DNA from: Cloeon dipterum
Lineage: Eukaryota > Arthropoda > Insecta > Ephemeroptera > Baetidae
DNA: 64,000 nucleotides
NCBI RefSeq assembly: GCF_949628265.1
Contig: NC_088789.1
Coordinates: forward strand, 248,001-312,000
Direction of reading: 5' to 3'
The notes under the pieces were generated by a model. The model was not told the DNA's origin, ran no database searches, and saw only the letters and a list, made by a program, of their open reading frames with translations. How positions within the stretch are numbered: position 1 is the first letter of the stretch; the number at the start of each line of letters is the position of its first letter. The position numbers were made by a program, and so were the translations under genes. Shown here piece by piece: positions 1 to 64,000 of this stretch.

Positions 1-1657
1 AGACACACAGCACTCCCGGAGCAAGAAAACGAAAACTTTAATGTTCTCAGTACAGCGTTTCCAACAAAAACAATTGGCAAAAAAGCAAATATGGTACTAA
101 AGGGGCAATTTTTTATTTATAATTATATCTGATGATGATCAATGCGGGAAATTGATATTCTTAAATTTTTTAAAAAGGACAAATACTGCAGAATCTGCTT
201 GACTATAGAAAAACCTTGTCGGCTATGCATTAACTGATCTCTGAGGCTGAAAATTTATATAATTTTCAATTAATGCCCTGCATCAATCCGCTAAAATGGT
301 TTTGTTTCGATAGTTGAAGTATTAAATGGGAATTGCTAGTTTCGTAAATTGGGACTTTAATTCTAAAAAAGAAAATTATTTAGAAATCCTTAAAAAAATT
401 ATTTCATCTCTACATTTTTTATAAATTACTAAGACCGAATTATCAATAAAATTCCCAGGGGAAATACATCCGATTTTTTTCCTATTCCGTCTCCCCCTGC
501 TTATTCACATGCATTTCCACAAAAGGAGGGTTCAGCGCGCATTATTTGCAATTACTCTTTATATTTCTGCTGCTTTTTACGAGCGAGTGTGCTCGTCGAA
601 ATCGAATTAGAGGTGCATTGTGCCCTCCTTCCTCCTTTTTCCGCGTCGAGTGAGTATATTTAATGCTCGCTCGACATCTGTCCGTCCGATGTGTTATGCA
701 AATAGAATAACGAGCAAGGAAAAGAGAGACCCAACCAACTTTGTTGACGCACGGATTACAACAACTGCTGCGGCAAAGCCGTCGAATCAAACAATCAAAT
801 CTCGTCCACTCGTCTGTGCCTCTTAATTGGCTTATGCACGCGCTGATTTCCATGTAAAACTGCGCAGAGTGCGCTTGTTTCAATTGTTTGAATAAACAAA
901 AACAACACCCACGTTGCATCGAGAGTCAGCAGGCCGACAGCTCAATTATTTGCTTTTGCTCGAATGAATTTTATGCTTTGCTGGAAAACCAAATTAATTT
1001 ATTAACGAGTTCGGATTTTCATACACCTGGCTTGATAAATAAATTAAAAGTGTTTAGCAAGCAAAGCACGTTTAATCCTATTTAATTTTCTATTTTCACT
1101 TTGAAAATTGCGTTTAATTTTAAAGAGAAAAAAAATATTAAAATATTCCAATGAATTTTTTCCCCTAAATTTGGTCATTTCAGAAAAAAAGTAATTTCTG
1201 GTCAACGATTGACCATTTTAGGTTCATTTTGAAATTAATCTGTCTGATATTTATGGGTCCAATAATTGCCAAAATTAAAAAAAATGATTTTTAAGTAGAA
1301 TTTCCCAACAACAGTGGAATCCTCTGAAATAAATACACAAATGGGGTTTTTTAGGTTATTTGCTAATTTAAAAAAAAAACTATATTTTTAGCATTTAAAA
1401 ACATCCAAAATTTTAGAAATTGAGTTTTGGGTCTTGACAAGAGGAATCCAAAGAAGGTTTTAAATTTTTTAAATTAAAACGCGATTAGTTACGATACTAA
1501 TTTAATTTTCATAGATTTAGCACCAAATGGCCCTTTTTACAGCTAAAACCCCTGTTTTCCAATTATTTCCTCGTTAAATACAATAAAAATCGTTCCAAAT
1601 TATTGCAATTTTATGCCCCTAAATTTAAGATTTGACAATTTAGGTGTGTGTTCCTAC
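1..1657. other. Non-coding AT-rich DNA, probably TRIM9 intron
   Basis: No exon-like stretch was found here. Because TRIM9 runs on the minus strand and its second coding exon ends at 1658, this is most likely the intron leading to the next TRIM9 exon beyond the left edge. About 500-1080 is less AT-rich than the rest and could hold regulatory DNA, but no specific site is recognised. Confidence 0.4.
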
Positions 1658-4600
1658 CTTTTGGGCCTTGCACATGGCTGTGATGGCCTGGACGTCGTGG
1701 CTGGCGTGTTTCGAGTCCTGTAGGACGCACTGGGGGCAGGCGGCCACCTTGCAGAGCATGCAGTAGAGGCTGAGCGGCTCGTCTGCGTGCTCGGCGCAGC
1801 GCGACGCGTCGAGGGCCGGCGTGGGCCGCGCCGGGCTGCCCTTTGGCGGGCCGCGCACGTCCAGCAGCGCGTGCTTGGCGAGCGGCCCGCGGGCCGGGTG
1901 GCAGCTCTCGCGGCACGGGTCGCAGTACCACACGTCGCACTGTTCGCACTTGACGGTCGCCTGCCGCGGCGGCTCCTCCGCGCACAGCTGGCACGGCACG
2001 CGCTGCGTGAACTTCATCTGCAGCCGCTTCGAGTCAGAGTACTTTTCCACGATGTTGTTCATCGCACGGTACTTGGGCAGGTTGTTGGCTCCGTTTTCGT
2101 CAAAGTACACCACCTGATAAACAGAATCACAATTTTTTATTTAGTTATCTTTATTCGCTTTTTTGTTTCATATTGTTTTGGCGGGAAAAAAGTTCGCACG
2201 TCGCGCTTGACTTTTTGGTCGGAAAAAATAATAACCACTTCACATAATTCGACCCTCAGGAATCGATTGGGGAGCTCAGAAACTTCGTCAAAGGCAGTCT
2301 GTAAGGCATTTTTGGCAAAATAAAAATGATTATAGGACCCGAATTTGGCCAAAAAATAAATCCATTTGGATCTTTCTACAATTTTATTTTAAGAAATACG
2401 GCAAGCTTGTGTTTCATGAAATGAATGTGTCAGGTCAGTGTCTTCTGACTCGGAAAAGAGAGAGACGTAGAGCAGAAACCGGTATGAATTCCTTCGCTGC
2501 TGGATCAATTACTGGTTTGCATGCAACTAAACAGAAATCGGAGTCGCAAAATCCTAAATTAAAACAAGCAACAACCTCGTAATTACCACTTAGACAGATT
2601 AAACTCTGCAGAGCGCCAGAAAAAAGTACTTAACTAAAGTAAACACGACAAAGAAATGGTGTTGTGATTGTGAGCGAGAGGTTTGGCTTCTCCGTAAGCA
2701 AGCCCCGACAACAATAGCTGGCATTCTGAGCATTTCAAAAAATGCGCGACTATACGAATATACGAGCGAACAGGGCCAATCGAGGATCGAGGAATAAAAA
2801 GACGCGACTTGCCATGCATTGCCACCCGCGTTCGGCACGTAAGAAAGAATAGCGGAAATATCCAAGGGTGCGTGCGGCTTTAAGCAGAGCATAACAGCAA
2901 CAATCACTGTCAATTTGATGAATTGGTGTTTGAACCTAGACTGGCGACACTTAAGAGTGGGTTCATTATTAGCTGTATACCACCCACATGCGGCCTAAGT
3001 GTGTTTGGATTTTGCCACTTCAAAGGAGAGGTACAAACACTGCAGGGGGGGTATTTAGGAGACGCAACATTTTTTAACTGTCCGAAAAATTATTTTTCAA
3101 CTCTAAAGATAAAATTTGGTCGAAGAGCGGGAGGTACCAAATTAAATGAGCTATATTTATCGCTATTGAAACAACCATTACCAATCCAGTAATTTCCAAA
3201 TCAGACTGAAGTGTTGACAGATAATTCCCTCTAGTCAATCATTTTCATTTAAATGTGGAACGTGGTGTCATTTTAACCGCATGGTTTATTCGTTTGAATC
3301 AAACTCAACGGTTAATTTCCACGAAGCACCACCAAATTTTGGTTTGGATTTAAAAAAAAAAACCAGCCAGAGGATTTATAAAAGAGCACAGGTTGTTGCA
3401 TATTTAATAAAAAATTATCTGAATTATAAAAACTATTTTAAATTCCGCTGGTTGAATGTATGAACTCTTAAAATAACGTTGATTGTTGAACCCCTCTCTA
3501 TCTGACAGTGAGGGAGGGGGTGACAAAACAGCAATATGCGTTTTATCGCTTAAAACGACCCTTTCAGCCGGGAAACGCATTAACGACTCTCGTGATTTCA
3601 AGTAACGATTGGAGAGCCTGATAATCATTTGTTAGTGCTGCTCTGTCAAAGTTGAATTTTATAGAAACGTTATAAATTTAAAATCTCGCAATAAAATCTA
3701 AAAAAAAATTATTTTACTCAAGCCTTTACAAATAAAATATTTCAACCCATATATCAAGCAGAGGGGGGTGACAAGGCAGCAAACGACAGTCTTAACCGGC
3801 AGAAATAGACTGTGTTTTTAAAAACCGACCAAAAATAATTCGCTAGTCTAACAATTAGCGTCATTTGAATATTTTGGTTCTTCGTTTGTTTGGCTATGTA
3901 AATTTTGAATAAAAATATGCCATTTATATGAAATAATCATCCCTTTAATTTTTAAGTTAGACTAAGACTTATTTGTTGGTCCAGAAGAAACTGCTGCCCA
4001 ATTTTCCTTAATATTTGTTTCTGGCCTTTTGACTAAAAGAGGCACATTTTTCAGCCCCTATTGAGAAATAATAACAATCTCTTTTACAGAAAATGATTAA
4101 TAAAAATTCAGAAAAATCATTAAACTTCTTGAGTCACAAAAGAAAGGGGGTGAATAGGGGGTGCAATCTGCAATTTATAACTGGAAATGCTCATTTAAAC
4201 CCGATTTTAATGAATTCCTAGTGAAAATTAATTTTTTATTTCTGGCCAAATTAATAATTACAAAAAGGCGAACATTCGTCAACCCCTGCAGGGGATGGCG
4301 GACAATTGACAATAGATACTACAAACCTTGTGGCAGACGGGACACGTGAGCGAGAGGGCGGCCGCGTGCGGCGGGAAGAGCAGCACGCCCTGCAGGTTTG
4401 GGGTGCCGACGTAGCTGTTGGGGCGGCTGGTGCACACCACCCCCGAGTCGGTCTCGCTGAGGATGGACAGCTTGTCGACGTCGGGGTAGTCGTGCTCGCC
4501 GACGGCCGAGTCGCTGGCCGTGTCGCTGCTGCTGCTGCTCGAGGCGGTCGGCACGACCGCCCCCGGCAGGCCGGCGGCCGCCCCCGGGGGCTGCGGCTGG

Positions 4601-4764
4601 GGGTGGTTGGCGGCGACGGCGGCCGCCACCTGTTGCTGCGCGTGCTGGCACGCCGGCTGCTGCAGCGAGACGGCGCATCCGATGCACAACGCGTGGTAGC
4701 ACGGCATCAGCACCGGGTTCATGAACAACTGTTTGCACGCCGGACATCGAAGCTCCTCCTCCAT
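1658..4764 (-). CDS. Trim9: TRIM9 E3 ubiquitin ligase, 5' two coding exons (partial)
   Basis: Exon 1 is 4764-4327 (146 codons) and exon 2 is 2113-1658 (152 codons), with donor CAAG|GTTTGT, acceptor CAG|GTGG and donor AAAG|GTAGGA, all in phase 0. Exon 1 starts MEEELRCPACKQLF, the RING finger with C-x2-C and CYHALCIGC. A low-complexity Gln/Ala/Pro insert follows, then an acidic segment with LSETDSGVV resembling the same place in vertebrate TRIM9, and the next Cys pair (CPVCHK). Exon 2 carries two B-boxes: CQLCAEEPPRQATVKCEQCD with WYCDPCRESCHPARGPLAKH, then CAEHADEPLSLYCMLCKVAACPQC. The coiled coil, COS, FN3 and SPRY parts expected of this family are missing and should lie left of the window. 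TRIM9 is a neuronal ligase acting in axon guidance and at synapses. The His/Ala/Gln-rich insert makes the RING exon unusual in composition. Identification is secure; the upstream promoter was not pinpointed. Confidence 0.93.
2114..4326 (-). other. TRIM9 intron 1
   Basis: A 2.2-kb AT-rich intron between the RING exon and the B-box exon. No other gene, RNA or clear mobile element is visible. Short ORFs at 2137-2352 and 2599-2913 lack codon bias and family resemblance. Confidence 0.6.
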
Positions 4765-5429
4765 GACGAACCCAACGACTCACTTCGCGCTCAAACACTC
4801 GACTGCCGATGCCGCTGAGACTCGCCGGCCGCCGGCTCTCCCCTCCACCCTCCACCCTCTCGCGGCCACAGCCAGTGACCCTCCGCGGTAGCGCCAGCAA
4901 CTACGCGCCTGCAGACTTCAACGCTCGAGAGCGCTGCTTTGCCGCAAACGCAAACTCGACCGAAAGGCGCGTAAATGTAGCTGTGCGAGAAGACGACTTG
5001 CTTCAATTTTAAATAATCAGGTTGGAATCATAATAAAATTATTGATTCATCGGTTAACTCTTAAATTTAGACAATGCACCATTTTTCGGCGCCTATATTC
5101 AACTTTATTGATAACATATTATAATTTAAAAAAATACATTATTTTTAAACCCTAAAAATTATTAATGATGATTTTCCATTTTTTTTTCTTTTACGAAAAT
5201 CAGCGATATGCCACATTTGACAGCTTAACTTTCGCAAAATAAAATCTGAGTAGACACTTCCACACATTTTTGTTTTCAAGTACTTTGGATATTCTCTAAT
5301 TTTATTGAATTAAATAAAAAAGAGATAAACAATAGATTTATGACCCAAGTTTGACAATGCGCTGTAAGCGGTAGAGAGTGCTATTTATCTATTTATTACA
5401 TACGTGAACCGAGAACCAATTAGATAGCA

Positions 5430-5460
5430 TGCACAACCCAACAATCGCTAGGGTTGTGCA
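5430..5460. repeat. 10-bp perfect inverted repeat
   Basis: TGCACAACCC (5430-5439) and GGGTTGTGCA (5451-5460) are exact reverse complements separated by 11 bp. The neighbouring DNA has several copies of a CGATTAT/CGACTAT motif, so this may be one end of a decayed transposon, but no second terminus was found. Confidence 0.5.
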
Positions 5461-5764
5461 AAACCGATTATCGAATATTTTTTTCTTTTGCGTTTATGAT
5501 ATCCGGACTATCAAATGAGTACGAATCATCAATTTTTAAGCATTTTGACAGATATTCAAAATCGATTATTTTCGATTATTTCATCCAAACCGACTATTTT
5601 TCGACTATCACACCCATTTAATAAGCGAGTATTGCCTGATTTTGAACAAAATGGGGATTTTTTCATTATTGTGTCGAAAACCACTCAACGTGATTCAATG
5701 TTTTAAGCAGCAGAGAGGTTGCCAAAACCAATTTATTAAATAATTCTTGATTAATAGCATTTTT

Positions 5765-5935
5765 TAAAAATTCTGAAACGGGGTGAACTCCCCCCCCCCC
5801 CCCATTTCAGTTTTTTTTAATATAGAGTCTTCTTGAATAACAGCGTTCTTATTAAAATTCGTAAAATTCTGAAACAAAGTGCACTGCACCCCATTTCAGT
5901 CGTTTTGAAATGCACTGAGTAAAATAGAATAATAG
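5765..5935. repeat. Diverged tandem duplication with poly-C tract
   Basis: Two units share the order AAAATTCTGAAAC, a GTG-AACT/CACTGCACC part, CATTTCAGT and then AATA(A/G)CAGCG or AATAATAGCG. The first unit contains the uninterrupted C run near 5790. It is a local duplication with no coding content. Confidence 0.5.
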
Positions 5936-6962
5936 CGTTTTGTAAGCCAAGCACTCTTGCATTTCTCTCACTGAGAAGCAAGACGAAAACGCATGGAATT
6001 AAAAATCACTCTTTTAACCAACACGTTTGTTCTCGTGTTTTTTGGCTTGCATTCTAAGCAGAAATTCACTCGCTTCAAATATTTGGAAGACTGCTTTAAT
6101 TCCATCAAACGTGTTAGAAAATTTTAAAGAATCTAGTCTCTTCTGTTTATGACGTTTCACTCAGTCTGTGCTTTTCTCACAAACAGCAATTACGTAATTT
6201 ATGCTGCGCAGATATTTTTCATTTTATAATACTAAACTTATTGTGATTCAGCTATGTGAAGCACAAAAAATGAAATTGTTCTTTTTGTTGCAAAGAAGTC
6301 GTAGAACAAGAACTGCAGTCATCACATTGTAACTCTGCATTTTTTTGCATTTCAACCGCACCTGACTGTTAAAAAAAATGCAGAAATTTCCATTTTTCTT
6401 GGAACAAATGAGAAAATTTAATAAGGAGCTGACTTAAGAATAATTTCAATCAGAAAATATTTAATAATCTTTGAATATATTTGTATGTTATTTCCTATCC
6501 TATATTAAGCATTTTCTGTATTTGTAGTTTGCAATCAGATGGAATGCATGTGAGAAGATCGTCACTTGATGTATTACCATGCTGAGAGACAAATAAACTC
6601 AATTCAATTCAATATGTTTTGGACTTTTCAACCGATGACTCATAGAAATTCAGCCAGCCCCTGCAGCAAAAAGAGAGCAGCTTAAACGCACAATTTACTC
6701 TTCCTTTTCCTGGAAGCCAATCAACTCAGTGATTGCCTCTTCTGAGAAATGGACGTCGCTGCGCATTTGCCATTAATTAAATCGAGCCAGCGTCGGTTTC
6801 TACACTCGCTCTCGTCGCAAACCCGTGTTGAGCATGATCACTTGGCATAAACGCGGTGGCCGGTTACAGGGCTCCCCCCCCCCCACCCCTCCCCAGCCCA
6901 GCGCCAGGCAGCGAGAGGCGTGAGTCAGCGCGACGTGACCCGCGAGTGACCCCTCTCCTCCA

Positions 6963-7069
6963 GCTATACAAAGACTGCGGTGCTCGCTGTGCTTGGCTCA
7001 CTCGCAGAGAAACCGTCAAGCCGAGCCGACACTCTCCTTTGCCCCTCAACATTTCTCTCAGTCTCAAGG
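6963..7069 (+). promoter_or_regulatory. Lipocalin core promoter and first, untranslated exon
   Basis: CTATACAAAG at 6963 is a TATA-like element, and a CTCACTC initiator-like sequence follows about 30 bp downstream near 6998. The presumed 5' untranslated exon ends at 7069 before a consensus donor (GGGTAAGT). The matching acceptor, TTTCAAG at 7336, lies 11 bp before the start codon. A promoter of this form fits a tissue-specific secreted product. Inferred from motifs only. Confidence 0.5.
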
Positions 7070-7347
7070 GTAAGTAAGCGGGATTATGAATAATTTACCG
7101 CAATCTCTGATCGTGAGCTCATTTACAGCTGTTTAATACATTTTGATCAAATATAAATTCTAACAGAAAATAAATTCTTAATCGGAAAATTTTAAATTCA
7201 ACTTAATTAATGGCTTTTCTACTTTCACTCATTTTTGTTCCTCATTTTTTAATTTAATTTCACGCGGCATCGAACCCTTTATTTAATTCAAAATTAGCCG
7301 ATGAAGCGTATTAAATTTGTCACTTCCTGTTTCAAGGACGGACCAGA

Positions 7348-9481
7348 ATGAAGGTCATTATTGCGCTGGTGGTGAGCGTGCTGGGCTTGGTGCACGGCCA
7401 CACATACCACCTGGGAGTCACCTGCCCCAACGTCGAGCCGATGCCCAACTTCAACCTTGAAAAGGTGAGTCAGACGTCTAGAATAAATAATCCCATCTCC
7501 GTTGTAATTACTCTGGATATGGTCAATAGGAAATAAAGCGACTTGAAACGAAAGGTCCCTTGGGTTATCGTTGTCTCTCCTTTGTGCTGCTCTCTGCTGG
7601 TGGGGAAATTGTTTGCTCAATTTATATGTTGTGTCTACACAATACATGACCATTAGTCATGAAACTTTGGATTTCTAAATATATACATCTTTGTCATTCA
7701 CAGAGTAATTCAGGAAGTTACAATTCACAAATTCTTGTGTAAATATTTAAGGCTAAAATTTATTTCTAAAAACAGCTGGAAATGTTTCCGTTATTATAGT
7801 AGTAGAACTTCTCGACGTTGAAAGTTTGAAATATTTAATTAAAAAAATAATAAAAGTTTCCAATCATTCAAATTCCATTATAAATTTTTTGAGGTATCTG
7901 TAAGAATAATCAAATTAAAAAATAAATCTTTCATGATTTTCTAAATAAAAATATTTGTTATATGATAACTTTTACATAATTTTACTTGGCTAAAAATGAC
8001 ATAATTTACGAAAATAACAAGATAAGAGAGGTAAACGGCCTAAATTAATATCCTTTTCCTCTTTTTGTCTTTTTGAAGGATGTTCTGCGGCTTTGGCAAA
8101 ACATTCAACCGCAAAATTATCCGCAGCACGGCCAATTTTGTGATTACTCATAGGCCTATTAGCCGTGGCTCAATTTTGCAATTACTGTTAATTTCAGTTC
8201 TTGGGTCTGTGGTACGTGATCCAAAAATCTTCGACCGCGAGCAACTGCCTGGTGAACAACTACACGCGCACGGCCGACGGCGACATTCGTTTAGAGCAAA
8301 ACAGCGAACACTTCCTGCTCGGGCTGGGCGACGTGGACCACGTCTACCGCTACACCGGAGTCCTCAAGCAGCCCGACCGCTACAACCCTGCTGCAATGAG
8401 AGTCAAATTCCCTCTTAGTGAGTATTTCTATTTTTTAATCATTTAGCCCGCCAAACCTGTGTCTGTTGGCGCGAATGGGAAATTTACCGTTAATCGATGC
8501 GATCAGTCCAACAAATTCTTTATTTGCATGGCCATGGCCTTTCAGCTTTAAAATATTATGACTTTTTTATTATTCTAAAGCTTTTTCTTTGCATAAAAAA
8601 ATTAAATATAACATAAATAATGTGACACGTTAAGGTATAAAAAAATTAAACTAATGCCCAGAATAAACTCAATAAATAGTCTGAAGTGGTACACTGGATC
8701 AGGCTTAAATTAAATTGAATTGTTTTAAGTTTGCATGCATCAGTTGCTAATAAAATCGCCAAAATGTGTTTTAAATTTTTCTGGTACCAATTTTTACCCC
8801 AAACCTAATTAAAACTCCAAAATGTAGAAATTAAATTGTCAAATTTAAAAAAAAAATACCTATATTTGGGTATGATTTTATGAAACAAAAATTGGAGCAA
8901 ATTTGTTTTTTTAATTTTTGATAAGGTGAAGATTTAAAATATATATTACATATTAATTTTTTCAACAATTTTAAGGTGTTGCTGGAGACGCTTCGTACAT
9001 TGTGTTCGACACGGACTACGACAGCTACGCCGCTGTCTTCACCTGCCAGAAGCTGGCGATTGCACACAGGCGTTCGGCCACGATTCTGTCCCGCAAACCA
9101 ACTATGAACCAAGCCCAAGTGCTCAAGGTATTATTTATTTTTATTTTAAAAATTCGATAATAAATAATAATTTTGGCACAGCTGCGTAACAAACTGAACG
9201 ACGTGGGCGTCGACCCACACGATTTGAGCATCATCAAACAGGACGAGTGCCGCAAAATTTCGACCGACGACAGCGGGCTGAACATCAACATCGACGAGAA
9301 GACGTTCACGGCGCAGTCGGCCGCCGAGGTGGTGCGCAAGGCGGGCGAGAAGATCGGAGACGGCATCGAGACCGTCGCGTCCGGCGTGTCCAAGGTGTAC
9401 AACACGGTCAGGGGAGACAAGGACAAGGAGAGCAACGACAAGGCTGATTTGATCGAGAGGGACGCCGAGTGGCTGCCTTAG
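7348..9481 (+). CDS. Secreted lipocalin (apolipoprotein D-like)
   Basis: Four coding exons: 7348-7464, 8198-8417, 8976-9127 and 9182-9481, with consistent phases, giving 262 aa. The first 17 residues (MKVIIALVVSVLGLVHG) are a signal peptide. CPNVEPMPNFNLEKFLGLWY is the first lipocalin signature, where Gly-x-Trp closes the bottom of the barrel. Four Cys (TCPN, SNCLV, FTCQK, DECRK) suit the two disulphides of apolipoprotein D-like lipocalins, and YIVFDTDYDSYAAVFTC matches the second conserved strand region. Such proteins carry small hydrophobic ligands such as pigments, lipids or retinoids outside cells. After the barrel, about 70 residues form an unusual tail with a probable amphipathic helix (VVRKAGEKIGDGIETVASGV). 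A polyadenylation signal AATAAAG lies near 9571. It resembles the insect Karl-type lipocalins from memory, so no symbol is given. Confidence 0.85.
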
Positions 9482-9783
9482 TTAGTCACTTCCATCCGAA
9501 TGCAAAAATGATCTTACTTTAGCTCACAAGCTCTTTCAGGAAGTAATTATAAATGTTAATACGCAACGCAAAATAAAGATAATTTTGTAAAAAAAATGTG
9601 TTTTAATATTGTCCCTGCAATTGGATAAAAATTCCAGAAAAAATTTAAACGTCTGAAACTCAATTGCTCCTTGTAAAATGATAGGTCATCAAAAATAAAA
9701 ATCATTTTCATCTAACAAACTTAAATTTAATGTAAATTAGTAAAGCCAATCACACTGTCCTTCCTTTCGAACAACAAAAACAT

Positions 9784-12700
9784 TTACCCACACTTGACTT
9801 TGTGGTTGTTGAGGAACAAAATTTGCGCTTGCCTCTCCAGTAGGGCGAGTTCACGCACGGCTGGTGCCATCAATTCCACGTGATCTTTGTATCCAGATCC
9901 TGAGATTAGGAAAAAAGTCAGTTTTGTTCCGAATCAACAGGCTGTGGAGGAGAATTTTACCTTGGTTCACTTTTTTATCTCCGTACGTGACTTTTCCGTC
10001 AAACTCGTCTTGTGGCACGTTCATTTCTGGGCCAACTTGCGTTATTGTCACTTTCAGGTGATCTTCAATGTCGGACAAGTACTGAAAACAAATCAACTCT
10101 GTTTGTTGAGTGAAAAATAAAACTAGGACAAACCCTGTGTAAATTATTGCCTTTTGATTTTTGGAAAAAATAGCTAATAAATTTTAGTAATTTTTTTCCA
10201 TTTTCCAAATTTAAAAAATGGGAGGGACGCACCTGCATTTCGTTCTGCCAAATGCAACACTTGTTGGTGTCGAAGCAATTCTTGCCGTGGCTCTTGCACC
10301 ACTGGCCGTGGTACCAAACCTTTTCCTGGCACGTGCTGACCAGCGAGATTGCAAGACCCATTCGCTCAGCTCGACCGACCCTGCCGATGCGGTGCACGTA
10401 GTTCGTCTTGTCGTCAGGCAGTGTCATGTTAATGACTGACAAAAAATCAGGAAATAATGCCGATTATTTAATTTGAAATTCCAGTTGAGACCGAAACTCA
10501 CTGAAGGGAAGGCCCTTGATGTCGATTCCGCGGCACGCGACGTCAGTGCAGATCAAAAAGCGAACCTTTTCCTGCTTGAAACACTCCAGGTTGGCGTTTC
10601 TCTCAGCTGCACCTCTGTCCGAGTGCAGACAAACGCAAGAATAGGGTGGCGCCTTCGCTAAATCGTCCTTAGCCGCACTTTTGCTTAGCGTTTTCAGGTA
10701 TATCTCGAGATTATCGCAGTCCAGCTTCGTCCGGCAGAAAATCAGCGCTCGGTCCATCTTGAGCCGCTCGATTGCGTTTACGCAGAACAAAACTTTCAGC
10801 AGCTTCACGCTCTCGGACCACTGTTCATCTTCAACATTTCTGAAATTTTTATTCTCTATGAATATTTCCATTAAAAATTAAAACTTCTTTAAACGATTTT
10901 AAGTTTGGTTCAAATGAATTGTGCTTGTTGGTCCTGCAACGATCAGAAGCTCAGAAAAAAAATAGTCGACTGTCTCAATTTTAAATAATTCGGTAACTCT
11001 AAAAGTTGTGAAAAAACTGACCCCAAACTTCTCTGCTGGTGGACGCCATCAGTTTTGATTCGATTTTGGCAGCTCTTCCAGGTGAGGTCTGCTTTGGGGT
11101 CGACTGGGACTACAATGTGGTGGACGGTGTCGGGAACCGAGTCCTCGCCCTTCAGGTCGACCCAGATGGGGAAGTGCATCAAACGGTCGGCCAGCTTCTT
11201 CACCTCAAAGTCGTGCAGGGTGGCCGAGCACACGATCATCTGCAGCCGCCGCCCGTCCGACGTCATTTTTGGGATTTGCGAGTGCATTTTTTCCAGCGTG
11301 CGCGCCTGGCCCTGCTTCAGCAGCGCGTCCGCCTCGTCCAACACGAAAAAGCGGCAGTGCTTCAGACTCACTTGGTTGCTCATGATGAAATCCTCCAGCC
11401 GACCGGGCGTCGCCACTAAAATGTCCACCTGACAACAGAATAAAACAATTATTCTGGGGCAAAATGTGAGATATCAATTTTTATGGCGTGCGAGTAGAGT
11501 CGCAAAGCAAAACACACGTTGATTTGGCTGTGACCCATCCCTTAAAGAGAGGAAAAATGGCAAATGGCCGACTTACCCCTTTACTAATTTGATCATACTG
11601 TTTCTGGGGCGCGCTCCCTCCGGTAACCAGCACAGTGGAAATGCTTGGCGATTGCAGCTTCTTTGTAAAAAGTTGAATCTGTCTATTGGTTTGCTCTGCT
11701 AACTCTCGTGATGGCTGCGAAAATCGGAAGAAATTAAAAATAGAAATAATTCAATTTCCAATGCTTTAAGCTAATTATTTTTTAATGAACTACCTCAAGG
11801 ACTAGCGCCAACGGCTCATGGTTTTCCCTCTTATTCAGCGCGACAACAGCATTTTCGTGCGGATTATCCATGGTGTTAGTGGCTTGGCAAATAGGCTGGA
11901 AGCCACTCTTAGGGAACCTGAAGGGAGTCGCTCCCAAGTTGAAGCTCATATCCGCATTCTTGAGCACGACGGCCGGAAAGAATGTAGACCTTTGCAAGGA
12001 CCTCGGAATTGCAAACGCGGTGCCGTAGTCAGTCTCGTTTTTGCTGAAGCCGATTGTTTGGTTGTCTAAGTCGAGCCAGCAGCCAATCACGTCGCTCTTG
12101 CCAAAAGCCGAGCCGAACGGGTCGAATTGTCTGCAGTTGGACTTTCTGCCAGTGCCACCAAAGCCAAATCCATAAGCGTCCGTCCCCAAGTCATACGAGG
12201 CCTGAAAATCAATGAGAACGTGCGGCAATCAAAGAAAAAATGGAAAAACGTACGGCGTCGGTGGCCCATCCAACTCGGCACAGTCCTTCGTCCATGACGT
12301 AAGCCTCAAAGTAAAATTTCCCCTTGCCGAACACTCCGGTGGTGGCCCTGGCTCCGTTCCACACCTTCAAGTCCCGCGACTGGCACCTAAGGCCGTCAGG
12401 CGTCACTGCCAGATCTGCCGATCTGTCTTTGGAGCTGAAAACCCATCGCCGAACGGCCGCACTGTTCACCTGGCCTCGTTTCTTGGGTTCTAGCTCGTCT
12501 CTCAGCGTTTCCCAAACGATTTGGGCGACAGGCAGGCAGAAAGCTCCCGTTTTTCCGCTTCCTGTCTCAGCGGCCATCAGGACGTCGCCGCCGCCCAGAA
12601 TCAGAGGAATGGCTTCTGCTTGGACATCGGTCGGCAGACTGAAAATTCTTTTTTAACAAATCTATTTTGAGGTAAATAAATTTAACTTACTTCCAACCCA

Positions 12701-12815
12701 TGTCCTCGACTGCTTTGGCAATTTCGGGCATGACGCCCATTTCTAATAAAAAGTAGAAGATTAAAATTGGATTATTCGGTCAAAAATTGGCTGTCATACC
12801 TTCAAATGCTGACAT
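9784..12815 (-). CDS. Ddx1: DDX1, DEAD-box RNA helicase with SPRY insert
   Basis: Ten exons fit in phase: 12815-12800, 12742-12691, 12638-12254, 12201-11794, 11714-11577, 11428-11022, 10839-10502, 10435-10233, 10081-9961 and 9899-9784, giving 727 aa (human DDX1 has 740). Motif I is [17 protein letters not shown] domain (about residues 85-280, with [17 protein letters not shown] and [17 protein letters not shown]) sits between motifs I and Ia, the diagnostic DDX1 layout. Then come PSRELAEQ (Ia), ATPGRL (Ib), LDEAD (II), SAT (III), ALIFCRT (IV), [13 protein letters not shown] (V) and [15 protein letters not shown] (VI). The C-terminal part ([29 protein letters not shown]) matches the DDX1 tail. 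DDX1 is an ATP-dependent RNA unwindase in the tRNA ligase complex and in RNA clearance at DNA breaks. The start Met is set by the short first exon MSAFE; the gene is divergent to eIF2-alpha. Confidence 0.95.
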
Positions 12816-13672
12816 GCCTTATCTAATTATATGTATCCCCGTACGCAGTTCTGGAAAATGAGATGGAATTTTTAAGATGCAAAATTAATTTGGATATTAA
12901 TACAAAAAAATGTGGCCCACAGTAATTTAAATTACTATAAATACAAGAAAAAGGGAAAAGTGAAATAATTAGTTAATTACATCTTATTTTTTGTGATTTT
13001 AAATCTGAAAACGTTAGAATTGTACGTAATGAAGAAAATTCCTTTAAAAAATTTTGCAAAAAATTATTATTTCCGACTGTGACCGACGGTATTTTTAAGA
13101 AATCATTCCAACAGACGCATGAGAATTCACATTATTCAGTAAATTATAAATTTCTTGCCTGTTTTTATATGATAAACGCAAAGAAAACAGTTTTAAATTT
13201 CAAGAATTCTTGAATTTTGCGTAGTGTTGGTGTTTCCTAGCAGTTTGGAAGGGGGCGTGACACAATAACCCGGCATTGCAGTGTTTCAAGAGGATTAGAA
13301 AGAAATAGCAAGAACTTGACTTTGGCGCATGCGCGTGATGGTTATTTTCTAAACAATTTACTTGGCTTTTAAAATATCCGCCAAGGAATTAAGTATTTTC
13401 AACATGGCAGCTGCAATCTCCCAATCGCACCCACCTTTTCCACTCCCTCCTAAATCCCACCTGAAGCAAGAAACAAGACGTGAAGCGAGGGTTTCAACGT
13501 GGTCAAACACTATTTTTCACGCCGTTTGATATTTCTGTAAGTGCCAAGACCGGATTTAATTCCGCCATTGCATTATTTCATCGAAAAACCTGATAAATTG
13601 GCACTGAAATCAGTTGAATAACCCGAGTTGTTGGTCTTAGGTCGCCTGCAATATTGTCGAATTGCGTCAGCC
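12816..13672. promoter_or_regulatory. Probable bidirectional promoter, DDX1 / eIF2-alpha
   Basis: About 860 bp separate the two divergent start codons. The half nearer eIF2-alpha (about 13380-13670) is less AT-rich, with likely 5' untranslated sequence. Both neighbours are housekeeping genes of RNA metabolism, so a shared promoter is plausible. No TATA box is evident. This is inference from layout. Confidence 0.45.
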
Positions 13673-15572
13673 ATGGCGGGCAGCAGTGGTCCCTTGTCGT
13701 GCCGATTTTACCAAGACAAGTATCCCGAAATCGACGATGTGGTTATGGTGAACGTTCGGCGCATCCAGGAGATGGGTGCCTACGTCGGCCTGCTCGAGTA
13801 CGACGACATCGAGGGCATGATACTCCTCTCGGAACTCTCCAGGCGGCGAATCCGTTCCGTCAACAAACTCATTCGAATTGACAAAACGGAGCCGGTCATC
13901 GTCATTCGAGTCGACAAAGAGAAGGGTAATCATTTAAATTTAATTTGAAACGTATAATTTTATATGATAATACATACAGTTTCAAACGATTTACTTTTTT
14001 GTCCAAATTAAATAAAAATTAATTTTAATTCAGGTTACATCGATCTGAGTAAAAGGAGAGTGACGCCTGAGGACGTAGAGAAATGCATTTCGCGGTACTC
14101 AAACGCCAAAGCCGTCAACTCGATTCTGCGGCACGTCGCCGAGGTGCTCGAGTTCGACTCGAAGGAGAAGTTGGAGAAGCTGTACGAGCAGACGGCTTGG
14201 CACTTTGAGGAGAAGAGCAAGGTGAAGGGCTCAGCTTACGAGTATTTCAAGCAGGCGGTGCACAACCCCAGCATTCTGGACGAGTGCGGCCTCGACGAGA
14301 CGGTCAAGGAGACCTTGCTGTCCAATATCAAGATGAAGCTCACGTCGCCGGTGGTCAAGATCAGGGCCGATATCGAGGTCGCTTGCTATGGGTATGAGGG
14401 CATCGACGCCGTCAAGGAGGCTCTCCAGGCCGGCCTCGGCTGCTCCTCGGAAAATGTGCCCATTCACATCAACCTCATCGCACCCCCTCTCTATGGTCAG
14501 TGAATGAACTATCCAATTATCGCATCAACAAATTCTAATCGGGTCTAAAAGACGCAGAGTCTGATGAAATTTGGTTTTTTATGTACTACCAGTAGTAGTT
14601 GAGTTACTAACTTTTAAAGTCGATGGAACGCGATTAGTGACATTTTAATTTTAAGTTTTCAGGGCCAAGGGGGGCCCTTTGGGCCAGACGGCACCGATTT
14701 GGGTACCAATCGATGCGCCTCATTGTCAGTGGAACGTGTCCTTACGTGCGTTTTTTTCTAAAGCAGACCATTTTTCGAATTTAAATTATTTTTTCCTGCC
14801 GGATTTTTGAAAGAGTCGAAATTATTATTGACTTCCGCCGGCTATATCTCCAGTTTGGGGCACAAACTTCGAAAAGTGGCTCCTCAATCGACGCGAAACT
14901 TATCTGGGATCATTATAACCTATTTTCAGAATTTTCGCACCCATAGAAACATTATTTTTTACTGTTTTTTGGCTTCATGAGCGAAAATGATTTTATTTTT
15001 GTTAAAATTCTGCCGGTCGTCTGATCGTCGTCCAAGACCCCTCATCAGACTGGTCTCGCACGGCGCTTCAACCTGGGGTACCCTAACGACCTTTTTCAGG
15101 GTACCCCAACCTGAGATCCACTCCCGGTTTTTTATGCACGCCGTCAAAATCGATCACATTGTCTAAAAATACTTAAAAACGTTGATTTTGACTGTTGCAG
15201 TGATGACGACCTCCACGTCTGAGAAGGAGGACGGAATCACAGCCCTGAACGCAGCTATTGACGCAATCAGGGACAAAATCACGCCTGTTGATGGCGGTCA
15301 GTTCAACGTGAAGACGGAGGTGCGTTTTCCCCTTAATTCCACTCTTCCGTTTAATATAATTTTAATTTCATTTTCAGCCGCACGTGACGACCAAGATGGA
15401 CGACGCGAGACTGGCCAAGCAGATGGAACAGGCCGAGGCGGAGACGCGGCAGGTGGCGGGTGACGACGACGACGAGGAAGAGGAATCGTTCGAAGGACCA
15501 GACGTCGAGGTCAACGGCGAAGGCGGGGAAGCCGGTGAAGGCGAGGGTGTCAAAGAAAACACGGAGGAATAA
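13673..15572 (+). CDS. eIF2alpha: Eukaryotic translation initiation factor 2 subunit alpha
   Basis: Four exons (13673-13925, 14034-14495, 15201-15319, 15378-15572) give 342 aa. The start is [19 protein letters not shown]; an in-frame ATG at 13628 would add 15 residues unlike the family, so 13673 is preferred. The N-terminal S1-type OB fold has [20 protein letters not shown]. The stress-kinase site is intact: [14 protein letters not shown], where Ser56 is the counterpart of the classical Ser51. The helical and C-terminal alpha-beta domains follow ([35 protein letters not shown]), then an acidic tail (GDDDDEEEE). With eIF2-beta and gamma it brings Met-tRNA to the 40S ribosome, and its phosphorylation shuts down general translation. 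Intron 2 (14496-15200) carries an inserted repeat. AATAAA at 15598 is a likely polyadenylation signal. Confidence 0.97.
14640..15145 (-). repeat. Dispersed repeat R1 inserted in eIF2-alpha intron 2
   Basis: On the minus strand this segment matches the plus-strand segment at 60826-61510. Shared landmarks, read in the repeat's direction, are CTGAAAAAGGTCGTTAGGG, a GATCCCAGATAA-like block and GAGGTATAACCAGCGG against GAGATATAGCCGGCGG. It contains a hairpin with an exact 11-bp stem (TGGGGTACCCT at 15074-15084, AGGGTACCCCA at 15098-15108). No coding capacity was seen, so it looks like a non-autonomous element. Its ends are not precisely defined. Confidence 0.65.
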
Positions 15573-16155
15573 CAAGTTATATAATGACTTTTTTGAAAAT
15601 AAAGTGAATCGTGTTGTAATAATAAATAGCTATGGTTATTGCTACTAGGACAGGCAGCGGCCTCGACCCAACGTCCTGAAACAGCACCAGAGAAATTGCT
15701 TAAAGCCAACCGACATTAACACTAGAAACTTAATTTAAGGGGCGAAGACTCTGTTCAACAGAGACTTTTGCTCCGATCGGGAGAGCATAGCCACCGAGGG
15801 GCGGTAAGGGGAGACAGTGTGTTTGCCGGGCTGCCAGCCGGGGATGTGCCATTTGGCTTGACTCCTGTAAGCGGCAAGCCTATAATTTAGTCTTGTTCCG
15901 TACAAAACTCACTTGCCACACCACAATCAATCCGTAAGAATGTGAAATTTATACTTTCGACTCAAATTTTCAACCATATTAGATTTGAGTGGTAAAAAAA
16001 AATATTTCAGCCAATTTTAATTTTAACGATGACTTTAAGTCAAATTTTTATTAGAAGAAATTACCATGAGCATGGTAAAATTTTGATCCAAATTTCACAG
16101 TCTTTTCTCTAAGCCTAATATAATTATCATGCAGAAAATCGGCAAAAAGAGGATT
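15573..16155. other. Gap between convergent eIF2-alpha and RTN4IP1
   Basis: Expected to hold both 3' untranslated regions. About 15650-15880 is clearly GC-richer than the flanks and has a near-palindrome (CTCTGTTCAACAGAG near 15750) plus GGGCTGCCAGCCGG near 15828. It has no ORF and does not match the spliceosomal, SRP, RNase P, RNase MRP or U3 RNAs as recalled. It may be a structured 3' untranslated segment or an unrecognised RNA. Confidence 0.35.
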
Positions 16156-18661
16156 TTACCTAAAATGTACGACAGTTTTTCCGACCGCAGTGCTTGATGA
16201 CGCGTGTTGAAAAGCTAACTCGGCATCAGCCGCGGAGAACACCCTGTCCACAACCGGCTGCAGCTGCCCTGACTCTACCAGCTTCCTGATTTGCTCCAAT
16301 ATTGTCCTACCCTGGTTCACCGGACTCCACGGCTTTATCATCAGATCATGGCCCTGAGGGCAAAACATAAATCAGGCTAAGAAATTTAAGACATGAAACG
16401 TTTTGGCATTTTTTTTCCTAAATAATAGAAAAGAAATACAAACAGAAAAGAAAGAAATGGAAAAATGAAATTCGTCAAAAATATTTGTTTACAACTCAAT
16501 TTTTCTAATGTCGAATCAAAAAATGGGAAAACAAAAACTGATAGGACAAAATCAAAAACAGTAAATCTACTTAAAAACTAAGCAACCAAGGAGGACATTA
16601 TCTATTATTAGAAAAAAAACTGCTAAAAAGGCCTCTTTTATAGTCAGTCAGAACCTTAATCCAGAAATAAACATAAAAAAGACTGGCAATTTTGGCTCAC
16701 AACCCCCAACTAGATTGTCTATTTTTTATGAAAAAAAATAATCAAGTAAAAGACCGCTCCAAAAATCAAGAATTTTATTAGAAATTCTGTCTTGCTTCTC
16801 AAATTTTAAGTTCAAAAAGCTCAAAAAGCCCATAGTTTGAGACGTTAAGCTAATTTTAAGAAATGTTGCAAAAATTCATTTGATAACTTAATTTTCATTC
16901 AAAAATGCATATTATTTCAAATCCCTATTTAAGCCTGATATCCCGTCAATTTTACTAACAATATAAATATGTAAAAATCAACCATTAAATTAGTACTATA
17001 AGAGCGAATCGAACTGGTCCCACCTGAAGGAAGTATTTCAGCCTTGCCCAGAGCGCGTAGAGAGAGCCGAAGATGAAGCCGTACGAGTCGGCCGGTATCG
17101 CAGCAGGGGCGGTGCAGATGACCTTTCCGTCAGGGTCGACGGCGCGGTGGCACAACACGTTGAGGCTGGACCCGACGGTGTTGAAAACGATGTCGTATCG
17201 CGGCCTCGAACGGATCTCCATGTCCAGGTCGATGGAGGCGACGAGCACCTCCGAAGCACCGATCTGCCTGGCAACTTCCTTGCCTCGCGCGGACACCACG
17301 GCCGTCACGTGCGCGCCCCACAGCTTGCACAGTTGGACCAGCACGCAGCCCACTGCGCTCCCCGCGTCTCGTACCAGAATTCTAACAGACAATTTGACAT
17401 TTTTATATATTTCAGCAGCAAAAAATTCAAGAAAATTCAACTGATTTTTTTAAACCTTGCGGACTTTTTATTTAAATTAATTCCGATTGTACCAACCTTT
17501 TTCCACTGGCACTCTGCGGGCTGAGTCCTCCCTGAGTGACGGCGGCGTCCCAAGCGACGAGGGCGGCGTAGGGCACGGTGGCGGCGGCCTCGAAGTTGAG
17601 CATCTTGGGCTTGAGCGCCACCTGCTGCTCCCTGGCGACAACCAGCTCGGACATGGCTCCGGTACGCCACGGCGGCACGGCCAGCCAGACCTCGTCTCCG
17701 CGGGCCACCCACGCCACCCCGCGACCCACTTCGACCACTACCCCGGCGCAGTCGCGGCCCAGCACCAGCGACTGCTCCGAAACGCCGAGGAGCCTGCGCA
17801 CGGCCCGTCCGTAGCCGGTGCAGATCGCCAGGTCCACGGGGTCGATCGAGCTGGCCACGACTTCGATCAGGACCTGGTCCGCCTCCAGGATCACAGGGCT
17901 CGGCGAGTCGTCGACCATTGATACGCCCTGTTCAAATGATTAAATTGAGTTAAAACAAAATACGGTTGGCTTTTACCTCGATGCCTTTGGCAGAGGAAAT
18001 GGAGATGGCTTTCATGAAAACAGGACTGTAAAGAGATTTGTGCCTCCAGTTCAGACCGAGAGTGAGTCCGACGACGCAGCCTATGGCAAAGCCGAGCGAT
18101 CGCTGGCTCATGATATCCTTGAATGGCGTTTCGTTCGCTTTAAGCGCTCTAAATAATCCGTTTTGGAGAACGGTATCGGGGATTTTCGGTGGCGAAACAC
18201 TAGATGGGAGACTAGGTAATCCTAGAAAAATGCAAATTAAAGATTTCTCGACAGAGCAATTTGGTTAATTACTTGAGCGTTGACTGATCATGTCCCAGAA
18301 TTGTGCAATGACTTCTTTGAGCCACTGCAGGATGAGCCAGAGTCGCTCCTGCAGCTCGGCCATTATCGGACTTGCATTGTTCCAGGTGCGGGCGAAAATT
18401 GTGCTGGCGTTTTCTCGAAAAGCAGCGGCCGTGTCGCCCAGTTGGTGCACGCACGATGCGAAAATCTCCTTCAGTCTGGCGACACACGGTGCGATCTGCC
18501 GTGCCCATTCTTGCAGGTGAGACCGAGAGCTGGACAACGTCGAACTCAGCAGCACCTGAATGACAAATTTAATAAATATAGATGTCGGGGTTTTTGGAAT
18601 AAAATGCCCGTACCTGCAGTGCTTCCAGCCTCTGCGATATATGCAGCAAAATTTCGTCCAT
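16156..18661 (-). CDS. RTN4IP1: RTN4IP1-like mitochondrial NAD(P)H oxidoreductase
   Basis: Six exons fit in phase: 18661-18614, 18555-18273, 18221-17977, 17927-17497, 17381-17024 and 16353-16156, giving 520 aa; human RTN4IP1 has 396. The last 330 residues are a zinc-free medium-chain dehydrogenase/quinone oxidoreductase: VIEVVASSIDPVDLAICTGY, LGRDCAGVVVEVG, GDEVWLAVPPWRTGAMSEL, VPYAALVAWDA, then a Rossmann part with VRDAGSAVGCVLVQLCKLWG, and a final QLQPVVDRVFSAADAELAFQ. The glycine-rich loop reads AGSAVG rather than GASGGVG, a slight degeneration. The roughly 190-residue N-terminal extension begins MDEILLHISQRLEALQ, is rich in Trp/Leu helices and ends in a membrane-like segment (SLGFAIGCVVGLTLGL) just before the enzyme, which suggests membrane anchoring. 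Family members work in mitochondria in coenzyme Q synthesis and redox balance. The gene is divergent to GALE. Confidence 0.85.
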
Positions 18662-18946
18662 CTCTCTCGTCCCTGTGAAGAATTTTGCAATCACAATCGA
18701 GTCTCAAAATATCACCGGGTCGTGCCCTAAAATGAAGTGGATCAATTAAAAATTGGTTTTTTATATAAAAAAGGGAGAGAAACGTTCGCGGAACTCACCT
18801 CGTTTAGGTGCCGGATGGGATCATGGTAAAATTGCTACCAAATTTCATTTCAATTTCTAGATATCCGAGTATAAACAGATCAAAAACATTCTCTCAGCTC
18901 TGAACAGATGATCGCACCGATTAGCCTCCCATAAGAATTTTCGTCA

Positions 18947-18969
18947 GCTGACGTCATTGTGACGTCAGC
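18947..18969. promoter_or_regulatory. Double CRE/ATF palindrome in a bidirectional promoter
   Basis: GCTGACGTCA and TGACGTCAGC form an exact 10-bp inverted repeat with a 3-bp spacer, giving two complete TGACGTCA sites 11 bp apart. This is the consensus for CREB, ATF and XBP1-type bZIP factors. The pair lies in the 660-bp gap between divergent RTN4IP1 and GALE. Two AACCGGTT sites (18982-18989 and 19151-19158), the Grainyhead consensus, flank it on the GALE side. Binding is inferred from motif only. Confidence 0.6.
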
Positions 18970-19322
18970 GAGTCCTCCAGTAACCGGTTGTAATGAAAAC
19001 CAAAAAAATTATTTTTAAATTGCCGTTTTTCGAACAAAAATAAATTAAATGAGTGTTCTTATTCAAAAACTAATCAACTCAATTAATAAAACCGTAAAAC
19101 TGCTTAAAATCTGGTGAAGAATTTCCAAAGCATACCGGTTTTCATAATAAAACCGGTTCAGTCGATGGTGTGCAGGTGGCAGCACTCACGAAGTGGCGCT
19201 AAACGCAAATTCAGCATTGACAGAAAACAAGACAGCTCAGCAGCAGGACCAAAGTGCTGTTGCTAATGTCAGAAGTAAATATGATGAGGTAAGCACCCTT
19301 CCTTATCTTATCATCGCTGAAA

Positions 19323-21303
<1,981 letters not shown>

Positions 21304-21395
21304 TTGTCTTTTTACCAGATGCCATTAAATTTATTTGTTGCTTGGTTAGTTGTTGATTTAAATACAGAGCCAGTTACTTAAAAATGCGTGTTTTT

Positions 21396-21894
21396 TTATT
21401 TCTTTCCTTCAACCATGATTATGTGGTAGCCGAATTTTGTTTTCACCGGAGGATCTGTGTAGACAGGATTGGAAAGTGACGAAATGGGAAGAGCAAATGC
21501 CGCCTCTTGGAAAGGACCAACCATTGAACCTCTCGTCATCCAACCCAAATCACCCTGGAAATTCGACGATTTTACAAATAAATAATTTTGGATTTAAACG
21601 ATATATCTGCTTACTCCTGACCGCGCTTTATCTTCACTGTATTGGGCAGCAATCTCGTTGAATTTGGCGCCGGCTTTGATTTTTTCTAGCGCCTCTAAAG
21701 CTTTTGATTGTTTTTCGCAAAGAATGTGTCTAACCTAAAGAATTCAATTATTGGCTTAAACAAATTTCTTTCGTGGCACGCAATTTGAAAATCACCTTAA
21801 CAGCGTTTCCTCCTTTCACTTCCTTCCCTTTGCCACCTTCTGCGCCTCCAGAATCTCCTTTTCCGCCCTTTCCAGCAGCTTTTTTCGGACCCAT
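21396..21894 (-). CDS. PIN4: PIN4 parvulin peptidyl-prolyl isomerase
   Basis: Three exons (21894-21796, 21734-21615, 21554-21396) give 125 aa, close to human PIN4 (131 in the short form). The basic, Gly/Lys-rich N-terminus ([20 protein letters not shown]) is the DNA- and ribosome-binding tail of this family. The parvulin domain follows: [60 protein letters not shown] and [14 protein letters not shown], with the catalytic-site residues conserved. PIN4 isomerises prolyl bonds and assists pre-rRNA processing and chromatin functions. It ends convergently with GALE. Codon phases are unbroken and the start is unambiguous. Confidence 0.96.
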
Positions 21895-22744
21895 ATTTTC
21901 AAATTCGTGGATTTGGCCGGATTTGGCATACCAATGCACTTGGGCGATGTAAACAAAACACGCCCCCCTCTCCCCCACTCGGCTGGTCACGGCCGTGGCG
22001 CGAAATCTTTTAGGGGAACCAGAGGAAATAATATATTTTTCGGTTTGATGGACGCCCTTTGCAGGATTTGCAGGGCAGGCACCGGGCTACCACCTGTCAA
22101 ATTACCAAAAAATTTTAAAAATCCGGCCCCTCAACTTATTATACCATTTAAAAAATCGGCAATGTTGCGAATTTTGGCGCAAACCCAAGGCAATCGACGC
22201 GTTTCATCGCGGGTACGTGTATTTTTTAAAGTCAGAAGCCGCGCGTATCCAGTTCATTAGGTGATTTAAAAAAAAAATAGTTTTAAAATAGTGTAGATTC
22301 GTATGTGATGACGTGATGACGTCGAAACTAGTCGAGGAATAAAAAACGACGAATTATTTTGACAACACGAGGATGAAGCCTGGTTTACACACGAAAAAAG
22401 ATGTTGTGCATTACAACAATAAATTTTATTAGAGTTCCTTCATTTTCTTTTCAATCCCAAATGCATCTTTTGGATACATAAACATTTTGAGACTGATAAC
22501 TTCCTATCAGCTCTTCTCTGCTGCGTAATTTGAAGCACGTTTAAAAACGCCAACTTTGCATTGAACATTATTATAGAAGGTGGACGGACACTGATTTTGT
22601 TTTTGCCCTCAGCTTGCAACGAGGAAACCGGGGCCATGAATACCGTCGACGGTCAAGAAAATATGTCAAACATTACGCTGTTGGAGGCAAGCGATTTATT
22701 TAATCTGTCTCTGCGAGTAATTTGCTAATTTAATTCCTGAAATA

Positions 22745-22960
22745 TTTATAGGTTCCGACGGGAAGCAGAACAGGTCTTGCGTACATTTCATGCGTATCAC
22801 TGTGGGTATATGGAGCCGTGAGGCACACGGCTTTCATTATCTACTGTTTATATTAAAAGAATTTCACAGTGAAGCTCTTCCTGACTGTGTATGTAAACTT
22901 TGTGATAAGAGCATGGATTTGTACTATTTTGTGAGCTGTGATTAAAAACTAAATGAGTCT
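22745..22960 (+). mobile_element. Diverged LINE 3' fragment (C-terminal zinc-knuckle end)
   Basis: Reading 22860-22945 gives PDCVCKLCDKSMDLYYFVSC, which matches the end of the full LINE's ORF2 in this window (EDCECKFCDKPISFYHFLQC) in its Cys spacing and flanking residues. Upstream, nucleotide similarity continues to the LINE segment coding FTRHACHGFHY. The frame is broken and the copy is 5'-truncated. It is older than the copy at 24.6 kb. Confidence 0.55.
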
Positions 22961-23399
22961 GACTCAAGGCGCAAAATCACCAGCTGAGTGACTGACCAAA
23001 ATTAAATTGAAAAATATAACAGAATATATTAAGTCTCAAAATTATTAAAAAAAAAAAAAAAAAAAATTGAGGTGTTGAATTTGGAAAGGACCCTGGAGTT
23101 TCAACTACCTAAATATTCTTCTATATTAAGAAGGATATTATCGTTGTATATGATGAAACTAAATTATTTAGGTCCGCAGTTTTCTAAATGAACGCTCAAA
23201 GCTTCCAGTTCATTCTGTCAGAATATTTTATGATCAAAATTTCAAATTCAGTATTCCCTCACGCAGTTTAGCCACTCGATAGTTTCAAATTTAAGTTTAG
23301 GGTGATGAACACCCTACTAATTTGATAATGCGTTCATCGAGCGCCTGGAGCCGATATCGATGCTGTGCCGCCATGCAACGCTGCATATTTATAAATTCA

Positions 23400-23480
23400 A
23401 GAATTCTGTTGCTGGGACCGTGCTATTACAGTGCGCGCCCTTCCCGGTCCGAGTACAGGGATAAAAAGAGCAACAAAATG
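23400..23480 (+). mobile_element. SINE-like repeat S1, 3' fragment
   Basis: GTGCGCGCCCTTCCCGGTCC followed by GAGTACAGGGATAAAAAGAG matches the 3' part of the repeat best seen at 33540-33803, ending in an A-rich tail. Only the last third is preserved. Confidence 0.6.
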
Positions 23481-23760
23481 AAATTCATATATGTTTTAAA
23501 TTGTTGAATGAATGGCAGTAATTTCTCATTTAAATATTAAAATTTTGCTTGAGCGAAATTGCAAATATTTTGGGTGGAATCATCTTCACATTTTAAAGCT
23601 CTTTCAATTCAAACTATTATTGACAGTAAAATATTTACACAAACAAATAAGGAATGCAAAGCTATTTCAAATGACCGGGAGTTGCCTTCTGATAATTTTG
23701 CATGTTTTTTTATTTTTTATCTTGCCCTACGCGTGGGATAAAAATCTGCAACACACTTGG

Positions 23761-23769
23761 CTTTAAATA
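23761..23769 (+). promoter_or_regulatory. TATA box of the first secreted-protein gene
   Basis: CTTTAAATAGCG lies about 40 bp upstream of the start codon. The same GCTTTAAATAGCG(C/G)(T/C)TGTTCG string lies upstream of the gene at 32142, and a variant precedes the decayed copy near 25390, so the promoter was duplicated with the genes. Confidence 0.6.
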
Positions 23770-23803
23770 GCGCTTGTTCGTGATTTATTCTGTTGTTGCG
23801 AAC

Positions 23804-24423
23804 ATGGGGCGCAGCATTCTCTTCATTGCCGGATTCGTCCTCTTGGCGGTTTCATCAATTCACGGTGAGGAATATAATTGAAAATTATAATTGATATATA
23901 CAAATCTCATAATTTATTTAAATTTGACAGCCTCTGATCTGGAAGAATGCTGGTTAGAGGGAAATACGTACAATTGCTGCGACTCCTTCACTGTTGTCTT
24001 TCTCGACTATAAAAGTAAAGAAATTCGGATTGATTGGTTTAAAATTAAATCTTAAATGTGTATATCATTCCAGTCTGCGGCACAGCCAAGTACTGGTATG
24101 AAGAGGAGGCAGTGGAAATCACCCTTGAAATTGATGACAAGCAATGGATTGAAAGAAACTACGCAGGTAATTATATTACTCATGTCTTTACCAGCGGTGA
24201 TAATTTATGTGCAATCGTTTCAGTTAAAGATCTGCAAGGAGAGCATAGCGAAAGATTTCTCGGTTTTGGATTTTACGTAAATATTTACGAAGTGAGACGG
24301 GAGGGGACGTCGCTGTATATTTGCGCTCGAGCAAAGATCACGGCTCTCTTCTACACAGTCTGGGAAAAACAGCAGTGTTTCACCTTGGCCTCAAAAGAGA
24401 GGGAACGACTTTCTGTAAACTAG
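23804..24423 (+). CDS. Small secreted Cys-rich protein, family copy A
   Basis: Four exons (23804-23864, 23931-24014, 24074-24166, 24224-24423) give 145 aa. Residues 1-20 (MGRSILFIAGFVLLAVSSIH) are a signal peptide. The mature protein has a CW...YNCC motif, then ICGTAKYW, a strand-rich middle (AVEITLEIDDKQW), LYICARAKI and a final QQCFTLA. All three introns are phase 1, and exon 3 is exactly 93 nt, as in copies C, D and E. The Cys pattern recalls the uncharacterised DUF4773 proteins of insects; this is from memory and not certain. No function is known. Extracellular or secretion-related roles are inferred only from the signal peptide and lack of a membrane anchor. AATAAA follows the stop by 12 bp. 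Confidence 0.8.
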
Positions 24424-24599
24424 ATATTGGCTTTCAATAAAACGTTGCAAAAACTATCCAGAAATTTTTCTTTTCTTTCAGTGATCCAGTGAGGAAATTT
24501 ATCTAAAATCCTATTTATTTGCAAATTGTTTTCTGGAAAGAGAAATTAATGAATGAACCACACCATTTTATATGATACATATTTTTCCTTGCAAAGTTC

Positions 24600-25105
24600 A
24601 GTTTCTAATTAATAAGAGCTCTCTATCCGTATTCAAATTAATGAAATCCAGGCTGACATACAAATTAGCAAACACTGATTTCTTTTTAAAAGAATTTCAA
24701 GCAAGATATTCACTGCCGGAGACTGATTCATTTAAAAATTTCATAGCTAACCAGGATTCTAAGGCCTCCGATATCGATCCGGGGTTTTTCGTCACTCCCG
24801 CCATTGTAAACCAAAATTGGAAGGGAGCTCTTTTTATTAACAGAAACATGTTCACGAGACACGCTTGTCAGCATGGTTTTCACTATTAGATCTGTAAAAA
24901 ATTGACCTATCACTCCTGCGCGAGTGCAAATTCTGTGATAAACCAATCAATTTCTACCATTTCCTTGAATGTGATAAGAACAATTAGACACTGTGCCAAG
25001 CCACCAATACAAAAACGAGCATTGATCTGTGATTTAATTATTATATCTACATATGTCTGTTGTTGTACTCCCATGGTGTCTAAAAAAGATTTCATTTCAT
25101 TTAAA
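24600..25105 (+). mobile_element. 5'-truncated copy of the macro-domain LINE
   Basis: The segment encodes SRLTYKLANTDFFLKEFQAR and PETDSFKNFIANQDSKASDI, closely matching the ORF2 C-terminus of the full element at 55.8-60.06 kb. It continues into the same 3' untranslated stretch (GTGATTTAATTATT, CTGTTGTTGTAC, GGTGTCTAA) and ends in ATTTCATTTCATTT. The reading frame breaks after HGFHY and part of the CCHC-like region is missing. 5' truncation with a short repeat tail is typical of LINE insertion. High similarity to the full copy suggests a fairly recent event. Confidence 0.85.
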
Positions 25106-25319
25106 TAATATTAAATCTATAATTTAATTTACTATTGTAACCTTTCGTGTTTTGTAAATTTATCTTAGTTTTGTTTAGTTTAGTTCATCCATAAAATATT
25201 TTTCTTTAAACGGAAGCGTTTAATCTCCCAAGCGAATATTTGAATTTCTCTTACTAACAAATATTTAAAACCAAATACCATTAATGAACGCAATATCACC
25301 TTTTGGGAGTTTCCTACTG

Positions 25320-25985
25320 ATTACTTCGTGTATTTATTTTTTTCCGCTACGTACGTGCATAATTTTCTGCAAAGCACTTTCGCTTTAAACAGTGCTTAAA
25401 TAGTAACATGCTGCGACACCGTCCCTATATACATTTTCTGGGAGCATAAATGTCGAGATTCGGATTTGGATTGACTGGCTACTAATAATATATATTAAAC
25501 GAAAGCTATCTGTCTTTCTAGTCTGCAGTAGAGTCGAGTACTTGCGTGAAAGAAATGTATTAATTGGAGTTCAACCTTGTAGCTGATGGAGAAAGAACTC
25601 GTAAAATATATTACATATTAGTAATTATCACCGTTTTGTGTCCCAATGATATTTTAATTTATGTCCAATTATTTTAGTTGAGCAGCTAGCGCAGCACGAA
25701 AAGTTATGCATCTACACAGACAGTATTAGATATCATTTTTTAAAGGGACGCGTGGAATTTCTGTTCAATTTTGCACTCAAGCTTTCAGATTCAGGAAGTT
25801 TTATTTTGCAAAGCCGAGATATTAGATTAGTTTGAGATGTCGGTGTTTCAGCTTGATCGGAAAAGAGTCAAAAGAGAGCGCAATTATGTTTGTAAACTAA
25901 ATGAAAAATTGCTATTTTTGCTATATACTTGGATTTGAATAAAACTGTGTCGCAAAACTTTCCAAAATAATTATTTAATTGCAGT
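25320..25985 (+). pseudogene. Decayed copy of the secreted-protein family
   Basis: The order of landmarks follows copy A: a CGCTTTAAACAGTG promoter-like string at about 25388, a CTAGTCTGCAGTAGAGTCGA stretch resembling the exon-3 acceptor and VCG codons at about 25519, a TTTTAGTTGA acceptor near 25674, and AATAAAACTGTGTCGCAAAA near 25938 matching the 3' untranslated region of copy A. Exon 1 is not recognisable and the frames are interrupted. It is a dead gene of the host family. Confidence 0.6.
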
Positions 25986-25999
25986 GGTGCAATATAATA

Positions 26000-26868
26000 A
26001 TTTTAAAATTTTAGTTTTAATACAAAATGGAAATTAGGATAAAATGAATTATATATCAGCAGGATATTTTGCAATTAGGATCAATTTTACACAAATTGAG
26101 TAGGGTTGCAAGCTCAAGAGCAACCCCTCGAATTTGCACTCTATACTTTTCATTTTTCGACTTAGGACGCATTTATATAACATTTTGCCCGAACGGAAAT
26201 AGGCCTGTTAATTGGAACGATACGCAGTCTGTTGCGTATAGAAACCTTCAATCGGTTGGTCCACGAAACCCTGAGGCCAATAAGAGCGCAAAGGGAGCCT
26301 ATTCATAATTTTAGTATGATGAGAAGGCCTCTCACGCGGCACATTTGAACTGATTAATTTTTGGTCAGGGAGAAACTTGGAAACAATGGACAGGCTAGAG
26401 AATGATAACGTAATAAGTGGTTATTAAACAATAAAATGGACAGCCATTCTTTTTTTGCATAGAAAAACCGAGCAGGAAAAGCATAGGAAAATGTTGCACT
26501 CAATCAACGATAGCGTTCGTGCTGATTTCGTAGTTTATCTGCGGTCGTTGCTTTCCTTTCCGTTTTTTGTTCTTTTTGGCCTTTTCCTTGACATTTTTTT
26601 TCCGGCGGCTGAATCTCACCTAAAAGCAAAATTTTGGTAGTGCTCTGCAAAAGCCGGAGGCCAATTTTTCCTCCAGCAATTTTCGATTTTGGCCACTTTA
26701 TGGCCCAAAATTAGATGTCTGGCTGAGTGATGCCTCTTTGAGATTTTCTTTTATATAAATTTACAACCTAATACCTAATACCCCGCCTACTTCAAAAAGA
26801 CCAGGGACGTGCATGTCTTTTTCAAAAATTATATCGAGTTGAACAAAAATGTATATAGTTCTGTAAAA
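26000..26868. other. Unassigned intergenic DNA
   Basis: No exon, RNA gene or repeat with a second copy in the window was recognised. Short open frames at 26069-26308 and 26455-26640 have no signal peptide, conserved motif or splice context. Confidence 0.4.
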
Positions 26869-28833
26869 GAGCAGTTATTTGCGAGATTGGAGGTCGATTG
26901 GACGCGATTTTTCAGCGTTGAAATTTGTAGGTGGCAGTCATATTTGCTTAAAGTACTTGTTAATAGATGGTGAAATTCCGAATTTGAAGCTCGGGAATGG
27001 GGGCGTTCCCTATTTTTTCGGTATCTCAAAAATACCCGAAAATCGAATTCAGTTAATGAATTGTAAACTGCAACTCTTGACTGCATTGAGGTATCACCTT
27101 GAAATTTTCACCACTCAACCTAGTTTTTAATCCTGAACAACTTTTGCATTTACAAAAAAATCCCAGGTCAAAGGTCAAGGTCACCTTTTGCGACCTTTTT
27201 TTGAAAATTCAAAATTAAGGGATGATAGCCCCCTACGATTTTTTTGGGGTTCAGGGCTGAAATGTAGCCCGTGAAATTCTACACAAGTACACCAAGTTTC
27301 ATAGGTGCAATCACGATAATTTTGCTGCAATTCGAATTTGAAGTTTGAAAAACTGCTCGAGGCCGCTTGACCGCGCATGCACTCAGAGCGGCGAGTTCGC
27401 CTCTCGTTCTTCAAGTTGATTTTTTTCGCATTTCACTTGCTTAGAAACACCAAGAGGGCCTAGGGTAGACCAAGGAAGGTCGAAATCGACCTTCAGGGTC
27501 TGTCCCTTACGTGACCCTGAGATACAAAATTTCGAAAATTTCCAATTTCATCGAACTTGGTGTCTTTTTATAGGTTTTCACCACCGCACAGCTCAAATGT
27601 ACAGCCAAAACTGCCGAATGAAAATCCTGAAACCGGTTCTTGAAATATTTGGGGTACTAGCCAAAAATCCAGACGTTAAAAATGGTCAAATTTTGAAATC
27701 TTTAATTTATGATATGATTCTTCTGTTTTGTACACACAAAGTTCATATTGAGTGTTAAAAATTAACACTTGTTTTTTTTTAAAAAATTAAAAAATTATTT
27801 TGAGCAAATAACAAAAAATTACATGTTTAAAATTTTTATTTGAAAATGAAAGGAAACAAAAATTTTTGGTTTTTAAAAGTAGCTTATTTGCCAGTGCATT
27901 TAATAACATTTTTTCATAGTATTAAGCATAAGATCCTTTATTATCAGCACATTATGAACTTCATGTGTGCAAAATAGAAGCATCTTTTCATAAATTTAAG
28001 ATTTTAAAATTTTGACCATTTTGCACATCACGTCTGGATGAATGGCTACCACAATTACTTCAAGAACTGGTTTCAGGATTTTCATTCGGCAATTTTGGCT
28101 GTATATTTGAGCTGTGCGGTGGTGAAAACCTATAAAAAGACACCAAGTTCGATGAAATTGGAAATTTTCGAAATTTTGTATCTCAGGGTCACGTAAGGGA
28201 CAGACCCTGAAGGTCGATTTCGACCTTCCTTGGTCTACCCTAGGCCCGCTTGGTGTTTCTAAGCAAGTGAAATGCGAAAAAAATCAACTTGAAGAACAAG
28301 AGGCAAACTCGCCGCTCAAAGTGCATGCGCGGTCAAGCGGCCTCGAGCAGGTTTTCAAACTTCAAATTCGAATTGCAGCAAAATTATCGCGATTGCACCT
28401 ATGAAACTTGGTGTACTTGTGTAGAATTTCACGGGCTACATTTCAGCCCTGAACCCCAAAAAAATCGTAGGGGGCTATCATCCCTTAATTTTGAATTTTC
28501 AAAAAAGGTCGCAAAAGGTGACCTTGACCTTTGACCTGGGATTTTTTTGTAAATGCAAAAGTTGTTCAGGATTAAAAACTAGGTTGGGTAGTGAAAATTT
28601 CAAGGTGATACCTCAATGCAGTCAAGAGTTGCAGTTTAGAATTCATTAACAGAATTCGTTTTTAGGGTATTTTTGAGATACCAAAAAAATAGGGAACACC
28701 CCCATTCCCGAGCTTCAAATTTGGAATTTCACCATCTATTAACAAGTACTTTAAGCAAATATGACTGCCATCTAAAAATTTCAACGCTGAAAAATCGCGT
28801 CCAATCGACCTCCAATCTCGCAAATAACTGCTC
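26869..28833. mobile_element. Foldback element with ~0.9-kb inverted arms
   Basis: The left arm starts GAGCAGTTATTTGCGAGATT at 26869, and the right arm ends with its reverse complement at 28833. The arms stay similar inward to about 27757 and 27948, leaving a spacer of about 190 bp. Open frames at 27181-27414 (minus) and 28289-28534 (plus) translate almost identically because of the symmetry and are not genes. No transposase is encoded. Flanks share only AAAA, so the target duplication is unclear. One arm-like fragment recurs at 49436-49885. Such long-arm foldback elements are non-autonomous DNA transposons. Confidence 0.85.
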
Positions 28834-28991
28834 AAAAGGTTTTTCTATTGATTATATTCACCAGCGTTGATCGCAATCACTACTACACGATAAATCCAAA
28901 GATTAAAATTCTATGGAGACTATGCTTCCTTGTTCCGCCCGTTTGCAGAGCAGAAATTTCTCTCTGCAGAGGTCATTGAGACAAATTCAAA

Positions 28992-31336
28992 ATGTTGGGG
29001 CGCTTCGCTGTCCCGTTGGTCGTTTTGCTCCTAGCAAAAGGTGGGTCGTAAAAATATAACAGGCAACTGCTAAGAGTTAATAAAGAAATTTGCAAAATAA
29101 TCAGATTTCAACGGCACGGAGGGGTACTTATTTCAAATACGGAATGCAGGTTGATTGGCGGCCTGCGTCTCAGATGAACCAATGCTTGTGTTTGTGCCTG
29201 ATGAGGTTGATAACAAATCAAGTTAGTAATTTACAGGAATTTGTTTTTTTTAATATATCAAGATTCTTCATTGTTCAATTTTCTATTTTTAACAAAACTA
29301 ACTACCGCATAGACTTTAAAGACTATTTAACTAATTTAAATTGTCTATTGAATAATATATCAAACTTCACGGCAAACGCATTGGAAGATTTTCATTAAAA
29401 TTCATCTGAGGGACAGACAAGACTATAGAGAGAGGGAACCGGGACGTTTTTTGATCCCGTCGCAGAAAAAATAATCCAGTCCCTGTCACTGTTCCGTTTT
29501 TTCTCTCTCGGGTTCGTCTCTGTCTCTGTTAGCTCTTAAACTTGTCCCTGTTAATTCCCCTCCCTCTCGACCCCTACCAGATTTCTAAAATTTCAAATAT
29601 CTACTTATCTTTTAAAATTAGCCAGTTTTGTCAGCAAATAACAATTATTGTATGTAAATTGTAAACCTCGCAAGAATGCTCACTTTTAAAAATATGTCAG
29701 CAGAGACAGTGACATTTGACTATTATTGTTTCCGGGATTCGCAAAAATTCGCATTTTTTCGGAAAACCCCACTGCATTGCAAAAAAACTGTTTTGTGCAG
29801 GTTTTTCTGCAACACATCATGCATTTTTATGGAAGGTAAAAAATTCTCATGATGTGTGACCAAAAATAGGGAGTGTACAAACCACTAGTTCAGAGGGTTC
29901 ACCAATTTTGCAATGCGCAAAAAGCCAGTTGGAAAAACCCACCAGTTTTGGGTTTCTCTACATTTTTCCAAATTTAACCCTGAAAAAGTCACACATATTT
30001 TGCGCCAAAAAGAGTTAGAAGTTTTGAAAAATTGTGGATTCTTTTATATTAAATTTTTTAACTGTCTGTCTTTTGGTGAAACATTTTTAGTTTATTTTTC
30101 CCTATTTTTGGTCATCCATCATGTGATTTTTTTGTAATAAAAATGCATGTTTCGGTGTTATTGGGACCCGGGTTTCAGCATTCGTGCTAGTGCAGTGCGC
30201 ACCCTTCCCGGTCCGAGGACAGGGATAGAAAGATAAAAAAATGCAGATAAACCCGCAAAAAAGTTTTTTGCAATGCATTGGGTTTTTCCGAAAAAATGCG
30301 TTTTTTTGCAAACCATGCACTGGTTTCACCAAGAGACCTCATCGCAATAATCCGAAATTTCTGATTCTTTTGGCACGAAATAGATGACTTTTTCGGGGTT
30401 TAAATTCGAATAAAATGTGGATAAAACCAAAACTAGTAGTTGATCCAGCTGTTTTTTTTTTTGCTTTTGATCCTTGTCCAAGGACCAGGAAGGGCGCTTA
30501 CTGTACTAGCACGAATGCTGAAACCCGGGTCCCAATGACACCGCGAACGGATAACATGGGCATACCAGGCCGCACAGGGACCCAACCCACCTCAATGTTG
30601 CTTAACTACGGTGATCTAACGAGAACCGGTGTGTCCAACATGATGTCGCAAAAAACTAGTGGTGCATTTTTGCGTATTGAAAAATTGGCGAACCCTGATT
30701 GCTTCTTTTCCTCCTCGAACTGAGAAACTGATAATCTTTAGGCTTTTAATGCTGCCGATAAAACTGTCCCTCGTCCCGCTGCAGATGTTCCCTGTCCCGC
30801 AATACAAAATTCGTCCCGTAATCTCTGTCTCTTAACTTGTCCCCTCTCTAGACAAGATGCTAACATTTTTTAATCGATGCAGATTTCAGATATTCAGAAT
30901 TTGAACGGAAATGCAATTGCTCTCTCACGGTTTGACTGCAATTTGTTGCGAGAAAATGGTTGTAATTCATGGAAACTGGATGAATTTGAGCTTTTGAACG
31001 GGTCAAACTCCTTCCCAATCGTCACTGATTACCGATGGAGTGGTAACAAATAGAATTTTCTGCTTTCTAAATAGTTGAGGTATAATTGAATTTATATTTA
31101 ATTTCTAAACATGTCCTCGCCTTCACGAACGGGAGTTTTAAGGATAAAATCAATTTCACGAATGACCACAATTTCAGGATACATTTTTCGAGTTTGGCAA
31201 AGAACTCGGCCTGGAATCGGTCATTGAACTCTGGGGATCTTTAAAAATCGCCGGCGGAAACGAAATCGTTACGATTACTGCTGTCAATTTCGTGCGCTGT
31301 CTTTTGTATATCATAGCTCGTTTCGACTTTAAATAA
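28992..31336 (+). CDS. Unresolved split gene or gene remnant with signal-peptide exon
   Basis: 28992-29040 encodes MLGRFAVPLVVLLLAK, a good signal peptide ending in a phase-1 donor (AAAAG|GTGGGT), the phase used by the whole cluster. 30890-31042 is open in the matching phase (DIQNLNGNAIALSRFDCNLL and RENGCNSWKLDEFELLNGSN) and also ends with a phase-1 donor. 31178-31336 is open to a stop and includes SVIELWGSLKIAGGNEIVTI and FVRCLLYIIARFDFK, but needs a phase-0 acceptor, so the last join does not work. A possible small exon at about 29104-29150 is also seen. About 1 kb of repeats lies inside. It could be a diverged relative of the secreted family, an unrelated gene with a missed exon, or a pseudogene. 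Confidence 0.25.
30152..30245 (+). mobile_element. SINE-like repeat S1, 3' fragment
   Basis: GTTATTGGGACCCGGGTTTC followed by AGCATTCGTGCTAGTGCAGT and the CCCTTCCCGGTCCGAGGACA end, with a short A-rich tail. It interrupts an inverted repeat and is therefore younger than it. Confidence 0.75.
30450..30600 (-). mobile_element. SINE-like repeat S1, partial, minus orientation
   Basis: Starts with a T-run (the A tail on the other strand) and runs through CCAGGAAGGGCGCTTACTGT, ACCCGGGTCCCAATGACACC and GCGAACGGATAACATGGGC to the CCGCACAGGGACCCAACCCA block. It lacks the 5' third of the repeat. Confidence 0.75.
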
Positions 31337-32141
31337 AAAAGGGCGCTGGCATAGATGAAGTTTCAGTGAAAGAAGTCCAAAGCTACTTTGTTCGACCATA
31401 AATGATTCAATTAAATCTGCATGCCACCTTTCCCGAAAGTTTAAAAACAGCAGTTTATCAGGTCATTGTACAAAAAAGCTTCAGTTCATAATAAATGAGA
31501 AAACTACCTCGATTCTGATTTTGATAAAACATTTGAAAATATATAGAATTCCGCTTGACAAATAGTTTAAACCAATTCTTTTTCTAATTGACCCACGGCG
31601 GCAAAAAGGGAATTAAGTTAATGAGTTGTTTGTTCAATTCGCAGGCTTTTAATGATGATCTTTTCACCTCATGTTTTTCAAACATCTGCAATTTCTTTAA
31701 AACATTTAAATGTCTAGTGCGCATTGTAGAAGTTTTAGAGTACTGATTTATTGTAAAATTGATAGACACGGGGTCAAAGCTTCTCTTGTGATATGAAGTT
31801 TTTATTTATTTATTAACTGTGACAATAAATGTGAAGCCAACAATAAAATGTAAACATCATCTACTTTTATTATTCTTTGATTTACCTCTGATGTTTAATA
31901 AATTTTCCTGAAGCGAATATATTTTGTTTTGCTAACAAATATTTTAAACAAACCACAAATAAACAAATAAATGCAATACCTGGAGTTCCCAACTGATTGT
32001 TTTTATTGTGTTTATTTTCTTCCACCACATTTAATCATTAAAAGCGCGTCGTGCAGAATCTGGGAAGTAGCACCCTGCAATACAATTCGCTTTAAATAGC
32101 GGCTGTTCGCATGTCGTTCTCAGATTTCTGTTGTGGCGATC
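31337..32141. other. Intergenic DNA upstream of family copy C
   Basis: AT-rich, with no coding signal except the promoter of copy C: GCTTTAAATAGCGGCTGTTC at about 32089-32108. Confidence 0.5.
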
Positions 32142-32820
32142 ATGAGGTGCAGCAAGATTTTCATCGCCGGATTCGTCCTCCTGGCGGGTGCGTCGATGCT
32201 CCTCGGTAAGGAAAAATAATTGAAATTTTTATAATTATGTCCAATTACTAATGAAATTTAACAGCCTGTGAACCGGGTGTTACTGCTGAATGCTGCGGGG
32301 AACATTCGTATGCATGCTGCAAAAAGGTCACCATGTTCATTTTTTGGCATTATACGGGTAACAAGATTCGGATTGATTTTGCTTTCGAGAATTAATTGTG
32401 AAATTTCTTTCTTTCTAGTCTGCGGCAGTGTCAGGTACTTGCCTGATCAAAAGGCAATAGTGATCACCGCTTCTATTGATGGCGTAGAAAAGCTGAATTT
32501 CACCAAACCTGGTAATTATCACCGCGCATTTCTTTCCCGACGATGATAATTGATATCCGACCATTTCAGTTTCCAAGTTTCGTAAAGAATGGCGTTGCGA
32601 ATACCTAGCTGAAGACCATTTCGACTTGTGCTATAATCCGTACGACTTGCTACAGTGGAGCCCAACGTCACTGCACTTTTGCAGCGAATTATGGATCAGG
32701 CATTACGGAATCACACTCTATAAAATTGGAAATGTGTGTTTCTTCCTGGGCGAAGAAGGAGACAGGAATGTCTGCCCACAAGATCAAAACACCACTTCTA
32801 CTTCCTTGCGTTTAAATTAA
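32142..32820 (+). CDS. Small secreted Cys-rich protein, family copy C
   Basis: Exons 32142-32205, 32265-32357, 32419-32511 and 32570-32820 give 166 aa, the longest family member. MRCSKIFIAGFVLLAGASML is the signal peptide. The mature part has ECCGEHSYACCKKVTMFIFW, VCGSVRYLPD, ITASIDGVEKL, then a last exon with extra cysteines (RCEYLAEDHFDLCYN, LHFCSELWI, NVCFFLG, NVCPQ). Introns are phase 1 and exons 2 and 3 are both 93 nt. Compared with copies A, D and E it carries a C-terminal addition after the VCFFLG strand. The function is unknown; resemblance to DUF4773-type proteins is suggestive only. A near-identical TATA region and GTTGTGGCGATCATG start context tie it to copy A. Confidence 0.8.
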
Positions 32821-33539
32821 TCTACAGTTGTCACAAAACTGTTACAAAATAAAATTCTTTTCTTGCAGTGGTCAATTCCACTTCTGTTAAAGAATCTATA
32901 TACTGTTTTTTCTATACATATTATTTGTTTAAAAAAATACAATGTATCTTAGACTCGAATCCTATATTTTGTTAAATGTTTTCTGGAGGAGTTAATAAAC
33001 TTTTGGGATATATATCTACGGTTTAACCAATGCTGTTTCTTTTTACCAATTTCCGTCAGATGTGATTTTTAAAATCAGTATGTAACGAGAACTTATTAAT
33101 TTGGGGATATCATTGGTACACGCATATGTATTTATTTGGAAATTCTATTAATTATTTTTTGAAGACAAAGAAAGGTGCAGGGTTATACGTATATTTAATT
33201 TTTTTAAAGTAACTTTTTTGTTTCATCGCTGATTGAAGTCCACGCTGCTTGCCTAATTTAATAGCATTTCCTGAGGATTTTTGCTGCATTTTGAGAGGCG
33301 CGCACTCTGACGGTTGAGACACGTTATTTTTGTATCAATTAAATAATATTTTTACATCAAAACCAGCCCGTTGGCTCGCATTGTTAAGGCACTCTCAGGA
33401 GTGTCAAAGCAATGAGAGGTATTTGAGCAGTTGGGAGATCTAATACTGGCTACCCAATGTCAGAAATGGCAAAAAGTTGTTAGTTTAGTGACTCGAATTC
33501 CTCAAATTGCTCAACGGGCTGGGAGGCGCACCGGCGCCG
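32821..33539. other. Intergenic DNA between copies C and S1 repeat
   Basis: No gene is recognised. An open frame covering the following SINE-like repeat (33431-33778) is a by-product of its GC-rich sequence. Confidence 0.4.
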
Positions 33540-33803
33540 ACTCGCTACTTGCTGGTTTGCACCTTTCCAGCATGCGTGATTTGGCTTCACGGGACGAATG
33601 TCTAGCGTTTCAAAGCAGTCCTCGGTGCGGAGGCAAGTGGCCCTTGAGTGGGCGGGGTCCCTGTGCGGCCTGGTGCGCCCATGTTATCCGTTCGCGGTGT
33701 TATTGGGACCCGGGTTTCAGCATTCGTGCTAGTGCAGTGCGCGCCCTTCCCGGTCCTCCGGTCCTCGGACAGGGATAAAAAGAGCAAAAAAAAAAAAAAA
33801 AAA
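33540..33803 (+). mobile_element. SINE-like repeat S1, essentially complete copy
   Basis: From CTCGCTACTTGCTGGTTTGC through GTGATTTGGCTTCACGGGAC, the GCCCTTGAGTGGGCGGGGTC block and GTTATTGGGACCCGGGTTTC to CAGGGATAAAAAGAGC and a pure A run of about 18. The same about 260-bp unit is complete on the minus strand at 40905-41162. It has no ORF conserved between copies. GC content far above the surroundings and the poly-A tail suit a SINE; clear pol III A and B boxes were not identified. Confidence 0.75.
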
Positions 33804-34329
33804 CGTGTATTGTGAAAATCTTTAAATTGTATGTAGTCGATCATCTGTCTTAAATTCCCAACCCATATAAATATATTTTTCTTCATTCAACCAATCTCAC
33901 AATTTTTTTGATATGCAAGCAATAATTAAAACAAACCACAAAGGAATGCAATAGTAACATTTTTCAAATGAACCTTATTATTTAACATGTTTTTACTTTC
34001 TTCCACTCAGGCGGAGTATGCTGCATTTTTCAGTTTGTTTCTTCTGACAGATTTAATATCTAGTTTTCAGGGCAGCTAAGTAACAAAACACGCACACCTG
34101 CTGCTCACAAAACTATTTAAATTATTTTTTGCTCAATTGACTTAGTTTGTAAATACGCGGAGAAATTTTCTAGAAGACTCATTTTCTGTACCGCTGTATG
34201 ATGTAAATAAAATACAAATACTCTTATCATTATAGGCACGTGCGGACTAGGGATAAATTTGTTCTATGCCCTTTTCACTTTGAGTATTGGTTGTTCGCCT
34301 ATCGTGCTGTGTTTTCATTTGTTGCGAAC

Positions 34330-34950
34330 ATGAGGCCCAGCACGATCTTCATTGGATTCGTCCTGCTGGCCGGTTCAATGATCCTCGGTAAGATCGTTTA
34401 AATTAATAGAAGTTATCGTTTAACCTCACAATTGATTAATATTTTGGCAGCCTGTGATCCGGACAAGAAAAATTGCTGGTGCGGCGAATATTCATACGGA
34501 TGCTGCGAAACCATCACTATATTAATTTTTTGGGACTACGAAGGTAGAGATTCGAATCGATTCGTTTCCATTTGAGATGAGAAGTCGAAATTTATTATTT
34601 CTAGTTTGCGCCAGAATTGAATACAGTTACGATGATGAGGCCATGGATATCTCCATTACAGTCGACGATAAAAACATCTTTGAAGATACTCTATCTGGTA
34701 TAAAACTCCAATCACCGATATTTTAGTAATTAACAAAATAATTTCAGTTGACAGGCTGGACGGAGAGGAACGTTGCACCTACTATAAGGGATTCAAGATG
34801 TGCCTTAACTTTTCTGAACTGGAACTGAAAGGCAGGTCAATGCACCTTTGCATCGACGTGGATGTCACGCGTGGCAGGTCACAAGTCTATGGCAAAAATT
34901 TTTGTTTCACCGTGGGCAACAAAGAGAGGGCACCACTCGCTTTCAACTGA
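34330..34950 (+). CDS. Small secreted Cys-rich protein, family copy D
   Basis: Exons 34330-34387, 34451-34543, 34605-34697 and 34748-34950 give 148 aa. MRPSTIFIGFVLLAGSMIL is the signal peptide. The mature protein begins ACDPDKKNCWCGEYSYGCCE, then VCARIEYSYDDEAMDISITV, CTYYKGFKMCLNFSELELKG, MHLCIDVDV and NFCFTVGN. The spacing fits copy E closely (SYxCC, CxDFSExxLxG, LCxDxxV, FCFTVG), so D and E are the most recent pair. All introns are phase 1. AATAAA lies about 40 bp after the stop. The role is unknown; a secreted disulphide-bonded beta-rich protein is inferred. Confidence 0.82.
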
Positions 34951-35150
34951 AAGAAGAAAATCCTTATTTTTACTTTATATCCTTGGGTTTCAATAAAACT
35001 TTGAGTGTCGCAATACTATTAAAACGAGTTTTATTCCAGAGCTCAATTCCAATCCAATGATTTTGATTTTCAAGGAAAGTACTTATTACAGTTTCTCCTT
35101 ATAAATTTAATCTATCAAATTAAAATTATATCATCTCTATACGTATACTC

Positions 35151-35235
35151 GCTACTTGCTGGTTTGCACCTTTCCAGCATGCGTGATTTGGCTTCACGGG
35201 ACGAATGTCTAGCGTTTAAAAAAAGTCCTCGGTGT
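35151..35235 (+). mobile_element. SINE-like repeat S1, 5' fragment
   Basis: CTCGCTACTTGCTGGTTTGC to GTCTAGCGTTT and GTCCTCGGTG match the first third of the S1 unit. Similarity then stops without the usual tail, so this is a truncated copy. Confidence 0.7.
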
Positions 35236-35782
35236 AAATATTGAATAAAAACAGTAACGATAGTTTTTTTAATCAATTTTTTGGTTCGCGTTCATTTGGA
35301 AATTTCCTGAACATGCGGTTATCCAAGAAATGACTTAGCCTTGAAACGCAGAGATAATAAGTATATGAGTTATGTGTCATGTCTTGTGACTATGTACAAT
35401 AAATTTCAGTACAAACAAAAAATTGCAAAACCGTGCTTGCTCACTGATTTTTGCATCTTTATTTTCTTTTATTATCTACAAAATATTTAAGCAATCTCAA
35501 TGGAAAATTTTCAAAACTTTTAGTAATTAAATATAAATAGTAGAGAGCGAGAGATAGTAAGTATATGAGAATGTTGTTTTGACTGCAAGAAATTTCAAAA
35601 CAAAACAAACAAAAAATTGCAAAAAAAGCATTCTTGGCGAACCATATTGTAGTTGCTTGATGATAATTTCGTATATTTTTTCTTTCGCTGCTCATTATCA
35701 TTAAAAATAAAAGCGCCTGCAGACTCTGGAATTCAATATTGGAGGTTGGGAAGTGGCCACGTACACGTCGTTCAGAGAAAAC

Positions 35783-36363
35783 ATGAGATCCAGCACGCTC
35801 TTTCTCGGATTCATCCTCCTGACGGGTGCATTGATTCACGGTAATATTTAAAACACTATTTTTTTGAATTGCAATCATTTTTGTTTTAATTAATTTTCAG
35901 CCTGTAGGCCGGACAAGGAGGGATGTGAGTGCGACCTGTACTCATACAAATGTTGCGATCGTTTGAAATCATTTGGAGTTGGTAAAAAAATACTTTGAAA
36001 CCGATTTTTCGTTATTTCAAAACCTCAATTTCTTCAGTTTGCGGCAATGCAACATTCTCCCATGAAGATCAGACCTTGACATTCACCTTGGTGCACAACG
36101 ACCAGGAAATGTCGAAGGACACCTTATCTGGTAATTTCCTACAGATGTTTCTTTCCTTGCGAAAAATTCAACACTTTATAATTTCAGTTGACGCGCTGCA
36201 TGGCCGGCATTGCAAAAAGGTGAGCGGAGCACGGGTTTGTGTTGACTTTTCTGAGAAGAAACTGGAGGGAAGGTTGTTGTACCTTTGCGTCGACATTGAA
36301 GTCAAGGTTGCCTCCACAATCATTCATACAAGCCACTTTTGTTTCACCGTGGGCGAGAATTAG
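35783..36363 (+). CDS. Small secreted Cys-rich protein, family copy E
   Basis: Exons 35783-35840, 35901-35981, 36038-36130 and 36188-36363 give 135 aa. MRSSTLFLGFILLTGALIH is the signal peptide. The mature part is ACRPDKEGCECDLYSYKCCD, VCGNATFSHEDQTLTFTLVH, HCKKVSGARVCVDFSEKKLE, LLYLCVDIEVKV and HFCFTVGEN. Exon 3 is again 93 nt and all introns are phase 1. It is shorter than copy A in exon 2 and at the C-terminus. AATAAAATC follows the stop by about 50 bp. It belongs to the same tandem array as A, C and D; function unknown. Confidence 0.82.
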
Positions 36364-36668
36364 GGGGTCGATTGAAGAAAAATATATAACACTTTTGTAC
36401 TATGAACTTTTTATTTTAATAAAATCATCTAAAAACAATTAAAAAGTTTGCATTTTATTTTCACGAATTATATTACAATCATTTGAGGAATAATAGCATT
36501 TTTATCCAATTTAAATTTTTTAAGAAAAAAACGCATTATTAAATTTCCAATCAAATATTTGTTCCAAATATCACTAAATTTAGAACTCTTCCTCACGCAC
36601 ACAATCCATATAAAAGTGAATGGTTTTAGATTAATTTTAATAAGAAGCTTAAATTTTTAATAAAAAAA

Positions 36669-38337
36669 TTAAATCTCGGTTACATTACGGATCCACTCGC
36701 GGTGGTGGTAGATGTTAGTGAAAGCATTCGGGAAATTGTTCAATGCGCAGAAATTGTTGTTGACCAGCCCGACTAGCTCGTCCTGATTTGATCGTGCTTG
36801 ATTTTGCCAAACAAAACCTCCTCCTTCGTCACCTCCGCATGCTCCAACATTTGGCGCGCCAGCACAGAACTGATCTTTACCCAGTGACACCTTTTTCTGA
36901 GTAAACAACGATCGACACACTTCTCTATCAATTACAGACATTTCTGCAACCCTCATCCTCAGCGTATCGGTGTATTTGGCATACTGAAAAAATCAGGACT
37001 CTTAATAAAGGTTTCTTGTGAAAATTGCGTTTTCTATAAAATAATTAAAAATTGATCGCGAATATTTTTTATTCATAGGGTTCAACGAGTTTGATCCGGA
37101 AAAAACCAAAAATTTTCGCAGATTTTATATGAGTAATGATAGTCAGAAATTGGAAAAACATGTCTTATGTGGACATAAAAAACGCATTTCACGAAAAATG
37201 ATGAACAAGCAAAAAGCATAACTCGATCTATAATGGAAGCTCATATAATGAAAATATTAATTTTAACCTTTAGCAGCTTTAAATTACTATTAAAAACTGG
37301 GAAAATGAATTATTAACTCCCCAGTTGCCCATTTTATTTCGGATTTTTAAATCGAAAATTTGTCAAAATATTTTTTTGTAAATTAAACAAAATTCAGAAA
37401 AGTACAAAAAATGTATTGTTGCTCTATTGATTGGAAAGATATATCTTCTTGCTATTTATTCGACGAGAAAAACAAAATTATTCAAATCTATAGGAATCAT
37501 TTCTAAGTACCTAATCTGACTGCTATTTCACTCACCTGAGTGCGTCCCAGACCTGCAAGTCTACCAAATGTATTCGGTGCAATCGGCGTTTCAGTCAATC
37601 GAATTGAACGGGTGAAATCGCTGAAGTTCATGTCGAACTTGGTCTATAATTAGCAGGTCAAAAGAGGCAAAACTTTAATTTATCTTTGGCACAGTTTCAA
37701 TTGAAATAACCTTCACAGCTACGATATCGTTTGAATTTGTGGTCTCGTCGAAACCGGGATGATAAATTTGTGCATCTGCCTCGTAGACAATACCCGTCTC
37801 AAAGGTGATAGTACAGGTCGCAATCATGGGGGATGCAACCCTGTAAAACCAAGATTGTGATTAATAAAAAATCATGCGCGTATAATATGACATTTCTTAA
37901 ACATTATTCAAACCTTTTTAAACAAGTAGCTGTTGTGAGGATCCAGTTTTTGGAAATGATGACTCCGTGGCAGCCGTGCGATGACGCCCAAGGGCCTATA
38001 CGAATCGACACTTGCCACGGGAACTCTGCGATGCCAGCATAACGATCGATGTAGTCCACAGAAACGATTCCCTCGGCGTGGTCTGAATGAAGATATGTTA
38101 ACTTCTTCATAATAAGTCAATTTTAATTAATTAAATCAATTCATGATAATTTTTTTTGCAAAATAGTTAAAATACACTAAAATAATTAAGTGCTGAAGTC
38201 ATTTGAGGTGTGAGTAAGATAAAACAAATCCACTTGGAGAAGAAAAAAACTAGCTTAATAAAAATAGGAAAATATTTACCCCACGATAAAGCAGCACAAA
38301 AAATTAGCAACAAACAAGTTGCTTGAAATGCCCCCAT
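36669..38337 (-). CDS. Serine protease homologue SPH1 (non-catalytic)
   Basis: Exons 38337-38280, 38082-37914, 37840-37711, 37643-37536 and 36983-36669 give 259 aa. MGAFQATCLLLIFCAALSW is the signal peptide. The chymotrypsin fold is recognised by EFPWQVSIR, VIISKNWILTT, the SNDIVAVK Asp region and REWIRNVTEI at the end. Catalytic His is replaced: WILTTATC in place of WVLTAAHC puts Thr72 at the site. Catalytic Ser is also replaced: CGGDEGGG in place of GDSGGP puts Glu208 there. The Asp (SNDI) remains. There is no R-IVGG activation site, only GIVSVDYIDR. It is therefore expected to bind rather than cleave, as other secreted insect protease homologues do in immunity or clotting. SPH2 is the adjacent paralogue with the same five-exon plan. 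Confidence 0.9.
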
Positions 38338-38949
38338 CGAAATTGACCAATATTATATCCTCCTTATTAAATTCTTCTAGATCAGAATTTGAGGCCAAAC
38401 GGTTTCCGTTTCGCGACTGACTGAACTATTTACCCGCGGTACGAGATATTTTTAAAGTAAAAGTGTTGTTTTTTGGCCTCGACCCAACCGGTCTGCGCGT
38501 GAACATTATTTGGCACTTTTGCAATTTCTAAAAGCACCAAATTTTTTACTATTGGTTTTAATTAAAAGAGGATTGATGACTGAAAATTCCTGGATATGCG
38601 TTTGTTGCCACTGCATGAATTATTTGTCCTTTTTCGAAATCAGTTGAAGCGAAATTATGAGTAAATGTAAAGTAGAGCTAACAATGAGTAACAAATTTTT
38701 TATTTCCCAACAAAAAGTTTTAAACGCTATTGGACGACCAAAGAAATCAAAATTTTCCGAGATAATGTGGTTAAACGCAGTATAAATTTTGGACTAAATT
38801 TGAAAAGTCTGAGATTTTACTGTTTTTTGTAGAACTAATTTATTATTGATCTACTATAAAGCGTTTCATTTCTTCATCAATAAAAGATTTCATTTCCTGT
38901 TTAAGAAACAAAATTTTATTCTAATCCTAAAATTATAGCAGTGTCAATT
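38338..38949. other. Spacer between SPH1 and SPH2
   Basis: About 610 bp, holding the SPH1 upstream region and the SPH2 3' end. AAACCGTTTG-type sequence and GTTTCGCGACTGACTG near 38400 may belong to the SPH1 promoter. No gene is seen. Confidence 0.5.
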
Positions 38950-40395
38950 TTAAATTCCGGTGATATTCCTGATCCACTCGCGGTGGAAGTAGACGTCGGT
39001 GAATGCCGTCGGGAAGTTGTTGAGGGAGCAGAAGTTGTCGCTGATCAGCCCTACCAGCAGACTTTCGTCCGAATTTTGTTTCCGCGAGACGAAGCCGCCG
39101 CCTTCGTCTCCGCGACAAGCGCCCGTGATGGCGGAGCCAGCGCAGAACTGATCTCCGCCCAGCGGCACGTTTTTCTGGGAGAACAACGATCGACACACTT
39201 CCGAATCCATCACGGTCATCTCAGTTATCCTTAGATGTTTAGAATAAAGTGCTGCCTCATACTGAAATTTTAAAGTAAAATTAAACTGAACAAATTTCAT
39301 TTTTTTGTAGTGATTTATGCAAATTTATATTTATTAGAATAAAAGTTAAGGCATTTTTAAAGGTATATTATGATGAGTTTATTCGCTTAATTTTATTTAT
39401 TCCTGTTTAATTTTTTACTAATTTAACGAACAGCAAATAATGTAATACATTTACATTTTAGACAAAACTCTCTTAGTTGACGGATAGTGTCGTCCACATT
39501 TCATTCTTACACATACTATTAAATATGCAATTTGACTGAACCTCAACTTAAAGCATCGATCCACACGAAATGCAGTTTTAGTTAATTATGCAAAAATGTT
39601 AAATATTAAACTTGCCAAGAAAATTAGCGATTTTAACTCACGTGGTCCAGCCCCCAGCCAGCGAGTTCTCCTTTGTTATATGCAGAAATCGGATCGTCCG
39701 TCAGAGGAATTGATTTAGTGAAATCGTTGAAGTTGATATCAAACCTGGTCTGCAAATAAATTATAAATTTATTTTGAAAATTAAAGAGAAATCCATGTTT
39801 ACCTTGAGCAAAGCGATGTCGTTTGAATTTGAATACTGCTGGTAGTCAGGGTGATTGCGGATTAGGCCGACCTCGTAAACGATTCCCGGATTTAATATGT
39901 CGATTGTGCCGGTCGAAATGAGTGGATTTACAACTCTGGAATGGAACACTGCTGCTTGATTTTAATTCTTTTATTGCCTTCCAGTAATCGAACCCTTTCA
40001 AGCAGCTTCCGGTGGTCAGAATCCAGCTTTTGGAAATGATGACACCTCCGCACTCGTGCACCGACGGACTTAAATCCCGAATCGATACTTGCCACGGAAA
40101 ATCACCTAAATTGGCTTCGCGGCCGTTTTTCACATACACAATGCATTCTATCACACCTGAAAAATAATTTTCTTCGTTTTTATTTTTATCTGCTGATTAT
40201 TGGCAAAAAAAAAAAACTTATTTCAAAGGTTCTCTAAGATCAATTTACTAAGAATTGATCCGCAGGACCAACGTTTCTGTTATATTTTAGTGTAAGTTTG
40301 AATGAAAAATTATTAAATTAATATTTAATTTTTTTCTTACCCAAAAAGAGAGTGGCACAGAATATTAGCGCCAAACACATTGTCTGGACAGACAT
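38950..40395 (-). CDS. Serine protease homologue SPH2 (non-catalytic)
   Basis: Exons 40395-40341, 40156-39994, 39935-39803, 39749-39642 and 39261-38950 give 256 aa. MSVQTMCLALIFCATLFLG is the signal peptide. The fold motifs are GDFPWQVSIR, GGVIISKSWILTTGSC, NPGIVYEVGLIRNHPDYQQY, SNDIALLK, LAGWGLDH, EMTVMDSEVCRSLF, GGDQFCAGS and REWIRNITGI. His is replaced by Ser69 (TTGSC) and Ser by Glu206 (CRGDEGGG), while the Asp is kept. The same Ser-to-Glu change in SPH1 shows loss of catalysis before duplication. The exon lengths match SPH1 closely. Likely a secreted binding or regulatory protein; partner unknown. Confidence 0.9.
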
Positions 40396-40904
40396 TTTGG
40401 AAGCCCTCTATGTAATCTTCATATTCGCTTGGGAAATTTTCTCGTTTGAAATGTAAAAATCGTGTCCGTGGTCCAGTTTAGATTACTCAACTGCCCCGGT
40501 GGTTGGGCTTGTTAAGTGAGCTCACCGGAACCATACAAGAATTCAGCCAATAGGCGTGTGGCACAGATTCGCGACAAGGTCAATTAAAGCGGAAGCGGCA
40601 GACATGCACCAGTCAGCGTCACATTTTCACGAATGGAAACTGTGGACCCGAGTGGAAAATCTGAAAAAAAAACTATGTAGCCCAGCCTTTAAAGATAATA
40701 TTTAAAAAAAATTAAACTCGCCGATTTTGAAAAAAAAAATCCATTTGAATGAAATATATAAAATTATAAAAATGTTATTGACAACTATATATCTTTAGTT
40801 TTACGTTTAAATTCTTTGCCTTTTGCAGGCTGTTTGCAGAATATAATTAAGGATTTGTCAAGAGAGAAGAAATGGAATTCACCCCTCATCCAAGCTGAAA
40901 CTTT
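40396..40904. other. SPH2 upstream region
   Basis: No coding sequence is seen. Somewhat GC-richer DNA at 40480-40640 may be regulatory. Confidence 0.4.
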
Positions 40905-41162
40905 ATTTATTTATTTTTTTTGCTCTTTTTATCCCTGTCCTCTCGGAGCGGGAAGGGCGCGCACTGCACTAGCACGAATGCTGAAACCCTGGTCCCAATA
41001 ACACCGCGAACGGATTGAATGGGCGCACCAGGCCGCACAGGAACCCAGCCCACTCAAGGGCCACTTGCCTCCGCACCGAGGACTGCTGCTTGAAACGCTA
41101 GACATTCGTCCCGTGAAGCCAAATCACGCATGCTGGAAAGGTGCAAACCAGCAAGTAGCGAG
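40905..41162 (-). mobile_element. SINE-like repeat S1, complete copy on minus strand
   Basis: The A tail appears as a T-run at about 40905-40920, followed by CTCTTTTTATCCCTGTCCTC, the GGGCGCGCACTGCACTAGCA core, GGGCGCACCAGGCCGCACAG and, at the far end, GGTGCAAACCAGCAAGTAGC. It lies between SPH2 and the lone first exon of a third SPH gene. Confidence 0.75.
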
Positions 41163-41377
41163 AAATGTTAGTCATCCGATAATTTTTACACAGAACATTT
41201 TAACATAATTTTAAAATAAATCATGAACGAATGAATGAATCAATAACGCAAATTGAAAACAAATAGAAAATATAACGCTTTTGTTATTTTGCGACAGTTT
41301 AATTTTTTATATTAAAAAAATTAAGATAGAATATAGCGATAAAATGCCTAGCTTGTATTTTAAAAACAAATACTTAC

Positions 41378-41435
41378 ACCAAATGACGGTGGCACTCAAC
41401 AGAAGCACCAAACACGATGTCTTGATTGCTGGCAT
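41378..41435 (-). pseudogene. Lone signal-peptide exon of a third SPH gene
   Basis: Encodes MPAIKTSCLVLLLSATVIW and then a phase-1 donor (TGGT|GTAAGT). Length (58 nt), phase and the (T)SCLVLLLSA pattern match exon 1 of SPH1 (MGAFQATCLLLIFCAALSW). No downstream exons exist before SPH2, whose own first exon lies at 40395-40341. Either the rest was deleted, with a SINE now in the gap, or this is an alternative first exon for SPH2. Confidence 0.5.
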
Positions 41436-41589
41436 CCTAAAGTGGAATGCTACAGGGCAACAATTGAAAAATTATTTGAATTGTTGGATGCCAGAAACAA
41501 TTGATCGATAAAAAATTTGTTCAACAATTTGCAATAAAAAAAGGATCTTCCTATTACAATAAAAAATCAAATTTTGCCAATGTTCTCCA

Positions 41590-41870
41590 AAATTAACAGT
41601 GCTTGAACATATTTTCTTGGCATATTTTCCGATTCCTCTCGTCGAGATCTGTCCAATTGTGTATATATGCCACTTATTGGGGAAACTCTTGGTTTTGAAA
41701 TTAAATCGGATTTCAAGTAAGGAGACAGCCATTACCATTTGAAAAGCACGGTAACTTTCCAGCCAATTTTCTCAAAAAATTACAGCGCTTCTTAGGTCAA
41801 TTAAGGCTTTAACTGAATCCTAAGGGGCGAGGTTATGTATTGGCAACAAGCATTTTCCAGGCTTTTGCAG
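41590..41870 (+). repeat. Dispersed repeat G1, copy 1
   Basis: Carries GATTCCTCTCGTCGAGATCT, GGGGAAACTCTTGG and CAAGTAAGGAGACAG, followed by a CTTTCCAGCCAATTTTCTCA block and GCATTTTCCAGG. Related copies are at 42665-42815 (right half), 46075-46265 (minus) and 54690-54905. No ORF is conserved. Confidence 0.55.
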
Positions 41871-42664
41871 TATCATTCCTCTTTAACTATCTTTAAACAT
41901 TTGAAGAATTTTATTTGCTTTATAAACGTATTGTGTTCTGCGTCTGTTATCGCATTGTTAAGTTTTTAGGACACAATGACGAGTGGCAAAAATATCTAGT
42001 TGTATCTTCAGTTTTTTACGTTTGTCACTCAATCAATTATCGACAACATCTGTGAAGTTAAAAGTCATCGATTGTTAAGAGAGTGATCCGAGGGAATTAA
42101 TTGATAACAAACATAATAAAGAAGTTTCATCAAGTGGTAAAAATTGAATGGCTATAAATCTACTTAAATGCCAAAACGACGTTGTTTTCTTTGGAAAAAT
42201 GGGAAAAATGGATGGGGAATTTTTTTTTCAGAACGAAATTTCGACTATTATAAATAAAGTTTTTGGCTCCTACAATTTTTTTTGGCAAGAATGAACAACA
42301 ATAATAACAACAAGAGGCGAAAAAACCTTGAACCTGGAGATTATTGACCCTCTTCCCGCTCGCTTTGCCTCTCTTCTCGATATACGCAAACTTTTCCTCG
42401 TATATTTTGTGCGTGCTCTCGTGTGTGTATATTGTGATTTGTATCTGCTTGTTTGGAGGGAGCAGGTCTGTTGGGGAACGAGTTGTCGCTTGAACGGAAG
42501 ACCTACGGCCGCGACGCACGTGCCACCCTCCAGTGTGTATAATTACTCGGCATCAATCATCATTTCGGGCGACACGTGAGCCGAAAAAACGCAAAATTGC
42601 ATCCTGTAGAAGCACGAAATCTTATGACAACGCCAAAAGTAAAAATGAGCTTGCTACACAGTAA

Positions 42665-42815
42665 AATTTCAAATAAAGTAAGGAGACAGTTCTAGTAAGG
42701 AGACAGCGCTAACTTTGCAGCCACTTTTTCTCAAAAATTTAGGTAAATTTTTGCTTCAACTGAATCATATGCATTCGGCTACAAGAATTTTCCAGGAATT
42801 TTAGCAGGTATAAAT
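42665..42815 (+). repeat. Dispersed repeat G1, copy 2 (partial)
   Basis: AGTAAGGAGACAG occurs twice in 25 bp, followed by TTTGCAGCCACTTTTTCTCA and GAATTTTCCAGG, matching the right half of copy 1. Confidence 0.5.
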
Positions 42816-44579
42816 TTCGGCGTGGAACGAAGAGAAGTACACTATGTTAGCAATCGAGCGAATCGCGAAAAACAAATTGAATGTCGCGTGAAAACTGGAG
42901 CGGCGAGATTGGAGGGTGGATGAAGATTGGAGGGTTACAAAGGGGGCGAGCGAGAGTGAGTTATATCTCGCGCGCCACTTTCACAGGCTGCTTGCCAGCC
43001 ACTTATCGGCCGGCACATCTTTAATTTCCTTTTTGCATACCGGCGTTTAGCTGGGTTGAGCAGAGCCAAGCCGGCTACATGCAGCAGACGCAGAGGCTGC
43101 GCGCCTCCTGACAACCAGAATCCATCATCGTGCTGATAACACGCTCGTCGAGAGATTCACCTCCGCCGCGTGCGAGCAGATATACACACGCACACATTAT
43201 TCGCTCTTGACTTGCTTGCTCTCCGGTCTCCGGAGCACAGACAGAGCAGCAAAAGTGTCAACTATAGCGTAGAAAAATGGACACAGAAGGGAAATATACT
43301 TTAAGAATGTTTTAATTTGCAATTTAATAAACTACAAAATTCGCTACTGTCATGATTTTTTTCAATTTTTTCATTTTTTTACTTTTTCAGCACAATGTCT
43401 CCTTCAAATCGTGTGAGTTTCTTAATTTTTTATTATTAACAAGAAAAGAACAAAAAAAAAATGCAAAATTGTAGCTGTGTTAATAGGGCCAAAATCATGT
43501 CTCAAAATCAATTTATTTTGCACCAAATAACAGTCTAAAAACATTTGACTTTTCCCGGGAAAACTCACCTTGTTTTCACACACAAAGAAATAAAGCCATT
43601 TTATATTTTTAACTCTCACTGTTTGAATAAAAAAATTAAACCAATAAAATATAGGAAATAATTTAAAAATAAAAGCCTGCGTATTCATTTTTGCGTGATG
43701 TATCTTTATTTATTGCACTGCGTTGAATAGAGAGCCGCCAGCCGAACGGAGTCGGACGAAAGGCCAACAAAGAATTCGACTCGGAATTTTAGAAAACTGC
43801 CTCAAGAGGTGATATCACAAAATTAAACTGATTGCTTGCTGCGTTTATATGCATGTAGAGCGATAGTATTTCCTTTACAATTATTAGCGATGCGTCAGTT
43901 TTGTTAGACAGAGTTAATTTGCAGGCGAGCGTGGCTGCACGCCAGCCAGCTCTCTCGTTGTTATGACTTAGATCTAACAAGACTTTTTGATTTCCAACAA
44001 AGCAGCGATGACACAGAGGGGAGGGAGGGGGGAGAGATAAGGGGAAACAAAAACACATTTTTAAATCAGGGCTGCGATTTTTTTATGCAAATTTCTAAAA
44101 ATGTGAATTGTTACGTTTTTTCAAGAAAAATAATGAGGTTGCAAATTGAGAAGCCGATTAAAATCTTCAAAATAAAAATAAAACAACATTTTCAGAGTTA
44201 TGGAATTAAATTTCGCACTTTACACAATTTCTGCGGTTGATTGTCTTATATTTTATAATTTATCTTTCAAATTATTTAGAAAAAAAATCATGTTAAAATA
44301 TTAAATAAATTAATGACAATGCAGAAAATCATAAAAATAAAAATTAGTAAGACTTTAAAAAATAATTAAAGGGCAGCCCTGACATTTAGAAAGAAAGTTA
44401 AGAACGGAAGGTGAGAGCGGAACTGCTGCAAAAGGCGAGTGTGTAAGGGAGTCGTCAGAGCACTTAGAAACTAAATAATCTGATTGTTATTAGCACACTA
44501 TGAAGGTCAGAGCGGTAAAATTGTCACTTTATGTGTCGCACAGTCGAGATCAGAAAACTGTTTGGTCTCAGCGTCCGTC

Positions 44580-47500
44580 TCACGCTTTCGGGCTGGTCGG
44601 TTTGTAGCCGAGGTTCTTGCGCTGCAGGAAAAGGTGGATCTCGCGGAAGTTGGGCCGCGCGTTCGCAGACGTCTGCCAGCACTCGCTCATCAGGTCGAAA
44701 ATCTCTTTTGGGCAGTTCTTCGGCTGCTCCAGATACATCTGACACAGAAATTCCATTATTAGTAAATTACATTTAAATTTTCTTAGAAGGTTATAAAACA
44801 GTCCACAGGTCGTGCAAACCTAAAAGTCTCATTTTTTTAAATTTAAAATTTTCTAAGAAATATTTTTTACCTGGTGGCCATCATCATCACAGATGTGTGC
44901 CAGGTTTTCGAGCACCTTGGCGTCACTGAGCTCCTCGAAGGGCTGCTCCCTGGCGAAGGTGAGCACCTCCCAAAGGGTCACAGCGAACGACCACACGTCG
45001 CTCTTACTTGAGAATTTTCCCTGAGTGGAAATAATCATTAAATATTTTTAGATTTTTGGGAATTTTGTGCAAATTTACGAGCAAGACACTTTCCCAGGCC
45101 ATCCACCTGAGTGGCAACGGCTGCTGGCCCTCCAGGGACACGTAGTCCGATGAGTAGAGCGCCCGACCTGAGCCCAGGTCTGATATTCTGATTGAGTAGC
45201 CAGGACCAACGAGGCAGTTTCTGTAATTTAATTAAAAATAAATTATTTTAGAATTGAGATATTAGACCGGGGAATTTGGATTTAAGACGGCGTTCTCCGA
45301 TTTTTCTGTGATTTTTGTGGAATTGAAATCACTCTTTGAAGGGCCTGCATTTATTTTAATTTCACAAAGAGGAATTTTAAATAAAATTAAATTGCACTCG
45401 CAAAATACATTTTGTTTGGATTGCCTTTAAAATTGAGTTTCATTAATTTTTGCAATTTTTCTACTATTTTTAACACCTTTTGAACACAAAATTTTCTTAC
45501 AGTGGTTCTTCTCAAATTTTAACGCCAAAAATTCCGTCCAATTGACTTCCTAATTTGCGGAGAACTGCTGTAAATAAATTTATGAATTGACCGTGAAACC
45601 TGTACATTCGATTTTTAATTCACCATGCGGATCTGAACAACTTGGAACTTTTTATCTGAGTGTAGCCCAGCATGAATAATTGATAATAGCAGTGTCAAAG
45701 GGTTGTTCGGGTGCGTGTGGACAGAGGGTTGGGTCCGAGCGCGAGGAGATATTAGCATAATGGGCAGGTGGAGCAAGAGCGAGAGTTTGTTTGTGAGCCG
45801 GGCTGTCGGTGTCGGCGACACACACGTGCCCTGCGGCCGACACCGGAAAGAGCAGCGGCAAAGGCAGTCGGGCCTGAAATTAGAGGACGCACCAGCTCGC
45901 ATAAGCACACTGTGCCCTGCATTCGCGATGAGCAGACACACACACACACGCCCTCCTGCCACTAACACGCAAACACACCACCCAAGTCAATTCCTCCTGA
46001 TATTTATTTTGAAAGAGGAAAATCCTGCAAAATGCTAGTTGCCAAAATGCATGAAGTTAAAATTGGCCTGTGTAAATTTGTGTTTCCTTACTAGGTCTGT
46101 CTCTTTACTAGCACTGTCTCCTTACTTGAAATACTATTTAATTTCCCAACAAAGAGTTTCCGTAAAAACGCAGTTGGACAGATCTCGACGTGAGAAATCG
46201 AAATCTGCCAATAAAATGTAGCCAACTGCTGCAAATTTTGTAGAAAATTAGAGAAATTAGAATTTTACTTCATTTTATATATTCCAAATTGTAGAGCAAA
46301 TAATTTTTAGTTGTCACCCTGCATCGATCCACTTAAATTAATCCCTCAAGGAAAAATTTCTTTGCAATCGCAGTTATTTGCAGCAATGCAGGGAGGCTTT
46401 CCCGAAACGAGTAAGTGTTTTATTTTCGAGCCGTTGCTGTTTACAAGGCACTCGATTCAGTTAGCGCCTCATTAAATCCAGATACAGAGAAAATAAGTCG
46501 CAATCGGCTCCTGGACATTGGAGGAAAATTTCTGGCAGCAATAATGCTGATAGGCGTCCATAAAGATTGTGCAATAAAATGCAGATAAACCACATGTTGG
46601 CAGCGCGTTTGAGCCGAAATAAAGCAGAGTTTGGACCACACCGCACACATACGAGGCCAGATTGATTCGGCGGCCGCGTGGCCTGCAGCCGCAATAAAGA
46701 TGCAGTCGTAAAAAATTTAGATACAAGCAGAGCGTTTTACTGCGGCAATAAATAGAATCGGATCGATGCATTCGCCGAATTATGCACGCGACGCACGGCT
46801 TTTCGTACCTGGTGGCCAGATCGCGGTGCACAAAGTTGAGCGACTCCAGGTACTTCATGCCCGAAGCGATTTGCGTCGCCATGTAGATCAGACTGCCGTA
46901 ACTGCAACAAAACAATAAAACTTGCGTTCATATATGCCTTTGCTTTTTTTGTTTTTGGCCAGAGCCAGTAATTTATTTTCTCCTTGGTTAGATATTAATA
47001 AAATGGGGTAAATTTACTGAAATTTATTTAATATTCGTGATAATTTTAAGGTATGAGAGCGTAATTTAGTTTTTTTTATCTTAAGAAATAATAAAATTAG
47101 TTAATTAACTTTAGTAACTTTTAGGAGATTTTTTTCTTTTGCCAAATAGGGATCAATAATTTTTTAATCGTTGGTGAAAACCAAACAAATTTTCCCAGTT
47201 GAGCATAATGTTTGTTAAACTAATGAACATTTTGCATTACAAACTTTCAAAATGATTTTTAAATGGAACAATTATTTTCATCGATTTTGAATACATTTTT
47301 TATTGCAAAAATGAGTAATTCTTGTTTCTAGACATGCATGTTTAATTGAATATTAAAATGCTAACGTTCATTTTATTTAATTTAACCCCGGAGAAAAAAA
47401 ATAATTTAGAGTATCAAAAGATTCGTTTCTAAGAATAATCAGAATTAAAAAAAATTCTTAAAAATATTGCTTTTGATTAAAAAGTCGAGTTTCTTTCAAT

Positions 47501-50500
47501 ATGTCACGATAAATTACCTTAACGTTTGGGCCCTGGCAGGCACTGGTGTGGTAGTCTCTGAAATGTGGTCCTGCAGGAACTGGTTGAGGTCGCCGCAGTC
47601 GCTGTACTCGAGCACCACGCAGAAAGGTTCCTCGGTGAGGCGCGCGCCCACCACCCTGGCCAGGTTCGGGTCCCGCAGACGAGCCAACACCTCGGCTTCG
47701 CGCTCGAACTCCGCCCTAATTACCACAGAAATAAATTTTATTTTAAATCCCAGCATTTAAAAATCCAAAAAATCGGACCTGGTGCTTTCAGGTGCGCCAG
47801 GCGTGAGCCACTTGACGGCGACGAGCCGGTGTTCGTTGGCCTGCTCGGCTTCGCAGAGGTGGACCTGACCGAAGCGGCCCTGGCCCAGGTCCTCGAGCAC
47901 GCGCAGCTTGTCCCTGGGGAAGTCGAGCAGCAGAGGGGAAGTGGACGCCTCCAGCTCGTCCTCCTCGTCGGCCGAGCTGCTCGTGTCGACCGCCGCGGCC
48001 GCGGCACATGACTGCACACCCATGCTCGGCGGCACCGCGTGAACAGAGTTCACACCCTATTTTTAAAACGCATAAATTAGAAAGGTAAGTTGATCGATGA
48101 ATATAATTGGCGACAATAAAAAAATTAGCTACAGTAACACAATTCAAAAATTTTCAAATTTTCCCCAAAATTTGCAGCTCGATTTAATTCCAATTTTGCA
48201 AGCTTTTTATTACGAAAAAATTACTGACGTGGTTTGATAAAACAATAAAAAAATATTATGTGGAAAAAACAAAATTATTTTCCTGCAAATCTAAGCAACA
48301 CCCCCCCCCCCCATAAATACATATCTGTACTGCTTATAAATAAATTCAATCTTTGCATAATTTTTTTGGTTTTGGTTTAAATAAAAAGGGCAATGATAAA
48401 TACCTGAACAATTTCGGTGGCGGCGTAGAACTGCTCGGTCGGGGGTGGGTTTTGGGGCGGGCCAGGGAGGAAGGAGTAGGGCCGCCTGGCCGTGGCGAAG
48501 GGCGGGGGCGGCGTCTCTATCGTCGGGCCCAGGTGGTGCGATGGCACAGCGTACTCACAGCTCTGCACGTCTGCAATAGCGCAACCAAGAATGTTTTTAA
48601 TTAAATAGCTCAGCAGATGCACCAGTTGGGTATGCCGCCAACAGATGGCATCACCGTATATTTTCGAATTTAAGTAATTTGCGCTGCGATTTCAGATTTA
48701 ATCCTGTCACTGTGCATTCTTCACTTAATACGATTTTTATTTTTTGAAGCACAGAAAACCAAAATCGGCTAACAATTTTTTTTAAATAAATAATATTTTC
48801 TGACGTTTTGCAGCAGCAGGATCGCAGCGGAAATTCATTAAAATCGAAAGAAACCACTGGTGCCATTTATAGATGGATTCAAACTTTAAAGGCTTACACA
48901 AGTGATGAATTAATTTTTTAATTCGCCTTTACAGGTTTTATTTTTTGAATATATATATACCTATATATAGCCTAGAGATCAAGCGCTTTAGTGCAGTAGG
49001 TATCAACAATTATCTAATGAAATTATGGTATATTTCCTAAATTGATGAACCATTTTTCAACTGACCAGCATAATCAGGGCTGCTGACTTCTCCCTTGACG
49101 GCGCTGTAGCGGCCGTTGGAGTACATGCCGACGTGGTAAGGCTCGTGGTACATTCCGCCGCCGTTCTTGTCCAGGTCCTTTGGAACCATAAACGTCAAGT
49201 CCAGAGTGCTTTTTGCGCCCGAAGTGCTTACTTTGGTGCGTTTGTCGCTGAACTTGGGCAGCACGGTGGAGGTGGCGTTCTTGCCCCGCCGGTGCCGCAC
49301 CACGATGAACAGGATCGCGCCGATCAGCAGCAAAATCACGGCGCTCAACGTCCCGATCACCGGCCCCATGTAGCTGCCAGACTCTTTTTTCCCCTTGCCT
49401 TCGTCTACTGAAATGCAAAAATTACAATTTCTAGTACCCTATTTTTTCGGTATCTCAAAAATCCCCGAAAATCGAATTGTGTGACTGGAAGGTGGACTCT
49501 GGACTGCGTTGAGGTATCACCTTGAAATTTTCACTGCCCAACCTATTCAATTTACAAAAAATTCGCAGTTCGAGGGTCAAGCTCACCGTTCGTGACCTTT
49601 TCCTGAAAATTTTAAATTAAGGGATGACAGCCCCTAACGTTTTTTCCGGGTTCAGGGCTGAAATGTAGCCCGTGAAATTCTGATCAAGTTTCATATGTAC
49701 TTAATTAATGTACTGATGTATAAATGCAAATAAATATTGTCTAATCTTATCGTGATAGTTTTGCTGCAATTCCAATTTGAATATTCAAAACCGGCTCGAG
49801 GCCGCTCGACCGAGCATGGAAATAGAGCAGCGCGTTCACCTCTCGTTCATCTAATATTTTTTTAAACACAGCAAGTAGACCAAGAGTGGACCTAAGAAGT
49901 TAAAGGTTGTTAAATTCTATTGAAACTTCATTATTCATTAGAAAAATTAAAAATAATTGTATACTACGATAACTGAAATATGTAAATAATTTCATATTAC
50001 TGTAATAAAAATATGTGGGTAACACAAAATTATAAATAGTCATTCGAGTTCATTTTTAACAAAAAAAAACAGTTGAAACATTTAAAATAATTATTAAATT
50101 GAAAAATAAATAAATTACGTTCAAAATAAATTTTAATATTGCATAAAATTCACGCTTAAAAATATTTGCAAAACAAAGATTTTATTGATATAGCTCTCAT
50201 ATTTAGGGTATGGATTTTGACGATTTTTCCGTCTTAACTAAAAATCAATTTAACAGTTACGTAAATTTTTACCAATTTCTCTCTGTTCGTGATGAACCTC
50301 ATCCCTCTGCAGTGGATACTCGCTAACGGGCATCAGACCCGAGTCTTGAGAGTCCTCCTCGGTGATGTTACTCGAAACTGGAGCTGTAAACAAATTCATT
50401 CATTTCCGAATTAACTATTTAAACTTATGGAGTAAACAAGACGCAAATTCAGACCGAAATTTTTCATTTCACGGGCGAGGCTTTAAAAAATGCAGCGTCT

Positions 50501-53500
50501 CGTCTGCGGAGCAAGATTTACGAGACGAGAAAAGAGTTATTCTCTCACGCAAATCTCTTCTTGTGCTGGCTCGGCTTTGTTTTTTACGAGCGCGAGAGAA
50601 TTCTTTTTTAAGTGTGTGTTTTCAGTCATGCGTGCGCGCGCGAGTGAGTCGAGTCGGCCGCGCCAACAAATGAAAAAGAAGGCCCTTTTCAGCTGCTTCT
50701 CTCGAGAACTGTCTAAACTGGGTCACCACATTAGTACTTAAAAATTATAACATTTTTTTTTAAATTGAAGGATGTAATTAAATTTAGTGTTGCTCTACTG
50801 CTAATCCCGGGTAGATTTATGTTTTGGATATATTGCAGTTTTTAATGCTGCTGGTAAAAATATAAGAATATTTTCTTATGTATTAAATTTTTAAGTTTTA
50901 TGTACAAAATAAGAAAAAATAAATTTAAATTTAATAATATTAAAAGTTTTTCGTATAAATTTATCTTTTAAAACTTATTTCTTCCTAAATTAGAAAATTA
51001 GCTTCAAAATTTAAATAATTTTTAAATTTTCAGCCGTGTATTTTTGGGGATAAAAGCGGGCGCCCGTTTGGGCTCGTCGCTTTTGTTTGGAAAAGGAAAA
51101 GGAGCGTCTCCCCCGCGACCCGTCGGCATTTTCTCTGCTGCAACGAGACACCGCACCGCAGCTCGTTTCTTCGTCTCCAATCCCAGGTGTCTGCGCGACG
51201 CACTTTTCGCACAATCAACAATGAATCCCGACGCGCCCCAGCCAAGCCGCCACAGTTTCCACTAATGAGAAGCTCGCTTGACATTTGCCAAGATAAATTA
51301 TTGTGCCGCGCTGAAAACGAAAACTCCTTTATTGTCGACCGAAAATTGATTTGCTCTTCGTCATCAGTCATCAGGGTTAAATTAATTTAATTTTTGGTAC
51401 CGAAAAGTTTTTAATTAAAGAATGTGGTTGTTTTGTTGAAAAAACGAGTGTAAAAATTCGACATTTGTTCTTTAAATTACCTCTATTAGAGAAAAATGTG
51501 ACTCGGAGTCGTACGTTAGCTAAAATTGATGCTCCCCTTTCAAGTTGAAGCACAAAATGTATAAATAATCCAGATTTAATGTGGTGCAGAAGGAATAAAG
51601 TGCTAATGGAGTAGTAAAATTCGCAGAAAGTTGATGCTCGTTGAAATTTGTCTGGTGATTTGTTGCACACATGTTGTTACAAGATCGTTAAGATTTTATC
51701 TGGCTTACTGGCTGGCTGGCAAGCGAGAAGTATGCAAACAACATGAGAGCAGCGCTCCCGACAGATAATATCTCTCAAAGTGCATTCACGAGAGCAACAC
51801 TCTTGCTCATTTCAAACAAAAACACGCGGAGAGACAACTCTGTGATGTCGGCAACAAAAGCGCGCGGCGATGTATTTTTTTTATTTTGCTGCTGCTGCCG
51901 TCGGATTATTTTTCCTGCTCCGCCCTCGGATTGCCGTACGTGCTTCAGCCACTTGTGCCGATTTTAATTAGCACGGCGTAATTATATGCCTGCCTTTTGA
52001 TTTTGCAGCTTTTCAACGTGGCTTGCGCAAACGGAGCTGCTTTTTTACTCCGGCGCCGCATCAAAAGGGTCAAGTGCCGCGGATTTATTTTTCATGTTGA
52101 GCACTTCGTTATTTATCGTCTTGTAAAATTAATTAATATAACGATGGAGGAACTTTTTATTGAATTGATTAATGATGAAAATTATGGCCGCTCAAGGAGA
52201 CTGGCGGAAATTTGTAAATTAAGAGAGTAGTTAAATAATAGTGATGAGTTTCGGAAACGTAAAATTTAAGTAGAAGAATTAAAAATAAACAATTTGCAGA
52301 CTCTGAACCTGAGCGATGCCATTTTTTATTTAAGTTCAAGCAGGTATGCTAGAAATAAAGTTTCGAACTTACCAGAGTCGAAGGTAATTTCGCTGAGCAT
52401 GATCCACTTGGCGGCGAACCACAGCTGCAGTTTGACGAAACGACCGATCCTGCCGTGCAACTTCACCGTCACGTTTCGTGCCCTTTCAATCATCAGGTCA
52501 GGCACGTAGGAGAAGTGCACCGGCTCGCCAGAGTAGTGCCGCCCGCCAATGCTGAAAAACACTCGAGCTTGCGAAAACACCTGCAATTTAAGGTGAAAAA
52601 TCCAGAAATTAAAAAAATTTTACTGTAAAAAATTAAATCAATTTAAAAAATACAGAAAGGATCCAGAGGAATTGTTTAAATTCGAATAAACGTTGATCCA
52701 ACGTTGAGTTTTCAACTATAAATCGCTGGATGCATTAATCGATTTAATTTCAACCAAGAAACCTTTTTTATTTGTTATTCTTATGAGCTGCAGAGTGAAA
52801 TATAGATTTTGCGCTTGCCTGGACGTCTTTGGTGTAGAGATTGTTGGCGTGCAGGATGACGGCCGAGAAGTTCCTGACGGCGTCGAACTCGAACACGATC
52901 TCCACCGGCCTGGCGCCACTCTCGTTTTTCCAGCCGACCCACTCGTAGCCTGCAATAACCAGACCCAAATTCCTATTACGTTTCCCATTATAGGCGCCGA
53001 TGCATTATAAACGAGGCAATTTGTATTTTGCAAACAGGCAGGCACACGCTCAAACATGCACACGTCAGCAAACAATTTATTTAAACAAATACTGACTACG
53101 CACTACGGCTTTACTGCTTCTACGATAGCGCACGATGCACATGGAGTTACCTTTACCGTGTCCGTTGGTATCTGCCCGAAAATTATCCGCACCCAGACGT
53201 CCGTCCGTCAGCTGGCCGAGGCCGCTTTCCAGGTAGCTGCCCTGGTCCTTGCCGTCGAAGGCCCGGTCGCTCAGGTCCACTTCAGACCCTCGCTGCTCAC
53301 CCTGTGGCATCGAGTAGCTCACCAGCCCCTCTAAAAATCAGGATTTTTTTACAACTATTGTTTAATTTTTTAAAGACCGTGTTTGACGAAGTTTCTGGGC
53401 TCACCAATCAATTCAAGGGATGAATTAGGTAAAGTGGATATGTGTAAAGTGGCTTGACTGCCAGTGTTAAATTGAATTCTAGGCTGAGATGATTTTAAAT

Positions 53501-53822
53501 CAAATCATCTAAGTTGCTCATGTAACCAACATATGATAACAGAAATTAATAATCACTGTTTGTAAACACATCTTAGATTCGATATCAATTTTAAATCTCA
53601 GAAGCAAGAGATTAAGAGATACATTTTGGAGTGTTCTAAAGTTTACTGTAATAAATTTAAAAATGAATATAAACCTGTCCAAGGACATCCGACGATTTCA
53701 ACTCGCATGCACACAGTCCGGACGTGCACGCTTTGAGGCACAAAACGCAGTCTGGTGGCCAAAAATGGCGGCTCCAGGAGCTGCTCTTCCACCGTGTACG
53801 TGTTCGAGTTTCCAGGCAGGGT
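44580..53822 (-). CDS. Ddr: Discoidin domain receptor tyrosine kinase (3' 13 exons)
   Basis: Exons fit in phase from 5': 53822-53675, 53330-53157, 52949-52819, 52580-52373, 50383-50273, 49407-49066, 48570-48404, 48056-47779, 47715-47518, 46901-46809, 45220-45079, 45020-44871 and 44738-44580, 767 codons. The first visible exon is the end of the discoidin domain ([32 protein letters not shown]). The DDR-specific second globular domain follows ([29 protein letters not shown]), then a membrane span ([20 protein letters not shown]), a Pro-rich juxtamembrane part ([11 protein letters not shown]) and the kinase: [63 protein letters not shown] reads DLG and the activation loop has DYVSLEG instead of YYxxxG. 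The signal peptide and most of the discoidin domain lie right of the window. DDRs are collagen receptors. The intron after 52819 uses a GC donor. Confidence 0.93.
46075..46265 (-). repeat. Dispersed repeat G1, copy 3 in a DDR intron
   Basis: On the minus strand the segment reads CACGTCGAGATCTGTCCAAC, GGAAACTCTTTGTTGGGAAA and TTCAAGTAAGGAGACAGTGC, matching copy 1 at 41.6 kb. Confidence 0.55.
48634..48883. mobile_element. MITE-like element M1, second copy, in a DDR intron
   Basis: CCGCCAACAGATGGC at the left and CACTGGTGCCATTTATAGAT, then GGATTCAAAC, at the right match the ends of the GALE-intron copy. Internal GTGCATTCTTCACT and CAGCAGGATCGCAGCGGAAA also correspond. It is shorter and diverged. 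Confidence 0.6.
49436..49885 (+). mobile_element. Fragment of one foldback arm in a DDR intron
   Basis: CCCTATTTTTTCGGTATCTC, GAGGTATCACCTTGAAATTT, GGGTTCAGGGCTGAAATGTA and CTCGAGGCCGCTCGACCG follow the order of the left arm at 27006-27470. Only one arm is present, with a short unrelated stretch near 49695-49745, so it is an old partial copy. Confidence 0.75.
50384..52372 (-). other. Large DDR intron
   Basis: No coding exon was found. GC-richer blocks at about 50450-50720 and 51050-51330 stand out against AT-rich surroundings and could be regulatory. Nothing identifiable. Confidence 0.45.
52817..52820 (-). other. GC-AG intron donor in DDR
   Basis: The exon coding NNLYTKDVQ ends CCAG|GCAAGC, and the next exon starts after TTGCAG at 52581. 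No GT donor in the correct phase lies nearby, and alignment to the DDR family requires the join here. GC donors with an otherwise strong consensus are a known minor class of U2 introns. Confidence 0.75.
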
Positions 53823-55750
53823 CTGTGGACAAAATTTCATTCATTAGTCTCGACAATGCCTGTGAATTAATTAAATATTTTAAAATATATGAGAACGGAG
53901 AACAGCGAGATCGCCTGAATTGGCAGAGATAGGCAACCTGTGGGACACAACCGACTAAACGGTTGCATACCTATTTTTATTTGGCAATACAAAACAATCA
54001 ATTAAAAAACCCCAATAAATATAGGAAAAACATATAATTCACAAAATGCAAATACAATACATGTTTCTATGTTTCCCGCACCCTTTTGCCTCGTTTGAAA
54101 CGTGTGTTCATCCCGTGCGTCGACAAAGAGAGGAGGGAAAAAAGTGCAGATTACAGCGCAGAGTGCGATTCCTCTTGGTGCTTGATGCTCGAGCCTCTCT
54201 CAACAGAGGGAACGTGCGCAAAAAAAGTGGAAATATCGGTTCGCTTAATGGAGATAAAAGCAAATGAAGGGTTTTATTGCCCCGGGATGCGGGATGCGCG
54301 ACAATAAACACGCGCGGCAGCTGCCGGCGCGTTGATGAAAAAAGAGCGAGTTAATGGCCCACGCGCCGAAATGAAAATTATCACTATTATTGCTTTATGG
54401 CACCGAGCACTTTGCATTTCGCCACAACTGCCTTCAATTTCAACGGAATTCGGGCCGGTAGTTTTAATGTTCGGCAAGATTACTCGCCATATTTCACGCG
54501 ACTCTGATGATTTATTTTCTGCTTTTACAGTAATTAACACAGCCGCGGCTTTACGTTCCAAATCGGGTATGAATCGAAATTTCACGCCGAACCAGTTGGA
54601 ACAGTACTGAAATATTTCAAGTGGGATCGATGCATGGTGACAGTTAAAATTTGTTGGATTCAATAAACAATTGGTTTTACAATCATAAAGGACCTTGCTC
54701 AAATTTTCTAATTTTCTCCAAAATTTGCAGCGTTTGACCACATTTTCTTAACAGATTTTGATTCCTCTCTTTGTTGTAAAATAAAAATAGGATATCAAGT
54801 GAAGAGACAGTCCTCACCATTTGAAAATCCACTTTTCGAAAAAAACTTACTGTTCTGCTTAGATTAATTTTGGCTTGAAATAATTAGTTTGAGCATTTCC
54901 AGGATTGAAGATCGTAATTTTTCAACCGTTTTAGACACTTAAAAGTGACGGTATAACAAATGTCAAGAAAAAAATGGTGCATTATGTGAAATAAAAAGTG
55001 CGGCTTCATCTGGAAGCGGCGGGCGAGCGAGCCAGCTTTAGAGCACTCGTAGAACAAATTACAATTTCCATTTGCGCGACAGGCAGCACTCGAGTCGGGA
55101 CATAAATCCGGGTTGTGCCTCTGGGCGCACTGAAATTACATTTTTGCGCGGCCATATGGTCTAGGAAATTGCGAAAAGAGCGCAGGTTTTGCGAAAGGAG
55201 TAATAAATGCGCGCGTGCGTTGCCGCCGCCGAGGAGGTTGGGAAGCCGGAAAAAAGGAGTGCTAGTCAGTCAGCCTGCAGCTTGTTTCTCTTTCTCGGCC
55301 GAAAATTAAATTATGGAAAGCGAGCCGCTTGTTGGCGCCGACCCGCTCCGAATTTCAACTAACTACCACACTCGAAAATTTGCTTACTGTTCTCTCTGCA
55401 AGTACAGACCAGAGAGACGAATTCCTATTTTATTTTAGAGCTGGCGTAACTAAAAAAATTAAACGAATTCACCAGTTGCGTAAATCCTACAATTTATTAT
55501 TAATGAATTATTCTGAGCTTCCAATCGTTTCGGGACCATTGAATTATTTTAAAACCGTCTAAATTGTCTCTTAGCTCAAGGAAAAGTGCTTAGCATTTCT
55601 TGGGAAATTTTTCTTATGGTTTATTGTCTAGCGGAATTTTTCGGTTCAATAAATAAGAGGGGCAGAGCGCCAGGTAAGAAGCGGTCACGTTGCGAAGCAG
55701 CTGCAGTTTTCTTACCTTTTTCCCCGGATTTTGGAATTGTTTCAGTTCAC
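53823..55750. other. DDR intron sequence 5' of the last visible exon
   Basis: Contains repeat G1 copy 4 (54690-54905). A less AT-rich stretch at 54100-54600 has no supported exon. The DDR exon coding the middle of the discoidin domain was looked for and not found. Confidence 0.45.
54690..54905 (+). repeat. Dispersed repeat G1, copy 4 (diverged)
   Basis: TTTTGATTCCTCTCTTTGTT, then ATCAAGTGAAGAGACAGTCC and TGAGCATTTCCAGG, follow the landmark order of copy 1. It is the most diverged copy. Confidence 0.45.
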
Positions 55751-55914
55751 TGTCGGGCCCAGGAGGGCCGCGAAGTGTCTCCTCAACCCTGTATTGAGAC
55801 ATTTCGTCCCTGGACCCGATTTTCAAAGCGAAATCTGACAAATTCCTGCAGAAAAATCACTGTTTTCTGACGTCAGCCGGCCAGAGGGAGCAGCGCAGCT
55901 GCCACCTAAAGGTG

Positions 55915-57138
55915 ATGTCGCCGAACTCAGGGACCAACTCGCGGCGTAGAGGCGGGCAACAGGGTAGCCCAAGGACCTATTCAGCGGCCACGGCAGCCAC
56001 CATGCGCCTGCCAAGAGACTTTGCACCTAGCAAACCGCCCCCACGTGCCGGCGCGTCCGGCACGTTCGGCCGCATGCAAACTGCTAACCCAGAAGACGGA
56101 CCAGTAGAGTCTCTGCGAGCCATCATCCAGAGGTACGACAAACTACTAGAGGCTGCAGACAACCGGGAGAGGCATTACGAGAGACTCCTTGAAGCCGCCG
56201 ACTCACGCGAGAAAAGGCTCGAGGAAAGACTTTCGCGCACGGAGGCGGCGCTGGAAACGGCCCTGGCACGCAACCCACCACAGCCCCGCGCGCGGGCCCA
56301 ACGCCCTCCGTGGCGCAAATTCCCTGAGCTGACGCCGGGCACTGACACCCCACTGACAAACGACTACCTGGAGAGCAGAAAAAGGCTTGCAGAGGGCAAA
56401 GGTCCCAGCAAAGCAAAAAAGAGTAAGCTTTCCTTTGTAGAAAAAGAGGCCAATCTGTTTTCAGCCCAGGAAGGCGTCATCGTGCAAGCGATCTCGGCAG
56501 ACCGACGCTGCGAGCTCGGAGTTGCCGGTCAGTGTGCAGCGCGGTTCGGGAAACCACCAGCAACCTCAGAGCCAGTCCAGATTGGTGACGTCATCGTCCA
56601 AGAGGCGGGTGACCTTGGAAGGCTGCTCAGCCTGGTGACCAAGCAAGCCGCACCGCATAAGCTTAGGAAGAAGCCGGAGGCCTTTCTCGAAAGCACCCAC
56701 GTGGCCTTCGACAAATTTGCCCAATATCTGGCAGAAAACAACATCAAGAAGTTCGCTATGCCGCGCATCTGCGCCGGACTCGATGGACTCTCGTGGGACT
56801 GGGTCAAGGAGCAACTCCAAAGGCGCTGCCAGTCCATGCCATACAAGATCGAAGCCCATGTCTACCATCTCCCTTCGAGGAAGAGCAAGCAATCGGCGTC
56901 CCAGACCGCCTCTAAACTCAACCCAAACGATGAGGCCCAGCCTCTCGGCGAGCATCTGCTCGAGGACGAGAACGAAGCGGAAGTGGAGGCGACAACCGAC
57001 TATGACGATGCAATGGAGGAGAGTGCCGATGATGACGAAGAAGTGCGACCAGGGCCCTCAAGAGCCCCTGACAAGCCTGGCAAGAGGCCGATGACGAGGC
57101 AGGCAGCTGCCAATAAGGCTAAGTTATCAAATTTCTAA
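55915..57138 (+). CDS. LINE ORF1 protein with coiled coil and TARG1-like macro domain
   Basis: 407 aa from the ATG at 55915 (an in-frame GTG precedes it). Residues 1-60 are basic and low-complexity. Residues 64-119 are a coiled coil with two similar heptad units (YDKLLEAADNRERHYERLLE, AADSREKRLEERL). Residues about 172-319 are a macro domain: VIVQAISADRRCELGVAGQC, LLSLVTKQAAPHK, FDKFAQYLAENNIKKFAMPR and ICAGLDGLSWDWVKEQLQRR, ending IEAHVYHL. In human TARG1/OARD1 the same stretches read CISEDCRMGAGIAV, YLITKKRASHKPTY and MPRIGCGLDRLQWENV, where Lys84 and Asp125 remove ADP-ribose; here they are Lys243 and Asp290. The C-terminus is acidic (EDENEAEVEATTDYDDAMEE), then basic. No CCHC knuckle or RRM is seen. 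ORF1 proteins bind element RNA; a role in clearing ADP-ribose marks is inferred. It ends 29 bp before ORF2. Confidence 0.85.
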   Translation: MSPNSGTNSRRRGGQQGSPRTYSAATAATMRLPRDFAPSKPPPRAGASGTFGRMQTANPEDGPVESLRAIIQRYDKLLEAADNRERHYERLLEAADSREKRLEERLSRTEAALETALARNPPQPRARAQRPPWRKFPELTPGTDTPLTNDYLESRKRLAEGKGPSKAKKSKLSFVEKEANLFSAQEGVIVQAISADRRCELGVAGQCAARFGKPPATSEPVQIGDVIVQEAGDLGRLLSLVTKQAAPHKLRKKPEAFLESTHVAFDKFAQYLAENNIKKFAMPRICAGLDGLSWDWVKEQLQRRCQSMPYKIEAHVYHLPSRKSKQSASQTASKLNPNDEAQPLGEHLLEDENEAEVEATTDYDDAMEESADDDEEVRPGPSRAPDKPGKRPMTRQAAANKAKLSNF

Positions 57139-57167
57139 ATCCCCCCAAAATCGATTCCTTAAAAGTT

Positions 57168-59999
57168 ATGCTGTGGAATGCAGAGGGTCTCAGAAATGTG
57201 ATCAACTTAATTGACGACAAATTTATTTCTAAATTCGATGTACTTATTTTTACTGAGACATTTTTGCTGAAAAACCTCTCGATAAGGGGATATTATTGCA
57301 AACATAAATTAGGTTCTAGAGCCAACAGAGGGCGGCCTATGCGGGGTTTGTCGATTTACTACGGGCCGAGATTGGGGGTTTTAATTGACTGTCATGAGCT
57401 CAGAAACTTTTTAATTTTGAACTTCTCCGGTTTCACAATTGTGGCCACATATTTAAATCCAGAATTACAGTCTGCAGACATTTGGGATGAATTAATAGAA
57501 ACTTTGCAATTCATTAAAAATGCTGATAGAGTAATTTTTGCAGGCGACTTTAATTGTAGGTTAGACAAAAAGTGCAACAAAGGAGAAGTAATTTACGACT
57601 TTCTTAGCCTTAATAATCTCCACCTTGCCAACACCTTTCCTCTGCAAAATACTTATGTTTGCGCCAATGGAGCTAGTGTAATTGATTTAATTCTCTGTGG
57701 CCAGTCAGTTAAATGCACTGAATTTTTATTAATTGATACTTTTTTTAGAAAGCATAGCATGGTCTGTTCAATTTTGGAGGTGCCTAAGTCGGGAGAAAAT
57801 AGTTTAAAAGCTGCCACCCAAATTAAGTATAAATTAGATCACGATTTACTAGAAAACTTCCTCTTAAGTTATAAAATAATTCTAAAAGCTGATTTGCACA
57901 ATGAGGACCTTGATAATTTTTATAATAATATTTTACAACTAGTTGAACGTTCTAGGATAACAGCGCCAGGTGAAAGGGGCAGGCTGAGTCGGCCTTGGTT
58001 TGACTCAGAGTGCTTTATCTTTCGCCAAGATCTCACATTTTTGAGAGCGCTAGCGGGGTCCTCATTGTTAGGGGATGGAACTCAAGAGGAAAGGAATGAA
58101 ATTTTAAAAATATTTCTGAAAGCAAAAGGAGAGTATCGAAGATTGTGTAACAGGAAAAAATCTGAATTCCAAGAAAAACACGACCAAAGAATTTTAGGCG
58201 AGGCGGAGGAGAATTGTTACAGGTTTCTGAGGTTGAATGGTCGAAATCTCAATTACGTGGCCAACGATGTCAATCTGGACACATGGACACAGTATTTGGG
58301 AGAGCTATTCAACGTCAGAGATTTGGGGCAGAACGACAGCCTTGGCCTGAAATCTCTGTTGGAAAAATACCCCAGGAGCAAAAATGTTAATTATTTCATG
58401 AAAGAGGAAGTAGACCTAGCTATAAAAAATATGAAGAACAAAAAAGCTCCTGGTCCGGACAATTTGTCTAACGAGACACTCAAATTCTTGTGGCTGGTTG
58501 TTCCGGACGAGATACTGTCTTTCCTGAATGGCTGTCTCGGGCTGGGTAAGTTCCCAACAGCTTGGAGAACGTCCAGTTTGAGGCTGCTGTATAAGGGAAA
58601 GGGCAGTGTCTCGGACGTGAATAACTATAGAGGCATTAGTTTGTGTTGCTCGCTCTACAATTTGATGGACAGGGTGTTAAATAATCGCCTCTATTCACAT
58701 TTAATTGACTCCATCCCTGAAAATCAGTATGGTTTTGTTAAAGGCAAGTCAACAATTCATGCTATAAAAATGCTAATTAAAGAGATAAATTTGAACGTGT
58801 ATGAGCGCAAAATGCCTCTCTATGCTCTTTTCTTGGACGTTCGAAAGGCTTTCGACTCGATTGACAGGAAATCCATTTTTGGTAGATTGTTAAATTCTAG
58901 GAAATTGGCGTTTGAGGAGATCAATTTGATAGCTCAAATGCTGGACCTAAATTTTCTAGTCGTCCAGGATGGAGTTTCGATGTCGGAGCCGATTGTCCAA
59001 TCGAACGGAGTTCGGCAGGGTGGCAGCATATCTCCATTTCTCTTTATATATTCAATCTCCGATATAAATGCACTCTTACAGACCTTCCCAAATGTCAAAT
59101 TAATCATGTTCGCCGATGATCTTGTTCTGCTCTCAAACTGCTTGGAGGAATTAAAAAATTTCATGGCCAATTTAATCGACTATTTAGCGGATAAAGAGCT
59201 CAAATTAAATTTTTCAAAATGCAGCATACTCAAGTTTAGAAACAAGGGAAGAGGGAGGCTGAAGCAAACCGACAAATTAGTAGTGAGAAATGAGGTCGTC
59301 GATTTCGTCACCGAATTTACCTATTTAGGAGTAACGTTTCAGTCTTCCGGAATTTCTTTTTCTAAACATATTGAGAAAAAAGTGAGAGCATCAATTTTAG
59401 CCACCTCCGAACTGAACTCTCTCCCTAGATCATCAGTCAGCACTGCTTTGAAACTTTTCAATCTTGCAATAGCTCCAATCGCAAGCTACGGAATAGAGGC
59501 AATTTGGCCATTTTTAAGTCTCAAAGACTTTAATAAATTAGAATCCTCCAAATCAAGATTCCTAAAAAGAGCTCTATCTGTATCTAAGTTAACTAAATCC
59601 AGGCTGACATATAAATTAGCAGACACTGAATTTTTTGTAAAAGAGTTGTTAACAAGATATTCACTGCCGGAGACTGACTCATTTAAAAAGTTCATAGCTA
59701 ACCAGGACTTTAAGGCCTCCGAAATCGACCCGGGGTTTTTCGTCACCCCCGCCATGGTCAACCAAAGTTGGAAGGGAGCCCTTTTTAATAACAGACACAT
59801 GTTCACGAGACACGCTTGTCACGGTTTTCACTATTTTATTTGTAAAAAATTGACCTACCACTCCTGCGCGAGTGAGGACTGTGAGTGCAAATTCTGTGAT
59901 AAACCAATCAGTTTCTACCATTTCCTCCAATGTGATAAGAACACTTTGACACTGTGCCAAGCCGCCAAAGCAAAGACTAGCAATGAACCTGTGATTTAA
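57168..59999 (+). CDS. LINE ORF2: APE endonuclease and reverse transcriptase
   Basis: 943 aa starting MLWNAEGLRNVINLIDDKFI. Residues 1-210 are an exonuclease/endonuclease/phosphatase domain: WNAEGL, IFTETF (catalytic Glu), IFAGDFNCRLD, SVIDLILC and FRKHSMVCSI, which nicks the target. The reverse transcriptase spans roughly 400-700: KAPGPDNLSNETLKF, LRLLYKGKGSVSDVNNYRGI, YGFVKGKSTIHAI, YALFLDVRKAFDSIDR, NGVRQGGSISPFLF and the catalytic LIMFADDLVLLS, then KLNFSKCSILKF and FTYLGVTF. The C-terminus has a Cys/His cluster (CASEDCECKFCDKPISFYHF, LQCDKN) like the zinc knuckles of other LINEs. The length is within the usual range and there are no interruptions. It would perform target-primed reverse transcription. 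The Met at 57168 is the first in frame and directly precedes the endonuclease motif. Confidence 0.95.
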   Translation: MLWNAEGLRNVINLIDDKFISKFDVLIFTETFLLKNLSIRGYYCKHKLGSRANRGRPMRGLSIYYGPRLGVLIDCHELRNFLILNFSGFTIVATYLNPELQSADIWDELIETLQFIKNADRVIFAGDFNCRLDKKCNKGEVIYDFLSLNNLHLANTFPLQNTYVCANGASVIDLILCGQSVKCTEFLLIDTFFRKHSMVCSILEVPKSGENSLKAATQIKYKLDHDLLENFLLSYKIILKADLHNEDLDNFYNNILQLVERSRITAPGERGRLSRPWFDSECFIFRQDLTFLRALAGSSLLGDGTQEERNEILKIFLKAKGEYRRLCNRKKSEFQEKHDQRILGEAEENCYRFLRLNGRNLNYVANDVNLDTWTQYLGELFNVRDLGQNDSLGLKSLLEKYPRSKNVNYFMKEEVDLAIKNMKNKKAPGPDNLSNETLKFLWLVVPDEILSFLNGCLGLGKFPTAWRTSSLRLLYKGKGSVSDVNNYRGISLCCSLYNLMDRVLNNRLYSHLIDSIPENQYGFVKGKSTIHAIKMLIKEINLNVYERKMPLYALFLDVRKAFDSIDRKSIFGRLLNSRKLAFEEINLIAQMLDLNFLVVQDGVSMSEPIVQSNGVRQGGSISPFLFIYSISDINALLQTFPNVKLIMFADDLVLLSNCLEELKNFMANLIDYLADKELKLNFSKCSILKFRNKGRGRLKQTDKLVVRNEVVDFVTEFTYLGVTFQSSGISFSKHIEKKVRASILATSELNSLPRSSVSTALKLFNLAIAPIASYGIEAIWPFLSLKDFNKLESSKSRFLKRALSVSKLTKSRLTYKLADTEFFVKELLTRYSLPETDSFKKFIANQDFKASEIDPGFFVTPAMVNQSWKGALFNNRHMFTRHACHGFHYFICKKLTYHSCASEDCECKFCDKPISFYHFLQCDKNTLTLCQAAKAKTSNEPVI

Positions 60000-60825
60000 T
60001 TATTGTATATGCCTGTTGTTGTACACCCGTGGTGTCTAATAAATATTTCATTCATTCATAAATTTTTGAACAGATTTTCATTAAACGTATCAAGACAAAT
60101 TAAATTAGTCACTCTTTATATCATCAAATCGTGAATTTAGTACAGTTTCTCCACAAAATGCTGATTATTTAAAAATTATGGAACAAAATAGTCAGATTTT
60201 TGGTAGAAATGATTTTAACTTTATTATGATTAATTCTGAAACTAAAAACGTGTTATTTTATCTGAAACAGTACCAATAAAAACGTATTATTTTTTTATTA
60301 ATTATAAAAAAGGAATTAATAATTAATTGATTTATTTTTGTATCAGGATAAATCTGATTATAATATCAATGATAAACACACGAGCATAAATTTTAATACT
60401 AAATTTAAAAAAAACTTCTGTTCCTCCCTCGCTGTGAATTTACGGATGTGTGTTTATCTCATGTGTGTGCGAGTTTGAGCGCGCGGCGGAACAATCTGGC
60501 TAATCTGGAGAAGCGAACACTCGAGACGCGCACGTTTACTTATTTCCTCGCGGATGGGAAGCTGTGCTTTGCTTTCTCTCCCTCTCTGCGGCTCAGTGGC
60601 GAATGTAAACTATAGCCGACTTGTTTCCTCGCGCCGAGAGGAACCTTATTCCTCGCGGCGAGCGTTAAATTTGCGGTTTCGGGCGAATATATGTCTGCTG
60701 TTCTCTGCAAAGCCGCTTGATTAACAATTCTGCACAGAGAATTTAGCCCCGTGTCTTACGCTGAAAATTTAAATTATCAATATAATTTTAAATAATATAT
60801 ATATTTATAACAAATGACTTCTGCC

Positions 60826-61510
60826 CCTTGGGTCCGTTTGGGCAGAAATTAACCCAAAAGCCCAAATTAAGCGTCGGCACCGGCAAAACCACTAAAAACA
60901 GTCCTCAGGTCGCGCAACCTGAGGAAGGTCGGTGACAAGCAATGGCCAAAAATCGTCACCAAATTTGCTCGAAATTAGTGGAAAAAGCATTTAAAAATGG
61001 CCTCTGGGATCTCAGGTCATGGGGTGCCCTGAAAAAGGTCGTTAGGGTACCCCAGGTCAAAGCACCGTGCAAGACCTGTCCAAAGAGGGATCATGGTCGA
61101 CGATGGGATGAACGGCCGAATTTTATAAAAAATTAAACCATTTTTGCCCGTTAAGCCTAAAAACCGTACAAAATTAATTAAAATTTTTCTGAGTGCGAAA
61201 AATCTAAAAATTGGTTTCCAGACCGGCGGCGAACACGTGCAAAAAAGTAAATAAAGCCCTTAAAATTTTCTTGGTGAAGTAAAAAATCGCTTATTTTCGA
61301 TTTTCCATGTTATCTTTATGGAAAGAGTGCAAAAACACGTTTTTCAAAGTTAAAAATCTATTTATTCCTAGGAGTTTGATCGGATCGGATCGTATTTGGT
61401 CTTAAAATGATCCCAGATAAATTTTGCTAAAAATAGAATAAAAATGAATTGAATTGAATAAAGAGCCATTTTTTCGAATTTTTATTGGACCGGAGGTATA
61501 ACCAGCGGAA
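60826..61510 (+). repeat. Dispersed repeat R1, second copy
   Basis: Matches the eIF2-alpha intron copy on the opposite strand. It has the same hairpin core (TGGGGTGCCCT at 61020-61030, AGGGTACCCCA at 61044-61054) and a second exact stem-loop at 60903-60924 (CCTCAGGT, CGCGCA loop, ACCTGAGG). The right end has GAATTGAATTGAATAAAGAG and GGAGGTATAACCAGCGG. The ORF 60942-61136 is not credible as a gene. Confidence 0.65.
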
Positions 61511-64000
61511 TAAATCCTTGAAATGTTCACCGAAATATTTTTCGTCTTTTATTCATTAGGAAGTATTACGAAAAATATTTGCAGGCATTTTTATGAGGTG
61601 TCGTATCTAACACGAGTTTTTGCGTTTGTTGAGCGTATTTGCGTGAAAAATCCGAGTGTTTGCGTGCGGCAGGCGGGTGCCAGTGGGAGCTTTAGTTCGT
61701 GTCTAATCTTGCTGATCGGGCGTGCATCCCACATGTTTGCTCTGCATATCGGTACACACACCACACACACACTCACATACTCACATGCGAGCAGACACAA
61801 AGTTGGCTTTGCATTTGGAGTGGGGCCAAGAAGCGACCGAGCTATTATCTCGCAGCATCGAGTGGGAGATAATTTTAATAAAATCGCGCGCGCCTCGCAC
61901 AAAAGGTGTAATTGAAATCTGAGAAGGCAAAAATTGCTTCCCGCCACGCCCTGCAAATTGAATGTGTGTCTACATAATCTCGGACACAATGCCACTTTCT
62001 TTGCCAGCAACTGCCCTCTTTAGGATTTTAGGCGTCATTCCGCTTTAAACACGTTTCGTCACCTGATTTGATCGTAAATTTTGTATTTAATTTTCTTGAA
62101 AATGTTGACCGAACTCTACTGCTCTCTAAATCAAATAGAATTGTCTTATTTATTATGGAATTAACGGATCTCGAGAAGACACCTTTTTTAATAGCTGTTA
62201 GAATAAAACTGGGGGAAAATATATTGTTTTCCTTTTTATTTATTTTTTTGCAATTTTAGACAGGTTTTCGGGATTAAAAAATGATTTTTTTCTGTGGCTT
62301 TAAATTTAAAAAATGGGGTAGTAATGCTCATTTAGCATTAAATTAAAACATAAATTATGTTAAATTTTTTAAATCTCAACCACTAGAGCTTCGTGGATGT
62401 TCTCAACTAATTTTCTTTTCAAAAATTGATTTGGTGACGTTTCTGCGGTGTTCCCCTTTTCCAAGTACGTATATTTAAGTGCATGATATTCAGTCGGAGT
62501 AAAGAATTCTCATCGAGCGTCGGAAATGTTTAAAGCCGTCGTCTCGCAGCCCTTCTTTTCCTTTCTTTTTGTCGTTCGCCGAGTCCCGTCCGACTGCGAA
62601 ATTGCGCTCATTGTTTCTTTGATGGTGGCCTGCGCGGCTCCGCGGCAAACAAGCGCCGCCTGATTTCACTTAAAAACGCACGCACAAAGCGATCCGAGAT
62701 GATCTCTTTCGCGTACGCGGGGGTTGCTTTGCGCTTCGAGGGTGAAAACGCGAAATACACTCCCGAAGAAAAAGACTCTTTGCTATACATATTTCAGTGA
62801 AATTATTAATATTTTCATTTCTAGATTAATTTACTTAAATAAAAAGACCTGCATTTATTTAAAAAAAAATTAGTCCTGCGTAATTTAAAACATGATATGC
62901 AATGGTACATATATTGGCGTGTGTATATTTACGACAGGTGCGTGTGCCCTGTGCGAAGGGGAAAAGAATCATTTCATCTTGTGAAGCCGAGCGCGAATTT
63001 TAATGATCGCTGCAGCACAACGACGACGAATTCCCTTTCGTTCGCAGCTTCTGGCTTTACGACTCGACTGAAAATTGAATTTTTTACGAGGCCTCGCGTG
63101 TTTTACGATGCAGTCCAAATCGATTATTTGCAGAGGAAAAATCTCGTAATTCACAACGCTGAGACGCATTAAAATGTTTTATGCACGTGGAAATTGCAAA
63201 AGAATTAACGTTGCGTTGAGTTTAAATCAGTGTGCACAATTTAATTTCAATTAAAATAAAAATATAAATTTTATACACTTTTGGTGACTAAAGCTGTGAT
63301 TTGGTAATTAATTTGTGGTTATGGTTATTCATTATTATTTCTTGCTTCTCATCTCATTTTAAAAATTTACTCAACAATATTTGAACATTTTGGGCATATT
63401 CTGTAGATCTGAAAACATAAGATTTTTTAAGTTCTGAACAACCCCCAAAAAAATTCCAAAGGCACTGGTGATCATAGGAAAAATTATTTGGTGCTTCTTT
63501 TTTCACATATTTTCGATGATAAAAAAATCGCACGTTTGTGTTTGGCTCCTCTTAACTAACTGCAATAAATAATTCTACAAAAAAATCGAATTCTATGCAA
63601 ATTTTTGCATGAAATTTCCTTTTTTTTAGGTACTAGCTGTGTATTATGCATCGCTGGGAGGAAATTGTGCAAAATTGACTTTTACTGGTGGCGGCGCGGC
63701 TGCTGCAAAAGCGATTTCCATGTATAATTTTGCGCCGAAAGCACTTTGCATAGAAAAAGACGGTCGTAAAAAGCGCGTGAGCTATCTTGTGTGCGCATAT
63801 TTTACAGCCTCTTGTTGCCGCAACATTACGTTTAATTGGAAATTTTTCAGCATGCACTTGAGCCGCTTTTTCGGTGTTTGTTTTTACAACGCGCGGTGGC
63901 TGGTTATCAGCTTGCACATGCAAACACGCGGCGGGCACGGCCCATCCATCACCACCGCCAAAATTTTTAATTAACCGGTCGTGTCGAAAATACATATTGT
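61511..64000. other. Non-coding DNA at the right edge, probably DDR intron
   Basis: Alternates AT-rich stretches with less AT-rich blocks at 61580-61960 (with a CA/CACACT repeat near 61755), 62440-62770, 62930-63150 and 63640-63970. Such islands also occur at 42.3-43.3, 45.7-46.0 and 60.4-60.8 kb. None contains a supported exon. They may be regulatory elements of DDR or its neighbour. Confidence 0.35.

Follow-up and report, generated by a model that had tools for sequence, protein, structure and literature searches.

What would a macro domain resembling an ADP-ribosyl hydrolase do inside ORF1 of a LINE? The question is raised by an element of Cloeon dipterum found in the stretch of 64,000 nucleotides analysed here (the window; G000:C4:248001-312000), and it was followed through a genome of 190 Mb in 10 contigs. 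The element at 55657-60055 is a LINE, i.e. an APE-endonuclease non-LTR retrotransposon, as a sequence-only reading of the locus had held: it combines a reverse transcriptase carrying the catalytic FADD (ORF2 residue 648) with an APE-type endonuclease, conserved ends and target site duplications, and it has no LTRs, the longest direct repeat within 55000-61000 being 23 bases among the repeats listed. ORF1 and ORF2 are both open and are separated by 29 bases (Table 1). The 5′ end is also common to a copy at C2:36.24 Mb, and the position of the 3′ end is given to within a few bases in the CATT tail. The listing of open reading frames starts ORF1 at GTG 55912, which gives 408 aa, and the numbering in that frame is that of the sequence-only reading plus one.

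Table 1. Features of the LINE copy, in positions of the window
Feature	Position	Strand	Remarks
Full-length LINE copy	55657..60055	+	ends common to the copies at G000:C5:29.91 Mb and C5:1.59 Mb
5′ UTR, starts GAGGGGCAGAGCG	55657..55914	+	258 bases; common to 4 copies including that of the window
ORF1, 407 aa from ATG	55915..57138	+	stop 57138
Coiled-coil helix (predicted)	56101..56271	+	residues 64-120, 408-aa frame
TARG1-like macro domain	56422..56880	+	sequence and profile matches
Lys codon at the TARG1 Lys84 position	56641..56643	+	AAG; Lys243
Asp codon at the TARG1 Asp125 position	56782..56784	+	GAT; Asp290
Acidic C-terminal stretch of ORF1	56959..57045	+	read from sequence
ORF2, 943 aa, endonuclease and reverse transcriptase	57168..59999	+	
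Endonuclease part of ORF2, PF14529	57435..57716	+	E 1.6e-7, above cut-off
Reverse transcriptase domain RVT_1, PF00078	58617..59339	+	E 1.4e-33
3′ end with AATAAATATTTCATTCATT	60036..60055	+	common to two copies, divergence beyond

The window-type LINE moved recently, as indicated by a second copy (C5:29.91 Mb) that differs from it by 2 mismatches across the 5′ 2980 bases, is 99.2% identical over the last 1.5 kb, and is flanked by an 11-base target duplication, ATAATTGAAGT, read by eye. The third copy (G000:C5:1587400-1592000; L003, L054), which carries stops in ORF2, is 98.1% identical to the window over the 5′ 2981 bases and 90.8% identical over the last 1.5 kb, and is by these values a mosaic; its duplication, again by eye, is ATATTAAAAAAT. 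The duplications of these two copies are thus 11-12 bases long, with a few extra bases between them and the 5′ end of the element, and that of the window copy is short and unclear. In the fourth copy (C2:36.24 Mb), likeness to the window ends at 56572 within the stretch read. The window also holds ORF2 remnants of related elements at 22721-22942 and 24557-25109, the latter being 84% identical in DNA to copies 2 and 3 at their 3′ ends.

A coiled coil had likewise been claimed for ORF1, and the helix predicted for it (Table 1) is modelled from the single sequence with a block mean pLDDT of 91-96 over residues 71-120. A heptad scan of the ORF1s backs the assignment suggestively only, the shuffles being those of an already chosen best window; the shuffles equalled that window in 84/1000 (L007) and 60/1000 (L021), and in L007, L028 and L039 the best window is not N-terminal of the macro domain.

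For the macro domain itself, phmmer aligns residues 171-314 of the window ORF1 with human C6orf130/TARG1 (E 3.1e-5), Lys243 and Asp290 falling at ITK(84) and GLD(125) of TARG1, and identity across the domain is 24%. The Pfam Macro model, proposed as a check, returns 18.6 bits (E 0.0018), below its curated cut-off of 22, and Pfam alone would therefore miss the domain; at E ≤ 0.1 it matches 5/28 ORF1/macro rows, and single-sequence structure models of the domain reach mean pLDDT values of only 40 and 51. What settles the homology is a profile built on 12 ORF1 rows, all of families A-D and none of E, F or the unlinked loci, which among PDB sequences matches TARG1 at E 2.6e-20 and DarG at 1e-8. 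Widening the profile by E rows, F rows and L035, which is unlinked, gives 8e-36, a value not relied on here. The ORF1 families A (that of the window) to E are our own grouping, from trees and lengths; TARG1 is the top PDB match for one tested representative in each of the five, with values of 0.0022 for B, 5.4e-10 for C, 8.6e-7 for D and 2.8e-24 for E. By sequence homology the ORF1 domain is confirmed as a TARG1-like (ALC1-like) macro domain, as the sequence-only reading had it.

The second PDB molecule after TARG1 is entered as 'Appr-1-p processing domain protein' (5m31/5m3e), which we take to be DarG, and NCBIfam DarG is also matched (7e-6). An identity as DarG antitoxin was rejected: the NCBIfam equivalog cut-off is missed (25.5 versus 250 bits), and the adjoining ORF is a LINE ORF2 and not a DarT toxin. 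The ORF1 domain shares with DarG the Lys, the only member of the catalytic dyad that DarG retains according to the excerpted text of a review (PMC7050489).

The domain aligns with TARG1 end to end, and both codons assigned to the catalytic pair are present in the window and aligned with it. This pair is named Lys84/Asp125 in the available text of PMC9411070, and the portion seen of the review PMC7050489 prints Glu125. In the genome, Lys occupies the first position in 50/50 frames covering it (AAG 40, AAA 10) and Asp the second in 45/49 (GAC 27, GAT 18), the other 4/49 having Glu (L007, L012 and L013, which are one B lineage, and L040, for which no ORF2 was found); the counts take in stand-alone (F) rows, unlinked rows and duplicates. 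Free variation of the catalytic residues, which would have told against the sequence-only reading, is thus not what the relatives display. Over 43 distinct domain rows, counting only columns that 70% or more of the rows cover, Gly203, Gly225, Lys244 and Pro255 (408-aa numbering) are invariant, and Asp291 in the same numbering stands at 92%. There are also departures from TARG1: at the Asp20 position the window copy has Asn, as do the B rows that span it and some rows of C and E; in place of Gly123, family C has Lys and family D has Ser; and identity to the human protein is 15-26% in families A-D and 34-40% in E. Unlike human TARG1, moreover, the domain sits inside a LINE ORF1, in the window after the coiled coil.

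In a rival view of its function, the macro domain would be a reader or nucleic-acid clamp that replaces RRM/CCHC, binds ADP-ribose, PAR or RNA, and tethers the RNP to PARP-marked breaks. Pfam finds neither an RRM nor a CCHC match in the window ORF1, the loop glycine beside the Asp is gone in C and D, and macro domains comprise both readers and erasers (PMC7050489, in part). A pure reader, however, need not retain the Lys nucleophile in every frame and the Asp in nearly all, and the glycine is retained in A, B, E and F, so that we regard this function as rather unlikely, if well worth keeping in mind.

How widely is the arrangement distributed? The window ORF1 matches 49 genome places at E ≤ 0.001 (all 66 first-look candidates scored), and all 49 were read (1.5-kb flanks were included for 30 loci, and the others were read as 9 stretches of ∼9 kb and 10 of 0.9-3.9 kb), together with the 7 Pfam-Macro places in the genome, among which ORF2 was found beside L034 only. 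The macro profile matches 52 loci (54 frames), namely 49/49 ORF1 places and 3/7 Pfam-Macro places (L032, L034, L035). Same-strand ORF2-like sequence lies downstream in 34/52 (33/49 plus L034). None was found at the other 18, which take in all nine loci of F, L035, L032, a truncated copy of family A and some stretches not long enough to reveal one; L008/L009, L010/L011 and L043/L044 are near-identical duplicates. Pairs of ORF1 and ORF2 with both frames open occur in families A, B, D and E. Family C has ORF1s mostly of about 570-620 aa, and the ORF2 read in that family (L047) is split across two frames. Several LINE lineages of this genome accordingly have a macro-domain ORF1, and a one-copy host capture is ruled out by the 49 matches, the ORF2-linked loci and the two ORF2 clades described below. 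Thirteen of the 49 ORF1 matches, mostly C and D, cluster at G000:C2:36.2-37.2 Mb, near the contig end (37.46 Mb).

Besides the LINEs, the genome contains a stand-alone family, F (L030, L038, L059, L060, L061, L065, L066, L067 and L068, at G000:C5:23.15-23.99 Mb and C3:35.1-36.0 Mb), with at least nine copies of a TARG1-like ORF of ∼190 aa (MSRQE...GEYQKYL...) related to the LINE ORF1 domain. No adjoining LINE ORF2 was found at the F loci, 4/9 of whose stretches (L059, L060, L067, L068) are too short to tell, and these genes may be donors of the domain or copies of it that were domesticated. Two further loci, L035/L069 (G000:C2:24889824) and L032 (G000:C1:41238006), have a TARG1/macro ORF and no adjoining ORF2 match; L035, at 41% identity to human TARG1, may be the host orthologue.

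Trees were built for the reverse transcriptase and for the macro domain. The former (37/120 listed proteins, carrying no clade labels; a later tree minus 7 long or odd rows) place A+B and C+D+E in two clades, with an AU p of 2.45e-51 against their union, and in the ORF2 tree E is sister to D (support 100/99). The macro trees (24 locus rows of 52 loci plus human TARG1; a later tree minus L032, L013 and L042) group A-D with F at 99/96, and A-D without F at only 61/47; E falls outside this group, with no resolved order among E, L035 and human TARG1. With the macro domain the AU test rejects D+E (p 0.008), C+D+E (p 0.0135) and a clade of all LINE rows (p 0.026), on a tree with long branches and for groups chosen after the first versions of both trees. 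A single origin of the LINE macro domains, inherited with ORF2, was rejected as the simple account, as ORF2 joins D and E and the macro tree does not. Judged from these trees, the macro domain has moved between elements; the simplest reading would be that a single ancient macro-ORF1 crossed between LINE clades and that family E probably gained or replaced its domain separately, and rate differences could mimic part of the pattern. Within family C, L018 and L021 are 92-100% identical in nucleotides past residue 272 and 52-72% before it (blocks of ∼30 codons), and since the break comes directly after the macro domain, the N-terminus and macro domain seem to have been swapped as a cassette.

Selection on the domain was followed by dN/dS, counted by the method of Nei and Gojobori, many pairs being saturated and giving no value. 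In six C pairs (dS 0.45-1.0) the macro domain has a dN/dS of 0.12-0.14 versus 0.47-0.60 for the rest of ORF1, and further C pairs give macro values of 0.14 (L016/L018), 0.08 (L020/L025), 0.08 (L020/L027, dS near 2) and 0.19 (L025/L027). Between the window and L003 the values are 0.06 for the macro domain and 0.12 for the rest. Three pairs run against the trend, L005/L006 (0.64 versus 0.40), L021/L026 of family C (0.51 versus 0.38) and L039/L042 (1.08 versus 0.86; L042 is broken), and all three rest on few or decayed sites. Most of the informative pairs therefore point to purifying selection that is stronger on the macro domain than on the rest of ORF1, these three being the exceptions. Such selection, the five ORF1 families and the two ORF2 clades contradict the notion of a passive hitch-hiker, a functionless piece of host TARG1 captured by one element; the genome does offer TARG1-like ORF without an adjoining LINE ORF2 match (L035, L069), and we nonetheless consider this notion highly improbable.

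Taken together, the element is a LINE whose ORF1 joins an N-terminal coiled coil to a TARG1-type macro domain that is most likely a working mono-ADP-ribosyl hydrolase (probability about 0.6). The hydrolase reading draws on the A-D profile match to TARG1, the Lys and Asp counts and the low macro dN/dS. It is weakened by the 24% identity to TARG1, the change of Asp20 to Asn, the loss of Gly123 in C and D, the Glu in 4/49 frames, and the three pairs in which macro dN/dS exceeds that of the rest of ORF1. In the portions available of the cited papers, TARG1 takes ADP-ribose off proteins, nucleic acid ends and thymidine (PMC7050489, PMC8501950), its Lys84 reacts with the distal ribose and ADP-ribose esters are hydrolysed (PMC9411070, PMC8501950, PMC7050489), and the K84A mutant gives no rescue of DarT toxicity (PMC7050489, PMC8501950). 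By the proposed mechanism, ORF1p would oligomerise through its coiled coil on the element RNA, which would place many hydrolase domains on each RNP; Lys243 would attack the ribose C1″, Asp290 would resolve the lysyl-ADP-ribose, as proposed for TARG1, and ADP-ribose added by host PARP-like enzymes would be stripped off the RNP, off the ends of its RNA or off the DNA nicked for insertion. We infer the catalytic activity and its substrate, as well as any gain for the element and any action against host PARPs.

The same activity might instead be host-friendly, the eraser clearing PARP signalling at insertion nicks so as to limit damage or speed repair, and not countering defence. TARG1 acts in DNA-damage responses and guards against toxic DNA ADP-ribosylation, according to the parts seen of PMC8501950 and PMC7050489, and the stand-alone macro genes akin to the ORF1 domain are under selection (L030/L038 dN/dS 0.13). 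Exchange between elements, however, fits conflict at least equally, and we think such a role improbable. A broader and tentative proposal, on which we would not bet at even odds, is that an insect-lineage guild of LINEs uses its own ADP-ribosyl hydrolase against PARP-type restriction, with at least two ORF1 entries, two distant clades and the shuffling of the macro domain as a cassette that is expected of an arms race; the stand-alone relatives may be domesticated copies or donors.

Among parasite-encoded ADP-ribose erasers are the viral macro domains of alphavirus, coronavirus and HEV, which counter host ADP-ribosylation (PMC7232374, in excerpt), although here the top PDB match is TARG1 and alphavirus nsP3 is matched at E 0.004 only. 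The ORF1s of the Jockey superfamily, modular and reticulate, with RRM, CCHC, PHD, esterase and coiled coil, resemble those studied here in their coiled coil and in module exchange among elements; the word 'macro' is absent from the main text of PMC4120745 (Metcalfe and Casane 2014). Precedent for capture of an enzyme domain by insect LINEs comes from a viral SF1 helicase in ORF1/ORF2 (PMC5563155, in part), whereas the domain here resembles a cellular ADP-ribose eraser; 'macro' is likewise absent from the text of PMC5563155.

Beyond this genome, a weak search of a protein database with ORF1 and the A-D alignment (∼8000 word-sharing candidates scored each) gave no ORF1 relatives in other species at E 0.01. 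Viral contigs gave no match with ORF2 or with two ORF1s, and prokaryote genome contigs gave four remote reverse transcriptase matches, with no macro domain in the stretches around them. Relatives of ORF2 are also present in public contigs, the nearest named ones being Cloeon dipterum proteins P0001, P0005, P0015 and P0029 (54-64% identity). The ORF1-ORF2 pairs that the sequence-only reading would have sought among arthropods are many in this genome, and these limited searches found no ORF1 relatives elsewhere. Among the matches listed from the open PMC library, no title or start of an abstract mentions LINE ORF1 proteins with a macro domain, and we provisionally regard the domain as a new LINE ORF1 module.

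Nucleic-acid ADP-ribosylation is known in vitro, and its cellular targets are unsettled. Rack et al. speculate, in the part of their review available, that RNA ADP-ribosylation may aid recognition of transposon-derived RNA (PMC7050489). The macro domain would extend the list of known ORF1 modules by an enzyme, and the findings on it suggest passage of ORF1 between LINE clades. Transposons that retain a conserved eraser would point to ADP-ribose marking as something that matters to them.
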